A stretch of 64,000 nucleotides of DNA, from the NCBI RefSeq assembly GCF_030378205.1, contig NZ_CP127385.1:2272001-2336000 (forward strand). The letters are read 5' to 3'. Below are positions 1-64,000 of the stretch, one piece after another (position 1 is the stretch's first letter; each line of letters opens with the position of its first letter). The notes beneath the pieces are model-generated. The model saw only the letters and a program-made list of their open reading frames with translations, did not search any database and had not been told where the DNA came from. Both the position numbers and the translations under genes were made by a program. Source of the stretch: Bradyrhizobium sp. NP1 (GTDB lineage: Bacteria > Pseudomonadota > Alphaproteobacteria > Rhizobiales > Xanthobacteraceae).

Positions 1-701
1 ATATCGATACCGCCGAGATGTATGCCAATGAGGAGCCGATCGGCGCCGCGATCGCCGCGTCCGGCCTCGCGCGGAGGGAGCTGCATGTCACCACGAAAGT
101 CTGGCACGAGAATCTCGCGCCCGACGCGATCCGCCGTGCCTTCGATGCCAGCCTCGACAAGCTGAAGCTCGATCATGTCGATCTCTATCTCGTGCATTGG
201 CCGTCGAAGGGCATGAACCTGCCCGCGATCTTCGAGACGCTCATGAAGCTAAGGGAGCAGGGGCGCACCCGCGCCATCGGCGTTGCCAATTTCACCACCG
301 CGCTGCTCAAGACCGTGGTCGAGGAGATCAGGGCGCCGATCGCGTGCAACCAGGTCGAGTATCACGTCATGCTCGACCAGACCAAACTGCGCCACTATCT
401 CACCGCCCATGCGATTCCGCTGGTCGCGTATTGTCCGCTGGCGCAGGGCCGCGTCGCCTCCGACGAGACGTTGATTGCGATCGGCAAAAAGCACAATGCG
501 AGCGCGGCGCAGGTCGCATTGAAATGGCTGCTCGACCAGGACGGCGTCGCCGCGATCCCGAAGGCCTCGCGCCGCGAGAGCCAGCAAGCCAATCTCGACG
601 CGCTGAAGGTCAAGCTCGACGACGATGACCGGAAGAAGATCGCCGGCCTCCCGAAGGACCGGCGCTGCGTCAATCCCGCCTTCGTGCCGGCGTGGGACTA
701 A
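1..701 (+). CDS. Aldo/keto reductase (5' end outside window)
   Basis: NADPH-dependent carbonyl reductase of the aldo/keto reductase fold. The reading frame is open from base 3 and reads I-D-T-A-E-M-Y before the first internal ATG at 18, so the true start lies upstream of the window. All four family active-site residues are visible: Asp and Tyr in DTAEMY, Lys in VTTKVW and His in YLVHWPS. The C-terminal NADPH-binding part (IPKASRRES) is intact. The substrate cannot be read from sequence; 2,5-diketo-gluconate reductase-like enzymes are the nearest type. A strong hairpin follows the stop. Confidence 0.93.
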   Translation, partial: IDTAEMYANEEPIGAAIAASGLARRELHVTTKVWHENLAPDAIRRAFDASLDKLKLDHVDLYLVHWPSKGMNLPAIFETLMKLREQGRTRAIGVANFTTALLKTVVEEIRAPIACNQVEYHVMLDQTKLRHYLTAHAIPLVAYCPLAQGRVASDETLIAIGKKHNASAAQVALKWLLDQDGVAAIPKASRRESQQANLDALKVKLDDDDRKKIAGLPKDRRCVNPAFVPAWD

Positions 702-770
702 ATGGAGCGTGATACGGCCAGCGTGTCATCGCGAGGAGCGACCTAGCACCAAAGAAGACCTGGCACCAAA

Positions 771-798
771 GAAAATGGCTCCGCGAGGAGCCATTTTC
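771..798. terminator. Bidirectional hairpin terminator
   Basis: A perfect 12-bp stem (771-782 with 787-798) closes on a 4-base GCGA loop. The outer base pairs are A-T rich, so either strand ends the stem in a short T run. It sits between the aldo/keto reductase (+) and the small secreted protein (-), which converge here. Just upstream (about 716-735) is a fragment resembling one end of the GTCAT palindromic repeats found elsewhere in the window. Confidence 0.7.
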
Positions 799-825
799 CC
801 GTTGTGTCGGCCTTGGTAGTCGATC

Positions 826-1038
826 TTAGTACCGATGCTCCCTGATCACAACCCGATCGCCACGATGCCGCCAGCCTTCATGCCAGCCGTGGTCGCGGTG
901 GACGCGCATTTCGGCACGCGAGCGATCCCAGTCGTGGTGATGACCGCGCTTGATGACGACGGTCTCGGCGCTCGCCATCGACGGCACCGCAACCGCAATC
1001 GCGCCGAGCGCGGCAACGATGTAGCCAAACTTCCTCAT
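826..1038 (-). CDS. Small secreted His/Arg-rich protein
   Basis: Seventy-residue protein with a clear Sec signal peptide: MRKF, a hydrophobic stretch, and a likely cut after ASA at about residue 24. The short mature part is rich in His, Arg and Asp (RGHHHDWDRSR and HRDHGWHEGWRH), which suggests metal or polyanion binding in the periplasm, but this is only inference. The start is well supported by an AGGAGGAG ribosome site a few bases upstream of the ATG. No named family is recognised. Similar short His-rich exported proteins are common in rhizobia. Confidence 0.75.
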   Translation of the reverse strand: MRKFGYIVAALGAIAVAVPSMASAETVVIKRGHHHDWDRSRAEMRVHRDHGWHEGWRHRGDRVVIREHRY

Positions 1039-1204
1039 GATGTTCTCCTCCTCATGCGGAGATTAAACTTCACATCGCAAGGAACGTTCCGCGGGAACTT
1101 CAGGAGAATTCTGAACGGATATTCAGCTACGAGCCCTGAAGGCAAAACGCCCGGGGCAGTGCAGAAACTGACGACGGAGTAGACGCGGCTCCGACAGATC
1201 GAGC

Positions 1205-1843
1205 TCAGTCTGCCGCAGCAAAATGCGCCATCTGGTCTGCGTGCGCCTTCACGAAGCACGGGCGGGCCGTGGCGCGCGCGACATAGTCACGACAGGCGGG
1301 ATGGTGCGCCAGCCCGTCGAAACGATCGACCAGCCGCAGCACATCGGCCATGAGTATGTCGGCGACGGAGAACGACCCGGCCAGCCATTCGCGTCCTGCC
1401 AGGACCGGCTCCATGTGCCCGAGCCGCGCCTTGAGGAAGTCGTCCAGGCGCTTCCATGCCGGCGTATCACCGGTGTCGCCGGAGAACACCAATATGGACC
1501 AGGGCAGGCTCGCCATCTCGACTGAGTTGAGCGCCGCGAACAGCCATTCCAACGCCTTGCTGCGACCGCGCGGATCGGCCGGCATCAGCGCGTCGCTGCG
1601 CTCGCCCAGATGAAGCAGGATCGCGCCGCTCTCGAAGATCGAGATGTCTCCATCGGTCAACCACGGCACCTGCCCGAAGGGCTGGTGCGCGAAGTGCTCG
1701 GCATCCCGTGCGCGAAATGGCACGCCCTTGACGCGATAGGGCAATCCGGCCTCTTCCAATGCCCAACGCACACGCAGGTCGCGCACATAACCCCGCGGCG
1801 TCTTAGGAACCCAATCGAAAGTGTGCAGAGTCAGGTCGCCCAT
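1205..1843 (-). CDS. Glutathione S-transferase family protein
   Basis: Cytosolic glutathione S-transferase of 212 residues. It has an N-terminal thioredoxin-like domain (about 1-80, with PRGYVRDLRVRWALEEAGLPY and the cis-Pro segment FGQVPWLTDGDISIFESGAIL) and a C-terminal helical domain (about 90-205, with WLAGSFSVADILMADVLRLVDRF). The start at 1843 (MGDLTLHTF) is preferred over the longer frame because GGAGAGG lies just upstream and GST domains begin at this point. The role is probably detoxification or thiol transfer; the substrate is unknown. Confidence 0.9.
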   Translation of the reverse strand: MGDLTLHTFDWVPKTPRGYVRDLRVRWALEEAGLPYRVKGVPFRARDAEHFAHQPFGQVPWLTDGDISIFESGAILLHLGERSDALMPADPRGRSKALEWLFAALNSVEMASLPWSILVFSGDTGDTPAWKRLDDFLKARLGHMEPVLAGREWLAGSFSVADILMADVLRLVDRFDGLAHHPACRDYVARATARPCFVKAHADQMAHFAAAD

Positions 1844-2095
1844 TCGGCCTCTCCATTTCCTGGTCCAATGCAAAGGACGGACGAACCGCTCGCGCGCCGA
1901 CATCACCGACAATTTTTTTCGTCACCGCAGCAAGAGGGCTGAGTGACCGACACTGGTCGCGAACCGAGCGGCAGCTTCCCAGCGCGTCAGATTCGGTGCC
2001 CAGGATCTCGGCTGACGCCCGCTCGCGTTTTCTCAACGCCTGCCCGATGACGCCGCCGCCGGCGTGAGCCGTTCAGATGCACGGTAGCAGCGGCT

Positions 2096-3370
2096 CTATT
2101 CGACGATCGCCTGATAGACCAGCGCGTTGATCTTCTGACGATAGTGCCAGCGGATCGGGCCGGGTGCCGCGGAGAGATAGACCACCGCGAGCTCCTCCTT
2201 CGGATCGACCCACCAGTCGGTGCCGCTCGCGCCGGGCCAGGAGAACTGCCCCACCGATCCCATCATGCGGACGATGCCGGGCGTGGCGCGCACGGCGAGC
2301 CCGAGGCCAAAGCCGTAATCGGCGCGGGTCGGGTCCGCGTTGCCGACGAGATTCTTGATGTTCGGCCCAAGCTGGTCGGAGAGCATGTAGTCGACCGTCT
2401 TGCGGCCGAGCAGCCGCGCTTCGCCGGCGCGGCCGCCATTCATCAGCATCAACGCAAAGCGCAAATAGTCCGAGGCGGTGGACGCGGCGCAGCCGCCGCC
2501 GCATTCGAATTTCAACGGCTCGGTCAGCTCGGGACTGCGCGCCTGCGGCTTGCCGCTGTCGGGATCGGTCGGCAGCGGCTTGGCGTAGCGCGCGGCCTTG
2601 TCGGCGGGAATCGAGAATCCGGTATCGGTCATGCCGAGCGGGGCGAACAGATTGGCTTGCAGATATTTGCCGAGCGACTGCCCGCTGATCTTCTCGATGG
2701 TCAGGCCAAGCACGTCGAGGCCAAAGCCGTAGTCCCAGACGGTGGCGGGCTGATAGAGCAGCGGCAGCGAGGCGAGCTTGTCCATGAAGGCAGGCCCGTC
2801 ATACTCGCGCGCCGCGTCGCCGCTGCCGGCCGGATACATCTTGTGCACCAGCGTGTTGCCGCGTCCGCCATAGACCAGGCCGGAGGTGTGGCGCATCAGG
2901 TCCTGGATCGTGACCGGCCGGTTGGCCGGCACCGTGTCCGGCGTCGGCTCGCCATTGGCGTCGCGCGCGGCGACGCGCATCTGGGCGAATTTCGGAAAAT
3001 ATTTGGCGAGCGGATCATCGATCAGGAGCTTGCCCTGCTCGTACAGCATCAGGGCGCCGACCGTCGTCATCGGCTTGGTCATGGACGCGATGTTGAAGAT
3101 GGTGTCGGTGGTCATGGCCACATTGGCCGCCTTGTCGCGCCAGCCATAGGCCTCGAACATCACGAGCTTGCCGCGGCGGGCGATCGCGATCACCGCGCCG
3201 GGAATCCGGCCGGCGTCGATGTCCGCCTTGAGGACGTTGCCGATGCGCGCCAGCCGCTCGCTGGAGAAGCCGGCGTCTTCCGGCTTGGCGCGGGGCAGCG
3301 GATCGGCGGCAAGGGCCGCGGTGGCGGCGAGCAGGCCAAGCGTGGCCGCGGCGATGCGGATCGATATCAT
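2096..3370 (-). CDS. Serine hydrolase, class C beta-lactamase/esterase family
   Basis: Exported serine hydrolase of 424 residues. A signal peptide covers about 1-22 (ending ALAA). The catalytic S-x-x-K motif is SMTK at residues 96-99. YGF at 214-216 takes the place of the family Y-x-N motif. The beta-lactamase-fold domain (PF00144) fills the chain. Members cleave esters or D-amino-acid amides, and true beta-lactam resistance is unlikely to be the main role. The gene is divergent from the amidohydrolase that starts at 3556, with about 185 bp between them. Confidence 0.9.
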   Translation of the reverse strand: MISIRIAAATLGLLAATAALAADPLPRAKPEDAGFSSERLARIGNVLKADIDAGRIPGAVIAIARRGKLVMFEAYGWRDKAANVAMTTDTIFNIASMTKPMTTVGALMLYEQGKLLIDDPLAKYFPKFAQMRVAARDANGEPTPDTVPANRPVTIQDLMRHTSGLVYGGRGNTLVHKMYPAGSGDAAREYDGPAFMDKLASLPLLYQPATVWDYGFGLDVLGLTIEKISGQSLGKYLQANLFAPLGMTDTGFSIPADKAARYAKPLPTDPDSGKPQARSPELTEPLKFECGGGCAASTASDYLRFALMLMNGGRAGEARLLGRKTVDYMLSDQLGPNIKNLVGNADPTRADYGFGLGLAVRATPGIVRMMGSVGQFSWPGASGTDWWVDPKEELAVVYLSAAPGPIRWHYRQKINALVYQAIVE

Positions 3371-3555
3371 GAGCGTCTCCCGTCGGGCTTCCTGGTCCCT
3401 GTCGATGTCGAGCCTATGGCAACGTGGTGCGCGGGGCCAGCGTCGCGCTTATTCATTTTTGTGCAGGCGGCATTGCAGCGGCGCAGCGCTCGCTTGCGCG
3501 GAATGCAGCGGGAGCGCATCATCGCCGGATAAAAATCATGAAGGGGAGGGGCGCC

Positions 3556-4836
3556 ATGTCCGGCTTGTCGCGCCGCAATTTTCTCGCGCTTTCTGGCTCG
3601 GCCGCAGCATCGGCGCTGACGACGGGCGCGCAGGCCGCGATGGGTCCGAACGACAAGTTCGACCTTGTGATCAAGGGCGGCGAGGTCATCGATCCCAGCC
3701 AGTCGCTGCGGGGAAAACGCGATGTCGGCATCCGCTGGGGCGTGGTCGAGTCGCTCGACCAGAGCATCCCCGCCGAACGTGCGCTGAAGACCATCGACGC
3801 CTCGGGCAAGCTCGTGATGCCGGGCCTGGTCGACCTGCACTGCCACGTCTACCCTTACGGCTCGGCGATCGGCATTCCCGCCGATGAGCTGGTGCAATTC
3901 CAGGGCACGACCACGGTGGTCTCGGCGGGGGACGCCGGCGTCAACAACCTCGCGGCACTGCGCCGCTACATCGTGGCGCAGTCGCGGGCGCGGATGTACG
4001 CTTTCGTCCACATCGCCAACAATGGCCTGTCGGCGTTTCCGGTCGCCGAGCTCTACAACATCGACAACGCGCAGGTGGAAGCCTGCGCGATGGCGCTCGC
4101 CGAGAATCCGGATTTCCTTGTCGGCGTCAAGGTGAGGATGTCGGAGAACGTCATCTTCAAGCACGGCATCGAGCCCTTGAAGCGCGGCATCCAGGCCTGC
4201 GAGATGTGCGGTTGGCCGGCGCGGATGATGGTGCATATCGGCGGCGTCGAGACCTCGGGGCTGATGTCCGACATCCTCGATATCCTTCGGCCGGGGGACG
4301 TGCTCACCCACGCCTATTCCGGCGCGCCCAACATGACCGGCGCCTTCACCAACATCGTGCAGGACGGCAAGCTCTTGCCGGCCGCGCTCGCCGCCAAGCA
4401 GCGCGGGGTGATCTTCGACGTCGGCCATGGCGGCGGCAGCTTTGATTTCACCGTCGCCGAGGTCGCGATCCCCGCCGGGTGCACGCCCGACACGATCTCC
4501 TCCGACATCCACGTGTTCTCCGGCAACACGCCCGGCGTGCCGTTCCTGCCCAACGTCATGAGCAAGTTCATGGCGATGGGCTTTTCGTTGGAGCAGGTGG
4601 TGGCGATGACGACGATCGCACCGGCAAAAATCATCAACCGCGCGCCAAAGATCGGCACGCTGCAGCTGGGGGCGCCCGGCGACGTCGCGATCATGGAGCT
4701 TGTGGAAGGCCCCGTGACCTTCGTCGACACCCGCAACAACAAGCGCGCCGGCAAGGCCTATCTGAAGCCGGTGCAGACCGTGATCAACGGCGTGCCGTTC
4801 GGCCGGCCCTACCAGGCCCCGTTCGCGGTGCGGTAA
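3556..4836 (+). CDS. Tat-exported amidohydrolase/deacetylase
   Basis: Metal-dependent amidohydrolase of 426 residues. The N-terminus MSGLSRRNFLALSGSAAAS is a twin-arginine signal, so the enzyme is exported folded. The metal-binding H-x-H is in GLVDLHCHVYPYG; VGVKV may carry the carboxylated Lys, followed by His residues in MMVHIGG and VLTHAYSG and the Asp of SSDIH. The C-terminus has the small beta domain typical of dihydroorotase/deacetylase relatives. ATG at 3556 is chosen because AAGGGGAGGG sits 5 bases before it and the Tat motif follows at once. The substrate is unknown. Confidence 0.9.
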   Translation: MSGLSRRNFLALSGSAAASALTTGAQAAMGPNDKFDLVIKGGEVIDPSQSLRGKRDVGIRWGVVESLDQSIPAERALKTIDASGKLVMPGLVDLHCHVYPYGSAIGIPADELVQFQGTTTVVSAGDAGVNNLAALRRYIVAQSRARMYAFVHIANNGLSAFPVAELYNIDNAQVEACAMALAENPDFLVGVKVRMSENVIFKHGIEPLKRGIQACEMCGWPARMMVHIGGVETSGLMSDILDILRPGDVLTHAYSGAPNMTGAFTNIVQDGKLLPAALAAKQRGVIFDVGHGGGSFDFTVAEVAIPAGCTPDTISSDIHVFSGNTPGVPFLPNVMSKFMAMGFSLEQVVAMTTIAPAKIINRAPKIGTLQLGAPGDVAIMELVEGPVTFVDTRNNKRAGKAYLKPVQTVINGVPFGRPYQAPFAVR

Positions 4837-4867
4837 CGTCCGCAGCCGGCGGTCCTCCGCATGGTTT

Positions 4868-4955
4868 GTCATGGCCGGGCTTGTCCCGGCCATCCGGGTC
4901 TTTCTTGCCAAGGCCGGACACGAACGTCGATGCCCGGCACAGGGCCGGGCATGAC
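4868..4955. repeat. GTCAT...ATGAC palindromic element (copy D)
   Basis: An 88-bp element bounded by GTCAT and ATGAC, with a GC hairpin at each end (GGCCGGG/CCCGGCC on the left, GCCCGGC/GCCGGGC on the right). It lies between the convergent amidohydrolase and cyclase genes and may act as a terminator. It shares architecture with the copies at 11912, 13367, 23884 and 24833. Confidence 0.75.
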
Positions 4956-5000
4956 GAACTCGGCAAATGCCGCATCCCGCCACGCAAGAGGTGAACTGCA

Positions 5001-8000
5001 TCAGGCCAGCTCTTCGAGCAGCGCCTTGGCGTCCCGCAGGACTGGCGTGTCGAAGCCTTCGGTGAACCAGCCATACCCCCGCGCGAGGAGGTCGCGAGCG
5101 TCCGGGCACTTGCCTTGGTCGCGCCACAGGCGGGCGAGGCTGGTCGCAGCGCGCAGCCCAAACGTCTTCGCGTTCTGGCGCTCCGCCACAGCGAGCGCTC
5201 GATGATAATTCTGCTCCGCAGCGGCTTGGTCGCCTCGCACATTCATCATATCGCCTCGAAGTCGATGCAGCTCGACCTCACTGGACCGCTCGTGGGTCGT
5301 CTCGATGAGCTGCGCAGCCTCGACGAGGCAATTCTGCCCCTCCTGCAGATGCCCGACCTTGGTGTGAGCCTCCGCGAGAAAGCAGAGCGCGCGCGGCGTG
5401 TGCACGACGGCTCCGGCACCACGAAGCACCGAGAGCCCCCTCGCGAGCATCGCGAGGCCATCTTGCGCCTGTCCAAGCGCTGTCAATGACCGACCATGCT
5501 GAAGGAGTCCGACGCCCAACCAGAGCGGAAAACCGTGCTCGTTCGAGAGAGCCACCAGCTCCTCCGCGTGCCGCCGTGCGTCATGCGGCAAGCCGGCGGC
5601 CGCCTCCACCGCACACACCTTGCTCAACACAAAGGCCACCGTAAACGGATGGTCGAGCCCGCGGGCTTCCGACAACGCCTCGTCCACCCGCGCGCGTCCC
5701 TGATCGATGTGGCCCAGAAGCGCCGATGTCAACGCCAAGTGACCCAGGCTCGCTGCGTACGGATCGGCCACCGCTATGGCAGCGCAAATCGCGCGAGCGG
5801 CCGGATCTCTCAGGCCATCACACAGCTCGAGAAGGGCGCGCGCTGTGACAAACTCCCCGCGAAAGTAGCAACTGGCGCCGTGGACATAGTGACCCAGCAG
5901 CAGAGCGACCTGATCTTTTCTAGTCTCGCCAAATTTCTCCATCTGCTCGGCAAGCGACACCGCCAGCTCGTGCTCGGACCGAACCATATGGAAACCCCAT
6001 TGGGAATAGAGCAGCGGAACGAGACGATCCGGCCGATCGAACCGCTCAGCGAGCGCTCGCGCCCTGACGAGGGTATCGCCCACCACCGGCGCCGAATACC
6101 CTCGAGCTGCCATCAGCGCCCGCCCGAGGGCAATTTGCAGGTCGAGTTCGTGCTGCATGGGCCGGGACTCCTCAGGCATGTTCGCCAGCAATTCCAGACC
6201 CTTCTGCAGCTGCGCCACCGCTTCCGTCATCGCCGACCGCGCGACGGCCTGCTGCCCGGCCCTGAGCCGGTAGCCGACCGCCTTCTCGTTGAAACCGGCC
6301 TCGGCACAATGGTGGGCCATGAGTTGCGGCTGAGCGGCCACGATTTCAGGGAACTGGCTCTGCATCACCGTTGCAATGCGGGCATGGATCTGCTGGCGTC
6401 GACCGCGCAGCATTGTGCTATAGGCTGCGTCCTGCACCAGCGCGTGCTTGAAGGTGTACTCTGCATCGGGTGGGGCGCCCCGCTGGAAGACCAATTCGGC
6501 GCGTACGAGCTGCGCCAAGGCCCCGTCCACCTGTTGCTGCGGCATGGCCGCGACCGCGCTGATCAGCTCATGCGAGAACGACCGCCCGAGAGCCGCTCCG
6601 ATCTGCGCCGTCTCGCGCACGGGTGCCAAGCGATCGAGCCGTGCCAGGAGCGAGGCTTGGAGCGAGGTAGGGATGGCAAGCCGAGGCACGGGCTCCCTCG
6701 CATCAAAGTGGTCGCCAGCGTCGGTCAGCATGCCGCTCTCGATGACCGTCTTGGTCAATTCCTCGATGAATAGCGGTATGCCGTCGGTCCGATCGATGAT
6801 CTGTACGGCGATCTCCTGGGGCAACGCCTTGCCGCCGGTCACCCGCATGATCATCTCGGCGCGCTGTCCACGTGGCAGACGACTGAGGCTGATCGATGTC
6901 ACGTGCGAGCGCCCGATCCAGGCCGGCGCGAACTCTGGCCGGAAAGTGATGATCAGCAAGACCCGGAGGGTGGCAACCCGGTCGACGATGAGGTCCAGCA
7001 GGTCGAGCGAAGTGGGGTCGATCCAGTGCACATCTTCGAACATCATCAGCACGGGCCGGCGCGCCGACAGTCCCTCGAGCTGGGCCAGGAGGGCCCGAAG
7101 CGTCTTCTCCTTGCGCTTCTGCGGGGTGAGGCTGAGCGGTGGATAGCGATTGCCGATCGGTACGGACAGCAGGTCCGCGATCAGAGGGACGGCCTCGCTG
7201 AGGTCAGCGTTTGCCTCCGCGAGCAACGCCTCGAGCTTGTCCAACCGTTGCTGGTCCGTATCGTCACGCCGGAATCCCGCTGCTCGCTCGAGCTGTGAGA
7301 TGGTCGGGAAAAGCGCGCTGTCCTGGTGATGCGGCGAGCAGAAACGGCGCAAGGTGATGTGCGGATCATCGCTCAGCCGCTCCAGCGCGGTCTCGGCGAG
7401 GCGTGATTTGCCGATGCCGGGCTCACCCGATATCAGCACGACCGAGCCATCGCCGAGTTTTATCTGCTGCCAGCGGCGCATCAGCAGCTCGATCTCCTCA
7501 TCGCGGCCGAGCAGTGGCGTTCTGGCCACGCGCAAGGCCTCGAAGCGGCTATCGACCGCGCTCGCACCGATGACCCGCCAAACCGGCACCAGGTCGCTGA
7601 AGCCTGTGATGGACACGCTCCCGAGAGCGAGATACTCGAAGAGGCCACCGATGAGGCGGCGGGTGCCGCCGTCGATGACCACCGTATCCGGCTCGGCCAG
7701 CGCCTGAAGCCGCGAGGCCAGATTGGGGGTCTCGCCGACCACCTCATGTTCCTGCGACGCGCCATCCCCGATGAGATCACCGACGATCACCAAACCGGTG
7801 GCAATGCCAACTCGCACTCGCAATCGTGCCTCCGGGCCGGCATTAAGTCCGGCCACGGCCGCGACCAATGCCAGCCCGGCGCATACCGCGCGCTCAGCAT
7901 CGTCTTCATCCGCCCGCGGATAGCCGAAATATGCGAGCACGCCGTCGCCCATGTATCTGGCAACGAACCCGCCAGATTCCTCGATTTGCTCGGCACAGCA

Positions 8001-8327
8001 GCGGTGGTACGCGCCAATGATTTCCCGCAAGTCCTCAGGGTCGAGCCTTGTCGAGAGCGCTGTCGAGCCAACAAGATCAGCGAACATCACCGTGAGGTGA
8101 CGTCTCTCGGCCGCGGTCCGAGGAGCAGGCGCGGGTCTCGGTCCGGCCTCATCGAGCTCCATAATCGCGCGCAATATCTTCCTGCGATGGCCGAGCGAGA
8201 CACCGATTTTTTCGAGGTCTTGGTCGGTCAGATCGCGCAGAACGCTTGGATCAATATCGTTCTCGGCAAAGCGCTGCGCGTATTGTCCTAGGCCAAGTGT
8301 GTTGAGCCAGTCCGCAATCTGCTGCAT
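5001..8327 (-). CDS. SAM - class III cyclase - AAA ATPase - TPR signalling protein
   Basis: Very large (1108 aa) cytoplasmic multidomain protein. Residues about 1-60 are a SAM domain (LADWL-type start, LGLGQYAQRFAENDID). About 76-250 is a class III nucleotidyl cyclase with metal Asp residues in MFADLVGST (Asp84) and MGDG (Asp128). About 270-600 is an AAA/STAND ATPase with the Walker A GEPGIGKS at 301-308 and a Walker B-like LMMFEDVHW. The rest is TPR-like helical repeats. It probably couples a protein-sensed signal to cAMP/cGMP. The start at 8327 (MQQIADWL) is where the SAM domain begins; the frame stays open to 8408. Related proteins are numerous in bradyrhizobia. Confidence 0.92.
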   Translation of the reverse strand: MQQIADWLNTLGLGQYAQRFAENDIDPSVLRDLTDQDLEKIGVSLGHRRKILRAIMELDEAGPRPAPAPRTAAERRHLTVMFADLVGSTALSTRLDPEDLREIIGAYHRCCAEQIEESGGFVARYMGDGVLAYFGYPRADEDDAERAVCAGLALVAAVAGLNAGPEARLRVRVGIATGLVIVGDLIGDGASQEHEVVGETPNLASRLQALAEPDTVVIDGGTRRLIGGLFEYLALGSVSITGFSDLVPVWRVIGASAVDSRFEALRVARTPLLGRDEEIELLMRRWQQIKLGDGSVVLISGEPGIGKSRLAETALERLSDDPHITLRRFCSPHHQDSALFPTISQLERAAGFRRDDTDQQRLDKLEALLAEANADLSEAVPLIADLLSVPIGNRYPPLSLTPQKRKEKTLRALLAQLEGLSARRPVLMMFEDVHWIDPTSLDLLDLIVDRVATLRVLLIITFRPEFAPAWIGRSHVTSISLSRLPRGQRAEMIMRVTGGKALPQEIAVQIIDRTDGIPLFIEELTKTVIESGMLTDAGDHFDAREPVPRLAIPTSLQASLLARLDRLAPVRETAQIGAALGRSFSHELISAVAAMPQQQVDGALAQLVRAELVFQRGAPPDAEYTFKHALVQDAAYSTMLRGRRQQIHARIATVMQSQFPEIVAAQPQLMAHHCAEAGFNEKAVGYRLRAGQQAVARSAMTEAVAQLQKGLELLANMPEESRPMQHELDLQIALGRALMAARGYSAPVVGDTLVRARALAERFDRPDRLVPLLYSQWGFHMVRSEHELAVSLAEQMEKFGETRKDQVALLLGHYVHGASCYFRGEFVTARALLELCDGLRDPAARAICAAIAVADPYAASLGHLALTSALLGHIDQGRARVDEALSEARGLDHPFTVAFVLSKVCAVEAAAGLPHDARRHAEELVALSNEHGFPLWLGVGLLQHGRSLTALGQAQDGLAMLARGLSVLRGAGAVVHTPRALCFLAEAHTKVGHLQEGQNCLVEAAQLIETTHERSSEVELHRLRGDMMNVRGDQAAAEQNYHRALAVAERQNAKTFGLRAATSLARLWRDQGKCPDARDLLARGYGWFTEGFDTPVLRDAKALLEELA

Positions 8328-8513
8328 GGCGGCCCCCACTGTCTCTGTGCGGCCTAAGCGAACCTTGGAGACGACGGAGACTATACCACTTTCTTTGGTG
8401 GATGGCACCTACGGGCGTTGGAACGTCTGTCGGCCGCTCGATACAGCCGGGTTGGACGTTTAACGCGCTTGATCCAAGCTGCTCTGATTTATGAGGACAC
8501 GGCCTAGTGTGGT

Positions 8514-8672
8514 GGTTCGGAAGTTCTCTTCATTTGTGCTGCGAGTTCGTCAAGAGAACTTCCGAACCAAAAACCAAACTAGAACCATAAATTTGCTAGT
8601 GTCCCTTTGAACCCGAAGTTCGCAAAAAAAGCCCGCCGCAAAATGATGCGAACTTCGGATTCGGGGCACTGG
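8514..8672 (+). repeat. Structured dispersed element, copy 1
   Basis: Non-coding element of 159 nt in the 361-bp gap between two minus-strand genes. Hairpin 1 is a perfect 17-bp stem (8514-8530 with 8552-8568) and its 21-nt loop contains GCGAGTTC. A 27-nt spacer carries ACCATAAATTTG. Hairpin 2 has a 10-bp stem (8596-8605 with 8663-8672, two G-T pairs), a TTT bulge (8606-8608), a 16-bp stem with one C-A mismatch (8609-8624 with 8647-8662) and a 22-nt loop. Copies 2 (26992) and 3 (45907, minus) have the same plan. The rest of the gap (8328-8513) shows nothing recognisable. Confidence 0.8.
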
Positions 8673-8688
8673 TCTCATCCAGCCTGTC

Positions 8689-9933
8689 TCACCCGCGCGC
8701 CTTCTCCACATTGGCGATGCGGGCAGGGACGCCGAACTCCTTGCGGCAGACCTCCGCAAGCACGGCGACGCCTTCGCGGATCTGCGCATGCGAGGGGCTC
8801 GCAAAGCACAGCCGCAGGCGGCTGCCCGAATAGCCCCGGTTCGTCGACCATTCCGGCCCCGGATTGATGGAGACGCCGGCGGCGAGTGCCGCCTGATAGA
8901 GCCTCAAGGTGTCGACATTGTCGGGCAGCTTGACCCAGAGGAAGATGCCGCCCTTGGGCGCCTCGAACTCGGCAGATGTGCCAAACTGCGCGTTCAGTGC
9001 TTCCATCAGGGTATCGAGCTTGGCACGGAGCGCCCGCGTCAGCTCCGGCACATGCGTGGTGAAATGCGGTCGGCAATATTCCGCGAGCACCATCTGCTCG
9101 AGCGCGCCGGAGCCGGCATCGGTCTTCAGCGCCAGCATCCGCGACAGCATTTCCCAGGGCGCGACGATGAAGCCGACCCGCAAGGCCGGCGCGATCGATT
9201 TCGAGAACGAGCCGATATGGATCACGCCGCCGCCCGACGCCAGGGCGTGGATCGCGGGCGGGCGTCGGCCGTCCCAGATCAGGTCGGCGTAGCAATCGTC
9301 TTCGAAGATCGGCACGCCATGCTCTTGCGAAAGCTTCAGGAGCTCGGTGCGGCGCGCCTCCGGCATGATGGTCCCGGTCGGGTTCTGCACCGTCGGGATG
9401 GTGTAGATGTATTTGGGGCGGATGTTGCGGCGCTTGAGGTCGGAAAGCGCCGACGCGAGCGCGTCGATCCGCATGCCCTCGTGGTCGAGCGGAATGCCGA
9501 CCGCGTTGACGCCGAGCCGGGCGAGCCGGGTCAGCGCGCCCTGATAGGTTTCCTGCTCCACGATCACGGTGTCGCCGCGCGAAAGCAGGGTCTGGTTGAC
9601 GAGGTCGAGCGCCTGCAACGAGCCGGAGACGATCAGGATGTCGTCGGCAGTGCAGCGGATCGCGGCATCGCGCTGCAATTTCGCGACAAGGAATTCGCGC
9701 AACGGACGGTAGCCCTGCGGGCCGCTCGCCAGCCCGTAGGTCGCAAGCGTCCGGCCCTCGCGTTCGAGCACGGCGGTCGCGGCATCGGTCAGCCCCTCGA
9801 CCGGCACCTGGTCGGCGTCGTTGTTGCCGCCCACGAAGCTGTATTTGGCAAGCCCGGTCCAGCGCGCCGCGGGTGCCGGCAGGTCCGCCGGGAACAGGGG
9901 CGCGAAATCAAAGGGGGCGGTGGCCATCGGCAT
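8689..9933 (-). CDS. PLP-dependent aminotransferase, fold type I (MocR/2-aminoadipate type)
   Basis: Aminotransferase of 414 residues resembling the catalytic half of MocR regulators but without a GntR DNA-binding domain. The PLP lysine is in HIGSFSKSIAPALRVGF; upstream are the pyridine-binding Asp region (PIFEDDCYADL) and YTIPTVQNPTG. GGGAG lies a few bases before the ATG at 9933; a second ATG two codons in (MATAPFDF) is an equally good start. The donor and acceptor are unknown; 2-aminoadipate or branched-chain amino acids are typical of the family. Confidence 0.92.
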   Translation of the reverse strand: MPMATAPFDFAPLFPADLPAPAARWTGLAKYSFVGGNNDADQVPVEGLTDAATAVLEREGRTLATYGLASGPQGYRPLREFLVAKLQRDAAIRCTADDILIVSGSLQALDLVNQTLLSRGDTVIVEQETYQGALTRLARLGVNAVGIPLDHEGMRIDALASALSDLKRRNIRPKYIYTIPTVQNPTGTIMPEARRTELLKLSQEHGVPIFEDDCYADLIWDGRRPPAIHALASGGGVIHIGSFSKSIAPALRVGFIVAPWEMLSRMLALKTDAGSGALEQMVLAEYCRPHFTTHVPELTRALRAKLDTLMEALNAQFGTSAEFEAPKGGIFLWVKLPDNVDTLRLYQAALAAGVSINPGPEWSTNRGYSGSRLRLCFASPSHAQIREGVAVLAEVCRKEFGVPARIANVEKARG

Positions 9934-9955
9934 TTTCTCCCGTCTTGTTCTGGAG

Positions 9956-10519
9956 CTAGTTGTTTCCGACCAGCCTGACCGGACGCCCCTGGCTCACGAA
10001 GGCATAATGGGCGTTGCCGACGCTGCCGACCATCAGCGCCTCGACCGCGGGCTCCGCGATCTCGCCGGCCGCCGCCCAGTCGACCGCGAAGTTGGCGCCG
10101 GTGCCGCCCCTGACGTCGCCGATGGCGATGAAGATTTCCACCGTCGCGAACGGCTTCAGCGCAATCGGCGCCTTCAGGTAGCTCTCGACCAGCTTTCCGG
10201 ACGTGTCGAAATAGGCGATCCGCTTCACGACCAGGGGCTTCGTCTCCGAGGCGTTGTGGATGCTCAGCGTCACCGAGAAGTCGGCGCGCAGCTTGCCCTG
10301 GCTCATCGACACGCTGGAATAGACCGGAACGTAAAACCCGCCGGCGACGCTCAGATTGTCCTGCGGTATCGCCGTCAGGGAGGCGGCAAAATTCTGCTCG
10401 ATGCCTGACTGTGCGGAGGCAGCCGGGGCAAGCACGGCCGTCAGGCCGATAACCACGGCAAGCCGGAGTGCTGCCGTGCCGATGCGGCGCAGGACCATTT
10501 GCGATATCACCTGATGCAC
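9956..10519 (-). CDS. DUF3124 family exported protein
   Basis: Exported protein of 187 residues. A long signal peptide ends near residue 36 (APAASAQ). The mature chain matches the DUF3124 pattern as I recall it: VPVYSSV, the FDTSGKLVESYLKAPIALKPFATVE segment, GGTGANFAVDW and the C-terminal AHYAFVSQGRPVRL. It appears to be a beta-sandwich periplasmic domain of unknown role. It lies 22 bp upstream of the aminotransferase on the same strand, so the two are probably co-transcribed. Confidence 0.82.
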   Translation of the reverse strand: MHQVISQMVLRRIGTAALRLAVVIGLTAVLAPAASAQSGIEQNFAASLTAIPQDNLSVAGGFYVPVYSSVSMSQGKLRADFSVTLSIHNASETKPLVVKRIAYFDTSGKLVESYLKAPIALKPFATVEIFIAIGDVRGGTGANFAVDWAAAGEIAEPAVEALMVGSVGNAHYAFVSQGRPVRLVGNN

Positions 10520-10829
10520 CTTGTTCGCGAGGGGCTCGATCGGCCCACTCTATCGCCCGTCTTTTCATTGGTCCATTCGCCGGTCAGCCGCAGGCGCACG
10601 ACGGCTGCGATGCTCCCGAACCGCGACATGCAGGCTCCCTTGTTTTTGCGGTAGGGCAACCCTAAACAATCTTACAGCGCCCGCGCATCCGGGGGGATGC
10701 CGCCGGGCGTGGCTCGCGAGCCATGCCGCGGTGCATGGTGGCACCGATGCCGGTGGCGCGGGCGAGACTGGCGCCGATGCCCAACTCCGGCTAATGGTCC
10801 CCCCCGCAACCACGAGAGAATTTGCTGAT
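10520..10829. other. 310-bp intergenic region before ribB
   Basis: Divergent promoter region between the DUF3124 gene (-) and ribB (+). It contains a perfect 14-bp palindrome at 10710-10723 (TGGCTCGCGAGCCA). I looked for an FMN riboswitch, which often precedes ribB, and did not find the conserved RFN core. No coding sequence is supported, although several frames are open by GC bias. Confidence 0.5.
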
Positions 10830-11906
10830 ATGGCCGATACGATCCAGGAAGTGTTGCAAGCCTTCGCCAAGGGCGAGCTTGTCGTCGTCACCGACGACGA
10901 CGATCGTGAGGGCGAGGGCGATCTGATCGTCGCGGCCTCCTTCTGCACACCGGAGAAGATGGCGTTCATCATCCGCCACACCTCGGGCATCGTCTGCGCG
11001 CCGATCACGACCGAGGACGCGCGGCGGCTGCGGCTCGACCCGATGGTGGCGCATAACGAGTCCAACCACACCACCGCCTTCACGGTGTCGATCGACTACA
11101 AGCCGGACGGCGGCACCGGCATCTCCGCCGAGGAGCGCGCCTCCTGCTGCCGGGCGCTCGCCAACCCCAATGTCGGCGCCAATGATTTCGCCCGGCCCGG
11201 CCATGTCTTTCCGCTGGTCGCGCGCGACGGCGGCGTGCTGCTGCGCTCCGGCCATACCGAGGCTGCCGTCGATCTCTGCAAGCTCGCAGGGCTCCCGCCG
11301 GTCGGCGTGATCTCCGAGCTGATGAACGACGACGGCACGGTGACGAAGGGCGCGCAGGTCACGCGCTTTGCCGCCGCCCACGGCCTCAAGCATGTCACCA
11401 TCGCCGACCTGATCGCCTACCGGCAGGCGCGGGAGAAGCTGATCGAGCGGGTCTCGACCTTCACCACCGACAGCCCGATCGGCCCGCTGCAGGGCTATGC
11501 CTACCGCTCGCCGTTCGACGAGATCACCCACGCCGCCTTCGTCTATAACGGCATCGGCGATGGCCGCAACGTCCTGACCCGGCTGCACAAGCCGAACATC
11601 GTCAAGGACCTGTTCACCGGGCCTGCCCGCATGCAGGAGGTGCTGCAGCACTTCAAGAAGGCCGGGCGCGGCGTGCTGGTGTACTTGCGCGACGGCGCGG
11701 CCGGCGTTCCCGTCGAACCGGTGGGCACGCCGAAGACGGCGGAGGCCGACCGCAACCGGCAGTGGCGCGAGGTCGGCGTCGGCGCGCAGATCCTGCGCGA
11801 TCTCGGCATCACCTCGATCATCAACCTGACCTCGTCGGTGCACGACTACAAGGGATTGTCGGGGTTCGGCATCGAGATCGTCGCCAACGAAAGGCTTGAC
11901 GGTTGA
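10830..11906 (+). CDS. ribB: 3,4-dihydroxy-2-butanone 4-phosphate synthase (RibBA-like, C-terminal half degenerate)
   Basis: Riboflavin biosynthesis enzyme that converts ribulose 5-phosphate to dihydroxybutanone phosphate. Residues about 1-205 are the RibB domain with DDDDREGEGDL, the metal/acid loop, and RPGHVFPL and RSGHTEAAVDL. The remaining ~150 residues are a GTP cyclohydrolase II-like domain (PIGPLQGYAY and a late SSVHDYKGLSGFGIEIV) that lacks the zinc-binding cysteines, so GCH II activity is unlikely. ATG 10830 (MADTIQEV) is the usual family start; an in-frame ATG at 10794 would add 12 residues. Confidence 0.93.
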   Translation: MADTIQEVLQAFAKGELVVVTDDDDREGEGDLIVAASFCTPEKMAFIIRHTSGIVCAPITTEDARRLRLDPMVAHNESNHTTAFTVSIDYKPDGGTGISAEERASCCRALANPNVGANDFARPGHVFPLVARDGGVLLRSGHTEAAVDLCKLAGLPPVGVISELMNDDGTVTKGAQVTRFAAAHGLKHVTIADLIAYRQAREKLIERVSTFTTDSPIGPLQGYAYRSPFDEITHAAFVYNGIGDGRNVLTRLHKPNIVKDLFTGPARMQEVLQHFKKAGRGVLVYLRDGAAGVPVEPVGTPKTAEADRNRQWREVGVGAQILRDLGITSIINLTSSVHDYKGLSGFGIEIVANERLDG

Positions 11907-11911
11907 GCACC

Positions 11912-12014
11912 GTCATTCCGGGATGGTGCCAGGCACCGGACCGCAGATGCGCGATGGCGCGGCGGTGAATCCCAGGTTTCCGGGTTCGATGCTTTCGCAT
12001 CGCCCCGGCATGAC
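11912..12014. repeat. GTCAT...ATGAC palindromic element (copy E)
   Basis: A 103-bp element bounded by GTCAT and ATGAC, starting 5 bp after the ribB stop. An internal hairpin (CGATGC TTTC GCATCG at 11987-12002) lies near the right end. Its internal sequence differs from copies A-C, but the boundaries, size and hairpins near the ends are alike. It may also serve as the ribB terminator. Confidence 0.65.
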
Positions 12015-12113
12015 CCTCACACAGGAACAGCTCGCAATACAATTGCGCTTCGAACGATAGCGATTTAGTTTATCAGGCAATTCCTTAAACGAGACGATGC
12101 GAAAGGATTTTCC

Positions 12114-13328
12114 ATGAGCGCGCGCCCTCAGGCCAAGGACAAACCGTCCGCGGCCACGTTCCAGTGGGACGATCCGTTCCTGCTCGACGAGCAGCTCACC
12201 GAAGACGAGCGCATGATCCGCGACACCGCGCGCGCCTACGCGCAGGACAAGCTGTTGCCGCGCGTCATCAAGGCCTATCTCGAGGAGAAGACCGACCGCG
12301 AGATCTTCAACGAGATGGGCGAACTCGGCCTGATCGGCGTCACGCTGCCGGAGGAATATGGCTGCGCCAATGCCAGCTACGTGGCCTATGGCCTGGTGGC
12401 GCGCGAGATCGAGCGGGTGGACTCCGGCTATCGCTCGATGAACTCGGTGCAGTCCTCGCTGGTGATGTATCCGATCTACGCCTATGGCGACGAGAGCCAG
12501 CGCAAGAAGTACCTGCCCAAGCTTGCGACCGGCGAATGGGTCGGCTGTTTCGGCCTGACCGAGCCGGATGCCGGTTCCGATCCCGGCGGCATGAAGACCC
12601 GCGCCGAGAAGGTGTCGGACGGCTACCGGCTGAACGGAGCCAAGATGTGGATCTCGAATGCCCCGATCGCCGACGTCTTCGTGGTGTGGGCGAAGTCGGC
12701 CGAGCACAACAACCAGATCCGCGGTTTCGTGCTGGAGAAGGGCATGAAGGGCCTCTCCGCGCCGAAGATCGGCGGCAAGCTCTCGCTTCGCGCCTCCATC
12801 ACCGGCGAGATCGTGCTGGACAATGTGGTGGTGCCGGAAAGCGCGCTGTTGCCCAACGTCTCCGGCCTGAAGGGACCGTTCGGCTGCCTCAACCGCGCCC
12901 GCTACGGCATCTCCTGGGGCGCGATGGGCGCCGCCGAAGACTGCATGCACCGCGCACGGCAATACACGCTCGACCGCAAGCAGTTCAACCGTCCGCTCGC
13001 CGCGACCCAGCTCGTGCAGAAGAAGCTCGCCGACATGGAAACCGAGATCGCGCTGGGGCTGCAGGCCTCGTTGCGCGTCGGCCGCCTGATGGACGAGGGC
13101 AAGATGGCGCCCGAGATGATCTCGATCGTCAAGCGCAACAATTGCGGCAAGGCGCTCGACATCGCGCGCACGGCGCGCGACATGCACGGCGGCAACGGCA
13201 TCCAGATCGAGTATCACGTGATGCGGCACGCCGCGAACCTGGAGACCGTGAACACCTATGAAGGCACCCACGACGTCCATGCCCTGATCCTGGGCCGCGC
13301 CATCACCGGCATCCAGGCGTTTTCGTAA
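12114..13328 (+). CDS. gcdH: Glutaryl-CoA dehydrogenase
   Basis: FAD enzyme of 404 residues that oxidises and decarboxylates glutaryl-CoA to crotonyl-CoA in lysine/tryptophan breakdown. The family signature is strong: [19 protein letters not shown], the flavin-binding [18 protein letters not shown], and the catalytic Glu in [24 protein letters not shown]. The length is normal. No partner genes of the lysine pathway lie next to it; the downstream MBL gene is separated by a palindromic repeat. Confidence 0.94.
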
Positions 13329-13366
13329 AGGCACGGAGAATTCGGACGCTGCCTTTGTTCTCCACT

Positions 13367-13466
13367 GTCATCGTCCGCGAATGCGGACGATCCAGCATTC
13401 CAGAGACGGTCGTTTTCAGCTCGATCGGTTCGGAGTACTGGATCCCCCGCTTTCGCGGGGTATGAC
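13367..13466. repeat. GTCAT...ATGAC palindromic element (copy A)
   Basis: A 100-bp element in the 157-bp gap between gcdH and the MBL hydrolase. The left hairpin is CGTCCGC/GCGGACG, followed by ATCCAGCATTC; the right half is GTACTGGAT followed by the hairpin CCCCGC/GCGGGG. Copies B (23884) and C (24833) align over the whole length with the same spacing. Confidence 0.85.
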
Positions 13467-13485
13467 GACCGCGTGCAGGATCGCC

Positions 13486-14409
13486 ATGGCCGACAACGAC
13501 GACATTCCGTTCAACAAGAACTTTCCGCTTAAGCCCGGTGCCGTCGAGGAAGTCCGCCCGGGCGTGCGCCGCATCCTCTGCGACAACCCGAGCCCGTTCA
13601 CCTTCACCGGCTCGCTCACCTATATCGTCGGCCAGGGCAAGGTCGCGATCATCGATCCCGGGCCGGCGGACGAGGCACATGCCAAGGCCGTGCTCGATGC
13701 CGTCAAGGGCGAGACCGTGACGCATATCGTCGTCACCCACACCCATGTCGATCACTCGCCGGGCACCGCGCGTCTGAAGGCCGCAACCGGTGCGCCTGTC
13801 TATGCCGAAGGGCCGCACCGCGCCTCGCGGCCGCGCTTCGAGAGCGAGAAGCATAGTCCGGAGTCGGGCGCCGACCGCGACTTCCGGCCCGACATCGTGG
13901 TAGCCCACGGCGACGTCATCGAGGGCGACGGCTGGCGGCTCGAGGCGGTCGCGACCCCCGGCCATACCGCCAACCACATGGCCTTCGCCTGGCCGGAGCG
14001 GAAGTTCAATTTCGTCGGCGATCACGTGATGGGCTGGTCGACCTCGATCGTGGCGCCACCCGACGGCTCGATGGTCGACTACATGGCCTCGCTCGACCGG
14101 CTCGCCGGCCGCGCGGAGGATCTGTATTTCTCAGGTCATGGCCCGGAAATTCCGGAAGGGCCGCGCTTCGTGCAGTTCCTGATCCGCCATCGCCGCGCCC
14201 GCGAGGCGTCGATCCTGCATCGGCTGGCCAAGGGCGAGGCCGATATCCCGACCATGGTGCGCGCGATCTATATCGGCATCGACCCGCGGCTCATGAACGC
14301 CGCCGGCTATTCGGTGCTGGCGCATCTGGAGGATCTGGTCGCGCGCGGCGTTGTCGCCACGTCAGGCGATCCCGTGATCGGCGGGACCTACCGGCTTGTG
14401 GCCTCTTGA
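13486..14409 (+). CDS. MBL-fold metallo-hydrolase
   Basis: Metallo-beta-lactamase-fold hydrolase of 307 residues. The zinc motif H-x-H-x-D-H is THTHVDHS, followed by metal ligands in TPGHTANH, VGDHVMGW and SGHGPEI. A C-terminal winged-helix-like segment (HRRAREASILHRL to GTYRLV) places it with the LACTB2 type of hydrolases. The start at 13486 (MADNDDIPF) has AGGA 5 bases upstream; the frame is open further back, but that part lies inside palindromic repeat A. The substrate is unknown. Confidence 0.9.
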   Translation: MADNDDIPFNKNFPLKPGAVEEVRPGVRRILCDNPSPFTFTGSLTYIVGQGKVAIIDPGPADEAHAKAVLDAVKGETVTHIVVTHTHVDHSPGTARLKAATGAPVYAEGPHRASRPRFESEKHSPESGADRDFRPDIVVAHGDVIEGDGWRLEAVATPGHTANHMAFAWPERKFNFVGDHVMGWSTSIVAPPDGSMVDYMASLDRLAGRAEDLYFSGHGPEIPEGPRFVQFLIRHRRAREASILHRLAKGEADIPTMVRAIYIGIDPRLMNAAGYSVLAHLEDLVARGVVATSGDPVIGGTYRLVAS

Positions 14410-14420
14410 GGGCTTGCTGC

Positions 14421-15296
14421 TCAGGTCGGGCGGTCGGTCAGTCCCTCGCGTGCTGAGACGCGCGTGCCGGCTGCCGCGGGGCCAAGCGTCACATTGCCGG
14501 TCAACGCGGACGACACTGCGGGAACCTGCCGATTTTCGGTGATATGCGCCACGGCGTCCCGCGTGCTATCAAAAACCTGTGCGATCGGGCGCGCCGATTT
14601 CATCTCGTTGACCAGCGTGGTCATCAGCACGCTGTGCTGTCCTGTCGTCTCGTCGACCACATGGTCGGCTGTGTCCGAGGTCAGGATCAGCTCGTTCTGA
14701 TCTGCCTCGATCGCCGCAAGGCCGTGCGAGTAGCTCCTGAAGCGGCGCTCATAGGGATTGCGGCGCGAAGCGTCGACCACGGCAACGCGGACCTTCGCGC
14801 CGGTGTCCTTCAGCTCTGAAAGCACGTCCTCGAGATTGATGCCCTCGCGTCGAACGTCACGTTCGGTCCAGATCTTTGCATCGACCGGAATCAGGTAGTT
14901 GTCGCCGCGGGATTGAACGCCAAAACCGCCGAAGTAGATCATCACGGTCGAACCGGGATGCAGCCTGGCCTGCAGGCGCGCGATCGCGCGGGTCATGTCG
15001 TGGCGGGTGGCGTTACGCACCAGCTCGACGTCGAAGCCGTCGTCGCGAAGCGCGCTGGCCAAGGTGTCGGAGTCGCCGGCGATCTGTGCGAGCGGCGCAT
15101 CGGCGTCGGGGTAGCTCGAATTGCCGATCACGAGCGCAAGGCGGTTGCTGTCGCCATGCTCGGCCTGCTGCTGCACCTGCGTCACCGGGCGGGGGCTGTG
15201 CGCACGGAGTTTGCCAAGGTGTTGCGCCGCGCCAAGGCTCGTCGACAGGAGGATTGCGACCGCAATCGTCGCCAGTATCGTTTTCCATCCGCGCAT
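14421..15296 (-). CDS. Caspase-fold (C14) protein lacking both catalytic residues
   Basis: Exported or membrane-anchored caspase-like p20 domain, 291 residues, with an N-terminal hydrophobic signal segment (about 5-24). The fold signatures are present: RLALVIGNSSYPDADAPL, DSDTLASALRDDGFDV and DNYLIPVDA. The site that normally reads Y-x-G-H-G is YFGGFG (Phe125 replaces His), and the site that normally reads D-A-C-R is VDASRRNP (Ser177 replaces Cys). I checked both codons on the DNA. It is therefore probably a pseudo-protease with a binding or scaffold role. It is convergent with the MBL gene, with 11 bp between stops. Confidence 0.88.
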   Translation of the reverse strand: MRGWKTILATIAVAILLSTSLGAAQHLGKLRAHSPRPVTQVQQQAEHGDSNRLALVIGNSSYPDADAPLAQIAGDSDTLASALRDDGFDVELVRNATRHDMTRAIARLQARLHPGSTVMIYFGGFGVQSRGDNYLIPVDAKIWTERDVRREGINLEDVLSELKDTGAKVRVAVVDASRRNPYERRFRSYSHGLAAIEADQNELILTSDTADHVVDETTGQHSVLMTTLVNEMKSARPIAQVFDSTRDAVAHITENRQVPAVSSALTGNVTLGPAAAGTRVSAREGLTDRPT

Positions 15297-15498
15297 AGGT
15301 GGCCTCGTTCTCTGGAGTCGGCGAGCCAGCCGTCTCCTTTTATATAGGGCCCGTCCTGACGGAAAAGAAACCGAAACAATTGAAACGCACTGTTTCCAAA
15401 AATTGGCTTAGGTGGGTGGGGAGGCGGATAGGGAACGGGCGAGGCGCGGGCGGCGCTTCACGCCTCCCCGCTGGTGGCCACATGCCACGCGCTGGCCG

Positions 15499-16347
15499 CT
15501 ACTTTTTCACCGTCTTGGCCGGCAGTTTTGGCGGCGGCGCCTTCTTCACCGGCTTGAGCGCATCCGCATCGGCCGCGGTGTTGATGTCGTCGATCAGCTT
15601 GGCGATGCGGGCGGCGTTGCTGCCGAGGTCGCTGTCGAAATAGCGCGAGGAGGAGCGGATATCGATCCGCGAATCCTCGCCGTCGGGTAGCACGCGGATC
15701 GCGACATCCTCGCGGAAACCCATGATCGGGGTGCGCGCCACCGCCTCGATGCGGCCGACGCGGCGCGGCGGGGTCGGCGCCCGCTCGTCGATCACCAGCC
15801 ATTTGCGCTTGTGGACGAGCTGCAGCGCGATCGCGTAGGCGCGCTCGGCCGGGATTTCGAGCTCGACCGGCTCGATGTCGGGATAGGCGTGCCGCTGCTG
15901 CTCGGCGGAATACAGCCCGGCATAGACGGCAGTGTTGGTGCCGTCGCCGGTGCGCAACGGAGCCAGCGCCTCGAACCGCGGCGGGTCGATCGGATCGGTG
16001 GTGATGTCGTGGATCGGCGGCAGCCGGCGGTACTGCCAGGCGAGATAGGCGGGATAGCCGAGCACGGCCGCATCGATCAGGAAGGCGAGCATGATGCGCG
16101 CCATGCCGCGCGAGCCGTTCTGCCAGATCGCGGCGAAACCGGCCAAGCCGATCAGGATGGACAGCGCGGCCAGGCCAAGCGCGCCGAAGAAGGTCGCGAG
16201 CGCCGGCTTCATCTCGAGAATGCCGAAGCGGACGATGAGGATCGAGACCACGACCGCCACCACCGCAAACACCGCGAGGTTGCGCGCCCAGTTGGCAAGG
16301 GAGGACACGGGCTCCGACTGATAGGGGGCGGAGATGCGGCGGGCCAT
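15499..16347 (-). CDS. DUF1499 domain membrane protein
   Basis: Membrane protein of 282 residues. After a short N-terminus there are three probable transmembrane helices (about 24-45, 50-72 and 80-105 of the chain starting MARRISAPYQ), then a DUF1499 domain (ITTDPIDPPRFEALAP to RSSSRYFDSDLGSNAARI). The C-terminus is Lys/Pro-rich. The start at 16347 is preferred over an upstream ATG (16419) that falls in repeat-like sequence. Function is unknown. Confidence 0.83.
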   Translation of the reverse strand: MARRISAPYQSEPVSSLANWARNLAVFAVVAVVVSILIVRFGILEMKPALATFFGALGLAALSILIGLAGFAAIWQNGSRGMARIMLAFLIDAAVLGYPAYLAWQYRRLPPIHDITTDPIDPPRFEALAPLRTGDGTNTAVYAGLYSAEQQRHAYPDIEPVELEIPAERAYAIALQLVHKRKWLVIDERAPTPPRRVGRIEAVARTPIMGFREDVAIRVLPDGEDSRIDIRSSSRYFDSDLGSNAARIAKLIDDINTAADADALKPVKKAPPPKLPAKTVKK

Positions 16348-16457
16348 TTCTCTAGATCTGCCGGGTTGGAACAGGCCGCTGCCGGTGGCGCCCGGCGGCC
16401 TCAACGCCGTTGAGACCATGCCGGTGCGGCAAATTCAAGGGAGTTTGCGGGCGCTTG

Positions 16458-16599
16458 ACCCTCCCCTGGAGGGGGAGGGTCGATCGCGAATGAAATGAGC
16501 GATCGGGGTGGGGTGACATCTGCTTCGACGATCTCACCCCACCCCGTCTCACATTTCGCTTCGCTCATGTGAGCCGACCCTCCCCCTCCAGGGGAGGGT
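16458..16599. repeat. Nested long inverted repeat
   Basis: Two perfect 24-bp arms (16458-16481 and 16576-16599, built on ACCCTCCCC...) enclose a second 12-bp inverted repeat (16505-16516 with 16534-16545, GGGGTGGGGTGA). The whole 142-bp unit can fold into one long cruciform or hairpin. It fills most of the 281-bp gap between the DUF1499 gene and the acyl-CoA synthetase gene. It has the look of a dispersed rhizobial repeat. Confidence 0.85.
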
Positions 16600-16628
16600 G
16601 GCCGTAACACGGACGCGGAGCCCGCCCC

Positions 16629-18257
16629 TTACGCCGCGGCGTTGGGGAAGCGGTAGTCCTTGAACTGGTCGCGCAATGCGGTCTTGAGGATCTTGCCGGT
16701 CGCGGTATGCGGGATACCCTCGACGAAGACGACGTCGTCGGGCATCCACCATTTCGCGATCTTGCCGTCCATGAATTTCAGGATGTCCTCGCGGCTCGCC
16801 TTCTGCCCCTGCTTGAGCTGCACGATCAGCAGCGGACGTTCGTCCCATTTCGGATGATGGATGCCGATCACGGCGGCTTCCGCGACCGCGGGGTGGCCGA
16901 CCGCGAGGTTTTCCAGGTCGATCGAGGAAATCCACTCGCCGCCGGACTTGATCACGTCCTTGGAGCGGTCGGTGATCCGCATGTAGCCGTGGCCATCGAC
17001 GGTGGCGACGTCGCCGGTGTCGAAGAAGCCGTCCTGGTCGAGGATGTTGGCGTCGATCCGGTAATAGGCCTTGGCGACCGCGGGGCCGGACACCTTGAGC
17101 CGGCCGAAGGTCTTGCCGTCCCACGGCAGATCGTTGCCGGAATCGTCGGTGATCTTCATCTCGACGCCGAACGGCGGGAATCCCTGCGTCTGCAGGATGT
17201 CGAGCCGCTCCTCGCCGGCGAGATCGGCGAACGGCGGCTTGAGCGTCGCCAGCGTGCCGATCGGGCTCATCTCGGTCATGCCCCAGGCGTGGCGCACCTT
17301 CACGCCCATGTCGAGGAACGACTTGATCATCGAGCGCGGCATCGCCGAGCCGCCGCATACCACCATGCGCAGATGAGGCAGCTTCAGATTGTTCGCCGCC
17401 ATGTGCTGCAGCAGCATCAGCCACACCGTGGGCACGCCGGCGGTATGCGTCACCTTCTCGGTGGAGAGCAGCTCATAGACCGAGGCGCCGTCGAGCTTGG
17501 CGCCGGGCATCACGAGCTTGGTGCCCATCGAGGGCGCGGAAAACGCGATGCCCCAGCTGTTGGCGTGGAACAGCGGCACCACGGGGAGCATGGTGTCGGC
17601 GGCGCTGGCGCCGAGCGCGTCGATGTTGTTGGCCATCAGCGCGTGCAGCACGTTGGAGCGGTGCGAATACAGCACGCCCTTGGGATCGCCCGTGGTGCCC
17701 GAGGTGTAGCACATCGCCGCCGCGGTGTTCTCGTCGAAGTCCTTCCACTTGAACTTGCCGTCGGCCTCCGCGATCCATTCCTCGTAGGGCACGGCGTTCT
17801 TCAGCCTGGTCTCCGGCATGTGGGCGCGGTCGGTCAGCACCACATAGCGCTCGACGCTTGGAAGCTTGTCGGCGATCTTCTCCAGCACGGGGACGAAGGT
17901 GATGTCGGTCATCACGATGCGGTCCTCGGCATGGTTGATGATCCAGGCGATCTGTTCCGGGAACAGGCGCGGGTTCACGGTGTGGCAGATCGCCCCGATG
18001 CCCATGATCCCGTACCAGCATTCCAGATGCCGCCAGGTGTTCCAGGCGATGGTGGCGACCCGGTCGCCGAACTTGATGCCGTCGCGTTCCAGCCGCTGCG
18101 ACACCTTCAGCGCGCGATCGTGAATTGCGCGGTAATTGGTGCGATGGATCGGTCCCTCGACCGATCGCGTTACCACTTCCTGCGTGCCATGATAGGTCGC
18201 CGCGTGCTCGATGATCCGGTGACACAGCAAGGGCCAGTCTTGCATCAAACCAAGCAT
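16629..18257 (-). CDS. Long-chain fatty acid-CoA ligase (AMP-dependent acyl-CoA synthetase)
   Basis: Acyl-CoA synthetase of 542 residues that activates a carboxylic acid through an acyl-AMP. The AMP-binding P-loop is [17 protein letters not shown]; further motifs are [41 protein letters not shown] and the C-terminal catalytic Lys in TATGKILK. The start at 18257 ([10 protein letters not shown]) follows GGAGGAGG; MQDWPL at 18245 is an alternative. It resembles long/medium-chain ligases, but chain length cannot be fixed. It is divergent from the extensin gene, with about 150 bp between them. Confidence 0.93.
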
Positions 18258-18407
18258 ACGGACGTTCCTCCTCCAGTGTGGTCCCTCGCACGGCCGCCCC
18301 TTGTCCCGGGCGCTGGCCTGCGCTTTTGCGTCATTGGCATCAACTTTAGCGCGGCGCAAGCAGGCCGCAAATGGCCTAATCGCGCCTTTCGCCGCACCGC
18401 GGCTGCG

Positions 18408-19454
18408 ATGGTTACCGTGGCCGCGCTGGTGCTCATGATTGATGCAGCCGCGACCCCCGCCGCTGCCGCGCGCAAGCCGTCCCGCGGCCTGTTCGACAGC
18501 CCGTTTGGCGCGCCGCCGCTGCCGAAAGCGCGCGACAGGGCGCGGGCGGCGAAGGTGCCGCTGCCGCGGCCGCGCCCGCCCGAGGCGCCGCACGCGGAGC
18601 CCGAGGTGCGTCCGGCAGAAGCTGCGCCGCAAGCGCCGCCGCAACAGCCCGCTGAAGCCGCAGCGCCGGAGCCGCCAAAACCCTCGGCCTGCCGGCAGGC
18701 GCTGACCGAGGACGTCGCGATCGCGCCCTCGATCCCCGACATCCATGGCCCCGGCGATTGCGGCGGCGAGGACCTGGTGCGGCTGGAGGCGGTGGTGCTT
18801 TCGGGCGGCGCCAGGGTGAAGCTGCGGCCGGCGGCGATCCTTCGTTGCAAGATGGCTGCCGCCATCGCCGACTGGGTGCGTGGCGATGTCGCCCCGCTCG
18901 CCGCGAGCCTCGGCAGCGCGGTCAGCGACCTCGACAATTTCGATTCCTTCGAATGCCGCGGCCGCAACCGCATCAATGGTGCCCAGCTCTCCGAGCACGG
19001 CCGCGCCAACGCGCTCGACGTGCGCGCCTTCACGCTCGCCAACGGCCAGCAGATTGGCCTCACCGACCGCGGCGTGCCCCGCGAGACGCGCGAGCGCGTG
19101 CTGCATTCGGTCTGCACGCGCTTTACGACCGTGCTCGGCCCGGGCTCGGACGGCTATCACGAGGACCACATCCATCTCGACCTGATGGAACGGCGCAACA
19201 ACTACCGGATCTGCCAGTGGGACGTATGGGATCCGCTGCCTTCAGTCGCGCCGCTGCTGCCGGCGGAGCGGCCGGCGGAGGCGCCGCCGCGGGAGGTCTC
19301 CTCGACGCCTGAGGAAAAGCCCGATGCGGACTCCGCATCAAAGCCGGACGCCGGTCCGGCCGCGCAGCCGGATGCACAGCGCACGGAAGATGCGAGCCCG
19401 CCCCTAAAGCAAACCGCGCCAACAAAAAAGCGCCGGGGCAACCGGCGCTTTTGA
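18408..19454 (+). CDS. Extensin-like C-terminal domain protein
   Basis: Envelope protein of 348 residues. A hydrophobic N-terminal segment is followed by a Pro/Ala/Glu-rich linker (about 20-95). The extensin-like domain (PF06904) runs from CRQALTEDVAIAPSIPDIHGPGDCGG to HEDHIHLDLMERRNNYRICQW, with the paired Cys and the His residues of the family. A second low-complexity Pro/Glu/Asp tail follows. The ATG at 18408 leaves a signal with no basic n-region; an arginine-rich stretch lies just upstream in frame, so a non-ATG start is possible. It is probably a periplasmic cell-wall-associated protein. Confidence 0.85.
   Translation: MVTVAALVLMIDAAATPAAAARKPSRGLFDSPFGAPPLPKARDRARAAKVPLPRPRPPEAPHAEPEVRPAEAAPQAPPQQPAEAAAPEPPKPSACRQALTEDVAIAPSIPDIHGPGDCGGEDLVRLEAVVLSGGARVKLRPAAILRCKMAAAIADWVRGDVAPLAASLGSAVSDLDNFDSFECRGRNRINGAQLSEHGRANALDVRAFTLANGQQIGLTDRGVPRETRERVLHSVCTRFTTVLGPGSDGYHEDHIHLDLMERRNNYRICQWDVWDPLPSVAPLLPAERPAEAPPREVSSTPEEKPDADSASKPDAGPAAQPDAQRTEDASPPLKQTAPTKKRRGNRRF
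19426..19452. terminator. Shared bidirectional rho-independent terminator
   Basis: An 11-bp perfect stem (19426-19436 with 19442-19452) has a 5-nt loop. It overlaps the last codons of the extensin-like gene. On the minus strand the stem runs into a six-T tract, ideal for ending the L,D-transpeptidase gene that converges here; on the plus strand the tail is TTTT. Confidence 0.85.
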
Positions 19455-19475
19455 TCGTCGCGATGAAGCGAGAAT

Positions 19476-20162
19476 TTACTGCGTCATCGGCCCGCTGAGG
19501 CCGCCGCCTGACAGCGCCATCTGCGAGTTGAACGGCGAGTCGCCGCGATGCGGCTCGAGCACCACGACGATGGTGCCGACCTTGACGCGGTTGTAGAGGT
19601 CGATGACGTCCTCGTTGGTCAGGCGGATGCAGCCCGAGGAGATCGAGGCGCCGATATATTCCGGCTGGTTGGTGCCGTGGATGCGGAACAGCGTGTCCTT
19701 GCCGCCGGAATAGAGATACATCGCGCGCGAGCCCATCGGATTGTCCGGGCCCGGCGCCACAAAGGTCGGCACGCCCAGCCGCGAGATCTCGCCGGGCGTC
19801 GGATGCCAGGCCGGCCACTCGGTCATGCTGCCGACCTTGGCGATGCCCGACCAGGCCATGGCCTCTTCGCCGACGGTGATGCCGTAGCGGATCGCCTTGC
19901 CGCCCTCGAGCACGTAATAGAGATAGTGGTTGTCGGAATCGACCACGATCGAGCCGGGCGCTTCCTTGCGGTGGTACTCCACGATGGCGCGGCGGAACGG
20001 TTCCGCGACCGGCGTGTTGGTGTAGCGCACCTTGGACAGGAGGTCCTTATCACGCGGCTTGAAATTGGTGGTGTTGGTCGCCTCGTAGGTCGTGGCCTGC
20101 ATGCAGCCCGACAACATCAGGCCGGCGGCCAGAATTCCCATCAATACCTTCAGCGACGGCAT
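19476..20162 (-). CDS. L,D-transpeptidase (YkuD), lipoprotein
   Basis: Peptidoglycan cross-linking enzyme of 228 residues, forming 3-3 links or attaching proteins to the wall. The N-terminus carries a lipobox (LMLSGC, Cys20), so it is lipid-anchored. The YkuD domain (about 70-205) has the catalytic signature HGTNQPEYIGASISSGCIRL with His and Cys in place. It converges on the extensin-like gene through a shared terminator, making a small cell-wall cluster. Confidence 0.92.
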   Translation of the reverse strand: MPSLKVLMGILAAGLMLSGCMQATTYEATNTTNFKPRDKDLLSKVRYTNTPVAEPFRRAIVEYHRKEAPGSIVVDSDNHYLYYVLEGGKAIRYGITVGEEAMAWSGIAKVGSMTEWPAWHPTPGEISRLGVPTFVAPGPDNPMGSRAMYLYSGGKDTLFRIHGTNQPEYIGASISSGCIRLTNEDVIDLYNRVKVGTIVVVLEPHRGDSPFNSQMALSGGGLSGPMTQ

Positions 20163-20633
20163 GGCATAATTCCAATCGAAAGGCTGACGTCAAAGCGGCA
20201 AGGTTACGCCGCAAACGCCATGATTCAGTTAATCCTTATTATCGCCGAACCCGGCCTTAATTCCAGCACTGAGACGCTTTTCCCGCGTTGCAGCGGCCGA
20301 TCTGTGGCTTTTTTGCCGCAAGTGATGTGACGTCCGGCCGCTTTTTGGGCAGGTCGCGCCGCGCGGCCTCATCCGGGCCGTGCTCTTGCCGCCCGGCTGC
20401 CATAATGCGGGCCGAAGGGCCGCGCCGGCCGCCCTCAAGCGTTGTAACGGCCGTTCACGCGGCCGTCATGTCACGCTTGCCAGAATCGCGGTAACGGGGG
20501 GAGCATGATCCGGGACAGTGGGGACCGGTTCTCCTTGCGGCGAGCGCCGACCGGCGTTTGCGCGGAGATCATGCTCAGACACGGAGCTGGAGCGCGAACC
20601 TGATCCCAGGGGCGCGCCTACGGGGAGTTTTGC
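20163..20633. other. 471-bp intergenic region with GCATGATCC repeat
   Basis: Divergent upstream region of the L,D-transpeptidase (-) and corA (+). No convincing gene is present. At 20501-20510 and 20567-20576 a perfect 10-bp inverted repeat (GAGCATGATC/GATCATGCTC) encloses GGGACAGTGGGGACCGG. This is a variant of the GCATGATCCGG...GATCATGC repeat that recurs at 21968 and, as one half, at 47012. Confidence 0.6.
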
Positions 20634-21611
20634 ATGTTCTCGGTATTCGTTCACTCCGACTCCTCCCTGAAGAAGGCGGCGGTGCAGGACCTCAGCGCGC
20701 TGCCGGAAAGCGCGGTCTGGATCGACCTGGTCAAGCCGAGCCAGCAGGAGGACCGCGCGGTGGAGCGGCTGGCCGGCATCGCCATCCCGACCCGGGAGGA
20801 CATGCAGGAGATCGAGATCTCCAGCCGCCTCTATATCGAGAACGGCGCCCGCTACATGACGGCGACGCTGATGTGCAACTCCGACAGCGACATGCCGCGC
20901 ACCACGGCGGTGACCTTCATCCTCTCCGGTCACCGGCTGGTCACCGTGCGCTACGACGAGCCGAAGCCGTTCGCGCTGGTCGAGAACAAGCTGGCGCGCG
21001 CCTGCTCGGCCTCGATCACGGGCGAGATGGTGCTGATGGAGCTGCTCGACGCCGTGATCGACCGCTGCGCCGACATCCTGGAGCGGGTCGGCGCCGACGT
21101 CGACCAGGTCTCTCACGACATCTTCGAGCCGGAGGCCGAGCGGCACGGGCACGCCAAGCAGTATTCCAGGATCCTGATCACGATCGGCCGCAAGGGCGAC
21201 CTGACCTCCAAGGTGCGCGAGAGCCTGGTCTCGATCGGCCGCCTCGTCACCTTCCTGTCCGCCGTCATGGAAGGCGTGAAGTGGTCGAAGGACATGCGCG
21301 AACAGCTCAAGACCCAGCAGCGCGACGTGGCCTCGCTGACCGACCACGCCTCCTACCTCTCCAACAAGATCACCTTCGTGCTCGACGCCATGCTCGGCGT
21401 CGTCAACCTCGAGCAGAACAACATCATCAAGCTGTTCTCGGTGATGGCGGTGGTCCTGATGCCGCCGACGCTGATCGCCTCGATCTATGGCATGAACTTC
21501 AAGAACATGCCGGAGCTCGACTGGGCGCACGGCTATCCGTTCGCGCTGGTCGCGATGGTGGCCGCCGCCGTCGTGCCCTACTGGGTGTTCAAGCTCAAGA
21601 AGTGGCTGTGA
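20634..21611 (+). CDS. corA: CorA-family magnesium transporter
   Basis: Inner-membrane Mg2+ (or Co2+/Ni2+) channel of 325 residues. A long cytoplasmic helical domain is followed by two C-terminal transmembrane helices; the first ends in the pore signature YGMNF (ASIYGMNFKNMPELDW) and the second is PFALVAMVAAAVVPYWVF. The length is normal for CorA. GGGGAG precedes the ATG. Related metal transporters share the fold, so the ion is inferred. Confidence 0.93.
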   Translation: MFSVFVHSDSSLKKAAVQDLSALPESAVWIDLVKPSQQEDRAVERLAGIAIPTREDMQEIEISSRLYIENGARYMTATLMCNSDSDMPRTTAVTFILSGHRLVTVRYDEPKPFALVENKLARACSASITGEMVLMELLDAVIDRCADILERVGADVDQVSHDIFEPEAERHGHAKQYSRILITIGRKGDLTSKVRESLVSIGRLVTFLSAVMEGVKWSKDMREQLKTQQRDVASLTDHASYLSNKITFVLDAMLGVVNLEQNNIIKLFSVMAVVLMPPTLIASIYGMNFKNMPELDWAHGYPFALVAMVAAAVVPYWVFKLKKWL

Positions 21612-21967
21612 GTTATCTATCCCCCCGCGAAGCGGTGGGAGGGCCGGCCTGCATGCAGCGGAGCGAGTGCGAGCCGGGGTGGGGGCGTTCCACGCTGCGC
21701 GATCGCGCAGGCAAACGCGAATGGTGAATGCGACCTGAAGCCGATCCACAACGCCGCGTTGTGGCCGCCTCAATTCCTCCGGTAAAATTTGAGCGGTGCG
21801 CTGAACGTTTGAGCGAAATCTTTCTGTCATAAGATTCGCCACGCATGATCCGAGCCGGCGGGGCAAGCAGCGCGGGCAACCGGTTCGGTAGGCGACAAAC
21901 GCGAACTGGTTTGCGCCGACGTCATGCGGAGGAACAACAGGTTGAGGCGCGCAGGAGTGCGCCTCAA

Positions 21968-22008
21968 GCATGATCCGGAAAAGGTGGTTACCGGTTTTCC
22001 GATCATGC
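21968..22008. repeat. GCATGATCCGG...GATCATGC palindromic repeat
   Basis: A near-perfect palindrome of 41 bp (GCATGATCCGGAAAA, then GGTGGTTACCGG, then TTTTCCGATCATGC). I recognise this as a very common intergenic repeat of bradyrhizobia and relatives (from memory). It sits in a 459-bp gap (21612-22070) between corA and a small ORF; the remainder of that gap is G-rich and shows no gene. Confidence 0.7.
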
Positions 22009-22070
22009 GGAACCAGAACGCTGAAAACCCGACGCGGACGCAGTCGGGCTTCGGCCCCGCGAGGACTGCA

Positions 22071-22289
22071 ATGGTTGAGAAACTGATAACGTCGCCCCGC
22101 ACCATCATCGATCTCGCCCGCTACCGGGATGCGCGCGCCGGCGCCCGCATGCCGCAGCTTTCGCTGCGCCTCTGCCGCCATTGCGGCGCCGCGCTTGCCG
22201 AGGGCGAGCGCGAGGACGAATGTTCCGGCGCGCTCAATGTCGTCGCGGGCGCCGCGCCGCCCGAGCCGCGGCGCTTCGTCGCGGAGTGA
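22071..22289 (+). CDS. Small Cys-containing hypothetical protein
   Basis: Predicted protein of 72 residues starting MVEKLITSPRTIIDLARYRD. GAGG lies 6 bases before the ATG. A C-R-H-C-G knuckle followed by a third Cys (DECSG) is suggestive of metal binding but incomplete for a classic zinc ribbon. The frame is open further upstream, but that part crosses the palindromic repeat at 21968, so the short version is chosen. No named family; similar short proteins seem usual in bradyrhizobia. Confidence 0.6.
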   Translation: MVEKLITSPRTIIDLARYRDARAGARMPQLSLRLCRHCGAALAEGEREDECSGALNVVAGAAPPEPRRFVAE

Positions 22290-22432
22290 GGAGGGCGTCT
22301 CGTCGCTGCGAGCGAAACGGGCCGCGCGCCGACCGCGTCGTCCGCTGCGTTGTCGGTTATCCCGGCACGTTCGACTGGGCGATGAAGCAGCGCAACGGCG
22401 CAACAGGCGCCCTGCGGCGCGCCTGATCGGCC

Positions 22433-23128
22433 TTAGCTCTTTTGGACGCCGGCGGCCGCCTTGCGGATCACGTCCAGGACGAGGTTGGGCTTGGAGAGCA
22501 TCGGGACGTGGCTGCTGTCGGCCTCGACGACGGTGGCGCCCATGCGTTTCGCTACGAAGCGTTGCAGCTCGGGATGCACGGTACGGTCCTGCTTGGCCAG
22601 GACGTACCAGCTCGGCTTCGACCGCCAGGCGGTGCCGTCGACTTTCTGGTTGAACAGGTCCGCCGCCGGCACTGCCTGGGTTGCCCAGACCAGCTTCTGT
22701 TCCTCTTCTGACAGGTCTCCCGCAAAGCAGGCAACGCCATCCGGCTTCAGCCAGATGCGTCCGTCCGCGACCTCGATGTGCGAAAAGACATCCGTGACGG
22801 GAAACTTGGCCTGCTGACTCTGCGATGTCTCGTCGGCATCGGGCGCGAGCGCGGCGATGTAGACGAGCCCGGCAACGCGGGGATCGGCCCCGGCGGCGGT
22901 GATCAGCGTGCCGCCATAGGAATGGCCGACCAGGATCGCCGGGCTCTTGACGCGCCCCAGCGCGTTCTTCACTGCGGCAACGTCGCCCGCGAGCGTGTCG
23001 AGGCCGTACTGCGCGGCGATCACCTCGTGCCCCTCCGCCTGAAGCGTCGGGATCAGCTTGCTGAAGCACGAGCCGTCGGCCCAGAGGCCATGGACGAACA
23101 GGATGCTCGGTTTGGTCTGCTTGGACAT
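22433..23128 (-). CDS. Alpha/beta hydrolase
   Basis: Hydrolase of 231 residues, short alpha/beta fold without a cap domain. The nucleophile elbow is VGHSYGG (Ser), with the oxyanion region FVHGLWADGS and the catalytic His near the end in DSSHVPMLSKP; the acid is probably the Asp in LAKQDRTVHPEL. It resembles the group of small esterases related to plant methylesterases/EstX. No signal peptide. The substrate is unknown. Confidence 0.9.
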   Translation of the reverse strand: MSKQTKPSILFVHGLWADGSCFSKLIPTLQAEGHEVIAAQYGLDTLAGDVAAVKNALGRVKSPAILVGHSYGGTLITAAGADPRVAGLVYIAALAPDADETSQSQQAKFPVTDVFSHIEVADGRIWLKPDGVACFAGDLSEEEQKLVWATQAVPAADLFNQKVDGTAWRSKPSWYVLAKQDRTVHPELQRFVAKRMGATVVEADSSHVPMLSKPNLVLDVIRKAAAGVQKS

Positions 23129-23239
23129 GGCGCGCTCCTTTTTGCGGCGGTCTTCTTGCCTTCACGCGCGTGTTGTTGCCGCAGCGCGCTCAAGCCGACC
23201 GGGCAGGTCCCGCTACATTGCTTTCTGCTATAGAGGTCG

Positions 23240-23860
23240 CTGATCCCTGTGAGAAAGACTTTGTAGGCTGGAGCCATGCTTGCGAGGGATGGGGCTGTGA
23301 TAAAGCTCTCTCCCTCACTGATTTGCCCGACGGGCAAATCAGTGCAAAACGTGTCCAGCCCCAACGCGAAAAATATTCCGCTTGAGCCGTCGGGCAAATC
23401 ATCTTTAGAACCCCGCGCCGTTCCAGCCCGCACGAGGGGCGTATCGCGATCGTCACGGACGTTGGGTTGGAATGCGGTGGACGCAGGCGGCGCCGAAAGA
23501 CGAACGGCGCTGGCTCGCGGACGGCGAAGTCGTGTGGTCCTGGCGCCCCGACGCTGGCGCTAAGTGCGCGAAGCTTTTTCACGCGCGACGGTGGCAAAAG
23601 AGCCCGGTCACCGGGGAGAGCACGAAGGAAACCGTTAAAACCATTCGCGCAGGGAATGCCGCTTGTTGCGGCCAACCTGTGGTGACTAACTCGTGTGCTT
23701 TTCTTTACTGCACGCGAGGCTGCGGGTGCGCCAAGACACCCGGCATTCCCTGCGCCCTCTATTCTCTCGAGGGACCTGTTCGATGCAATACCCGGGCGAA
23801 AACCTGCCGCGGGAATGCGAAGGCGTGTCTTGTTGTTTGACAGTTGAATCTGGACGTCGC
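23240..23860. repeat. Non-coding dispersed-repeat region
   Basis: A roughly 620-bp stretch inside a 918-bp gap with no convincing gene. It holds a strong hairpin at 23317-23343 (12-bp arms ACTGATTTGCCC/GGGCAAATCAGT, 3-nt loop) and the motif GTCGGGCAAATCA again at 23388-23400. Translations in several frames (Cys/Arg-rich, e.g. plus strand 23472-23840) look like the short spurious proteins annotated repeatedly in Bradyrhizobium genomes (from memory). I therefore treat the stretch as a repeat family, not a gene. Confidence 0.6.
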
Positions 23861-23883
23861 GGCGAGCCGGCGCGCCTCGTCTG

Positions 23884-23983
23884 GTTATCGCCCGCGAAAG
23901 CGGGCGATCCAGTATTCTCTGGCCTTGGTGCTGGAGCCGCGAGGCCGCAGCGTGCTGGATACCCCGCCTTCGCGGGGTATGAC
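23884..23983. repeat. GTCAT...ATGAC palindromic element (copy B)
   Basis: A 100-bp element, starting GTTAT (one change from GTCAT) and ending ATGAC. The left hairpin is GCCCGC/GCGGGC followed by GATCCAGTATTC; the right half is GTGCTGGAT followed by the CCCCGC/GCGGGG hairpin. It aligns end to end with copy A (13367), including length. It lies 64 bp from the 3' end of the methyltransferase gene. Confidence 0.85.
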
Positions 23984-24046
23984 AGCTCGCGCGAGCAGGA
24001 AGGCGATCGCCTGAATAGCGCCTGCGCAACGCGAGAGGCGGGCCAG

Positions 24047-24811
24047 CTATCGCCTCGCGACCTGCGCTGTCGCGACGAAGACTTCGGTGATGACGCCGTC
24101 GCGACTGAGGGGACGCATGCGCTGCTCGACATCATCGAGCATCGCCTCCACCCTGTCGCCGAGCATGTCGGGCGAACTCGTCGAAAACGTCAGCACGCGC
24201 CGCGCAAGATCGCGCACGCCGATCTCGTGGCTGCCTTCGACCTTGATGAAATCAGCGACCCGAAAGGCGCTGCCACTGAAAAACGCCGCGAGGTCCTTGT
24301 GCAGACGTTCGCCACGGCGGGGGTCCTCCGCCTTCGGCGCCCAGGCGTTGCGCGCGGCGTTGTAGGTGTCGAGCCACGGATTGCGGCCATCGCTGGCGGA
24401 GCTCGACCCGCATATGGCGATGGCGCTGCCGGGGGCGACAAGTCGCTCCAGCACGGCGAGCGTCGGCTCACGCTCCATCCAGTGCAGGGCGCGACCGATA
24501 GTCACGAGGTCGAACGCGCCGATCCCGGCGGGAAGCGCTTCCGCCTTGCCCTCGATCAGCGTGAGATCGCGTCCGGCGCGCGCCGCCGCTGCCCTGGCCG
24601 CGGCAATCATGCCGGGCTCGGGATCGACGCCGACGATCCGGCCGACATAAGGCGCGAAGCCGAGCGCGAGCAGGCCCGGCCCGGTGCCGAGATCGATCAG
24701 CGCATGCCGGCGGGACAGTTCGAGCTGTTGCGCCACCGCGCGGAAGAACTCCGGCGGATAGGGCGGGCGCAATTCCTCATAGAGGGCGACGGTGGAGGCA
24801 AAGCGGGCCAT
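24047..24811 (-). CDS. Class I SAM-dependent methyltransferase
   Basis: Methyltransferase of 254 residues with a Rossmann SAM-binding core: motif I is LIDLGTGPGLLALGF, motif II is VGVDPEPGM, and FDLVTIGRALHWM follows. This is the Methyltransf_11/25 type that acts on small molecules. The substrate is unknown. It is flanked on both sides by GTCAT palindromic elements (23884 and 24833), so the gene sits as a single cassette between two repeat copies. Confidence 0.88.
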   Translation of the reverse strand: MARFASTVALYEELRPPYPPEFFRAVAQQLELSRRHALIDLGTGPGLLALGFAPYVGRIVGVDPEPGMIAAARAAAARAGRDLTLIEGKAEALPAGIGAFDLVTIGRALHWMEREPTLAVLERLVAPGSAIAICGSSSASDGRNPWLDTYNAARNAWAPKAEDPRRGERLHKDLAAFFSGSAFRVADFIKVEGSHEIGVRDLARRVLTFSTSSPDMLGDRVEAMLDDVEQRMRPLSRDGVITEVFVATAQVARR

Positions 24812-24832
24812 GGTGCCAGTTCACTCCAGGCC

Positions 24833-24934
24833 GTCATCGCCCGGCTTGACCGGGCGATCCAGTATTCCGAGGCGTCAGTGATGGAGCCGACAGGCCGCGG
24901 CGTACTGGATGCCCCGCCTGAAGCGGGGCATGAC
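24833..24934. repeat. GTCAT...ATGAC palindromic element (copy C)
   Basis: A 102-bp element. The left hairpin is GCCCGG/CCGGGC followed by GATCCAGTATTC; the right half is GTACTGGAT with the hairpin CCCCGC/GCGGGG, ending ATGAC. It is homologous along its full length with copies A and B. It lies between the SDR gene and the methyltransferase gene. Confidence 0.85.
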
Positions 24935-24962
24935 GAGTCATTGGGCGGGGAGAGGAAACACT

Positions 24963-25715
24963 CTACACATGCTGGCCGCCGTTGATGTGGATCTCGGCGC
25001 CGTTCACGTAGGAGCTGGTCTCCGTGCACAGCACGTAGATGATCTTGGCCACCTCGTCGGGCGTGCCGAGCCGATGCATCGGGATCTGCTGCTCGACGAT
25101 CTTCTCCGTTCCCGGAGAGAGGATCGAGGTGTCGATCTCGCCCGGCGCGATCGAGTTGACGCGCACGCCGACCCGGCCGAAGTCGCTCGCCATCTCGCGC
25201 GTCAGCGCGGCGAGCGCCGCTTTCGAGGTCGCGTAGGCCGCACCGGCAAAGGGATGCACGCGCGAGCCCGCGATCGAGGTCACGTTGACGACGCTTCCCT
25301 TCACCTTCTTCAGCTCCTCGATCAGCCCGCGCGCCATCATGATCGGCGCAAAGAAGTTGACGTGAAACACATGCGTCCAGGTGTCGAGGTCGGTGTCCAT
25401 GGTGCCGAGGCGCTTGCCGCCTTCGCCCTTGGGCGAGATCGCGGCGTTGTTGACCAGGGCGTGCAGTTCGCCGCCGTCGAGCCGCTTCCTGATCTCGGCG
25501 ATCGCGCGCGTGGTGTCGTCGTGGTCGGCGAGGTCGACCTGGATGTGGTCCTCGGGCCCCGCGCCCCACGGGCACTCCTCGGGGAAGGGATGGCGCGAGC
25601 AGGTGAGCACGCGCCAGCCGGCCGAGGAGAAGCGGATCACCGTGGCATGGCCGATACCGCGGCTGGCTCCGGTCAGAAGCAGCGTCCGCCGCGGCGCGTT
25701 GGATGAACTGGGCAT
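24963..25715 (-). CDS. Short-chain dehydrogenase/reductase
   Basis: NAD(P)-dependent oxidoreductase of 250 residues, classical SDR. The cofactor motif is TGASRGIG (near residue 15), followed by NNAA (LVNNAAISP), the active-site Tyr and Lys in YATSKAALAAL and the Ser in NVTSIAGS; the C-terminus is INGG. The substrate is unknown. Its start is 22 bp downstream of the pdxH stop on the same strand, so the two may form an operon. Confidence 0.92.
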   Translation of the reverse strand: MPSSSNAPRRTLLLTGASRGIGHATVIRFSSAGWRVLTCSRHPFPEECPWGAGPEDHIQVDLADHDDTTRAIAEIRKRLDGGELHALVNNAAISPKGEGGKRLGTMDTDLDTWTHVFHVNFFAPIMMARGLIEELKKVKGSVVNVTSIAGSRVHPFAGAAYATSKAALAALTREMASDFGRVGVRVNSIAPGEIDTSILSPGTEKIVEQQIPMHRLGTPDEVAKIIYVLCTETSSYVNGAEIHINGGQHV

Positions 25716-25736
25716 GCGGTCAGAATTCTCCCGGCG

Positions 25737-26378
25737 TCACGGATAAAGCCGCGTCTTGGTCCAGGCCTGCCCGGCCGCGGAGCGAGCGAATTCGATGCGG
25801 TCGTGCAGGCGGAACGGGCGGTCGTGCCAGAACTCGAAGCGCAGCGGCGTGATCCGCCAGCCGCTCCAGCCCGGCGGCCGCGGCACCTCGCTGACGATGT
25901 ATTTGGCCGCCACCTTGGCGATCGCCTGCTCGAAGGCGAAGCGGCTCTCGAGCGCCTGCGACTGCTTCGAGGCCCAGGCGCCGATCTGCGCCTGCTTCGG
26001 GCGGGTGGCGAAATAGGCGTCGGCCTCGGCGTCGGTGACCGGGGTCACCGGCCCGCGGATGCGCACCTGGCGGCGCAGCGACTTCCAGTGAAAAAGCAGG
26101 GCGGCCTTGGGATTTGCGGCGAGCTCGCGGCCCTTTTGGCTGGCGGTGTGGCTGTAGAAGACAAAGCCGTCGGCGTCATAGCCCTTCATCAGAACCATGC
26201 GCAGGTCGGGCAGGCCATCGGCGTCGACGGTGGCGAGCGCCATGGCGTTGGGATCGTTCGGCTCGGCCTTGCAGGCCTCGGCAAACCATTCGGCGAACAG
26301 GGCAAACGGTTCCCCGGCCTCGGTGAAATCACCCGATGTTAACGGTGTCGGGTGTTTGATGGAGGTCGTGTCCGTCAT
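25737..26378 (-). CDS. pdxH: Pyridoxamine 5'-phosphate oxidase
   Basis: FMN enzyme of 213 residues that makes pyridoxal 5'-phosphate from PNP/PMP. Family features: [32 protein letters not shown] (FMN/phosphate binding), [28 protein letters not shown], the SKQSQ segment, and the C-terminal [27 protein letters not shown]...RLYP. The start at 26378 (MTDTTSIKH) is inferred from family length; a longer frame begins at 26417. The ribosome site is weak at both. Confidence 0.94.
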
Positions 26379-26474
26379 TGCTGGAGTTCCGCGTTGCACT
26401 TGCCCGCTGCCCAACACGAGCAGCCGTCCGACGATCGGCTCACCCTATATAGGGCATGGCAGCGGCTTGGCCTA

Positions 26475-26912
26475 TTGGCGATCCGCCCGGCCGGCGCGGC
26501 GGCTGCAGTGATTCTAATCGGTGTTGGCGTCTCCGGCTGCAGCTTTTCCCGCGGCGACGGCGGTCCGTTCGCCAGCGCATCGGACAAGGACGTGACCGGG
26601 GCGGTCGGACCGGCCAAGCCGCCGCCGAGCCCGACCGAGAGCGACCTCGCCTTTGCCCGTACCGCGGCCTCCGACGTGCTGACCAAGGGGACCAAGGATT
26701 CCAGCCAGCCCTGGCAGAATCCGGAGACCGGGGCCCGCGGCTCGGTGACGCCGCTTGCGCAGTCCTATGCCGCCGATGACGGCCGGACCTGCCGGGATTT
26801 CCTCGCAAGCTACGTCAATGGCACCACCGAAAGCTGGCTGCAGGGCGCCGCCTGCAGGAGCGAGCAGGGCCGCTGGGAAATCCATACGCTGAAACCCTGG
26901 CAAAAGGGTTGA
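26475..26912 (+). CDS. RT0821/Lpp0805-type surface lipoprotein
   Basis: Exported lipoprotein of about 145 residues. A lipobox (VSGCSF) follows a hydrophobic stretch. The mature part resembles the 17 kDa antigen-like outer-membrane family (RT0821/Lpp0805): GARGSVTPL, DDGRTCRDFLASYVNGTTESWLQGAACRSEQGRWEIHTL. The start is uncertain: no ATG lies close to the signal peptide, so I use an in-frame TTG (26475); the nearest in-frame ATG is 26352, overlapping the divergent pdxH start. Function is unknown. Confidence 0.75.
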   Translation: MAIRPAGAAAAVILIGVGVSGCSFSRGDGGPFASASDKDVTGAVGPAKPPPSPTESDLAFARTAASDVLTKGTKDSSQPWQNPETGARGSVTPLAQSYAADDGRTCRDFLASYVNGTTESWLQGAACRSEQGRWEIHTLKPWQKG

Positions 26913-26991
26913 ACCGGTCGGCATCTGTCCGTCCGGGGCCGTCCGCCCGTTGCAGAAATGCCACGGAGTCCCCAGATGAGGGCAGTGGAGT

Positions 26992-27149
26992 GGATTTGAC
27001 ATTCGCCACCCGGGAGGGCGCGAGTTCCTGGGGCGAATGCCAGATCCAAACCCCACTGGAAACATATATTTGCTGGTGGTTCTTTGATTCCAACATTCGC
27101 AAGCATGGATGCCGAAACGGGAATGCGAATGTTGGAATCGGACCACCAG
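26992..27149 (+). repeat. Structured dispersed element, copy 2
   Basis: Non-coding element of 158 nt, 59 bp upstream of the dnaJ-type gene, in a 296-bp gap. Hairpin 1 is a 16-bp stem (26992-27007 with 27032-27047; 14 Watson-Crick pairs, one G-T, one mismatch) with GCGAGTTC in its loop. A 25-nt spacer carries AACATATATTTG. Hairpin 2 has a 10-bp stem (27073-27082 with 27140-27149), a TTT bulge (27083-27085), a perfect 16-bp stem (27086-27101 with 27124-27139) and a 22-nt loop. The geometry is identical to copy 1 although most stem bases differ. Confidence 0.8.
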
Positions 27150-27208
27150 GATAGGGCAAAATGCCCTAAGCTCGATTCTCGATTTTTCCCGTGAAGGAGA
27201 CGTGAGGG

Positions 27209-28174
27209 ATGCGCGACCCCTATGAGGTCTTGGGGGTGCCGCGGAGCGCCACCGCTGCCACGATCAAGAGCGCCTATCGCAAGCTCGCCAAGAAGCATCA
27301 CCCCGACAGCAACAAGAACGATCCGAAGGCGGCCGCGCGGTTTTCCGAGATCAACTCGGCGAACGAGATCCTCGGCGACGAGGACAAGCGCAAGCAGTTC
27401 GACCGCGGCGAGATCGACGCCGAAGGCAAGCCCCGTTTCCAGGGCTTTCCGGGCGGCGATCCGCGTGCCGGCGGGGCCGGCGGCTTCCGCAGCTACAATT
27501 TCCGCACCGGCGGTGGGCCGGAAGGCGCGGGCGGCGGCGCCGCCTTCGAGGACATCCTCAACAGCATGTTCGGCGGGGCCGCACGTGGTGCGGGCGCCCG
27601 GGGCGGACGCTCCAGTCCGTTTGAATTCGACACGGGCGGTGTCGGGCTCGACCTCGACCTCTCGGTCGCCATGACCGTGTCGCTGGAGGAGGCGGCGCGG
27701 GGTGGCGAGAAGCGTATCCGGCTGCCGAACGGCAAGGAGCTCAACGTCAAGATTCCGGCCGGCGTCGTCGCCGGCCAGCAGATCCGGCTGAAGGGGCAGG
27801 GCGAGACCGCACCCGGTCACCCGCCCGGCGACCTCCTGATCACCATCAACATCGCCCCGCACCCCTACTTCAAGGTCGAGGGCAGCGATCTGAGGCTGGA
27901 CCTGCCGATTACGCTCTACGAGGCGGTGCTCGGCGGCAAGGTGCGGGTGCCGACGCTAGGCAACGCCGTGGAGCTCTCGATCCCGAGGAACACCTCGAGC
28001 GGTCGGACTTTCCGGCTGAAGGGCAAGGGCCTGCCGCAATCGGGCGGCGGTGCGGGCGATCTCTTCGTCACCACGCGGATCATGCTGCCCGACGGGAACG
28101 ATGCCGAGCTCGAGGCGTTGATGCAAAAGTGGCGGGACGCACACCCCTACAATCCGCGCAGCGCTCTCGGCTGA
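27209..28174 (+). CDS. DnaJ C-terminal domain co-chaperone (CbpA type)
   Basis: Hsp40 co-chaperone of 321 residues that stimulates DnaK. The J domain covers about 2-65 with HPD in KKHHPDSNKND. A Gly/Phe-rich linker (about 70-125) follows, then two C-terminal substrate-binding domains. The Cys-rich zinc-finger region of DnaJ is absent, which makes it CbpA-like. GAAGGAG lies 8 bases before the ATG. Structured element copy 2 ends 59 bp upstream and could lie in its leader. Confidence 0.92.
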   Translation: MRDPYEVLGVPRSATAATIKSAYRKLAKKHHPDSNKNDPKAAARFSEINSANEILGDEDKRKQFDRGEIDAEGKPRFQGFPGGDPRAGGAGGFRSYNFRTGGGPEGAGGGAAFEDILNSMFGGAARGAGARGGRSSPFEFDTGGVGLDLDLSVAMTVSLEEAARGGEKRIRLPNGKELNVKIPAGVVAGQQIRLKGQGETAPGHPPGDLLITINIAPHPYFKVEGSDLRLDLPITLYEAVLGGKVRVPTLGNAVELSIPRNTSSGRTFRLKGKGLPQSGGGAGDLFVTTRIMLPDGNDAELEALMQKWRDAHPYNPRSALG

Positions 28175-28470
28175 CCGCAGAAGCGTTAACGAAGGCTGAT
28201 TTTGCAAAAAAAGGTGCGGCCTCGAAAGGGGGACCAGCGCGGTACCAAACCCCAATCGAGGCCGCTTGCGTCGATCGGCGGATCGAACGCTTCTCATTTT
28301 CTCGTGATCAAGCGGTGCGATAATGAGACGCACCCATGACTTGATTCCAGATTTTCAATGTCCGAATTGGGACACCGGCGCACTGGCGCCCGATTCGCGC
28401 GCAGCGTGCATCCTTCCCGCCGGCGCGGGGCGGCTGCCAAATCCCGCAAGAACTCAGTTTGGGCCGGCCG
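28175..28470. other. Intergenic region with a hairpin
   Basis: A 296-bp gap between the convergent dnaJ-type and anti-sigma genes. A 10-bp inverted repeat (28216-28225 with 28256-28265, GCGGCCTCGA/TCGAGGCCGC, 30-nt loop) lies 40 bp after the dnaJ stop and may help termination. I see no gene in the rest. Confidence 0.45.
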
Positions 28471-29241
28471 TCAGCCGCCGGCTTTTTCCGCCTGGTCGTA
28501 GACCAGCCGCGCCACCTGGGCGAGCCGGTCGCGGTCGGTGCTGCCGCTCACCACATAGCCGACGCCGCGGTCGGTCCAGAACAGGGCGCCGTTGTTGTCC
28601 TGGTGCGTGTAGCGCATCTGGGTCGTCTCGGTTGCCGCCTTGGCCGAGTAGATGGTGAAGCGCTCGCCGGAGGTGCTCTCATACATCAGGAACGAAGCCG
28701 GGCCGGTCGGCCCCGGCAAAAGCCTGCCGCCGACCAGCTTCAGCCCGGCCGAATCGAGCTCCGGCGCATGCACGGTCCAGCCGCAGCGCTTGGTCAGCCA
28801 GAGCTGCAGATGGGCGCGCTCGTTGCCGGGCACCTCGACGGGATGGCGGACCTCGACGACATAGAGGCGGTGCGCATCCAGCGCGTCGAGCGTAAAGCTC
28901 TGGAAGGTCGAGGGCGAAGCTGCCGCGCCATGGGCGATCCAGCCGGCGCCGCCGCCGGCGACGAAGGCGGCAAACGTGGCGGCGATCGCGCCATAGAGCC
29001 ATTTGCGCGGCTGCCGTTCCAGCCGCTCGAGCTCCAGCCGCTGCGGCACCGGCTCGTTGGCGACCGCGTCGTAGCGGGCATGCAGCAGCTCCGCCATGGC
29101 GCGCCACGACTGCACCCGCTCGGCATCGTCAGGATGGGCCGAAAGCCACGCCTCGACATCGCCGCGGCGTTCGGCCGGCAGCTCGTTGTCGACGTAAGCG
29201 TGCAGCTCGTCTTCGGTCACGGGGATCTTGTTGTCGGTCAT
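28471..29241 (-). CDS. Anti-sigma factor
   Basis: Membrane-bound anti-sigma factor of 256 residues. A cytoplasmic N-terminal helical domain (EDELHAYVDNELPAERRGDVEAWLSAHPDDAERV) has the anti-sigma domain pattern but lacks the H-x3-C-x2-C zinc ligands. One transmembrane helix lies at about 82-104 (WLYGAIAATFAAFVAGGGAGWIA). A periplasmic domain of about 150 residues follows. It lies 64 bp downstream of the ECF sigma gene on the same strand, which is the usual operon order and supports the assignment. Confidence 0.88.
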   Translation of the reverse strand: MTDNKIPVTEDELHAYVDNELPAERRGDVEAWLSAHPDDAERVQSWRAMAELLHARYDAVANEPVPQRLELERLERQPRKWLYGAIAATFAAFVAGGGAGWIAHGAAASPSTFQSFTLDALDAHRLYVVEVRHPVEVPGNERAHLQLWLTKRCGWTVHAPELDSAGLKLVGGRLLPGPTGPASFLMYESTSGERFTIYSAKAATETTQMRYTHQDNNGALFWTDRGVGYVVSGSTDRDRLAQVARLVYDQAEKAGG

Positions 29242-29305
29242 CGTCGTCGTCTCTTCTCAAGTCCGCATCGCAAATTGCTCATGAATAATCCCTGCCGCCG
29301 CATCC

Positions 29306-29794
29306 CTATTTCACCCGCCGCAACGCCGGCCGTTCGCCTTCGAGCGAGGCTTTCACATGCGCGCGCGCCCGAGCAAGCCGGGACATTACGGTGCCGATCG
29401 GCACGCCCTGGATGTCGGCGACCTCGCGGTAGCTCAGGCCCTCCAGCATCACCAGCAGAAGCACCGATCGCTGCTCTTCGACCAGCGTCGAAAGGGCGCG
29501 CGAAATGTCGCGGCCCTCGGCCTCGGTGCCGCTGGCGTCGGGATTGTTCTCCAGGAGCGGCATGAATTGCGGCCGCCGCGCCAGCGAGCGCCGTCGGTTC
29601 TTGTTGAGGTTGGTCAGGATCGTGTAGAGCCAGCTCCTGATGTCGCCGCCGAGAAACAGCCGCTCCGAGCGCAGCGCCCGCACCAGCGTGTCCTGCACCA
29701 GGTCGTCGGCGATGTCGGGGTCGCGGGCGAGCGCGCGGGCGTAGCGGCGCAGGGCCGGAATCATGGCTTCGACACTCTGACGAAACGCGCTCAT
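29306..29794 (-). CDS. ECF RNA polymerase sigma factor
   Basis: Sigma-70 family extracytoplasmic-function factor of 162 residues. Region 2 includes DIADDLVQDTLVRALRSERLFLGGDIRSWLYTILTNLNKNRRRS; region 4 is LSTLVEEQRSVLLLVMLEGLSYREVADIQGVPIGTVMSRLARARAHVK with a clear helix-turn-helix. The start at 29794 (MSAFRQSVEAMIPALRR) is where family members begin; 29848 (MLRAAEL) is an alternative that fits the short leader from the candidate ECF promoter upstream. It is paired with the anti-sigma gene that follows. Confidence 0.9.
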   Translation of the reverse strand: MSAFRQSVEAMIPALRRYARALARDPDIADDLVQDTLVRALRSERLFLGGDIRSWLYTILTNLNKNRRRSLARRPQFMPLLENNPDASGTEAEGRDISRALSTLVEEQRSVLLLVMLEGLSYREVADIQGVPIGTVMSRLARARAHVKASLEGERPALRRVK

Positions 29795-29870
29795 CTCAAG
29801 CTCGATCTGCTCGCTCGATTCTCGGGTTAGCTCGGCGGCGCGCAGCATCGCATGATGTGCGCCTATTCGA

Positions 29871-29898
29871 CATAACACCCGGGCAGAGCGGCTATTCC
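29871..29898 (-). promoter_or_regulatory. Candidate ECF (self-regulated) promoter
   Basis: Reading the minus strand, GGAATA and GTTATG are separated by 16 nt, close to the GGAAC-N16/17-GTT pattern typical of alphaproteobacterial ECF promoters. It lies just upstream of the sigma gene (20 nt before the ATG at 29848). Autoregulation of the sigma/anti-sigma operon is inferred from position and pattern only. Confidence 0.45.
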
Positions 29899-30009
29899 GG
29901 CCCGCGGAGGTTGCCGCCGGCAGCGTTAACCAGGCCCGGATTTGGACTGTACCGGGGTAGAGGGCTGGTGTACCTGAAATCCTCAAATCCAGCTTCGATT
30001 GGAAAGCCG

Positions 30010-30828
30010 ATGGCGCAGAATTCATCGTTGATGCAGGGCAAGCGCGGGGTCATCCTCGGCGTGGCCAATAACCGCTCGATCGCCTGGGGCATTGCCAAGG
30101 CCTGCCACGCGGCGGGCGCCGAGATCGCGCTGACCTGGCAGGGCGATGCGCTGAAGAAGCGGGTCGAGCCGCTCGCCAAGGAACTGGGCGGTATCCTGCT
30201 CGGGCATTGCGACGTCACCGATCCCGCGACCATCGATGCGGTGTTCGACGCGGTGAAAGCGCAATGGGGCAAGATCGACTTCGTCGTTCATGCCATCGCC
30301 TTCTCCGACAAGGACCAGCTCGACGGCCGCTACATCGAGACCACCGCCGACAACTTTTCCAGGACCATGCTGATCAGCTGCTATTCGCTGACCGCGATCG
30401 CCCAGCGCGCCGAGAAGCTCATGACCGACGGCGGCTCGATCGTGACGCTCACCTATTATGGCGCCGAGAAATGGATGCCGCACTACAACGTGATGGGCGT
30501 TGCGAAAGCGGCGCTGGAAGCCAGCGTGCGCTATCTCGCCGCCGATCTCGGCGAGAAGAACATCCGCGTCAACGCCATCTCGGCCGGACCGATCAAGACG
30601 CTTGCGGCGTCCGGCATCGGCGACTTCCGCTATATCCTGAAGTGGAACGAGTACAACGCGCCGATGCGGCGCACCGTGACCATCGAGGAGGTCGGCGACA
30701 GCGCGCTGTACCTGCTCTCGGACCTGTCGCGCGGCGTCACCGGCGAGGTGCATCACGTCGATTCCGGCTATCACGTCGTCGGCATGAAGCGCCCGGACGC
30801 GCCGGACATTTCGCTCGCCAAGGAATAG
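30010..30828 (+). CDS. fabI: Enoyl-[acyl-carrier-protein] reductase (NADH)
   Basis: Fatty acid elongation enzyme of 272 residues that reduces trans-2-enoyl-ACP. Typical FabI features: GVANNRSIAWGIA near the N-terminus, HAIAFSDKDQLDGRYIETTADNF, the catalytic pair in YYGAEKWMPHYNVMGVAKAALE, and IKTLAASGIGDF. The start at 30010 (MAQNSSLMQGKRG) fits the family. It is followed after 12 bp by a histidine phosphatase gene, and then aroC, on the same strand. Confidence 0.95.
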   Translation: MAQNSSLMQGKRGVILGVANNRSIAWGIAKACHAAGAEIALTWQGDALKKRVEPLAKELGGILLGHCDVTDPATIDAVFDAVKAQWGKIDFVVHAIAFSDKDQLDGRYIETTADNFSRTMLISCYSLTAIAQRAEKLMTDGGSIVTLTYYGAEKWMPHYNVMGVAKAALEASVRYLAADLGEKNIRVNAISAGPIKTLAASGIGDFRYILKWNEYNAPMRRTVTIEEVGDSALYLLSDLSRGVTGEVHHVDSGYHVVGMKRPDAPDISLAKE

Positions 30829-30840
30829 CTGCGACCCAAG

Positions 30841-31440
30841 ATGCCCGCGCCGACCATCTACTACATCCGGCACGGCCAGACGTCGTGGAACGCGGAAGGC
30901 AGGCTGCAGGGCGTGCAGGACGTTCCATTGAACAGGCTTGGCCGCCGGCAGGCGGCGCGTGCGGGAGAAATCCTCGCTGATCTGTTCGCGCGCGATGGCC
31001 GCGACAAGACCGAGCTTTCCTTTGTCGCCAGCCCGCTTGGGCGCGCGCGCGCGACCATGGAGCTGGTGCGCGGCGAGCTGAAAATGCCGCCCGCCGACTA
31101 TGCGCTCGACGCGCGCCTGCGGGAGATCGGTTACGGCATCTGGGAGGGCTCGACGCTTGCGGAGATGCAGGCCGCCGATCCCGCGCTGTTTGCGCGCCGC
31201 CAGGCGGAAAAATGGACAGTGGCCCCACAGGGCGGCGAGACCTATGTGCAGGTCCAGGCGCGCGTGACGGACTGGTACAATGAGCTCACGTCGGACACGG
31301 TGGCCGTGGCGCATGGCGGCACGGCGCGGGCGCTGATGGTGGCGCTCGGCCTGGAGACGCCGCTTTCTGCCGCCGACCTCCCGATCGAGCAGGGCGCGGT
31401 CTATCTGTTCCGCGACGGCGGGGTGAGCAAATATAGTTAA
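30841..31440 (+). CDS. Histidine phosphatase family protein
   Basis: Phosphoglycerate-mutase-like phosphatase of 199 residues. The catalytic RHG motif is IRHGQTSWNAEGRLQG, the second Arg is in ASPLGRARATM, the Glu in LREIGYGIWEG and the second His in VAVAHGGTARAL. It starts 12 bp after fabI and is probably in its operon. Substrates of this family range from phosphoglycerate to cobalamin precursors, and none can be assigned here. Confidence 0.92.
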   Translation: MPAPTIYYIRHGQTSWNAEGRLQGVQDVPLNRLGRRQAARAGEILADLFARDGRDKTELSFVASPLGRARATMELVRGELKMPPADYALDARLREIGYGIWEGSTLAEMQAADPALFARRQAEKWTVAPQGGETYVQVQARVTDWYNELTSDTVAVAHGGTARALMVALGLETPLSAADLPIEQGAVYLFRDGGVSKYS

Positions 31441-31535
31441 GGCTAATTCTGCGGGTCTTACCGGGTCTTGTCGTCGCCTTCCACGCGCGTTACCACAGTC
31501 AGTATTGACTGAGATCTGTCGAGCAAACGCAGCAC

Positions 31536-32624
31536 ATGTCCCACAACACCTTCGGCCATCTGTTCCGGGTCACGACCTTTGGCGAGAGCCACGGGGTTGC
31601 GATCGGCTGCGTGGTCGACGGCTGTCCGCCCTTGATCCCGCTCACGGCGGAGGACATCCAGCGCGACCTCGATCGCCGGCGCCCAGGGCAGTCGCGCTAC
31701 ACCACCCAGCGCCAGGAGGCGGATGCGGTGAAAATCCTGTCGGGCGTGATGGCGCATCCCGAAAGCGGCGTGCAGGTGACGACGGGCACGCCGATCGCGC
31801 TTCTGATCGAGAACACCGACCAGCGCTCGAAGGACTATTCCGAGATCAAGGACAAGTTCCGCCCCGGTCACGCCGACTTCACCTATGAGGCCAAATACGG
31901 CCTGCGCGACTATCGCGGCGGCGGGCGGGCCTCGGCGCGCGAAACCGCAAGCCGCGTCGCGGCCGGTGCGATCGCGCGCAGGATCCTGCCCGAAGTCACG
32001 GTGCGCGGCGCGCTGGTACAGATGGGGCCGCACAAGATCGATCGGGCGAAATGGGATTGGGACGAGATCGCCAAGAATCCGTTCTTCTGCCCGGACAAGG
32101 ACAAGGCGGCTTTCTTCGAGACCTATCTCGACGACATCAGGAAGAAGGGCTCCTCGATCGGCGCCGTGATCGAGATCGTGGCGGAGGGCGTGCCGGCCGG
32201 CCTTGGCGCGCCGATCTATGCCAAGCTCGATGCCGACCTCGCGGCAGCGATGATGAGCATCAACGCGGTGAAGGGGGTCGAGATCGGCTCCGGGTTCGCC
32301 GCGGCCGAGCTGACCGGCGAAGAGAACGCCGACGAGATGCGCATGGGCAACCAGGGCGCGAAATTCCTCTCCAACCATGCCGGTGGCGTTTTGGGCGGCA
32401 TCTCGACCGGCCAGCCGGTGGTGGCGCGCTTTGCCGTGAAGCCGACGTCGTCGATCCTCACCCCGCGCCGCACCGTCGATCGCAAGGGCGGCGACACCGA
32501 CATTCTGACCAAGGGCCGCCACGACCCTTGCGTCGGCATCCGCGCCGTCCCCGTCGGCGAGGCGATGATGGCCTGCGTGCTGGCCGATCACTTCCTGCGG
32601 CACCGCGGGCAGGTCGGGCGCTGA
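31536..32624 (+). CDS. aroC: Chorismate synthase
   Basis: Last enzyme of the shikimate pathway, 362 residues: it converts EPSP to chorismate using reduced FMN as a cofactor. Signatures: [18 protein letters not shown] at the N-terminus, [20 protein letters not shown], and [22 protein letters not shown] near the C-terminus. The length is standard. It lies 95 bp after the phosphatase. Confidence 0.96.
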
Positions 32625-32735
32625 AGGCCGGATAAAGGCGCAGCCATCCGATCGCCAGCCGGACGGCTTCCTGCATCGCAACGCTCGCGCGCCCGGCTTG
32701 ACCTTGTCGCCGGGAGGGCCGCAAATGCGGTGGTC

Positions 32736-33923
32736 ATGGATGCATCGAAGCTGCGAGAGCTCACCGAATGGCTGGTCGATGGCGCCCCGTCGGCGCGCAG
32801 CCCGGTTGCGCTCCTGACCGAGACCTGCGAGCGACTGGTCGCGGCCGGCGTTCCGCTCTATCGCGCCGCGGCTTTCGTAAGGACCCTGCATCCTGACGTT
32901 TACGGCCGCAGCTTCGTCTGGCGGCGGGGAGCCGAGGTTGTCGTCAACACCGCCGATTTCGATATCAGGGAGCAACCCGAGTGGCAGCGCAGCCCGCTGT
33001 CGCTTCTCTACGGCAGCGGACAAGAGGTGCGCTACCGGCTTGATGATCCCGAGAGCAGGCGCTTTCCGTTCTTCGACGACATGCGCGCCGAAGGCGTCAC
33101 CGACTATATCGCGCTGCCACTGTCGTTCACCGACGGCAGCCTGCACGCCTCGAGCTGGACCACGCAGCAGGCGAACGGTTTCACCGACGAGCAACTGGCA
33201 GCGCTGCGCGCGATCGTGCGTCCGTTCGCCCGGATCGGCGAGATCTTCGCGTGGCGGCGCACCGCGGCCTCGCTGCTCGACACCTATGTCGGCAACCGTG
33301 CCGGCGAGCGGATCCTCGCCGGCCAGATCCGGCGCGGCCATGCCGAGACCATGCAGGCCGCGATCTGGCTGTCGGACCTGCGCGGCTTCACCGCGCTGTC
33401 CGACCGGCTGTCGCCCGAGATCGTCGTCGACATCCTCAACCAGTATTTCGACTGCCAGGTGCCCGTCATCCGCAAGTTCGGGGGCGAGATCCTGAAGTTC
33501 ATGGGCGACGGGCTGCTGGCGGTGTTCCCGATCGCGCGCGACGACAGCAATCTGCGCGAGGTCTGCGGCCGCGTGCTCGAGGCGGCGCGTGAGGCACGCA
33601 CCAATGTCGATGCGATGCAATATCCGGGCGCGGAAGAGCCGGAGCGCTTTCGGTTCGGCGTCGCGCTGCATATTGGCGGCATCCTGTTTGGCAATATCGG
33701 CGGCTCCAGCCGGCTCGACTTCACCTGCATCGGACCGGCGGTGAATCTGGCGGCGCGGCTCGAGAAGATTGCCGGGCGCCTCAAGCGCACGGTCGTGGCC
33801 TCCGAAGCCTTTGCCGGCGCCTGCGCCGAACGCTGGGCCGACCTTGGCGAATTCCCGGTCGCAGGATTCTCCCGGGCGGCGCGGGTGTTCGGGCTTTCGG
33901 AGGAAATCTCGGCCGACGCCTAG
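32736..33923 (+). CDS. Class III adenylate/guanylate cyclase with N-terminal sensory region
   Basis: Cyclase of 395 residues. The N-terminal ~190 residues form a GAF-like region (VPLYRAAAFVRTLHPDVYGRSFVW to FTDEQLAALRAI). The catalytic domain has metal Asp residues in WLSDLRGFT and KFMGDGLLAVF, with FGVALHIGGILFGNIGG and NLAARLEKIA. No transmembrane segment. ATG 32736 is used; a GTG two codons upstream is in frame. This is the second class III cyclase in the window, besides the one at 5001-8327. Confidence 0.9.
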   Translation: MDASKLRELTEWLVDGAPSARSPVALLTETCERLVAAGVPLYRAAAFVRTLHPDVYGRSFVWRRGAEVVVNTADFDIREQPEWQRSPLSLLYGSGQEVRYRLDDPESRRFPFFDDMRAEGVTDYIALPLSFTDGSLHASSWTTQQANGFTDEQLAALRAIVRPFARIGEIFAWRRTAASLLDTYVGNRAGERILAGQIRRGHAETMQAAIWLSDLRGFTALSDRLSPEIVVDILNQYFDCQVPVIRKFGGEILKFMGDGLLAVFPIARDDSNLREVCGRVLEAAREARTNVDAMQYPGAEEPERFRFGVALHIGGILFGNIGGSSRLDFTCIGPAVNLAARLEKIAGRLKRTVVASEAFAGACAERWADLGEFPVAGFSRAARVFGLSEEISADA

Positions 33924-34046
33924 TCAGGACGCTGACTCTTTGGCCCGCAGCCGGTCCGCCTTGCCGGCGAGCGGGGCGCGGATACGATGCCGGCGCCCCT
34001 TGTTCGTGCTATGATGTCCTCAGAACAAGAGAACAGGGAGGACGCC

Positions 34047-34376
34047 ATGCATACCCTCGTTCCCAGTGATCGCGTGGAGCACGTCTGCGTCTTTGGGCGC
34101 GATGGCACAAAGCTCGGCATCATCGAGCGACTGATGCTCGACAAGGCGAGCGGAACGGTGGCCTACGCCGTGATCAAGACCGGTGGGCTCTTGGGCAGCC
34201 ACCACCACCATCCGGTCCTGTGGAGGGCGCTCAGATATGATCCCAGGCGCCAGGCTTTCGAAACCGAGCTGACCCTTGACGATCTGCGAGCCGGCCCGTC
34301 CGAGTTCGACGAAGATGCCTTCGACTGGGGCGACCGCTCGCGATCCTATCCGCATCCACACTACTGGACGGTGTAG
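34047..34376 (+). CDS. PRC-barrel domain protein
   Basis: Small cytoplasmic protein of 109 residues with a PRC-barrel-like beta domain (LVPSDRVEHVCVFGRDGTKLGIIERLMLDKASGTVAYAVIKTGGLLGSHHHHPVLWRAL). The C-terminus is acidic then aromatic (FDEDAFDWGDRSRSYPHPHYWTV). GGGAGG lies before the ATG at 34047. PRC-barrel proteins bind RNA or photosynthetic reaction centres; the role here is unknown. Confidence 0.82.
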   Translation: MHTLVPSDRVEHVCVFGRDGTKLGIIERLMLDKASGTVAYAVIKTGGLLGSHHHHPVLWRALRYDPRRQAFETELTLDDLRAGPSEFDEDAFDWGDRSRSYPHPHYWTV

Positions 34377-34380
34377 TGGA

Positions 34381-34428
34381 GGATCTGACGTTCGCTGGCT
34401 GTTTGCCGCGATTCCTTGTGCGAACGTC
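34381..34428 (+). repeat. Half copy of the structured element (hairpin 1 only)
   Basis: GGATCTGACGTTCGC here matches the left arm of hairpin 1 in copy 2 (GGATTTGACATTCGC) with two changes. The right arm GCGAACGTC (34420-34428) pairs perfectly with GACGTTCGC (34387-34395). The loop contains GCGATTCCTT, similar to GCGAGTTCCT of copy 2. Hairpin 2 is absent: the clpS stop lies 23 bp further on. It sits between convergent genes and may now act as a terminator. Confidence 0.5.
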
Positions 34429-34451
34429 AAGCGCAGCCACGTCGTTGCCCG

Positions 34452-34757
34452 CTATTCCTCCGGCTCGGTCGTGAAGAGCAGCGGATAGCCCTTGGCGCGG
34501 CCGGCGTCGGTTGCGCGCGTCGCCTTGGTCTCGGCGACGTCCTTGGTGAAGACGGCGACCACGCAGACCCCGCGCCGGTGCGCGGTGATCATGACCTTGT
34601 AGGCCTGGTCCTCGGTCATGCGGAATTCCGCCTTCAGCACGCTGACGACGAATTCGCGCGGCGTAAAGTCGTCATTGACCAGGATGACCTTGTGCAACCG
34701 CGGTCGTTCGACCTTGGTGCGTACGCGGGTCTTGGGCTTGGTGACGGCGTCGATCAT
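34452..34757 (-). CDS. clpS: ATP-dependent Clp protease adaptor ClpS
   Basis: N-end-rule adaptor of 101 residues that delivers substrates to ClpAP. The conserved core is present: HKVILVNDDFTPREFVVSVLKAEFRM, then the MITAHRRGVCVVAVFTKDVAETKA segment. The start at 34757 (MIDAVTKPKTR) leaves the usual short flexible N-terminus; the longer open frame upstream reads into non-coding sequence. clpA is not in view. Confidence 0.94.
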   Translation of the reverse strand: MIDAVTKPKTRVRTKVERPRLHKVILVNDDFTPREFVVSVLKAEFRMTEDQAYKVMITAHRRGVCVVAVFTKDVAETKATRATDAGRAKGYPLLFTTEPEE

Positions 34758-34955
34758 TGCGGCGGCACCTTGGTTGGCTCGAGCGCAAGAATATCGCCTG
34801 CCGGCAACATGGGGAACCGGCAGTTTTGCGCCGCCTGCTTGCACGGGCCGCGCGCCCTGCTTGGGTTAACCCGAAAGTGAAGGGCAGATGCTCTTCCTGC
34901 TTTGCGCCGCCTCATTTGCGTGCCACGATCCTTCTCGTTCATCGGGAGGGCCGCT

Positions 34956-35798
34956 ATGCGCTGGTGTGTCTCGATCGGGGCTGTGCTTCTCGCAGGCTTG
35001 CTGGCCAGCGATGTTGCCGGTCACGCCGCGCCAGTTCCCATCAGGCAAGCCGCCGAGAAGGATCAGGCCGCTGCTGTTGACGTCGAGCTGATCCTTGCCG
35101 TCGACGTCTCCTATTCCATGGACATGGACGAACTCGCGATCCAGCGCGAGGGCTACGCGCAGGCCATCATGTCGAAGGAATTCCTGCAGGCGCTGAAGGC
35201 GGGGCCGACCGGCAAGGTTGCCATCACCTATTTCGAATGGGCCGCTTCCAGCGACCAGAAGATCATCATTCCCTGGCGCGTCATCGACGGTCCGGAAACC
35301 GCGGACGCCGTCGCGAACGAGATCATGAAGACGCCGATCCGGCGCGCGTCACGGACCTCGATCTCGGGCGCGATCTATTTCGCGATGCCGCTGTTCGACG
35401 AGAACCCGTATCACGGCCTGCGCCGCGTCATCGATATTTCCGGCGACGGCCCCAACAACAATGGCGCGCCGGTGGAGGGCGCACGCGATACGGCGCTCGC
35501 GAAAGGCATCGTCATCAATGGCCTGCCGATCATGGTCAAGGAGCCCTCCTATTCGACCATGGATATCGACAACCTCGATTGGTACTACGAGGACTGCGTG
35601 ATCGGCGGACCCGGCTCGTTCGTGGTGTCGATCAAGGATCGTGACAAGTTCAAGGAAGCAATCCGCACCAAGCTGCTGCTTGAAGTGGCGGGCGCGTCGC
35701 CCGATCGTGGCGTCGTCCCGGTCGCAGAGAAGGACAAGGAGCCGCGGGTGTCCTGCCTGATTGGCGAAAAGATCTGGCAGGACCGCTGGGGCCGCTGA
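34956..35798 (+). CDS. DUF1194 domain exported protein (vWA-like)
   Basis: Exported protein of 280 residues. A signal peptide of about 25 residues (ending VAGHA) is followed by a von Willebrand A-like fold with a MIDAS motif D-x-S-x-S (AVDVSYSMDMDE), then RASRTSISGAIYFA and DISGDGPNNNGAPV. This matches DUF1194. The start at 34956 follows GGGAGGG at a good distance. Periplasmic adhesion or protein-binding is typical of vWA domains; the specific role is unknown. Confidence 0.87.
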   Translation: MRWCVSIGAVLLAGLLASDVAGHAAPVPIRQAAEKDQAAAVDVELILAVDVSYSMDMDELAIQREGYAQAIMSKEFLQALKAGPTGKVAITYFEWAASSDQKIIIPWRVIDGPETADAVANEIMKTPIRRASRTSISGAIYFAMPLFDENPYHGLRRVIDISGDGPNNNGAPVEGARDTALAKGIVINGLPIMVKEPSYSTMDIDNLDWYYEDCVIGGPGSFVVSIKDRDKFKEAIRTKLLLEVAGASPDRGVVPVAEKDKEPRVSCLIGEKIWQDRWGR

Positions 35799-35950
35799 GC
35801 ACCGCGACCATTCGCCTCGTGCGTCCGGAGGCGATTTTAACCACCTGTTAACCAGGCAACGGGCGTATTCGACAGCAGCTTATCTGGATAGCTGCGAATC
35901 CTCCGCGCCTGAACGTGCCGGGTTCTGCAGCATTTGGAGCTGAGCCTGCG

Positions 35951-36589
35951 ATGACCACGATACAAAGCAGCAGCCAGATATCTCCGGCGAACGAGCGGGT
36001 CTATCACCAAAGCAATTTGCTTGGTGACTGGAAGGGCTCGTCAAAAGAGAACAATCAGCCCGTCGAGTTCAAGGTCGTCAACATCCGGGGGACCAAGGCC
36101 CAGGTCGAATATACCCACAATGGCCACACGGAACGCGGGTTCGCCGACGTCAACGGCGCCACGATCACCTTCGGCAATGTCACGATTGCGACCCGCAACG
36201 GACAGAAGGCGGCGATGGAGTTCTCCGCAGGGACCGCGAAATGGACCGCCGTTCTCGACAAGCAGGCGTCGACCGCCGATCAGAACAAGCTGGTCGGAAG
36301 CTGGGCCGGTTATTCAGCCGCGAACGGTCAAAGCGCGAGCTTCTCGGTCTTGTCGATCGATGGAAGGGATGCGCAAGTCCGATACACGCTGAATGGCGTT
36401 ACGCACCAAGGCACCGGCACCGTGTACAAGAACACCGTGATGTTCCAGAAGGCGCAGATCACCTCCGACGACGGCAAGAGCGGAAGCGTCGTGTTTCAGG
36501 TCGGTCGTCAATCCCTGTCGGTGCCCGTGAAGAAATTGCCGTCGACAAGCCCTTCGAGCTCTTCATCTTCAGTGAACAAGCTGGCCTGA
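35951..36589 (+). CDS. Hypothetical protein with internal duplication
   Basis: Protein of 212 residues not matching a family I know. It consists of two copies of an ~85-residue beta-rich module. Module 1 (about 24-108) begins LLGDWKGSSKENNQPVEF; module 2 (about 112-196) begins LVGSWAGYSAANGQSASF. Matching positions include KAQVEYTHNGHTERG with DAQVRYTLNGVTHQG, and TFGNVTIATRNGQKAAMEF with MFQKAQITSDDGKSGSVVF. A Ser-rich tail follows. No signal peptide is visible. Confidence 0.72.
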   Translation: MTTIQSSSQISPANERVYHQSNLLGDWKGSSKENNQPVEFKVVNIRGTKAQVEYTHNGHTERGFADVNGATITFGNVTIATRNGQKAAMEFSAGTAKWTAVLDKQASTADQNKLVGSWAGYSAANGQSASFSVLSIDGRDAQVRYTLNGVTHQGTGTVYKNTVMFQKAQITSDDGKSGSVVFQVGRQSLSVPVKKLPSTSPSSSSSSVNKLA

Positions 36590-36797
36590 CGCGTTCGTCG
36601 CGCGTTGCAGATCGATAAGCGTCCATCAGCCTTGCCTGGCCGCAGCTCACGCGCTTGATCAGCCAGCAAGGCTGTGTCGCTGTGGCAACACTCATCGGAA
36701 ATCACAGGGTCGACAGGTGGCCTGATCCGTGCGGTCACGGTTCTGCCTCCATTTGGCTCGCGCATGGCGAGCGGGGCTGAGGTGGAGGCGAATCGGA

Positions 36798-37328
36798 ATG
36801 CCGTCCATCAGTGCTGTCGCGGCTGCAAGCCGCTCTACGATCGTCCGATACCTGGCCTTCGTCCTGGCGGCGGTGTCGCTTGGTGCCTGCGCCCAGTCTT
36901 CCGTCGTCAGCAGGAAATCCGAGTTCACCGCCAGCCGGCAGGCTGCCATCGAGCGCCAGCGCGAGGCGCGCCTTGCGCGCAGCGAGCGGGTCTCGATTGT
37001 GAGAAGGCACGAACCTCCGGCAAACAGGGATTCCACCGGCTTGAAACTTGGCTCGCGTGGCGTCGCCAGTTTCTACAATGAAGGCACGCAGACCGCGAGC
37101 GGCGAAAGGTTCAATCCAGCGGAATTGACCGCGGCCCACCCGACCTTGCCGTTCGGCACGAAGTTGCGCGTCACCAACACGACGACCGGCCGCTCGGTCA
37201 CGGTGCGCGTCAATGACCGCGGTCCGTTCGTTTCGGGTCGCGTGGTCGATGTGTCCTATTCCGCGGCGCAGGCGCTGGGAATGGTGAAATCGGGCACGGC
37301 AAACGTGCGCCTCGACGTCGTGCAATAG
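36798..37328 (+). CDS. rlpA: Septal ring lytic transglycosylase RlpA family lipoprotein
   Basis: Outer-membrane lipoprotein of 176 residues. The lipobox LGAC ends a hydrophobic signal (about 17-34). The RlpA double-psi beta-barrel (about 88-176) has GVASFYNEGTQTASGERFNPAELTAAHPTLPFGTKLRVTN and VRVNDRGPFVSGRVVDVSYSAAQALGM, including the Asp of the RlpA active site. No SPOR domain, so it is a short form. GGTGGAGG lies upstream of ATG 36798. Confidence 0.9.
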   Translation: MPSISAVAAASRSTIVRYLAFVLAAVSLGACAQSSVVSRKSEFTASRQAAIERQREARLARSERVSIVRRHEPPANRDSTGLKLGSRGVASFYNEGTQTASGERFNPAELTAAHPTLPFGTKLRVTNTTTGRSVTVRVNDRGPFVSGRVVDVSYSAAQALGMVKSGTANVRLDVVQ

Positions 37329-37361
37329 CCGCCTGGAAAGGCGTCCACGATCGCCGGCTGA

Positions 37362-38231
37362 TCAACCGTCCCGTGGCGAAAGCGCCGCGGCTTCCTGCGC
37401 GATCGCGCGCAAGGCGGAAAGGGCACGGCCGAAATCCTTCTCGCCGACACTCCGCCATATCGTGTCAACGCGTTTCGCCAGGTCGGGGATGGTCACGTGA
37501 AAGCCGGCCGCTTCCTGCAGCGCGCCTTTTTCGTTGATGAGGTAGCGTTCGTTGATCGCGAACAGGACCTGCGCGCTGCAGGCCAGCGCCCGATAGACAC
37601 AACCGGCGACGTGGGTCTGCTCGCCTCTGGCAGCCGCAAGCTCCGCATTGTCGATGCTGAATGAAACTTCCCACCGGAAGCGGCGGATCAGCGCCGCGCG
37701 CAGCGCTTTGGGATAGGGCAGGGCAATAGCCTTCAGCCCTGCAACGACGCCATGCGGATCGTGCAGCGGCCGGCACAGCGCAGCTTCGCCTGCCCAGATT
37801 GCCGAACAGAAACCATGCGGGTGTCCCGGCTGATAGTCCATGCTGACGGAGCCGGCCCGGCAGCCTTCGATCACGCGCGCGACCGCCTCGACCTCACGAT
37901 AGAGCAGGTCGACCTTGCAACGGCTGATCGACAGCCATGCACCGCCGACGATCCATGGCCCCCATTCGCCGACCGGGGTGACCACGGCCGCCTCCGGCTC
38001 GTCTGCAAGGCCTCGCGCCTCGGCGAGAAGTCGCTCGGTATCGAGCGGATGTCGGCTCGAAAAATAGAGGCCGATATCGTAGTCGGAATTCTTGCCTGCG
38101 CTGCCTCGTGCGCGCGACCCGCCGAGCACGATAGCCTCGATGCCGGGCACCTGCGCGAGCGCGGCGACGATTCCGCGCAGAAATTCATCGTGCTGCATGT
38201 CGAATACGTGCCGAGTGCTTCGTCCCGGCAT
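37362..38231 (-). CDS. Nucleotidyltransferase-domain protein
   Basis: Protein of 289 residues with a pol-beta-type nucleotidyltransferase core at about 25-65: LGGSRARGSAGKNSDYDIGLYF supplies the G-S and D-x-D motifs, and the third Asp is probably in KVDLLY. The C-terminal half is helical and resembles DUF4037-like regions. Candidates are aminoglycoside adenylyltransferase-like or small-molecule modification roles. The start is uncertain (38231 or 38198, MQHDEFLRG), with no good ribosome site at either. Confidence 0.8.
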   Translation of the reverse strand: MPGRSTRHVFDMQHDEFLRGIVAALAQVPGIEAIVLGGSRARGSAGKNSDYDIGLYFSSRHPLDTERLLAEARGLADEPEAAVVTPVGEWGPWIVGGAWLSISRCKVDLLYREVEAVARVIEGCRAGSVSMDYQPGHPHGFCSAIWAGEAALCRPLHDPHGVVAGLKAIALPYPKALRAALIRRFRWEVSFSIDNAELAAARGEQTHVAGCVYRALACSAQVLFAINERYLINEKGALQEAAGFHVTIPDLAKRVDTIWRSVGEKDFGRALSALRAIAQEAAALSPRDG

Positions 38232-38293
38232 GATAGCCGTGCTGCGTGGTCAGTGGAAATGGGCGATCGCGTCTGCCGCAGCCCGAGCGCGCC

Positions 38294-39211
38294 TCACAGG
38301 CTGGGGCTCAGCGCCCCTGACGGACTGTGCGCGAGTCGAGGCATGGAAGGCGCGGTAACGGCGGCAGCCTCCGCGCGATAGCGCGGCAGATGATCCTCCA
38401 GCGAATAGGCAGCGCAAAGCGCGAGGCTCGACCACACCGCCGCACTGAAATAGAGCGACATCCAGGCAATCTCGCCCTTCCAATGCGCGATGTCGTGTGT
38501 CACGACCCAACGCGTGCTGACGTCGCGCAGACCTTCGAACAGTCCGAGAAGCTTGCTGCCGTCCGCAAGGCCCGCCCGCCACCGGCTCAAATACATCGGC
38601 ACGTCGATGGTGACGAGAAACGCCAGGTAGCCGGCGACCCCGGCGATCGCGATCAGGATGGCCCAGCGGACCGGGCCCTGGAATTCGGGGAGCAGGCGGC
38701 AAAGGGCGATCCCAACCAGGAGGAAGGCGACCGCCCATATCGAATTCTCGATGGCATTGCCGAGATAGTTGGTGGTCAGCACCGCATACCAGGAAAAGCA
38801 TTCCGCGATCAGGATCAACGGCACGATCACCAGCGCGGCGTTCAGCGTGGTGTCCGCTCCCGCCATCTTGCCAAGCTGGTCGAGGATGATCGCCCATTGT
38901 GCGGCGAAGCAGACTTCGGCGACGGTCGCCACAGACCGCCCGACCAGGACGCTCGACAGCCAGGTGTCGAACAGACAGATCCGCTGCACGTCGGCGCGCG
39001 GCAGAAACGACCTGAAGGCGCAGCCAAACACATAGGCCGCACACAGCAGCAGCATGAGCTCGATGTCGGTGCCATCAACGCTGCCGGTCGGCAGCCCGTG
39101 GAATTGGCCATAAAGCGCGAACCAAAGCGCGATGTTGGCGCCACTTACCAGGGTCAGGAATCCCCACCACCAGGCCAGGGGATTTGACCGCGCCTGCCAC
39201 ACCAAACGCAT
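38294..39211 (-). CDS. Multi-pass membrane protein of unknown function
   Basis: Integral membrane protein of 305 residues with about seven hydrophobic helices, starting at residues 13-33 (WWWGFLTLVSGANIALWFALY) and including LMLLLCAAYVFGCAFRSF, ALVIVPLILIAECFSWYAV, SIWAVAFLLVGIALC and WAILIAIAGVAGYLAFLVTI. Trp-rich. No family recognised. It is 62 bp upstream of, and on the same strand as, the nucleotidyltransferase gene, so they may be expressed together. Confidence 0.75.
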   Translation of the reverse strand: MRLVWQARSNPLAWWWGFLTLVSGANIALWFALYGQFHGLPTGSVDGTDIELMLLLCAAYVFGCAFRSFLPRADVQRICLFDTWLSSVLVGRSVATVAEVCFAAQWAIILDQLGKMAGADTTLNAALVIVPLILIAECFSWYAVLTTNYLGNAIENSIWAVAFLLVGIALCRLLPEFQGPVRWAILIAIAGVAGYLAFLVTIDVPMYLSRWRAGLADGSKLLGLFEGLRDVSTRWVVTHDIAHWKGEIAWMSLYFSAAVWSSLALCAAYSLEDHLPRYRAEAAAVTAPSMPRLAHSPSGALSPSL

Positions 39212-39385
39212 CGGCCGCTCCGCATGTTACTCAACTGACATGTCGTCGTAGCAATTCTGTCACAAAAAATCGCGGCGTCACGACAAAAATGTGCGTGAGG
39301 CTGACGTTTTCGGGCGGCGGCCGATGGGGTGAATGGCGGGCTGGCGATCGCAGTAAACGGCGGGCCCGCGAGCCCGCCGGATGGT

Positions 39386-40444
39386 CTAGATCCGCGCCTC
39401 CAGAATGAGGTTGAACGGCGTTTCGGTGGCGCGCCGGAAGCGGTTCAGCCCCGCCTGGCGGGCGACCTCGCGCAGCCGCGCTTCGCCTGCCTGCGCGCCG
39501 AGCGCGAGCCCGACCTCCTGGTCGAGCGATGCCGGCGTGCAGATCATGGTGGAAGCCGCGTAGTAGACGCGGCCGACCGGATTGAGATTGTCCTCCAGGC
39601 GGTCATTGGCAAAAGGCTCGACCAGCATGCAGTTCCCGTCCGGCGCCATGGTCTCGCGCACGTGCTTCAGTGCGCCGACCGGATCGCCCATGTCGTGCAG
39701 GCAATCGAAGAAGCAGACGAGGTCGTAGCCCTGTGCCGGATAGGTTTTGGCGGTATGCACCTCGAAGCGCGTGCGATCGCCGAGACCCGCTGCTTTCGCC
39801 GACTGCTGTGCAATTTCGATCGACGCGCCGTGATAGTCGAAACCGAAGAAGCGGGAATTCGGAAACGCCTGCGCCATCAGCTGTGTCGACACGCCATGTC
39901 CGCAGCCGATATCGGCGACCTTGGCGCCACGCTTGAGCTTGTCCACGACGCCCTCGAGCGCCGGCAGCCATTCCTGCACGAGGTGGTGCTTGTATCCAGT
40001 GCGGAAGAAACGCGCGGTGCCGCAGAACAGGCATTCGCTGCGCCGGTTCCAGCCGACGCCCCTGCCGCTCTTGAAGGCATCCGAAATCTTCGGCTCGTCG
40101 AGAAAGGTCGACGCGATGACGTTGGCAGCGCCGGCCAGGAAAGCCGGACTGTCTTCATCGGCAAGCGCCATTGCCTGTTCGGGCAGCATCGAGAACTTCT
40201 GTGACTTCGCATCATATTCGACATAGCCCGACGCGGCTTGCGCGGCGAGCCATTCGCGGACATAGCGTTCGCTGGTGCCTGTGGCGTTGGCAAGTTCGGA
40301 CGCGTTCATCGGTCCCTTGGCGGCGAGCGTCCTGTAGAGGCCGAGCTTGTCGCCAAGCAGCATCAGTGACGCATTCATCGCGGCGCCGAGGTCGCCGACC
40401 ATCTTTCCCACAAACGCATTCAGTTTGTCGGTATTGACTTCCAT
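39386..40444 (-). CDS. SAM-dependent methyltransferase with N-terminal winged helix
   Basis: Protein of 352 residues. An N-terminal winged-helix dimerisation domain (about 15-95; GLYRTLAAKGPMNASELANATGTSERYVREWLAAQAASGYVEYD) precedes a class I SAM domain (VADIGCGHGVSTQLMAQAFPNSRFFGFDYH, then YDLVCFFDCLHDMGDPVGAL). The architecture resembles Rv2258c-type and O-methyltransferase-like enzymes. The start at 40444 (MEVNTDKLN) has AGGAGG 6 bases upstream. The substrate is unknown. Confidence 0.9.
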   Translation of the reverse strand: MEVNTDKLNAFVGKMVGDLGAAMNASLMLLGDKLGLYRTLAAKGPMNASELANATGTSERYVREWLAAQAASGYVEYDAKSQKFSMLPEQAMALADEDSPAFLAGAANVIASTFLDEPKISDAFKSGRGVGWNRRSECLFCGTARFFRTGYKHHLVQEWLPALEGVVDKLKRGAKVADIGCGHGVSTQLMAQAFPNSRFFGFDYHGASIEIAQQSAKAAGLGDRTRFEVHTAKTYPAQGYDLVCFFDCLHDMGDPVGALKHVRETMAPDGNCMLVEPFANDRLEDNLNPVGRVYYAASTMICTPASLDQEVGLALGAQAGEARLREVARQAGLNRFRRATETPFNLILEARI

Positions 40445-40506
40445 GACGGCCTCCTGAGAGTTTGCGAGTCCTTTACTCAGGTAGGTCATCGCCACCAAGC
40501 GCAGGT

Positions 40507-41751
40507 TCAACGCTCGCGCTCGAAGCGCGCCACGAGTTCCACATGCGGCGTGTGACGGAATTGGTCGATCGGCATCACACAGTCGAGCCGATAGCCGCCG
40601 TCGACCAGGAGCCGCGCGTCGCGGGCAAACGTCGAGGCATTGCAGGACACCGCGATCACCATCGGGACCTTGCTCGCGGCGAGCTGCAGGGCTTGCGCCT
40701 GTGCGCCCTGCCGCGGCGGGTCGAACACGACAACATCGAAGTCGCGCAGCTCAGGTGCGACCAGCGGCCGGCGGAACAGGTCGCGCGTCTCGGCCTTGAC
40801 GGGCTTCAGGCCCGTCGTTGCCGCGGCCGCCTTCCGGAGCGCGGCGATCGCGCCGGCATCGCTGTCGAAGGCCGTTATCTTGGCGCGCGACGCGAGCCGC
40901 AGGGCGAAAGGCCCGACGCCGCAGAACAAGTCGGCGATGCTCTTGGCGCGCCCTGCAAGGGTCAGCACCTCTGTCGCGAGTGCCTCTTCGCCTGCGGTGG
41001 TCGCCTGCAGGAATGAGCCCGGCGGCAGCGTCACTTGCGCCGTGCCCATCGTGATTACGGGCGGCCTGCGCAGCAGCACCAGCTCGCCATGGCGTGTCAG
41101 GCGCGCCAGCCGGTGCTTTTCCGCTACCGCCGAGAGCTTCGTAACCATCGAAGCCGGCAGCGCGCCGGAGCCGCGCACGTCGATGTCGAGGCCGCCCTTC
41201 GTTGCGGTGACCTGGATATCGAGCGGCTTGCCGGTTCCGATCACGGGCTCGGCGACGGCCCAGGCGGCTTCAAGCGCGCCGGCCATGGCGGGGTCGAGAA
41301 TCGGGCAGCGGTCGATCGGGATGATGTCGTGGGTTTGCGCGGCGGCGTAGCCGACCTTGAGCACCGCGTGCGTGCCCATCCGCGCGTGCAGGGTGATGCG
41401 CCGTCTTCCGGCGCCATGGGCGTCGATCAGCGGCGCCACCTCGCAGTCGAGCTTTGCTTGCGCCAGCGCTTCGACCACGAGATTGCGTTTCCAGGCATGA
41501 TAGGGCTCAGGCTTCCAGTGCTGGATGGCACAGCCGCCGCAGACGCCGAAATGCGGGCAGAACGGCGCGACGCGCTCGGGGCTTGCGATCTCGATCTGCA
41601 ACAGGCGGCGGCGGTCGGGATGGCCGGAGACAGTCTCGACCGCGACCGTCTCGCCGCCGAGCGTGTACGGTACGTAGATCGCTTCGCTGCCGGCGAGCGC
41701 AACGCCGTCGCCGCGGTGGCCGACATGGTCGATGGTCAAAAGTTCAGCCAC
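40507..41751 (-). CDS. TrmA/RlmC/RlmD-family RNA (uracil-5-)-methyltransferase
   Basis: SAM-dependent m5U RNA methyltransferase of 414 residues. A short N-terminal TRAM-like region is followed by Fe-S cysteines ([15 protein letters not shown], plus RCPIL). The catalytic domain has [24 protein letters not shown] and the nucleophile Cys in [11 protein letters not shown]. The target is rRNA or tRNA U54, not decidable from sequence. Its start overlaps the tlyA stop by 8 bp, which suggests translational coupling. Confidence 0.92.
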
Positions 41752-42478
41752 GCCGGGCGCCGAGAAAGAATTCGATATTGCCGTCGCCGCCCTTGATCGA
41801 GGACGGGAACACCTGGATATCGGTGCAGCCGAGCTCGGTGGCGAAGGCCACGATGTCGTCGCAGACCTCCTGATGCACCATCGCGTTGCGGATGATGCCG
41901 CGCTTGGCGTGCTTTCGCTGTGCCTCGAACTGCGGCTTGATCAGCGCCAGCAGGTGCATGGGCGCGGCGGCGAGCGACAGCGCGACCGGCAGCACCGCCT
42001 TCAGCGAGATGAAGCTGACGTCGATGACGACGACATCGGGCCGCGCCGGCAGGCGTCGGCCCTCGAAGGCACGGATGTCGGTCTCCTCCATCGAGACGAC
42101 CTTGGGATGGCCGCGAAGCGACGGATGCAGCTGGTCGCGCCCGACGTCGATGGCAAAGACCATGGCGGCGCCATGGGCGAGCAGCACGTCGGTGAAGCCG
42201 CCGGTGGAGGCGCCGACGTCGAGGCAGACATGATCCTCGATCTCGATCGGATAGGTCTCGAGCGCGCCCAACAATTTCACGCCGCCGCGCGAGACGAAGG
42301 GATGAGCGGGCTGCGCCTGCAGGCTGGCGTCGGCCGGAATCGTCTCCGACGGCTTTGCCACCAGTCTGTCATTCGCCGTGACCAGTCCGGCTTCGATCGC
42401 GGCGCGCGCCCGCGCCCGGCTCTCGAACAGGCCGCGCTCGACCAGAAGCGTATCCGCGCGCTTGCGGGGAGGGCTCAT
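41744..42478 (-). CDS. tlyA: TlyA family rRNA (cytidine-2'-O)-methyltransferase
   Basis: Protein of 244 residues with an N-terminal S4 RNA-binding domain ([27 protein letters not shown]) and an FtsJ-like methyltransferase domain ([22 protein letters not shown], then [17 protein letters not shown] and ALIKPQFE). TlyA methylates 16S/23S rRNA cytidines in mycobacteria; the target here is inferred. The stop codon overlaps the start of the next methyltransferase gene, so two RNA modification enzymes are co-expressed. Confidence 0.93.
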
Positions 42479-42502
42479 GACTGGGCTCGCAATCCCTTGC
42501 GC

Positions 42503-43069
42503 TCAACCGGGCGTCGGCCGTCCGGTGAGCCGTTGTGCCGCCACGCGCACGCAGGCTTCAAACGCGGTCAGATCGCGCCAGAGATCCGAAGGCATCACCC
42601 TCGGCGTCACCAGCGGGCAGCCGCAGGCGTCGAGCGCGTGGATCATCATCAGATTGTCGCTGAGGCCGAAATCTTCAACCGTCAGGCCGACGGAATCGAC
42701 CAGCCGGCCGTCGCGACCCTCCACCGCGGTGAAGTTCCGCACCCGATCGGCGTAGACTGAGGGATCGTTGGAGTAGCCGAGGCAGAGCTTGCCGCGCCCG
42801 GCCATGTAACCGAGTTCGTAGACGGTGCCGGCGTCCGCGCCGGGTCCGCGAAACGGCGTGAGGTTGGCGACGATGGCGGAAGCCTCGTCCATCATGCGCT
42901 CGTTCGCCCGGAAGATCTGCAAAGACGCGTCTGGCGCCGCGCGATCGACGACATTGTCGAGCGGATAGAGCCCGGAAAGGCCGTGAAGGGCGCAGATTTC
43001 GGCCTTGCGCCGGCCCATCTCCACCGCATCCGGCAGGAACACCTCGGGACCTGCCAGATAGATTTTCAT
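42503..43069 (-). CDS. Nucleoside 2-deoxyribosyltransferase family protein
   Basis: Protein of 188 residues with the nucleoside 2-deoxyribosyltransferase fold: MKIYLAGPEVF at the N-terminus (nucleoside-binding), ANLTPFRGPGADAGTVYELGYMAGRGK carrying the catalytic Glu of the family, and a helical C-terminus. Members swap bases on deoxyribonucleosides or hydrolyse dNMPs. It lies 21 bp after dxs and 24 bp before tlyA, so it is probably part of one minus-strand operon. Confidence 0.9.
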   Translation of the reverse strand: MKIYLAGPEVFLPDAVEMGRRKAEICALHGLSGLYPLDNVVDRAAPDASLQIFRANERMMDEASAIVANLTPFRGPGADAGTVYELGYMAGRGKLCLGYSNDPSVYADRVRNFTAVEGRDGRLVDSVGLTVEDFGLSDNLMMIHALDACGCPLVTPRVMPSDLWRDLTAFEACVRVAAQRLTGRPTPG

Positions 43070-43090
43070 GGAAGCCGAACGGAAGACGGC

Positions 43091-45019
43091 TCAGGCGAGC
43101 TTGACGGTCTCGGTCTTGACGTCCTTGCCGAGCGCCTCGAACACCTTGGCGACGATGCTCTTGGCGTCGAGCCCTGCGCGCGCATACATCGCGGCCGGCG
43201 TGTCGTGGTCGAGGAACACGTCGGGCAGGATCATCGAACGCACCCGCACCGCGCCGCTGTCGAGCACGCCGTTATCGGTCAGGGTCTGCAGCACATGCGA
43301 ACCGAAGCCGCCGACCGAGCCTTCCTCGACGGTGATCAGGATCTCGTGCTCGCGCGCGAGCTTGAGCAGAAGGTCAACGTCGAGCGGCTTCATGAAGCGC
43401 GCATCCGCGATCGTGGTGGAGAGCCCGTGGGCGGCGAGCTCGTCGGCCGCCTTCTCGCACTCGGCGAGCCGGGTGCCGAACGAGAACAGCGCGATCTTGC
43501 TGCCCTGGCGGATGATGCGGCCCTTGCCGATCTCGAGGGGGATGCCGACCTCCGGCATCTCGATGCCGCGGCCTTCGCCGCGCGGATAGCGCAGCGCGCT
43601 CGGGCGGTCGTTGATCGCAACCTGGGTCGCGACCATGTGCACGAGTTCCGCCTCGTCCGAGGCCGCCATGATCACGAAATTGGGCAGGCAGCCGAGATAG
43701 GCGTTGTCGAAGGAGCCGGCATGGGTGGCGCCGTCGGCGCCGACCAGACCGGCGCGGTCGATGGCGAAGCGCACCGGCAGGCTCTGGATCGCCACGTCGT
43801 GCACGACCTGGTCGTAGCCCCGCTGCAGGAAGGTCGAGTAGATGGCGCAGAACGGCTTGTAGCCTTCAGTGGCAAGGCCGGCGGCGAACGTCACCGCATG
43901 CTGCTCGGCGATGCCGACGTCGAAGGTGCGCTTCGGAAACGCCTTGTTGAAGATGTCGATGCCGGTGCCGGACGGCATCGCCGCGGTGATGCCGACGATT
44001 TTCTCGTCCTTCTCCGCTTCCTTGACCAGGCTCTGGCCGAACACGTTCTGATAGGCGGGCGCGTTCGGCTTGGCCTTGGCCTGGGCGCCGGTCGCGACGT
44101 CGAACTTGACCACCGCGTGGTACTTGTCGGCGGAGGCTTCGGCCGGCGGATAACCCTTGCCTTTCTGGGTGACGACGTGGACCAGGATCGGCCCGGTCTC
44201 CATGTCGCGGACGTTCTTCAGAACCGGCAGCAGATGATCGAGGTTATGGCCGTCGATCGGGCCGACATAATAGAAGCCGAGTTCCTCGAACAGCGTGCCG
44301 CCGTCCATCATGAAGCCGCGGGAGTATTCCTCGACACGGTTGGCGCGGTTGGCCAGCACCTTGGGCAGACGCTTGTTGATCTGCTTGGCGGCCTCGCGCA
44401 GCGTGCGATAGGTCTTGCCCGAGTAAAGCCTGGACAGGTAGGCCGACATCGCGCCGACCGGGGGCGCGATCGACATGTCGTTGTCGTTGAGGATGACGAT
44501 CAGGCGGGAATTCATCGCGCCGGCATTGTTCATGGCCTCATAGGCCATGCCGGCCGACATCGCGCCGTCGCCGATCACGGCGATCACGTTGTTCTTGCCG
44601 CCGGAGAGGTCGCGGGCCACCGCCATGCCAAGGCCGGCCGAGATCGAGGTCGAGGAGTGCGCGGCGCCGAACGGATCGTAGTCGCTCTCGGAGCGCTTGG
44701 TGAAACCGGACAGGCCGCCGCCGGTGCGCAGCGTGCGGATGCGGTCCCGCCGCCCGGTCAGGATCTTGTGCGGGTAGGCCTGGTGGCCGACGTCCCAGAT
44801 CAGCCGGTCGCGCGGAGTGTCGAAGGTGTAATGGATCGCGGTCGTCAGTTCGACCACGCCGAGGCCGGCGCCAAAATGGCCGCCCGTCACCGAGACGGCA
44901 TCGATCGTTTCCTGACGCAGCTCGTCGGCAACCTGCTGCAGCTGTTCCACCTTGAGGCGGCGCAGATCGTCTGGTGTATGGATGGTGTCGAGAAGCGGCG
45001 TTTTGCTAAATACGGTCAC
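43091..45019 (-). CDS. dxs: 1-deoxy-D-xylulose-5-phosphate synthase
   Basis: First enzyme of the non-mevalonate isoprenoid pathway, 642 residues: a ThDP-dependent condensation of pyruvate and glyceraldehyde 3-phosphate. Signatures: the ThDP motif [26 protein letters not shown], the central [13 protein letters not shown], and a full C-terminal transketolase domain. GTG at 45019 gives [13 protein letters not shown], the usual family N-terminus; an ATG at 45040 would add seven residues (MQNWNVA) with no benefit. Confidence 0.95.
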
Positions 45020-45587
45020 AGCGACATTCCAATTTTGCATGTCGGAAACGGGATCCGACGTGTGATGGTTTGCACGGTATCAGCGCAGCGAGCACCCTGG
45101 GCTTCCAAAAACCGCTTCGCGAGCCGAAGCCCGATTTGGAAGCCTACGGACGCTCCCGATCGGCCTGTGTGATCTACATCACGTTCAGTAGCTTCACCCG
45201 TCTTGGCTATTTCGGTAGGTATTTGAGGCAGTTATCGTCGGCGAACGGCGCCATCAGATCGCCAGCAAAAGACCACAGACCCCCAAGCATTACAACAAAG
45301 CAACGGCCAAAGCCAACCCGCTGAGCGCTCAGGGCGCCCCGAAGGCTGCGCGGCCGCGTCGGCGTCAATCGCTGGAGGAGGGGGAAGTTCCAAGTTCGCC
45401 CACCAAATAACCAAACCGAAAGCGCGAAATGTGGCTTTTACGGATTATTTGGGCGCAAAAAGGGCGCGTCCACGGGCAGGTTCCCGGCGCGGTTCGCGAA
45501 ATGGACCTTCCGCCCCAGACAAGCCATGCGTTTGCGAATAGCGCTTATCCGAGCCCTTGACCTGGAGAAGGGTGAATCCCGCCGAAT
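45020..45587. other. 568-bp intergenic region upstream of dxs
   Basis: No convincing gene, although dxs usually follows xseB or ispA closely. A nested hairpin lies 75-130 bp before the dxs start: outer arms 45100-45109 with 45135-45144 (GGCTTCCAAA/TTTGGAAGCC) and inner arms 45114-45119 with 45125-45130 (GCTTCG/CGAAGC). An 8-bp inverted repeat (45403-45410 with 45445-45452, CCAAATAA/TTATTTGG) lies further up. These may belong to the dxs leader or to decayed repeats. A 60-codon minus-strand frame (45232-45414) has no support. Confidence 0.5.
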
Positions 45588-45839
45588 CTATTGAACATCG
45601 AGCGGCTCCGTCCCGGAGACTTCGCCGCGCGCATCGGTCGTGATCTTGTCGACCCGCGCTTCGGCCTGGCGCAGCAGTTCCTCGCAGCGCCGCTTCAGCG
45701 CCTCGCCGCGTTCGTAGATCGTGACCGATTCCTCAAGCGGCACCTTGCCGTCCTCGAGCCGCTTGACGATCGATTCGAGTTCCTCGATCGCGCGCTCGAA
45801 GGAGAGCTTCTTCACGTCCATCTGGGTGCTTTCGGCCAT
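45588..45839 (-). CDS. xseB: Exodeoxyribonuclease VII small subunit
   Basis: Small subunit (83 residues) of the single-strand exonuclease VII. The family pattern is clear: LSFERAIEELESIVKRLEDGKVPLEESVTIYERGEALKRRCEELLRQAEARVDKI, which forms a helical hairpin. The ATG at 45839 has GAGCAGGAAC upstream. In relatives it precedes ispA/dxs; here dxs follows after a long gap and ispA is absent from view. Confidence 0.94.
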   Translation of the reverse strand: MAESTQMDVKKLSFERAIEELESIVKRLEDGKVPLEESVTIYERGEALKRRCEELLRQAEARVDKITTDARGEVSGTEPLDVQ

Positions 45840-45906
45840 GCTGCGTTCCTGCTCTTCTGGCGGCCTGGAATCAAAGGGCTGTTTGCGGGCGTATTGTGGC
45901 GGCCGG

Positions 45907-46057
45907 CCCGCGGTCCAGTTGTAACATTCGCTCCCCCACTTCCGGGCACGCTTCTGCCGACGTTAGAATCAAAGAACTACCAATAAATCTAAAATTCTAG
46001 TGGAGTTTTTGGTCTGTTTCACGAACTTGCGGCCGGCCCGGAGGGAATGTCAAATCC
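45907..46057 (-). repeat. Structured dispersed element, copy 3 (diverged)
   Basis: A 151-nt element on the minus strand between the HDAC-family gene and xseB. Blocks shared with copy 2: GGATTTGACATTC (identical), CACTAGAA for CACTGGAA, GGTAGTTCTTTGATTC for GGTGGTTCTTTGATTC, and GCGAATGTT then TGGACC. Block spacings in the hairpin 2 part (50 and 15 nt) equal those of copy 2, so the 10-TTT-16-22-16-10 geometry is kept, but the 16-bp stem now has five mismatches. The two GGCCGGCCCG direct repeats (45901-45910, 46031-46040) may be chance. Confidence 0.65.
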
Positions 46058-46063
46058 GCTCCG

Positions 46064-46993
46064 TCAGGAGCCCATCAAGGCTGTGACGTGGGCGGCAACC
46101 GACTCCTTCAGGCCCTGAAGGTCGTAGCCACCCTCCAGCACGGACACTACCCGGCCGCCCCCGCTCGTCCCGGCGACATCCATCAGCTTGCGTGTGACCC
46201 AGCCGAAATCCTCGGCCTTGAGGTTCAGCGACGCCAGCGGGTCACGATAATGTGCGTCGAAGCCGGCCGAGATGATAACGAGCTCCGGGCTGAATTTCCG
46301 CAATTGCGGCAGGATCAGGTTCTCGAAGGCGGAGCGGAACTGGGCGCTGCCGTCTTCCGCGGCGAGCGGCGCGTTGACGACTGTGTCGTGCTCGCCGCGT
46401 TCGCCCTTGGCGCCCGTGCCGGGAAACAGCGGCATCTGGTGAGTCGAGCAATACATCACGCTGGCATCGGACCAGAAGATGTCCTGCGTCCCGTTGCCGT
46501 GATGGACGTCGAAATCGACGATCGCGGCGCGTGCGATGCCGTATTTGCGCTGCGCGTGGCGCGCGGCGATCGCCACATTGTCGAAGAAGCAGAAGCCCAT
46601 CGGCCGCGCGATCTCGGCGTGATGGCCGGGCGGGCGGATTGCGACGAAGGCATTGTCGTTTGCGCCGGACATCACCGCATCGGTCGCGGCGATCGCGCCG
46701 CCGACGCCGCGCATGACGGCTTCCCAGGTGCCGGGCGACATCGACGTATCACCGTCGATGTAAACGATGCCGCTGTCGGGGGCGATGTGGCGAAGCTCGC
46801 CGACGTAATGCTCGTTATGGCAGAGCAGGACGGAATCGAGATTGCCTTCCGGCGCCTCCCGGCGCACCAGCGGATCGAAGCGCGCTTCCGACAGCACTTC
46901 GGCAATCGCGCGCAGCCGGTCAGGCCGCTCGGGATGGCCGGGCGGGGTGAGATGATCGAGGCAGGCCTTGTGAGTGAGAAGCAACGTGCTCAT
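46064..46993 (-). CDS. Histone deacetylase family protein (class II-like amidohydrolase)
   Basis: Zinc-dependent deacetylase of 309 residues in the HDAC/acetylpolyamine amidohydrolase superfamily. Active-site segments: RPPGHHAEIARPMGFCFFDN (tandem His), IVDFDVHHGNGTQDIFW (zinc Asp and His), FPGTGAKGE, SAGFDAHYRDPLA (second zinc Asp) and LEGGYDL (catalytic Tyr). The substrate in bacteria may be acetylpolyamines or acetyl-lysine proteins and cannot be fixed here. The same-strand xseB gene starts 225 bp beyond its stop, with element copy 3 between. Confidence 0.93.
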   Translation of the reverse strand: MSTLLLTHKACLDHLTPPGHPERPDRLRAIAEVLSEARFDPLVRREAPEGNLDSVLLCHNEHYVGELRHIAPDSGIVYIDGDTSMSPGTWEAVMRGVGGAIAATDAVMSGANDNAFVAIRPPGHHAEIARPMGFCFFDNVAIAARHAQRKYGIARAAIVDFDVHHGNGTQDIFWSDASVMYCSTHQMPLFPGTGAKGERGEHDTVVNAPLAAEDGSAQFRSAFENLILPQLRKFSPELVIISAGFDAHYRDPLASLNLKAEDFGWVTRKLMDVAGTSGGGRVVSVLEGGYDLQGLKESVAAHVTALMGS

Positions 46994-47011
46994 GCGTCAT
47001 GTGATCCTACA

Positions 47012-47045
47012 GCATGATCCGGCAAGGTGAATACGGCTTTTCCGG
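47012..47045. repeat. Partial GCATGATCCGG repeat
   Basis: GCATGATCCGG, then AAGGTGAATACGG, then CTTTTCCGG matches the left arm and centre of the repeat at 21968, but the right GATCATGC arm is missing. It lies just upstream of the HDAC-family gene (start 46993), in its promoter region. Confidence 0.5.
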
Positions 47046-47138
47046 GCCGTGCCCATCAATCCGGGGCGCAGGGGATGGTTCAACCTGAACGCGCTTTAGC
47101 GGCTTGCCGCCAAAATGGGAAGGCCGCGATCGGCGAGC

Positions 47139-48812
47139 TCACTCCGTCTTCGCGATACGATCGGTCTTGCCGGGTGCAACCGGGCTGTTTGCCTCGAAAT
47201 AGGCATAGAGCGCGTCGACGTCGTAGGCGCCGAACAGTTGCGACGTTCCCTGCGTGAAGACCGTGAAGCCGTCTCCGCCGACGGCGAGGTAGTTGTTCAC
47301 GGTGACGCGATAGGCGGCTTGCGGGTCGATGCGCTTGCCGTGCAGCGCCAGGCGGTTTGCGATTACGCGCTGGCCGAGCGGCTTGCTGCTGTCCCAGGCA
47401 TAGCTGAATCCCTTGGAGACCTGCAGGATCCGCGGCCGATTGGGATCGAGCCATTGCTGCTCTAGCGCATCCTTGATCTGCGCGCCGGTCAAGGTCAGCG
47501 TGACGAGCTGGTTGCGGAACGGCTGACTGGCGAACAGGTCGGCATAGCTCACCGCGCCATCGTCCTTTTTGAGAAGGTCGGTGCGGATGCCGCCCGGATT
47601 GGTCAAGGCGATGACGGCGCCGCCCTTGTCGGCCGCGGACGTGGCGGCAAGCTGTGCGTCGGCGATGACGTCGCCGAGCGCGCTTTCACCGGTATCGTTA
47701 GGCGCACGCGACAGCGTTTGCGCGATCGATCCGGCGCGGCGATTCGCAATCGGGGCCGCGAGCTTTTCGTAAGCATCGATCAGCGCCGTCTGCTCGGGGT
47801 CCTTGTCATAGACGTTGCTGCGGACGATGACATTGTTGGCCTTGGCGCCGACGACATCGCGCGTCTTGCGGTCGAGCTTGAGATCGATCGCGGTCACGAG
47901 CGTGCCGAACTTGTCGCCGGATGTGACGAGTCTGCCGTCGATGTCGCAAACATAGGCACGGTGGGTGTGGCCGCTGATGACGACGTCGACCGCGGAGTCG
48001 AGATCCTTGACGATATCGACGATGGGCCCGGAAATGCCGGGGCATTCGTTGTAGTCGCCGGCGGGAAAGCCGCCTTCGTGGATCAGCACCACGATCGCCT
48101 CGACGCCTTGTGCCTTGAGCTCCGGAATCAGTGCATTCACGGTCTCGGCCTCACCTTTGAATTCGAGGCCGGCGACGCCGGTCGGTGCGACGATAGCGGG
48201 GGTGCCCTTCAGCGTGAGGCCGATGAAGGCGACGGGGATGCCGTCGAATTCCCTGATCTCGTAGGGCGGAAAGATCGTCTTGCCGGTCGCCTTGTCGACG
48301 GTGGAAGCCGCCAGGTAGTGGAATTTTGCCCCGGCAAAGGGATGCGGCCCCTGGCAATGATCGACCGGGTGGCATCCGCCATTCTGCATCCGCAACAGCT
48401 CGTCCTTGCCTTCGTCGAACTCGTGATTGCCGACGGAGGCGACGGCGAGTCCCATCATCGACAGCGACTCGATCGTTGGCTCGTCATGAAACATCGCCGA
48501 CAGCAGCGGGCTGGCGCCGATCAGGTCCCCGGCTGCGACGAAGATGCTGTTGGGATGGCCCTCGCGCAATTGCTTGACCAGCGTCGCCATCTGCTCGGCA
48601 CCGCCCGCCGGCACGACGACGGATTTGGAGCGGTCGTCGGGATCGGCAATGCGGATGCCGCCGGGCGGCGGCTTCAGATTGCCGTGGAAGTCGTTGATCG
48701 CGAGAATCCGAACATCGACCGTGGTGTCTTCCTGGGTGGTGGCTTGTGGCGCCGCGCCGAGGGCAAAGGCGAGCGCCGCGGCTGCGAGCGTACGTGAACG
48801 AAAAAGCTTCAT
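47139..48812 (-). CDS. Exported bifunctional metallophosphatase/5'-nucleotidase
   Basis: Periplasmic nucleotidase of 557 residues. Signal peptide about 1-22. The metallophosphatase domain has LAINDFHGNL, AAGDLIGASPL, VGNHEFDEG and ISGHTHRAYVC (metal ligands Asp/His/Asn). The C-terminal 5'-nucleotidase domain has LTNPGGIRTDL and YLAVGGDGFTVF for nucleotide binding. Two Cys pairs are seen. It likely releases nucleosides and phosphate from nucleotides. The start at 48812 (MKLFRSRTL) gives a normal signal; 48833 is the longer option. Confidence 0.92.
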   Translation of the reverse strand: MKLFRSRTLAAAALAFALGAAPQATTQEDTTVDVRILAINDFHGNLKPPPGGIRIADPDDRSKSVVVPAGGAEQMATLVKQLREGHPNSIFVAAGDLIGASPLLSAMFHDEPTIESLSMMGLAVASVGNHEFDEGKDELLRMQNGGCHPVDHCQGPHPFAGAKFHYLAASTVDKATGKTIFPPYEIREFDGIPVAFIGLTLKGTPAIVAPTGVAGLEFKGEAETVNALIPELKAQGVEAIVVLIHEGGFPAGDYNECPGISGPIVDIVKDLDSAVDVVISGHTHRAYVCDIDGRLVTSGDKFGTLVTAIDLKLDRKTRDVVGAKANNVIVRSNVYDKDPEQTALIDAYEKLAAPIANRRAGSIAQTLSRAPNDTGESALGDVIADAQLAATSAADKGGAVIALTNPGGIRTDLLKKDDGAVSYADLFASQPFRNQLVTLTLTGAQIKDALEQQWLDPNRPRILQVSKGFSYAWDSSKPLGQRVIANRLALHGKRIDPQAAYRVTVNNYLAVGGDGFTVFTQGTSQLFGAYDVDALYAYFEANSPVAPGKTDRIAKTE

Positions 48813-48914
48813 GCCCGCAGGATAGAGGAGCAATGCAGCGATTTCACGAAGTTTTGCGCCCTCGTCGCACGCAGATTGCGCGCGCGAGGCGGGATCGAAG
48901 CCGATGGCCCGAAT

Positions 48915-49328
48915 TCAGCAGCCGCGGCAGATGGTCGGAACGCCGTGATCGACCCTGCCATTGTATCGCGCCGCCTGGCGAACCGAGGCGCGCCTGTTGC
49001 GCGGCGTGACATAGTGCTTGCGCCGGACCGTCTCGCCCAGCGGTATCCCGGCCGCGTGAGTGACGATGGGCGATGGTACGTTCGGCACCGGCACCGGGGC
49101 CAGGTTCGGCTGCGGCAGCGGCGGCACCCTGCCGGCATTTCCGATGCCGGAAGGATCATTCACCGAGCCATTGAGCCCACGGGCATTCGCGGGTCCCGGC
49201 GGAATGCCGCTGACGCCGGCATCCTGCGCCCTTGCGGATGTGGGTGGCGCGGCAAGCAGCGCCAGCGCCAGTAACGATGTCGCGGTTATCGCGCGCGTGA
49301 AAGGCAAAACGGACCGGGCGGGCATCAT
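48915..49328 (-). CDS. Exported proline-rich hypothetical protein
   Basis: Protein of 137 residues. A signal peptide (about 1-34, ending SARAQ) is followed by a Pro/Gly/Asn-rich mature region with no recognised domain and a basic patch (RRKHYVTPRNRR). It ends with a Cys pair (ICRGC). GAGAGGGG lies upstream of the ATG at 49328. Conserved function unknown; a secreted small protein is the most that can be said. Confidence 0.62.
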   Translation of the reverse strand: MMPARSVLPFTRAITATSLLALALLAAPPTSARAQDAGVSGIPPGPANARGLNGSVNDPSGIGNAGRVPPLPQPNLAPVPVPNVPSPIVTHAAGIPLGETVRRKHYVTPRNRRASVRQAARYNGRVDHGVPTICRGC

Positions 49329-49778
49329 GGCGTTCCCCTCTCGATTGATCCGTCAAGATACAACAATTTGCAAAGCGGGCCGAGGTTCCACGACGTCGGG
49401 AAGCGGATTTCTTGCGAGCGGCCGCAGCGCCGCATGACGAGCCACCGTGCGCTTGAAGACCCCTTGCTTGCGTAACGCGAGCCGATCGCCGCTGCGTGAA
49501 GGATGGCGAAGGAGAATCAGCGTTGCGAGAAGAAGCGCAGCATCGCACCGCGCGCACTCACTTTAGAAGAGCTCTTAGACTCACTCTTAGAAATCATCTT
49601 GGGGGACATCCAGCTTTGCGCGGCGCTTCGTCGCAATCGAAGCGCCACTTCGTTGCGAGCTCGCAACACGCCGTTTCGTTTACGCGCTGCTTCGAGAGGT
49701 TCTAACGCGCGAGACGGTCAACGTCGCTTTCATCGTGATAAGGACGCGCCCCGTCGTTGAACTGATTGGGGCGTTGGA
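49329..49778. other. Upstream region of TonB receptor with possible iron-control element
   Basis: A 450-bp gap. At 49562-49579, TTTAGAAGAGCTCTTAGA has a perfect left half of the Irr iron-control element (TTTAGAA) and an imperfect right half; TCTTAGAAATC follows at 49585. Irr or Fur control would fit the siderophore receptor downstream. An 85-codon frame (49503-49760) overlaps this motif and has no family resemblance, so it is not called. The rest of the gap shows nothing else. Confidence 0.35.
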
Positions 49779-52067
49779 ATGATCAAGAAGAAACTGACCG
49801 CACGCTGCATGGCGCAGAGCGGTCTCGTCGTATTGTGCTTCGGCTTCGCCGACGAAGGATTGGCGCAGGCGCAGTTGCCGGCGGTGACGGTGGACGCGCC
49901 GCAAGAGCAGGCGAAGCGTCCTGCGCAACCGTCGAAGCGCGCGGCTCGCGTCCGGGCGGGCGCGCGCCGCGTCACGACGGCCGCACGCAGCACGGAGGCG
50001 ACGCCCGCTTCAGGCGCGAGCCATGGTGTCGAGCGCGCCAACGGTCCGGTGACGGGCTACCTCGCCGGGCAGAGCGCGACGGCGACGAAGACGGACACGC
50101 CGATCTTGCAGACGCCGCAGTCGATCTCGGTGGTGACGAAGGATCAGGTCGAGGCGCAGGGCGCGCAGAACGTCACGGAAGCGTTGCGCTACACGCCCGG
50201 AGTCACCGTGCAGAGCTTTGGCGCCAACGCCTTCTTCGACGCCTTCAAGCTGAGAGGCTTCGATGCCCCGCGCTACCTCGACGGGCTGCGATTGCCCGCG
50301 GACACGACGACGTTTGCCGTGCCGCGGATCGAAACCTACGGCCTGGAACGGCTCGAAGTGCTGAAGGGGCCATCGTCGGGGCTCTATGGCCAGTCGGATC
50401 CGGGCGGCCTGCTCAACATGGTCAGCAAGCGGCCGACCGCGACGCCGCAGAACGAAATCGTTGGGACGTTCGGCTCGTTCGATCGCTTCCAGGGCGCCTT
50501 CGACCTCGGCGGTCCGGTCGACAAGAACGGCGAATTTCTCTACCGCATCGTCGGCCTCGGCCGCGACAGCAATTCGCAGACCGACTTCGTGCAGGACAAC
50601 AAGCTCTTCATCGCGCCGAGCTTCACCTGGCGTCCGACGCTCGACACCAGCTTCACGCTGCTGTCGCAGTACCAGAAGGTCGACAACAGGGGATATCAGC
50701 AATACGTGCCGGGACAGGTGTCGTTCCTGCCCAATCCGAACGGTCAGATTCCCTATAGCCGCTATCTCGGCGTGCCCGGACTGGACGGCTACAATCTCGA
50801 GCAGTTCTCGGTCGGATACGCGTTCGAGCACCGCTTCGACAACAACCTGCAGTTCCGCCAGAACCTGCGCTACATGGAGGTCAGCAACGACCTTGCCTCG
50901 ACCCGCAGCCAAGGCAGGCTCAGCGACCGGCTGGTCGCGCGCACCTACAACTACGTCAAGGCGAACGCCAGCAACGTCGCGCTGGATAACCAGTTGCAGG
51001 CCGATTTCGCGACCGGGCCGCTGACGCACAAGGTGCTTGCCGGTTTCGACTACTTCAATCTATGGGCCAAGACCGACTATCGCACGTCGCCGATCGCGCC
51101 GATCGATGCCTATGCTCCGGTCTATGCCACGGCCGTTCCGTCCTTTGCCTCGTTGCCTTCGTTCATCCTGCGCGACGACAAGCAGAGCCAGGCTGGCCTC
51201 TATCTGCAGGATCAGGTGAAGCTCGATCGCTGGACGTTGACGATGAGCGGCCGTCAGGACTGGGTCAGCACGGCGTTCACCAGCCGCGCGTTCTATCCGC
51301 GGGCGGGCGACTATGCCCGCGACGATGCCGCACAGACCGGGCGGGTCGCTCTGAACTATCTGTTCGATGTCGGCCTGTCGCCTTACGTCAGCCATGCGAC
51401 GTCGTTCACGCCGAACCTCGGTGCGGACGCCTCGGGTAATTCGTTCAAGCCGACGACCGGGGAGGGGACGGAGATCGGCGTGAAGTTCAAGCCCAACGGC
51501 TCGAACCTGATGCTGACCGCCGCGGTGTTCGATATCCGCCAGCAGGACGTTCTGACCGCGAGCCCGCTCAACCCGCTGTTCAACGTGCAGACCGATGCGG
51601 TGCGTGTTCGCGGTTTCGAATTCGAAGCCAAGGGCAATCTCACTCGCGAGCTCGAGATCGTCGCCGGTTACAGCCATCTCGATCCGCGTGTCACCACCAG
51701 CATCGCCGGTTATGCCGGCAAGACCATGATGAACATTGCGCGCGACCAGGCCTCGCTATGGGGCAAGTATAGCTGGTACGACGGCACGCTGGCCGGATTG
51801 GGCGTGGGCGCGGGGGTTCGCTATGTCGGCGAAACCTATGGCGACACTTTCAACACCTTCGTGATCCCGTCCTACACCCTGATCGATGCGTCGATCAGCT
51901 ACGACCTCGCCTATGCGCGGCACGAATGGAAGGGATGGAAAGCGCAGGTCAACGTCACCAATCTGACCGACCACTTCTATGTGGCTTCCTGCCTGACGGG
52001 CCTGGCCTATTGCGGGCTCGGCAACGGACGAACCGTGCTCGGCACGCTGAAATACGCCTGGAACTAG
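49779..52067 (+). CDS. TonB-dependent siderophore receptor (FhuA-like)
   Basis: Outer-membrane receptor of 762 residues. After a signal (about 1-30, ending GLAQA) comes a basic Ala/Arg-rich linker, the plug domain (about 100-215; TDTPILQTPQSISVVTKDQVEAQGAQNVTEALRYTPGV and LERLEVLKGPSSGLYGQSDPGGLLNMVSKRP) and a 22-strand barrel ending CGLGNGRTVLGTLKYAWN. The paired Cys near the end (ASCLTGLAYCGLG) is typical of hydroxamate (ferrichrome) receptors. It is first in an operon with a PepSY protein and a small membrane protein. Confidence 0.93.
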   Translation: MIKKKLTARCMAQSGLVVLCFGFADEGLAQAQLPAVTVDAPQEQAKRPAQPSKRAARVRAGARRVTTAARSTEATPASGASHGVERANGPVTGYLAGQSATATKTDTPILQTPQSISVVTKDQVEAQGAQNVTEALRYTPGVTVQSFGANAFFDAFKLRGFDAPRYLDGLRLPADTTTFAVPRIETYGLERLEVLKGPSSGLYGQSDPGGLLNMVSKRPTATPQNEIVGTFGSFDRFQGAFDLGGPVDKNGEFLYRIVGLGRDSNSQTDFVQDNKLFIAPSFTWRPTLDTSFTLLSQYQKVDNRGYQQYVPGQVSFLPNPNGQIPYSRYLGVPGLDGYNLEQFSVGYAFEHRFDNNLQFRQNLRYMEVSNDLASTRSQGRLSDRLVARTYNYVKANASNVALDNQLQADFATGPLTHKVLAGFDYFNLWAKTDYRTSPIAPIDAYAPVYATAVPSFASLPSFILRDDKQSQAGLYLQDQVKLDRWTLTMSGRQDWVSTAFTSRAFYPRAGDYARDDAAQTGRVALNYLFDVGLSPYVSHATSFTPNLGADASGNSFKPTTGEGTEIGVKFKPNGSNLMLTAAVFDIRQQDVLTASPLNPLFNVQTDAVRVRGFEFEAKGNLTRELEIVAGYSHLDPRVTTSIAGYAGKTMMNIARDQASLWGKYSWYDGTLAGLGVGAGVRYVGETYGDTFNTFVIPSYTLIDASISYDLAYARHEWKGWKAQVNVTNLTDHFYVASCLTGLAYCGLGNGRTVLGTLKYAWN

Positions 52068-52076
52068 GGATTGGCC

Positions 52077-53240
52077 ATGACCGCCGCGACCCGATCGCTT
52101 CGCCGCTGGGGGCTGGTCCATAAATGGAGCAGCCTGATCTGCACTGCCTTCATGCTGCTCTTGTGCCTCACCGGCCTGCCGCTGATCTTCCATGACGAGA
52201 TCGACGATCTCCTGCACGACCAGGTCAGGCCGGCGGAGGTGCCCGCGGGAACAGCCTACGCGGACCTCGATCGGCTGCTCGCCAACGCGCTTGCAAATAC
52301 GCCCGGCCAGGTCCCGCACTTTTTAGTGTGGGACCGTGACGATCCCAATGCCATGCTGGTCAGCGTCGGCCCGTCGATTACGTCCGATCCGACCAAGAAT
52401 CGCCTGGTGCGGATGGACGCGCATACCGGTCTCTATCTCGACGCGCCCGACGTCACCGGCCGATTCACCTACATCATGCTCAAGCTGCACACCGACATGT
52501 TCGCAGGGTTGCCCGGAAAGCTGTTCCTCGGCCTGATGGGCATCCTGTTCTGCGTTGCCGTGATTTCCGGCATCGTGGTCTACGCGCCCGCGATGCGGAA
52601 ACTTCCATTCGGAACCTATCGTGCGGGGCGCGCGCGCGTGGTGCGCTGGCTCGACATTCACAACCTCGCTGGCATCCTGCTTGTGGTGTGGACGCTGGTG
52701 GTCGGCTTCACCGGCGTCATCAACACCTGGGCCGACCTGGTGTTGAAGATGTGGCAGTTCGGCCAGCTCGCCGAGATGACAGCGCCCTACCGTGACCGGC
52801 TGCCGCCGACGCGGCTCACCTCCGTCGACCAGGCGGTCAGGACGGCGGCGGCGGCGGTGCCGGGAATGCGACCGAGCTTCGTCGCGTTTCCCGGCTCGAT
52901 CTTCTCCAGCAAGAGTCATTTTGCCGTGTTCCTGCGCGGCGAGACGCCGCTGACGTCGCGGCTGCTCAAGCCCGCGCTGATCGATGCCGAGACCGGCGCG
53001 CTCACCGACAGCCGCGACATGCCCTGGTACGTCTCGACGCTGTTTATCTCGCAGCCGCTCCACTTCGGCGACTATGGCGGAATGCCGTTGAAGATCCTGT
53101 GGGCGCTGCTCGACATCGTCACGATCATGGTGCTGGCGACCGGCCTCTATCTCTGGATTCGCCGCCGCAAGTCGGGCGTCGGCGTCGAACGCGCGATCAT
53201 CGGCACATCGGTTGTCGAAGCAAGCGGTGTCTCGCCATGA
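52077..53240 (+). CDS. PepSY-associated TM helix protein (siderophore-iron reductase type)
   Basis: Inner-membrane protein of 387 residues with four main transmembrane helices: WSSLICTAFMLLLCLTGLPLIF near the start, LFLGLMGILFCVAVISGIVVYA, LAGILLVVWTLVVGFTGVI and LLDIVTIMVLATGLYLWI. Periplasmic PepSY domains lie between. His residues at the helix ends (VHKW, LHTDMF, DIHN, PLHFGDYGG) suggest heme ligation, as in iron-siderophore reductases. It starts 9 bp after the receptor stop; AGGGA precedes ATG 52077. Confidence 0.88.
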   Translation: MTAATRSLRRWGLVHKWSSLICTAFMLLLCLTGLPLIFHDEIDDLLHDQVRPAEVPAGTAYADLDRLLANALANTPGQVPHFLVWDRDDPNAMLVSVGPSITSDPTKNRLVRMDAHTGLYLDAPDVTGRFTYIMLKLHTDMFAGLPGKLFLGLMGILFCVAVISGIVVYAPAMRKLPFGTYRAGRARVVRWLDIHNLAGILLVVWTLVVGFTGVINTWADLVLKMWQFGQLAEMTAPYRDRLPPTRLTSVDQAVRTAAAAVPGMRPSFVAFPGSIFSSKSHFAVFLRGETPLTSRLLKPALIDAETGALTDSRDMPWYVSTLFISQPLHFGDYGGMPLKILWALLDIVTIMVLATGLYLWIRRRKSGVGVERAIIGTSVVEASGVSP

Positions 53241-53431
53241 CCGCGATCAGGCCCGCGCATCGGACGCTGCGCGCGATTTTTGCCGCGCCATTCGCGGTCG
53301 GCGCGCTCAGTCTCGTCGGTCTGGTTGCGGCCCTCGTCGGCGACGGGGCGTGGGACGCCGTCTCGTGGGTGACGCTCGCTGTGCCCGTGCTGCTGTTCGT
53401 CCGCTTCGTCTGGCGTCGGGCGCCGCGCTGA
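53237..53431 (+). CDS. Small two-helix membrane protein
   Basis: Protein of 64 residues: a basic N-terminus followed by two hydrophobic helices (AIFAAPFAVGALSLVGLVAAL and AVSWVTLAVPVLLFVRFVW). Its ATG overlaps the PepSY gene stop (ATGA), so it is translationally coupled and probably works in the same iron-uptake machinery. Similar small proteins follow PepSY genes in other proteobacterial siderophore operons, as I recall. No catalytic residues are evident. Confidence 0.75.
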   Translation: MTAIRPAHRTLRAIFAAPFAVGALSLVGLVAALVGDGAWDAVSWVTLAVPVLLFVRFVWRRAPR

Positions 53432-53441
53432 AAACGCGAGC

Positions 53442-55229
53442 TTAGCTCAGCAGCACCGCGTCCGCGCCGTTGACGGCGTCGGCGCCGTCGGTCACCGTCT
53501 TTTCCAGCGACGCCGCATGCACTGCGACGTTCTCGGCGAAGAAGCGCGCAAGCGCGACGTAACGCTGCGGCTCGCCGACCCCGTTGCCCTTGGCGGCGAG
53601 CGCTTCGCCGGCCAGCATGCAGCCGCCGAGCGTCGAGCCGAACAGCCGCAGGTAGGGCGTGGCGCCCGCGAGCGCGTCGTTCGGCGCGGTCGGGACGCGC
53701 TCGAGCAGCCAGCGGCTGGCGCGCTCCAGCGAGCCAAGCGCGTCGCGCAGCTTGGCGCCTGTCGTGCCGAAGGCGGGATCGTTGGAGGCCTCGACCTGCT
53801 TCACGGTCGCGGCCAGCTCTTCCAGCAGCGCCCACACCGAGGCGCCGCCATTGACCGCCAGCTTGCGCGTGACGAGATCGATCGACTGGATGCCGTTGGT
53901 GCCTTCATAGATCGGGGTGATGCGCGCGTCGCGGTAGTGCTGTGCGGCGCCGGTCTCCTCGATGAAGCCCATGCCGCCATGAATCTGCACGCCGAGATAG
54001 GCGACCTCGTTGCCGATGTCGGTGGAGAAGGCCTTGGCGATCGGGGTCAGCAGCGCGCCGCGCGCGGCGGCGTCGCTGCGCACCTTGGCGTCCGTGGCGC
54101 GCACGGCGACGTCGAGCGCGACCGCGGTGGCGTAGCAGATCGAGCGCGCGGCGGCCGTCATCGCGCGCATCTGCATGAGCATGCGCTTGACGTCGGGATG
54201 GGCGATGATCGCATCCGAGCCGTCGCCCCTCTTGCCCACCGCGCGACCCTGGCGCCGCTCCTGCGCGTAAGCCAGCGCCTGCTGATAGGCGCGGTCGGCG
54301 ATGCCGACGCCTTCGAGGCCGACACCGAGCCGCGCCTGGTTCATCATCGTGAACATGCAGCGCATGCCCTGGTTTTCCTCGCCGATCAGATAACCGATCG
54401 CGCCGCCATGATCGCCCATCGTCATGGTGCAGGTCGGCGAGGCGTGCATGCCGAGCTTGTGCTCGACGCCGGACGCATAGATGTCGTTGCGCGCGCCGAG
54501 CGAGCCGTCGGCGTTGACCATGAACTTGGGAATCAAGAACAGAGAAATGCCCTTGGTGCCATCAGGCGCATCGGGCAGCCGCGCGAGCACGAAATGCACG
54601 ATGTTGTCGGTCATGTCGTGCTCGCCATAGGTGATGAAGATCTTGGTGCCCTTGATGCGATAGGTGCCGTCGCTGGCTCGCTCGGCACGGGTGCGCAGTG
54701 CGCCGACGTCGGAGCCGGCCTGCGGTTCGGTGAGCTGCATGGTGCCGGTCCATTCGCCCGAGACCAGCTTCTCAAGATAGATCTTCTTCAGTTCCTCGCT
54801 GCCATGGGCGTCGAGCGCCTCGATTGCCGAGAGCGTGAGCAGCGGGCACAGGCCGAAGGCCACGTTCGACGCGCTCCAGATCTCGGTGCAGGCGGCATTG
54901 ATCGCAAGCGGCAGGCCCTGGCCGCCGAAAGATTCCGGCCCCGACACCGCGTTCCAGCCGGCCTCGGTCCAGCGCTTGTAGGCGTCCGGCCAGCCCGGTG
55001 CGGTCGTCACCTTGCCGGCATCGAGCTTGATGCCGTGCTCGTCGCCGACGCGGTTGAGCGGGGCCAGCACGTCGCTTGCGAACTTGCCGGCTTCTTCCAG
55101 CACGGCGGCGGTGATGTCGGCGTCGAAGTCGCCGTAATGTCCGGCGTCCACGGCGGCCTTCAGGCCTGCACCATGGGTGAGCGCAAGCAGCATGTCATTG
55201 ATCGGCGCACGGTAGGTCATGACGGTCAT
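53442..55229 (-). CDS. Acyl-CoA dehydrogenase (DmdC/AcdA-like, long form)
   Basis: FAD enzyme of 595 residues, longer than ordinary acyl-CoA dehydrogenases because of a C-terminal extension. Features: MQLTEPQAGSDVGALRTRAE (flavin), FMTMMNQARLGVGLEGVGIADRAYQ, GGMGFIEETGAAQHYRDARITPIYEGTNGIQSIDL with the catalytic Glu. The class includes 3-methylmercaptopropionyl-CoA dehydrogenase and other beta-oxidation enzymes; chain-length preference is unknown. An alternative start is MTYRAP at 55220. Confidence 0.92.
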   Translation of the reverse strand: MTVMTYRAPINDMLLALTHGAGLKAAVDAGHYGDFDADITAAVLEEAGKFASDVLAPLNRVGDEHGIKLDAGKVTTAPGWPDAYKRWTEAGWNAVSGPESFGGQGLPLAINAACTEIWSASNVAFGLCPLLTLSAIEALDAHGSEELKKIYLEKLVSGEWTGTMQLTEPQAGSDVGALRTRAERASDGTYRIKGTKIFITYGEHDMTDNIVHFVLARLPDAPDGTKGISLFLIPKFMVNADGSLGARNDIYASGVEHKLGMHASPTCTMTMGDHGGAIGYLIGEENQGMRCMFTMMNQARLGVGLEGVGIADRAYQQALAYAQERRQGRAVGKRGDGSDAIIAHPDVKRMLMQMRAMTAAARSICYATAVALDVAVRATDAKVRSDAAARGALLTPIAKAFSTDIGNEVAYLGVQIHGGMGFIEETGAAQHYRDARITPIYEGTNGIQSIDLVTRKLAVNGGASVWALLEELAATVKQVEASNDPAFGTTGAKLRDALGSLERASRWLLERVPTAPNDALAGATPYLRLFGSTLGGCMLAGEALAAKGNGVGEPQRYVALARFFAENVAVHAASLEKTVTDGADAVNGADAVLLS

Positions 55230-55510
55230 CTCGCCTCAAGCGGAAACAGACTTTCCGTCTTCCCACGAAACCCGGAATCCCTCAACTCCCGAGGGGGTAG
55301 TGGGCTGCCCCGGTCCGGGCTGTTCCTGACAGCCGGTCCGGCGGGGGCACCCATTATGTTCACACTTTATATATACCTATTGGGGGTGGGGATGCCGGGC
55401 GGGCCTATTCGGGGGACGAAACCCGGCAAACCCGTTGAAATGACGCCACGCCCCCGCTAGACCGGCGTGGCCGAAGCGAAGGACGGGCCTTTCGGCCCGC
55501 GCCGCGCCGA

Positions 55511-55585
55511 TGGGGCGTAGCCAAGCGGTAAGGCAGCGGATTTTGATTCCGCCATTCGGAGGTTCGATCCCTCCCGCCCCAGCCA
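55511..55585 (+). tRNA. tRNA-Gln (anticodon TTG)
   Basis: Cloverleaf: acceptor TGGGGCG (55511-55517) pairs with CGCCCCA (55575-55581); D arm GCC...GGC; anticodon stem GCGGA/TCCGC around the loop TTTTGAT (anticodon TTG); T arm GGAGG TTCGATC CCTCC. The discriminator G (55582) and an encoded CCA (55583-55585) follow. No integrase gene lies nearby, so there is no sign that it served as an attachment site in this window. Confidence 0.96.
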
Positions 55586-55610
55586 GCCAGTCAGATGTGC
55601 GCGGGCTCGT

Positions 55611-55641
55611 GTCAGTGGCAGCACATGATGCTGCCCCTGAC
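55611..55641. terminator. Hairpin after tRNA-Gln
   Basis: A 13-bp stem with one mismatch (55611-55623 with 55629-55641) and a 5-nt loop lies 26 bp after the tRNA. No clear T run follows (CTAATAAAG), so termination is only suspected. The gap from here to the flavoprotein stop at 55764 shows nothing else. Confidence 0.35.
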
Positions 55642-55763
55642 CTAATAAAGAACGGATTGAATTTACCCGTTTCAAGGATTCTCGGAGCTGGAACGACAGC
55701 CGAGATAGACGGCTAGGCGCCCTCCGCGCGCCCAGCCGCGTTGTCGTTCAATGCGGCTTGCGT

Positions 55764-57233
55764 CTAAGCATTGAGCAGTTTTGCCGCATGCGATCCGGCG
55801 GCGCGTCCGGTGACGGCGCCGCGCATCAGCCCGGAGCCGGCCGGATAGCTGTTGTAGAAGAAGCCGCCGGTCATTTCGCCGGTCGCGTAGAGGCCCGGGA
55901 CCGGCTGGTTTGTGTAGTCGAGCACGCGCGCGTGCCGGTCGATCTTGACGCCGCCGAAGGTGAAGGTGATGCCCGAGATCACCTTGTAGGCGACATAGGG
56001 GGCCTTCTCGATTGCGTTCGCCCAGTTCGATTTCGCGACCGGCAGGCCGCGCGTGATGCGACCATCCTTGACGTTTGGATTGAACGGTTTGGAGGTGTCG
56101 ATCGCCGCGTTGTATTCGCGCACCGTCCTGGCAAGCTCCGCCGCATTGATCCCGCATTTCTCGGCGAGTTCCTCCAGCGTCTGCGCGACGATCGAAGGCT
56201 GGGTCTTGTACTGCGGATCGATCAGCTCCACCGCGCTTTGATCGAAGATCTGGAACGCGGTCTGGTCCGGCTGCTTGAGCACCGCCTTGCCCATCCGGAC
56301 ATAGGTCTGCGACGGCCAGTCCCAGCCCTCGTCGAAGAAGCGCTGGCCGTTGCGGTTGACGCTGATGCCATAGCTGAAGCTGGTGCGCGTGGTGAACTCC
56401 GCGCGCGAAAGCTCGCCGACGTCGGGCGACGACGGATCGATGCAGGTGGCGTGCGCGCCGCCCCAGTTTCCGGCGGTCTGCGCGCCGATGCGCAGGCATT
56501 CCTGCAGCATCTCGCCGGTGTCGAACCTGGCTCCGCGGACCTTGATGACATTCCATTCGGCGCCGAGGTAGCGGGTCCGCATCTCCGGGTTGGCCTGGAA
56601 GCCGCCGGCCGCGAGGATCACGGCGCCGAGCAGTTCCTCGACCCGGCCGGAAGCGTCGCGGACGCGCACGCCGGTCACCGCGCCGGACGCGTCGGTGAGC
56701 AGCGCGGTCGCGGCCGTCGAATAGCGGATTTCGACCTGCTGCTGTTCGACCGCATTCATCTGCATCGAGACCCAGCCTTCGCCCATCGCCTTCGACTGCA
56801 GCACGAGACCGCCGCTATAGACGCGGTTGCCACCGATCGCGGTTGCCATCAGCTGGGCGAACTCCCACTTCATGCCGTGCCGGGTGAGCCAGAGGATGGT
56901 GTCCTTGCTCGAGGAGACGAGCCAGTCGGTGAGGTCCGGATCCGGCTGATAGTCGCCGGTCTTCATGATCGCGTCGTAGAACACCTTTTTCGGATACGGC
57001 TCGACGGTGATTTGCTTCCACTCGGAGGCTGACACCTCGGGGAGCAGTTCCTTGATCTCCTTGGGGTCGTCGAACGCGAAGCGGATCAGGCCGAAGGTGA
57101 AGCGGGTGTTTCCTGCCCGTTCCTGCTTCGAGGCCTTGTCGAGCATGATGACCTTCGCGCCCGATTCCCGCGCGGCGAGCGCGGCGGCCGCGGCGGCATT
57201 TCCGGTTCCGACAACGATGACAGTCTTTGACAC
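55764..57233 (-). CDS. FAD-dependent dehydrogenase (TcuA/fumarate reductase flavoprotein type)
   Basis: Flavoprotein of 489 residues. The N-terminal Rossmann motif is VIVVGTGNAAAAAALAARESGAKVIMLDKA. The FAD-binding-2 domain continues with GAVILAAGGFQANPEM and the C-terminal GLYATGEMTGGFFYNSYPAGSGLMRGAVTGRAAG. It resembles tricarballylate dehydrogenase and flavocytochrome c-like enzymes; 3-oxosteroid dehydrogenase is a further relative. Divergent from a GntR regulator, which likely controls it through the palindrome at 57253. Confidence 0.9.
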   Translation of the reverse strand: MSKTVIVVGTGNAAAAAALAARESGAKVIMLDKASKQERAGNTRFTFGLIRFAFDDPKEIKELLPEVSASEWKQITVEPYPKKVFYDAIMKTGDYQPDPDLTDWLVSSSKDTILWLTRHGMKWEFAQLMATAIGGNRVYSGGLVLQSKAMGEGWVSMQMNAVEQQQVEIRYSTAATALLTDASGAVTGVRVRDASGRVEELLGAVILAAGGFQANPEMRTRYLGAEWNVIKVRGARFDTGEMLQECLRIGAQTAGNWGGAHATCIDPSSPDVGELSRAEFTTRTSFSYGISVNRNGQRFFDEGWDWPSQTYVRMGKAVLKQPDQTAFQIFDQSAVELIDPQYKTQPSIVAQTLEELAEKCGINAAELARTVREYNAAIDTSKPFNPNVKDGRITRGLPVAKSNWANAIEKAPYVAYKVISGITFTFGGVKIDRHARVLDYTNQPVPGLYATGEMTGGFFYNSYPAGSGLMRGAVTGRAAGSHAAKLLNA

Positions 57234-57252
57234 GGTGATGGCTCCTTAAGAC

Positions 57253-57267
57253 ATCAGATGATCTGAT
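57253..57267. promoter_or_regulatory. Candidate GntR-family operator
   Basis: A perfect inverted repeat ATCAGA-TGA-TCTGAT lies 20 bp upstream of the flavoprotein ATG in the 325-bp region shared with the divergent GntR gene. Its size and position suit a FadR-subfamily operator that represses the flavoprotein gene. No second copy is seen near the regulator start. The rest of the region has no gene. Confidence 0.5.
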
Positions 57268-57558
57268 CAATGCAGTCGGTGCCCGGTTCGTCGATGGCGC
57301 CGGCTGTTTGGTCTGGCTGTTCGCGGACCATAGCGGTCATGCCGCCGGCGCGCTGCAAGCGGAGTCGCGGATCGCATCGTTTGGCAGAAAATCGCAAGCG
57401 CTTTTCCCGTCGCGCCGCCGGCCTGCGCGGCGATCGGCGGCGGACGAAGCGGCGGCCTCCGGCCGTGCGATGCATGCGCGATGTCGTCAGGCGCAACGGA
57501 TCAGCCGCGCGCCGCGCCGCATCCTTGTCCGGTCATTTCCTTCATGGTATCGGAGCGC

Positions 57559-58284
57559 ATGCCTCCAATTAATTCCCTGGCCCCCGTTCAGTCGCGAAAG
57601 CTCGCGGATCAGGTCTTGGAGCAGCTTCGCCAGTGGCTCGAGCACAATGAATTGCCGGTCGGAAGCAAGCTGCCGACCGAGCCGCAGCTCATGGAGCTTT
57701 TCAAGGTCGGGCGATCGACGATCAGGGAGGCGGTGAAGGCGCTGGTCTATGCCGGCATCCTCGAGGTTCGTCCCGGTGACGGCACCTACATCAAGGCGCA
57801 TGCCGGCGAGATCGAAAGCTTCGCCGCCACGCTGAAGCGGTCGGACGTGGTCGAGGTCTTCGAGGTCCGCAGAACCTTCGAGACGGCGGTCGCGCGGCTG
57901 GCGTCGCTCAACCGCAGCGAGACCGATCTGAAGAAGATCGCGAAGCTGATCAGGGCGTGCAAGGACGATGTCGGGCGCAAGGATTTTGCCGCTTTCCTCG
58001 ATCATGACTATGACTTTCACGTCGCGGTCGCCGCGGCCGGCAAGAACCGCCTGCTGGCCGAGCTCTACGGATCGTTCCGGCGCGTGCTGAAGGACAGTAT
58101 CGGAGACGCGCTGGAAAACAGCCAGCTCCGCCTCCAGGCCGTGCTCGACATCCACGACAATCTCTACGCCGCGATCCGCGACCGCGATCCTGACCGCGCG
58201 CAGGCGGTCTGGCTTCTCACCAGGAACCCGTTCGAGGCGCAGCCTTCGCCGCGATCCGGTCGGACCGTCCGCCCGTCGAGGTGA
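57559..58284 (+). CDS. GntR-family transcriptional regulator (FadR subfamily)
   Basis: Regulator of 241 residues. The N-terminal winged helix (about 10-78; LADQVLEQLRQWLEHNELPVGSKLPTEPQLMELFKVGRSTIREAVKALVYAGILEVRPGDGTYI) has the GntR helix-turn-helix. The C-terminal FCD effector domain (about 95-225) has metal/ligand residues in HDYDFHVAVAAAGKN and DIHDNLYAAI. It is divergent from the flavoprotein and likely senses a carboxylic acid. Start 57559 (MPPINSLAP) has GGAG close by; 57544 is in frame. Confidence 0.92.
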   Translation: MPPINSLAPVQSRKLADQVLEQLRQWLEHNELPVGSKLPTEPQLMELFKVGRSTIREAVKALVYAGILEVRPGDGTYIKAHAGEIESFAATLKRSDVVEVFEVRRTFETAVARLASLNRSETDLKKIAKLIRACKDDVGRKDFAAFLDHDYDFHVAVAAAGKNRLLAELYGSFRRVLKDSIGDALENSQLRLQAVLDIHDNLYAAIRDRDPDRAQAVWLLTRNPFEAQPSPRSGRTVRPSR

Positions 58285-58416
58285 CGGGCGCTTGCGCGCT
58301 GTGCTTTGGCGCAAGATCGACATCGACCGACTCAGCATCACTGCCGCATCGGCAGTAGGGTGTCCGGCTCATCCCTAGAGCTCATCCGCAAAGGGCGCGC
58401 GCGCCGTCGAGAAGCC

Positions 58417-59343
58417 ATGCTGACACGAACCCCCGTTGAATCACCGACATCGCAGGACCTGATGGAGCAGCTCGTCGTCGAGTTGCGACGCATCGCGCAG
58501 ACATTGGAGCGCATCGCGCCGCCGCCGCCAGCGGCGCCCGACTTCTCGGAAGCGACGGCCTTCCTGTGGAAGGCGGGGGCGCGCGGCTTCGCGCCCGTGC
58601 AGCGGATCAATGCAGTCGATCTGGACCTGCTCTGCGGCGTCGATTCGCAGAAGGAGGCGTTGCTCAGGAATACGCGGATGTTCGCGACCGGCCGTGCGGC
58701 GAACAACGTGCTGCTGTGGGGTGCCCGGGGCACCGGCAAGAGCTCGCTCGTCAAGGGCGTGTTCGCCCGCGTCGAGGCCGAGCATCCGGGCCGAATCGTC
58801 CTGATCGAGATCCAGCGCGACGATCTGCCGAGTCTCGTTCCGATGCTGGCCTGCCTGCGGCGCCTCGACACGCGCTTCATCGTGTTCTCGGACGATCTGT
58901 CGTTCGAGGCGGATGAAGCAGCGTACAAGTCGCTCAAGGCGGTGCTCGATGGCGGGCTCGAGGGCCGACCGGAGAATGTGATCTTCTACGCGACCTCGAA
59001 CCGGCGTCACCTGCTGTCGCGCGACATGATCGAGAACGAACGGTCGAGCGCCATCAATCCGTCGGAGGCGGTCGAGGAGAAGGTTTCGTTGTCCGACCGG
59101 TTCGGGCTCTGGCTCGGCTTCCATGCCGGCAGCCAGGATGCCTATCTCGATATGGTTCATCGCTACGCCGCGTTCTACCGCTGCACTGTCGATCGCGACC
59201 AGCTTTTGGTCGAGGCGCTGCAATGGGCGGCGGCGCGCGGTTCGCGTTCGGGCCGCGTCGCCTTCCAGTTCATCCAGGATTTTATTGGCCGCGACGACGT
59301 AGCGGTCGGGCCCGGAAGCGCCGGCCCGGAACAGCACGGATAG
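58417..59343 (+). CDS. DUF815 AAA+ ATPase
   Basis: ATPase of 308 residues. The Walker A is LLWGARGTGKSSLVKG and the Walker B-like segment is RFIVFSDDLSFE, followed by YATSNRRHLLSRDM (sensor). This is the DUF815 family of AAA+ proteins. An N-terminal helical stretch (QDLMEQLVVELRRIAQTLERI) may form a coiled coil. Cellular role unknown; often found as a single gene. It lies 133 bp after the GntR gene on the same strand. Confidence 0.92.
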   Translation: MLTRTPVESPTSQDLMEQLVVELRRIAQTLERIAPPPPAAPDFSEATAFLWKAGARGFAPVQRINAVDLDLLCGVDSQKEALLRNTRMFATGRAANNVLLWGARGTGKSSLVKGVFARVEAEHPGRIVLIEIQRDDLPSLVPMLACLRRLDTRFIVFSDDLSFEADEAAYKSLKAVLDGGLEGRPENVIFYATSNRRHLLSRDMIENERSSAINPSEAVEEKVSLSDRFGLWLGFHAGSQDAYLDMVHRYAAFYRCTVDRDQLLVEALQWAAARGSRSGRVAFQFIQDFIGRDDVAVGPGSAGPEQHG

Positions 59344-59473
59344 TCTGCCAAACGAATTGGCGCCTTCGCGATATCCCAATGAGCTGACGATCGTTCGATC
59401 GCTCGACATAACAAAAGGGCGCGGCCGCTGCGACGCGCCGCCGCCCTGGCTCGCATGTATCCGGAGAAACGAG

Positions 59474-60946
59474 ATGTCGAAACCTGCGCCAAGCGCACCG
59501 CCGCTCAAAAGATTCCTGCAATTCATCGACGGCGCGTTCGTCGAATCGGACTCCGGCGGCTGGCACCCCTGCATCTACCCGGGAACGGCGCAGGCCTGGG
59601 CCGAAATTCCGCGCGGCAATGCCAGGGATGCGGTCGCTGCCGTCGCCGCGGCGAAGCGGGCATTCGCCGATCCGGCGTGGTCGAAGCTCACCGCCACGCA
59701 GCGCGGGCGGCTGCTCTATGCGCTCGCCGATCTCACCGCCGCCAACGTCGCCACACTCGCAGAGCTCGAAACGCGCGACAACGGCAAGCGCTATGCTGAA
59801 AGCGCAGGTGCGATCGGGCTGGTGCCGTCTTGGCTGCGCTATTTCGCCGGCCTTGCCGACAAGGTCGGCGGCAGCGTGATCCCGGTCGACAAGCCGAATG
59901 TGCTGAACTTCACCCGCTCCGAGCCGCTCGGCGTGGTTGCCGCGATCATTCCCTGGAATTCGCCGCTGTGGCTTCTGGCCTGGAAGCTCGGGCCCGCGCT
60001 TGCGGCGGGCAACACCATCGTCATCAAGCCGTCGGAATACGCCTCGACCTCGACGCTCGAATTCGCAAGGCTGGTCGAGCAGGCCGGCTTCCCGAAGGGC
60101 GTGGTCAACGTCGTGACCGGCGTCGGGCCCGAGGTCGGTCAGGCCCTGGTCGATGATCCTGACGTGGCGATGGTGAGCTTTACCGGCTCGGAAGCCGTCG
60201 GGAGAAGAGTGGCGGAGGCCGCAGGCGCCAAGCTCAAGCGGGTCGTGCTGGAGCTCGGCGGCAAGTCGCCGCAGATCGTGTTCGACGACGCGCCGCTCGA
60301 GGAAGCCGTTTCCGGCGTCATGCTCGGAATTTTCACCTCGAACGGGCAGAGCTGCGTCGCCGGCTCGCGCCTCCTGCTGCAGTCGTCGGTCTACGACCGC
60401 TTCATGGCGGCTTTCCTGGAAAAGGCCGGCGGCAAGTCGTTCGGCGATCCCATGGACCAGGCGACCGAGGTCGCCCCGCTCGCGAACGAGCCGCAATTCA
60501 GGAAGGCGCTCGACTACATCCGCATCGCCGAAGGCGAGGGCGCCCACCGCGTGCTCGGCGGCGGCGTGGCGTCGGATCGACCGGGCTATTTCGTCCAGCC
60601 AACGGTTTTCACCGACGTCACGGCCTCGATGCGGATCGCGCAGGAGGAGGTGTTCGGTCCAGTGCTGGCGGTCATTCGCTTCGAGACCGAGTCGGAGGCG
60701 ATCGAGCTTGCCAATTCGACCTCGTACGGGCTTGCGGCGGGCGTCTGGACACAGGACTTGCGGCGCGCCTTGCGCGTCAGTGAGCAGGTGAAGGCCGGCA
60801 CCGTCTGGGTGAACACCTATCGCGGGTTCGATCCGGGCAGCCCGGCCGGCGGCTACAAGAGCAGCGGCATTGGCCGGGAAAACGGCCACGATGCGTTGAA
60901 CGACTATCTCCAGACCAAGAGCGTCTGGATCTCGACGGGACAATGA
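59474..60946 (+). CDS. Aldehyde dehydrogenase
   Basis: NAD(P)-dependent aldehyde dehydrogenase of 490 residues. The general base Glu is in LELGGKSP and the catalytic Cys in NGQSCVAGSR is Cys294; IPWNSPLW and FTGSEAVGRR are cofactor-binding segments, and EEVFGPVLAV follows. CGGAGAAAC precedes ATG 59474. It is the first gene of an operon with a gluconate-dehydrogenase-like small subunit and a GMC oxidoreductase, so it probably oxidises the aldehyde that the GMC enzyme forms from an alcohol. Confidence 0.94.
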   Translation: MSKPAPSAPPLKRFLQFIDGAFVESDSGGWHPCIYPGTAQAWAEIPRGNARDAVAAVAAAKRAFADPAWSKLTATQRGRLLYALADLTAANVATLAELETRDNGKRYAESAGAIGLVPSWLRYFAGLADKVGGSVIPVDKPNVLNFTRSEPLGVVAAIIPWNSPLWLLAWKLGPALAAGNTIVIKPSEYASTSTLEFARLVEQAGFPKGVVNVVTGVGPEVGQALVDDPDVAMVSFTGSEAVGRRVAEAAGAKLKRVVLELGGKSPQIVFDDAPLEEAVSGVMLGIFTSNGQSCVAGSRLLLQSSVYDRFMAAFLEKAGGKSFGDPMDQATEVAPLANEPQFRKALDYIRIAEGEGAHRVLGGGVASDRPGYFVQPTVFTDVTASMRIAQEEVFGPVLAVIRFETESEAIELANSTSYGLAAGVWTQDLRRALRVSEQVKAGTVWVNTYRGFDPGSPAGGYKSSGIGRENGHDALNDYLQTKSVWISTGQ

Positions 60947-60954
60947 GGGCTGCG

Positions 60955-61434
60955 ATGTCGACACCGCGAATTACATCGGACGAGATCGATTTCATCCTGT
61001 GCCTGGCGGATGCCATGATCCCCGGCAACGGCGCCTGGCCGCAACCCTCTGCGACCGATCTCGGGCGTTTCATCCGCGAGCACTGCGGCCGGGATGCCGA
61101 CATCGCTGCCTTGCGGAACGTCGTGAGCGCCTTTCGCGAGAGCGGACGGCCGCCGGTGCAGTTCCTGGAGCATCATCAACGCGCCGCCGCGAAGGAATTT
61201 CGCGTGCTGATCGACTTTGTCTATCTCGGCTATTACAGCCGCCCCGAGGTCGTTCGCGCGATCCAGTCTGAGTGCGAATGCGACTACATCAGCCCGCCGC
61301 AGCCTCGCGGCTACCACATGCCGCCCGAGCCTGACGTCAAGCCGAGCCGGCGCGGCCGCTATACGCCGACCACCGACGTGAAGCGCGTCGACATGTCCCG
61401 GCTCGCGCACCGCGACTATTCGCAGATCGGCTGA
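60955..61434 (+). CDS. Gluconate 2-dehydrogenase subunit 3-like small subunit
   Basis: Small protein of 159 residues resembling the gluconate 2-dehydrogenase subunit 3 family (ITSDEIDFILCLADAMIPGNGAWPQPSATDLGRFI and FLEHHQRAAAKEFRVLIDFVYLGYYSRPEV). Unlike many relatives it has no Tat signal. An ATG at 60943 overlaps the aldehyde dehydrogenase stop; 60955 is preferred because GAGGG lies 5 bases before it. It should be the partner of the GMC subunit that starts 41 bp downstream. Confidence 0.85.
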   Translation: MSTPRITSDEIDFILCLADAMIPGNGAWPQPSATDLGRFIREHCGRDADIAALRNVVSAFRESGRPPVQFLEHHQRAAAKEFRVLIDFVYLGYYSRPEVVRAIQSECECDYISPPQPRGYHMPPEPDVKPSRRGRYTPTTDVKRVDMSRLAHRDYSQIG

Positions 61435-61475
61435 ACGCGCCGGGCTCTCATCATCAGATTTCGAAGGAATGCATC

Positions 61476-63125
61476 ATGCTGGGTGGAAACAGGGAAGCGA
61501 GCGACGAGGTCGACGTCCTCATCATCGGCGCCGGAATGGCCGGCGGGGCGCTGGCCAAGCGGCTGAGCGATCACGGCATCAGTGTCGTGTGTCTCGAGCA
61601 GGGGCGCGAAATGCACCCGATGGAGCTGCCCCACATGGCGGAAACCTGGGAGCTCGACAAGACGCGCGACCACAGCCCGCAACCGAACGTGCGCGCATGG
61701 GCCGAAGACTATCCCGTGGCCGGCGAGGAGAAGAGCACCATCCGCATGGTCAGCGGCGTCGGCGGCAGCGCGCTGCGTTATTCGGCGCATTGGCCGCGGC
61801 TGAAGCCTGTCGATTTCCGCAAGGGAACCGAGCACGGGCTCGCGCCGGACTGGCCGATCAGCTACGAGGATCTCGAGCCCTTCTTTGCGATCAACGACGA
61901 CGAGATGGGGATCGCAGGCCTGCCCGGAGATCCCGCCCAGCCGCCGAAGGCTTCAAGGGTGCTGCCGCATATTCCGCTCGGCAAGTTCGGCAAGACCATT
62001 GCCGGCGGTTTCGAAAGGCTCGGCTGGCACTGGTGGCCGCTCGACAATGCCATTGTCACGCAGGAGCATGACGACCGGCTGCCCTGCAACCATTGCGGCC
62101 AGTGCGTGCTCGGATGTCCGCGAGGCTCGGTTTCGACCAGCATGACGAGCTACTGGCCGCGTGCGGTTCGCAACGGCGCGTCGCTGCGCACCTGGTGCCG
62201 GGTCGAGCGCATCGTCGTGAAGGACGGACGCGCCGCGGGAGCCGTCTATATCGACCTGATCACCGGCCAGCGCCATCAACAGAATGCCCGCGTCGTCATC
62301 GTCGCCGGCAACGGCATCGGTACGCCGCGCCTGCTTCTGATGTCGAGCGAGGGGGCGAACCGCGAAGGCATCGCCAATTCGAGCGGCATGGTCGGCAAGA
62401 ACCTGATGTTCCATCCGCAGGCCTTTGTCGAGGGAATCTTCGACGAGCCGATGGAAAGCTTCAAGGGCGCCCGCGGTGCGCCGCTCTACAGTCAGGAATT
62501 CTACGAGACCGACGTCGAAAGAGGGTTCGTCAACGGCTTCTCCCTGCTCCTGGTACGGGCGCCGGGTGCCGGCTACGCCGCCACCGGCTATGCCACGTTC
62601 CTGCCGATCGCCTGGGGCGGGCGGCACCACGAGGAATTCAAGCGGATGTTCAACCATCACGCCTGGTTCATCGTGATGGGCGAGGATCTCCCGCTCGAGC
62701 GCAACACCGTGACGCTCGATCCGGTTCTGAAGGACGGGTCGGGCCTGCCGGCGCCTAAGATCAGCTATCGCATGCATGATCAGGACCGCGACCTCGTCAG
62801 GTTCGGCATCGCGCGGGCCGAGGACGTGCTGCGTGCCGCCGGCGCCGCGCAGACCAGCAATTCGGGCGTGCTCGAACAACCGCCGGGCTATCACCTGCTC
62901 GGCACCGCGCGGATGGGCAACGATCCGCGATCCTCCGTCGTCAACAAGTTTCACCGCTCCTGGGACATCCCGAACCTCTTCATCTGCGACGGCAGCTCCA
63001 TGCCGACCAGCGCCGGCGTCAATCCGACGTCGACGATCGGCGCGATGGCGGTGAGGCTTGCCGACCACCTCGTCCGCAACCGCGCCTCGGCTGCGGGAGT
63101 GAAGCGAACGACGGCGGACTGTTAG
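61476..63125 (+). CDS. GMC-family FAD oxidoreductase (gluconate/alcohol dehydrogenase large-subunit type)
   Basis: Flavoprotein of 549 residues. The FAD-binding motif DVLIIGAGMAGGALAKRL lies at about 13-30. A C-x2-C-x2-C-x3-C cluster (CNHCGQCVLGCPRG, Cys204/207/210/214) suggests an iron-sulfur centre, as in membrane-associated sugar dehydrogenases. The C-terminal GMC half has YHLLGTARMGNDP and CDGSSMPTSAGVNPTSTIGAMAVRLADHL. No signal peptide. With the small subunit it probably oxidises an alcohol or sugar acid; the electron acceptor is unknown, as no cytochrome c gene is adjacent. Confidence 0.92.
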   Translation: MLGGNREASDEVDVLIIGAGMAGGALAKRLSDHGISVVCLEQGREMHPMELPHMAETWELDKTRDHSPQPNVRAWAEDYPVAGEEKSTIRMVSGVGGSALRYSAHWPRLKPVDFRKGTEHGLAPDWPISYEDLEPFFAINDDEMGIAGLPGDPAQPPKASRVLPHIPLGKFGKTIAGGFERLGWHWWPLDNAIVTQEHDDRLPCNHCGQCVLGCPRGSVSTSMTSYWPRAVRNGASLRTWCRVERIVVKDGRAAGAVYIDLITGQRHQQNARVVIVAGNGIGTPRLLLMSSEGANREGIANSSGMVGKNLMFHPQAFVEGIFDEPMESFKGARGAPLYSQEFYETDVERGFVNGFSLLLVRAPGAGYAATGYATFLPIAWGGRHHEEFKRMFNHHAWFIVMGEDLPLERNTVTLDPVLKDGSGLPAPKISYRMHDQDRDLVRFGIARAEDVLRAAGAAQTSNSGVLEQPPGYHLLGTARMGNDPRSSVVNKFHRSWDIPNLFICDGSSMPTSAGVNPTSTIGAMAVRLADHLVRNRASAAGVKRTTADC

Positions 63126-63134
63126 GATGACGAA

Positions 63135-63163
63135 ATGCCTCGGGCGCGGGGCGCCCGAGGCAT
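63135..63163. terminator. Strong hairpin after the GMC gene
   Basis: A perfect 13-bp stem (63135-63147 with 63151-63163, ATGCCTCGGGCGC/GCGCCCGAGGCAT) has a 3-nt loop and lies 10 bp after the GMC stop. No T run follows, but stem strength and position between convergent genes favour a terminator. Confidence 0.6.
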
Positions 63164-63230
63164 GCGAAAGGTGAACTGGCGGCATTAAAGCTGGGATGAC
63201 CCCGGTCCGAACGCGCGGGCGTCCGCGGAG

Positions 63231-64000
63231 CTAGCGCGACAGCTCGAGATAGCGCTTTGGCGACATGCCGAAATGTTTCCGGAAGGCGGACACGAACGCG
63301 CTGGAGCTGTTGTATCTCAGATCCAGCGCCACCGTCTTGACCTGCTGGTCTTCCATCAGCCGCGCCAGCCCTTCCAGCAGCCTGAGCTGAAGCCGCCATT
63401 GGCGGAACGGCATCCTGGTCTCTTCCTGGAACAGCCGGGTCAGCGTGCGAGCGCTGGCGCCGACCGATTTCGAGAAATCCGCGAGCGACCGCTTGTCCGT
63501 AGGATTGGCGAACAGGGCTTCGGTGACGCGCAACAGTCGGGGATCGCGGGGTAACGGAAGCCGCGGGGCGGGCGCTTTCCGCAGGAAAAGCTGCTCCAGC
63601 AGGACTTCCGCCAGCCGTTCGTCGGGGCTGTCTTCCGCGTAGAGATCGGACATTGCGATGACGCGAAAGATGAGTTCGCGCAGCAGGTCGGAAATATCGA
63701 TCGTGACCGAGCGGTCCGGGACGTCGCCGTGCTCGGGATCGATGAACAGGCTTCTCAGATGCACATTGCTCGAGGACTTGACCTCGTGCTCCTGGCCGGG
63801 CGGCAGCCATACGCCGCGATTGGTGGTCACGGTCCAGGTGTTGCGGCGGGTACGCACCGAAAGCACGCCGGCGGAAGCAAACAGCAATTGCCCCTTTCGG
63901 TGAGCATGCGCCGGCACGACGGCGCCTTGCGGCAACACCGTGTGGCGACCCACCAGCGGGCGCGGAATATCGTCGACGCCGCGGATCGATTCCCAGGGAT
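63231..64000 (-). CDS. AraC-family transcriptional regulator (5' end outside window)
   Basis: AraC/XylS regulator. An N-terminal cupin-like domain (AHAHRKGQLLFASAGVLSVRT, WLPPGQEHEV) is followed by the C-terminal DNA-binding domain with two helix-turn-helix units (SLADFSKSVGASARTLTRLFQEETRMPFRQW and VALDLRYNSSSAFVSAFRKHFGMSPKRYLELSR). The frame stays open from a GTG at 63953 to the window edge and reads ...PWESIRGVDDIPRPLVG, which looks like coding sequence, so the gene most likely starts beyond 64000. It converges on the GMC operon and may regulate it. Confidence 0.9.
   Translation of the reverse strand, partial: PWESIRGVDDIPRPLVGRHTVLPQGAVVPAHAHRKGQLLFASAGVLSVRTRRNTWTVTTNRGVWLPPGQEHEVKSSSNVHLRSLFIDPEHGDVPDRSVTIDISDLLRELIFRVIAMSDLYAEDSPDERLAEVLLEQLFLRKAPAPRLPLPRDPRLLRVTEALFANPTDKRSLADFSKSVGASARTLTRLFQEETRMPFRQWRLQLRLLEGLARLMEDQQVKTVALDLRYNSSSAFVSAFRKHFGMSPKRYLELSR

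Follow-up and report, generated by a model that had tools for sequence, protein, structure and literature searches.

The window, by which we mean the whole stretch of 64,000 nucleotides of Bradyrhizobium DNA that was analysed, carries three copies of a structured repeat. Two of these had been described in an earlier note, at 8514-8672 and 26992-27149. Both copies are real: the sequence contains the two hairpins, the TTT bulge, the GCGAGTTC loop and the linker, and the hairpins fold strongly. The true element, however, is longer (8504-8672 and 26982-27149), because hairpin 1 has an additional 10-bp outer stem and an A-rich bulge. The count of two also fell short, as the window holds a third, eroded copy on the minus strand. 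Copy 2 is flanked by an ORF ending at 26912 on one side and by a dnaJ-like ORF at 27209 on the other. The features are as follows.

8504..8672, plus strand: copy 1, whole element, 169 nt, subfamily A (190.5 bits with model R1, which was built from copy 1)
8504..8528, plus strand: left terminal repeat of copy 1 with the CTAG start, equal to the 5' arm of hairpin 1 (family alignment; a 25-nt outer arm, as in the IS ends described below)
8514..8568, plus strand: inner stem and loop of hairpin 1 of copy 1, with GCGAGTTC in the loop (folding)
8569..8572, plus strand: A-rich bulge of hairpin 1 of copy 1, in the inner arm (sequence and alignment)
8583..8595, plus strand: linker of copy 1, AACCATAAATTTG (sequence and alignment)
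8596..8672, plus strand: hairpin 2 of copy 1, with the TTT bulge at 8606-8608 in the inner (5') arm (folding)
8648..8672, plus strand: right terminal repeat of copy 1, with a GANTC site (GATTC) at 8658-8662 (sequence)
26982..27149, plus strand: copy 2, whole element, 168 nt, subfamily B (sequence; covariance-model match)
27060..27072, plus strand: linker of copy 2, AAACATATATTTG (sequence)
27073..27149, plus strand: hairpin 2 of copy 2, with the TTT bulge at 27083-27085 and GANTC sites at 27086-27090 and 27135-27139 (sequence and folding)
45905..46067, minus strand: third copy, eroded (29.7 bits, E 9.1e-6, covariance model)

Hairpin 1 consists of 10 bp, an A-rich bulge in the 3' arm, 15-17 bp and a loop of about 21 nt. 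Hairpin 2 is its structural mirror image, with 10 bp, a TTT bulge in the 5' arm, 15-16 bp and a loop of about 22 nt. The linker between them is mostly 13 nt long (12-15 nt in the 52 copies of the window's genome with intact borders). Typical copies start and end with CTAG, and copies 1 and 2 span from one CTAG-like tetranucleotide to another. Among 40 copies hand-picked for diversity (alignment A5), the outer arms measure 25 nt on both sides in 38, one of the two 24-nt outer arms being that of window copy 1, which lacked one base as entered. Each inner arm has 2-4 extra nucleotides in all 40. The four hairpins of copies 1 and 2 have fold z-scores of -5.2 to -7.1, and for each of them 0 of 200 shuffles were as stable. 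Element length is 160-172 nt in 103 of 105 copies in alignment A3, 72 of 79 in A4 and 36 of 39 in A6, some of the short rows being cut by contig ends. The element is small and has no transposase gene, which fits a MITE. Elsewhere in the window, at 16458-16599, two perfectly matching inverted arms of 25 bp (ACCCTCCCCTGGAGG...) are separated by 92 nt and enclose a second inverted repeat.

A covariance model built from the two copies gave at least 150 places in the 7,712,921-base genome of the window (E 1.1e-42 to 1.7e-9; 150 of 431 candidates scored), which bears out the earlier description of a dispersed structured element. The outer arm of hairpin 1 occurs 201 times in this genome with up to 2 mismatches, against a single occurrence of the reversed control. 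The model matches the opposite strand as well, since hairpin 2 mirrors hairpin 1. In the search that included congener G010, match counts cover both strands of one place (the 14 matches in G010 are 7 places). Alignment A3 started from 175 matches, counted over both strands, of which the best 150 were used; removal of opposite-strand repeats left 105 copies and removal of one Aminobacter copy left 104, to which the figures for the window's genome refer unless stated otherwise. Their pairwise identity ranges from 0.51 to 0.98 (median 0.69), and at least four stem subfamilies can be told apart by eye, with stems that differ from one subfamily to the next and are internally paired in each. Short derivatives with the outer arms only also exist. 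Those at L166, L168, L169 and L175 have one common internal junction (by eye) and may represent a mobile short form, and two further short forms (34 nt and 36 nt) resemble deletions. Shorter relatives of 130-133 nt were seen at L429 (1501-1632) and L439 (1501-1635), and are possibly intermediate towards two-armed repeats of about 110 nt.

Pairing is conserved to a very high degree. Standard pairs fill 5049 of 5187 pair cells (97.3%) in the 104 copies, and Watson-Crick cells number 4946, compared with 4054 +- 18 in shuffles. At 25 of the 50 pairs there are two Watson-Crick types that differ in both bases, and each type is found in 3 or more copies. In the 40 diverse copies, 36 of the 50 pairs change on both sides, in agreement with the covariation claimed from copies 1 and 2 alone, and the covariation score is 0.465 versus 0.154 +- 0.007 in shuffles. 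Shuffles ignore the relatedness of copies; controls in which the pairing was slid, which keep it, pair at 29-40%, versus 96.7% for the true pairing. Hairpin 1 and hairpin 2 match each other as well: they have identical bases at position 7 in 97 of 104 copies (55 G/G, 41 T/T, 1 C/C), and at the inner variable position 62 copies have C/C and 34 have A/A.

Covariation this strong, together with such stable folds, would ordinarily suggest a cis- or trans-acting RNA (a riboswitch, an sRNA or a stabiliser of 3' UTRs) whose fold is selected at each site, and the earlier note had favoured an RNA read from the plus strand on the basis of a T-G wobble bias. That bias is present but weak (103 G-T/T-G versus 80 A-C/C-A cells, about 1.7 standard deviations by hand), and such a slight excess agrees with an RNA. 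So does the pace of stem evolution, as the stems change at 0.25-0.50 of the rate of the unpaired parts, even between close copies, and two-sided changes exceed the expectation under independence (2 vs 0.34, 1 vs 0.30, 6 vs 0.73, 20 vs 4.5 and 31 vs 8.8), the closest bin having 0 where 0.16 was expected. The ratio of one-sided to two-sided stem differences points the other way. In bins of disjoint closest pairs of copies, it was 16:0, 22:2 and 16:1 in the three closest bins and 49:31 in the most distant, i.e. recent stem changes are mostly one-sided. In our interpretation, individual copies decay, and compensation was built up in the source lineages. Covariation alone, even when massive, is no proof of an RNA role at each site, because copies share amplifying ancestors; a transposon family can thereby imitate a functional RNA. 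Since stems change slowly and two-sided changes exceed independence, constraint or repair may nonetheless act on the fold within copies, and we count this against the MITE reading developed below.

The copies lie mainly between genes and favour neither strand. At 127 loci in the window's genome, 105 copies are intergenic and 17 extend across the edge of a predicted gene by more than 30 nt, with the other 5 left unclassified. With genes taken from a simple purpose-made caller, the gaps that hold the element are 62 tandem, 23 divergent and 20 convergent, and those of the control gaps are 59, 26 and 27. Relative to tandem neighbour genes, the element lies on the same strand in 30 cases and on the opposite strand in 28 (n = 58, p = 0.90). 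A terminator or promoter role for copy 2 was looked for and none was found; at copy 1, a single minus-strand site within the element resembles a terminator (mean of 0.4 in shuffles), and a single site that resembles a promoter lies beyond the element's borders (mean of 0.1 in shuffles).

The boundaries of the element are those of a transposon. Congener G010 carries seven copies that are 98-99% alike, sit in unrelated flanks and run from CTAG to CTAG. One of these insertions can be compared with the relative G004, whose empty site retains both flanks around a single CTAG; for another, all 5 relatives compared have CTAG at the left junction (a one-sided comparison, as the right flank is not common to them). 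The target is rare, with 106 occurrences of CTAG versus 669 expected in 207 kb. All 18 aligned congeners lack copy 2 at the corresponding site, which is too diverged in them for the target to be read. Tandem copies with one common CTAG look like insertions at the edge of an older copy. An empty site for the Aminobacter copy was sought in plasmids and none appeared among the 20 listed of 324 records. At G123:C52 ~315832-316097, the CTAG site that is empty in G004 and occupied in G010 is also filled, but the insert seems to be reversed and contains about 99 additional nucleotides.

These boundaries at CTAG, together with IS630-type ends, the random orientation, gap types similar to those of the controls and the predominant one-sidedness of recent stem changes, speak against the proposed plus-strand RNA with a fold that matters at each site. 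The distribution also counts against an RNA, with about 200 outer arms in the window's genome and 0-5 pattern matches in nearly all congeners. A search of Rfam 15 gave no match above the gathering score, and the earlier statement that no known riboswitch is recognisable thus holds. A riboswitch or sRNA was rejected on the grounds of the Rfam comparison, strand neutrality, context and transposon boundaries, and we regard selection of an RNA fold at each site as very improbable.

The outer arms are ends of the IS630 type, which the earlier note had not recognised as IS ends. We scanned 265 genomes of the genus with the terminal-repeat pattern and found matches in 85, many of which, in the loci inspected, are the ends of an IS of about 1.2 kb. 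All fetched loci together yielded 19 IS copies of 1196-1221 nt with both ends fitting the terminal pattern of the element; the spacing common to IS and element is so by construction, because the IS copies were found by that pattern. The transposases at L181 and L186 belong to DDE_3, and that of L181 matches NF033545 (IS630) with an E value of 9.5e-78. Three loci (L259, L267 and L270) were reached through a DDE_3 search without the terminal pattern. In the 104 copies, right outer arms agree with an IS end at 15-22 of 25 positions and left outer arms at 13-19, compared with a mean of 11.2 and a maximum of 19 for control arms shuffled behind CTAGTG, and the A-type right end differs from an IS end at 2 of 25 positions (by eye). 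The G-type arms fit the known IS ends less well, and no IS with G-type ends (CTAGTGG..), as in the commonest subfamily of the window's genome, was present among the fetched loci.

A PF13358 search for an IS630 transposase in the window's genome gave 0 matches, and DDE_3 had no match in the high-copy genome G081 or in G222 (72% complete). Since no IS630 transposase was found there, the mover in these three genomes would be absent or of another type. DDE_3 matches number from 1 to 45 in G224, G225, G010, G015, G123 and G025. The 45 belong to G025 (L255, L268 and others), where several fetched loci have CTAGTA-type ends. At L203:1092-1525, two IS630-type ends lie only about 430 nt apart, probably as an internally deleted, non-autonomous IS derivative with another layout.

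We conclude that the element is very probably a MITE, i.e. a non-autonomous DNA transposon of about 168 nt that is mobilised in trans by IS630-family transposases. Such a transposase would bind the two outer 25-nt arms, which are the terminal inverted repeats, and excise the element, which would then insert at a CTAG and leave CTAG on both sides, presumably through the TA duplication typical of the IS630 family. The inner arms resemble the same repeat with an insertion of 2-4 nt that may stop them from acting as ends. In each hairpin, one such repeat is paired with an inverted counterpart. The fold would be kept mainly in lineages that are still amplifying, and each new copy would decay thereafter. 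Besides the possible constraint within copies and the IS630 transposase that was not found in the window's genome, G081 and G222, further points weigh against a MITE: only one two-sided empty site was found, duplications of TA and of CTAG look identical in sequence, the G-type arms fit less well and no IS with such ends turned up among the fetched loci, and some of the short forms may be deletions in place.

Single-stranded hairpins moved by a Y1 tyrosine transposase (RAYT), as in REP and REPIN elements, offer a different route to mobility. The two mirror-image bulged hairpins do resemble an inverted REP pair, and the window's genome has two similar Y1 (RAYT-like) genes (L136 and L137; G000:C1:1466708-1467004 and 5441865-5442161), near each of which an inverted repeat was observed. 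Neither 3.3-kb Y1 locus, however, contains CTAGTG or CACTAG, the element ends in CTAG where the tag described for REPs is GTAG (PMC3733652), and the terminal repeats and target fit IS630. The unlinked Y1 genes and the CTAG ends led us to reject a RAYT/REP origin, to which we attach scarcely more than a marginal probability.

The element extends well beyond Bradyrhizobium. A pattern for the linker junction matched at least 117 stretches in named GTDB genomes. Among the 80 matches listed are Bradyrhizobium (pachyrhizi, oropedii and uaiense), Hyphomicrobium, Afipia, Pseudolabrys and Pseudaminobacter, as well as Sphingobium, Sphingopyxis, Acidiphilium and Acidisoma, so that at least three orders (Hyphomicrobiales, Sphingomonadales and Acetobacterales) are represented among the matches listed. 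Of these 80, 62 loci were checked and all 62 carry the element, a few of them cut by contig ends. New is that one plan (a bulged hairpin, a linker of about 13 nt and a mirror-image bulged hairpin) occurs across three orders, often with a GANTC in the right repeat. Presence is patchy: at E <= 1e-8 and with stricter filters, the element was found in 18 of 385 sampled genomes of the class, 17 of them besides the window's genome and in 12 other families. Within the genus, pattern matches (IS ends included) number 132 in the window's genome, 105 in G081, 136 in G224, 20 in G222, 11 in G225, 7 each in G010 and G123, and 0-5 elsewhere. An Aminobacter plasmid bears one copy, and element matches occur in 4 of the 20 listed of 324 plasmid records (two Martelella, one Agrobacterium and one Ochrobactrum).

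Sites for CcrM (GANTC) are a recurrent feature. The window's genome has 1.88 GANTC per copy versus 0.69 in mononucleotide shuffles, and copies in other families have 2.33 versus 0.63. They lie mainly in the hairpin 2 stems and at the junction of hairpin 1 and linker, with about 29 matches in the hairpin 1 loop region of some window-genome copies. The right repeat has a GANTC, nearly always at position 11, in 69 of 104 window-genome, 5 of 12 congener, 21 of 27 other-family and 41 of 79 pattern-selected copies; in the left repeat it is rare (0/104, 1/12, 1/27 and 6/79, respectively). A junction GANTC is present in 32 of 104 window-genome copies, 1 of 12 congeners and 10 of 27 copies from other families, while the 68 of 79 in alignment A4 are biased because the search pattern required it. 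The IS copies have a GANTC in exactly one end in 19 of 19 cases, many being close relatives, and this is partly by construction, because the pattern used to fetch 16 of the 19 loci required G at position 11 and T at position 14 of one end (the IS end search pattern required GA at 11-12). At L259, L267 and L270, which came from the DDE_3 search and of which the last two are alike, GANTC is likewise at one end only.

One could suppose from these sites that the element has been domesticated as a CcrM-linked, CIR-like repeat that is retained for its part in chromosome or cell-cycle functions of the host and owes only its origin to transposition. The enrichment of GANTC over mononucleotide shuffles would agree, as would the general plan of CIR as it is described (two arms and a linker, GANTC, an intergenic position and Alphaproteobacteria as hosts; PMC2229807). 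A repeat kept by its hosts is hard to reconcile with presence in 18 of 385 genomes of the class, with pattern matches that range from 0 to more than 100 within one genus and with copies that decay, and we give this proposal almost no weight against a MITE.

That GANTC stands mostly in one terminal repeat suggests cell-cycle control of the transposition of the MITE, and we hypothesize a role for methylation of this site. Dam sites link the transposition of IS10 to the passage of the replication fork. Transposition of the element might be selected for structure: the double bulged hairpin would be required for mobility, and, as in IS10, the one-repeat CcrM site of IS and MITE would tie transposition to fork passage. 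The fold, e.g. as a cruciform or in single-stranded form, would present the outer ends and hide the inner ones through their 3-nt offset. If true, this would explain why covariation extends across orders despite rewritten stems, and it could supply the missing mobility mechanism for CIR-type repeats. We consider this combination rather unlikely, its odds being lowered because the one-end GANTC of the IS is partly by construction.

The closest known systems share parts of this plan. RUP of Streptococcus pneumoniae is 107 bp long, has 108 copies and combines terminal repeats like those of IS630-Spn1 with TA-containing sites; the element resembles it as a gene-free short repeat with IS630-like terminal repeats and a TA-containing insertion site, but RUP is described as one stem-loop closed by its ends, whereas the element consists of two mirror hairpins and a linker, measures about 168 nt and occurs class-wide (PMC2229807). 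CIR (CcrM-associated intergenic repeats) of Caulobacter, about 110 bp, is similar in architecture, with two stem-loop arms and a linker, GANTC, intergenic location and alphaproteobacterial hosts. By the same description it carries GANTC at the terminal loop and is listed without terminal repeats; the element, compared by description only, has terminal repeats, is about 168 nt long (two of the 39 A6 copies are 130-133 nt) and has its GANTC mainly in the hairpin 2 stems and at the hairpin 1/linker junction (PMC2229807). YPAL/RU-2 and ERIC of enterobacteria are likewise MITE-like, structured intergenic repeats, and YPAL is of similar size at about 168 bp; as described, YPAL is set apart by its hosts and by ends without TA, and the account of YPAL/RU-2 and ERIC gives no mirror double hairpin (PMC2229807). 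Br-REP1 and Br-REP2 are also dispersed palindromic repeats of Bradyrhizobium but differ in consensus sequence and size, and no IS link is given in their description (PMC5082802).

According to the 2007 review, the mobility mechanism of two-armed CIR repeats needs more information (PMC2229807), and the element makes such a mechanism testable. A repeat family of three alphaproteobacterial orders is here described by one plan and tied to IS630. Our literature search, which covered titles and the starts of abstracts and included few subscription journals, turned up no description that we recognised as this element, which may have been named before.

The Rhizobium intergenic mosaic elements RIME1 and RIME2 are intergenic repeats of rhizobia with two large palindromes and a length of about 108 bp. 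Like the element, they are two-palindrome intergenic repeats in rhizobia; by this description they are shorter. About 45 nt from the element copy on the Aminobacter plasmid pSR3 lies a two-palindrome repeat of about 106 nt (L031:3214-3320) with GAATC in a loop. Its sequence differs from that of the element, and it could be either RIME1 or a CIR. Matches confined to this 106-nt repeat occur in 14 of the 20 plasmid records listed (324 in all), and all 14 are from Rhizobium.
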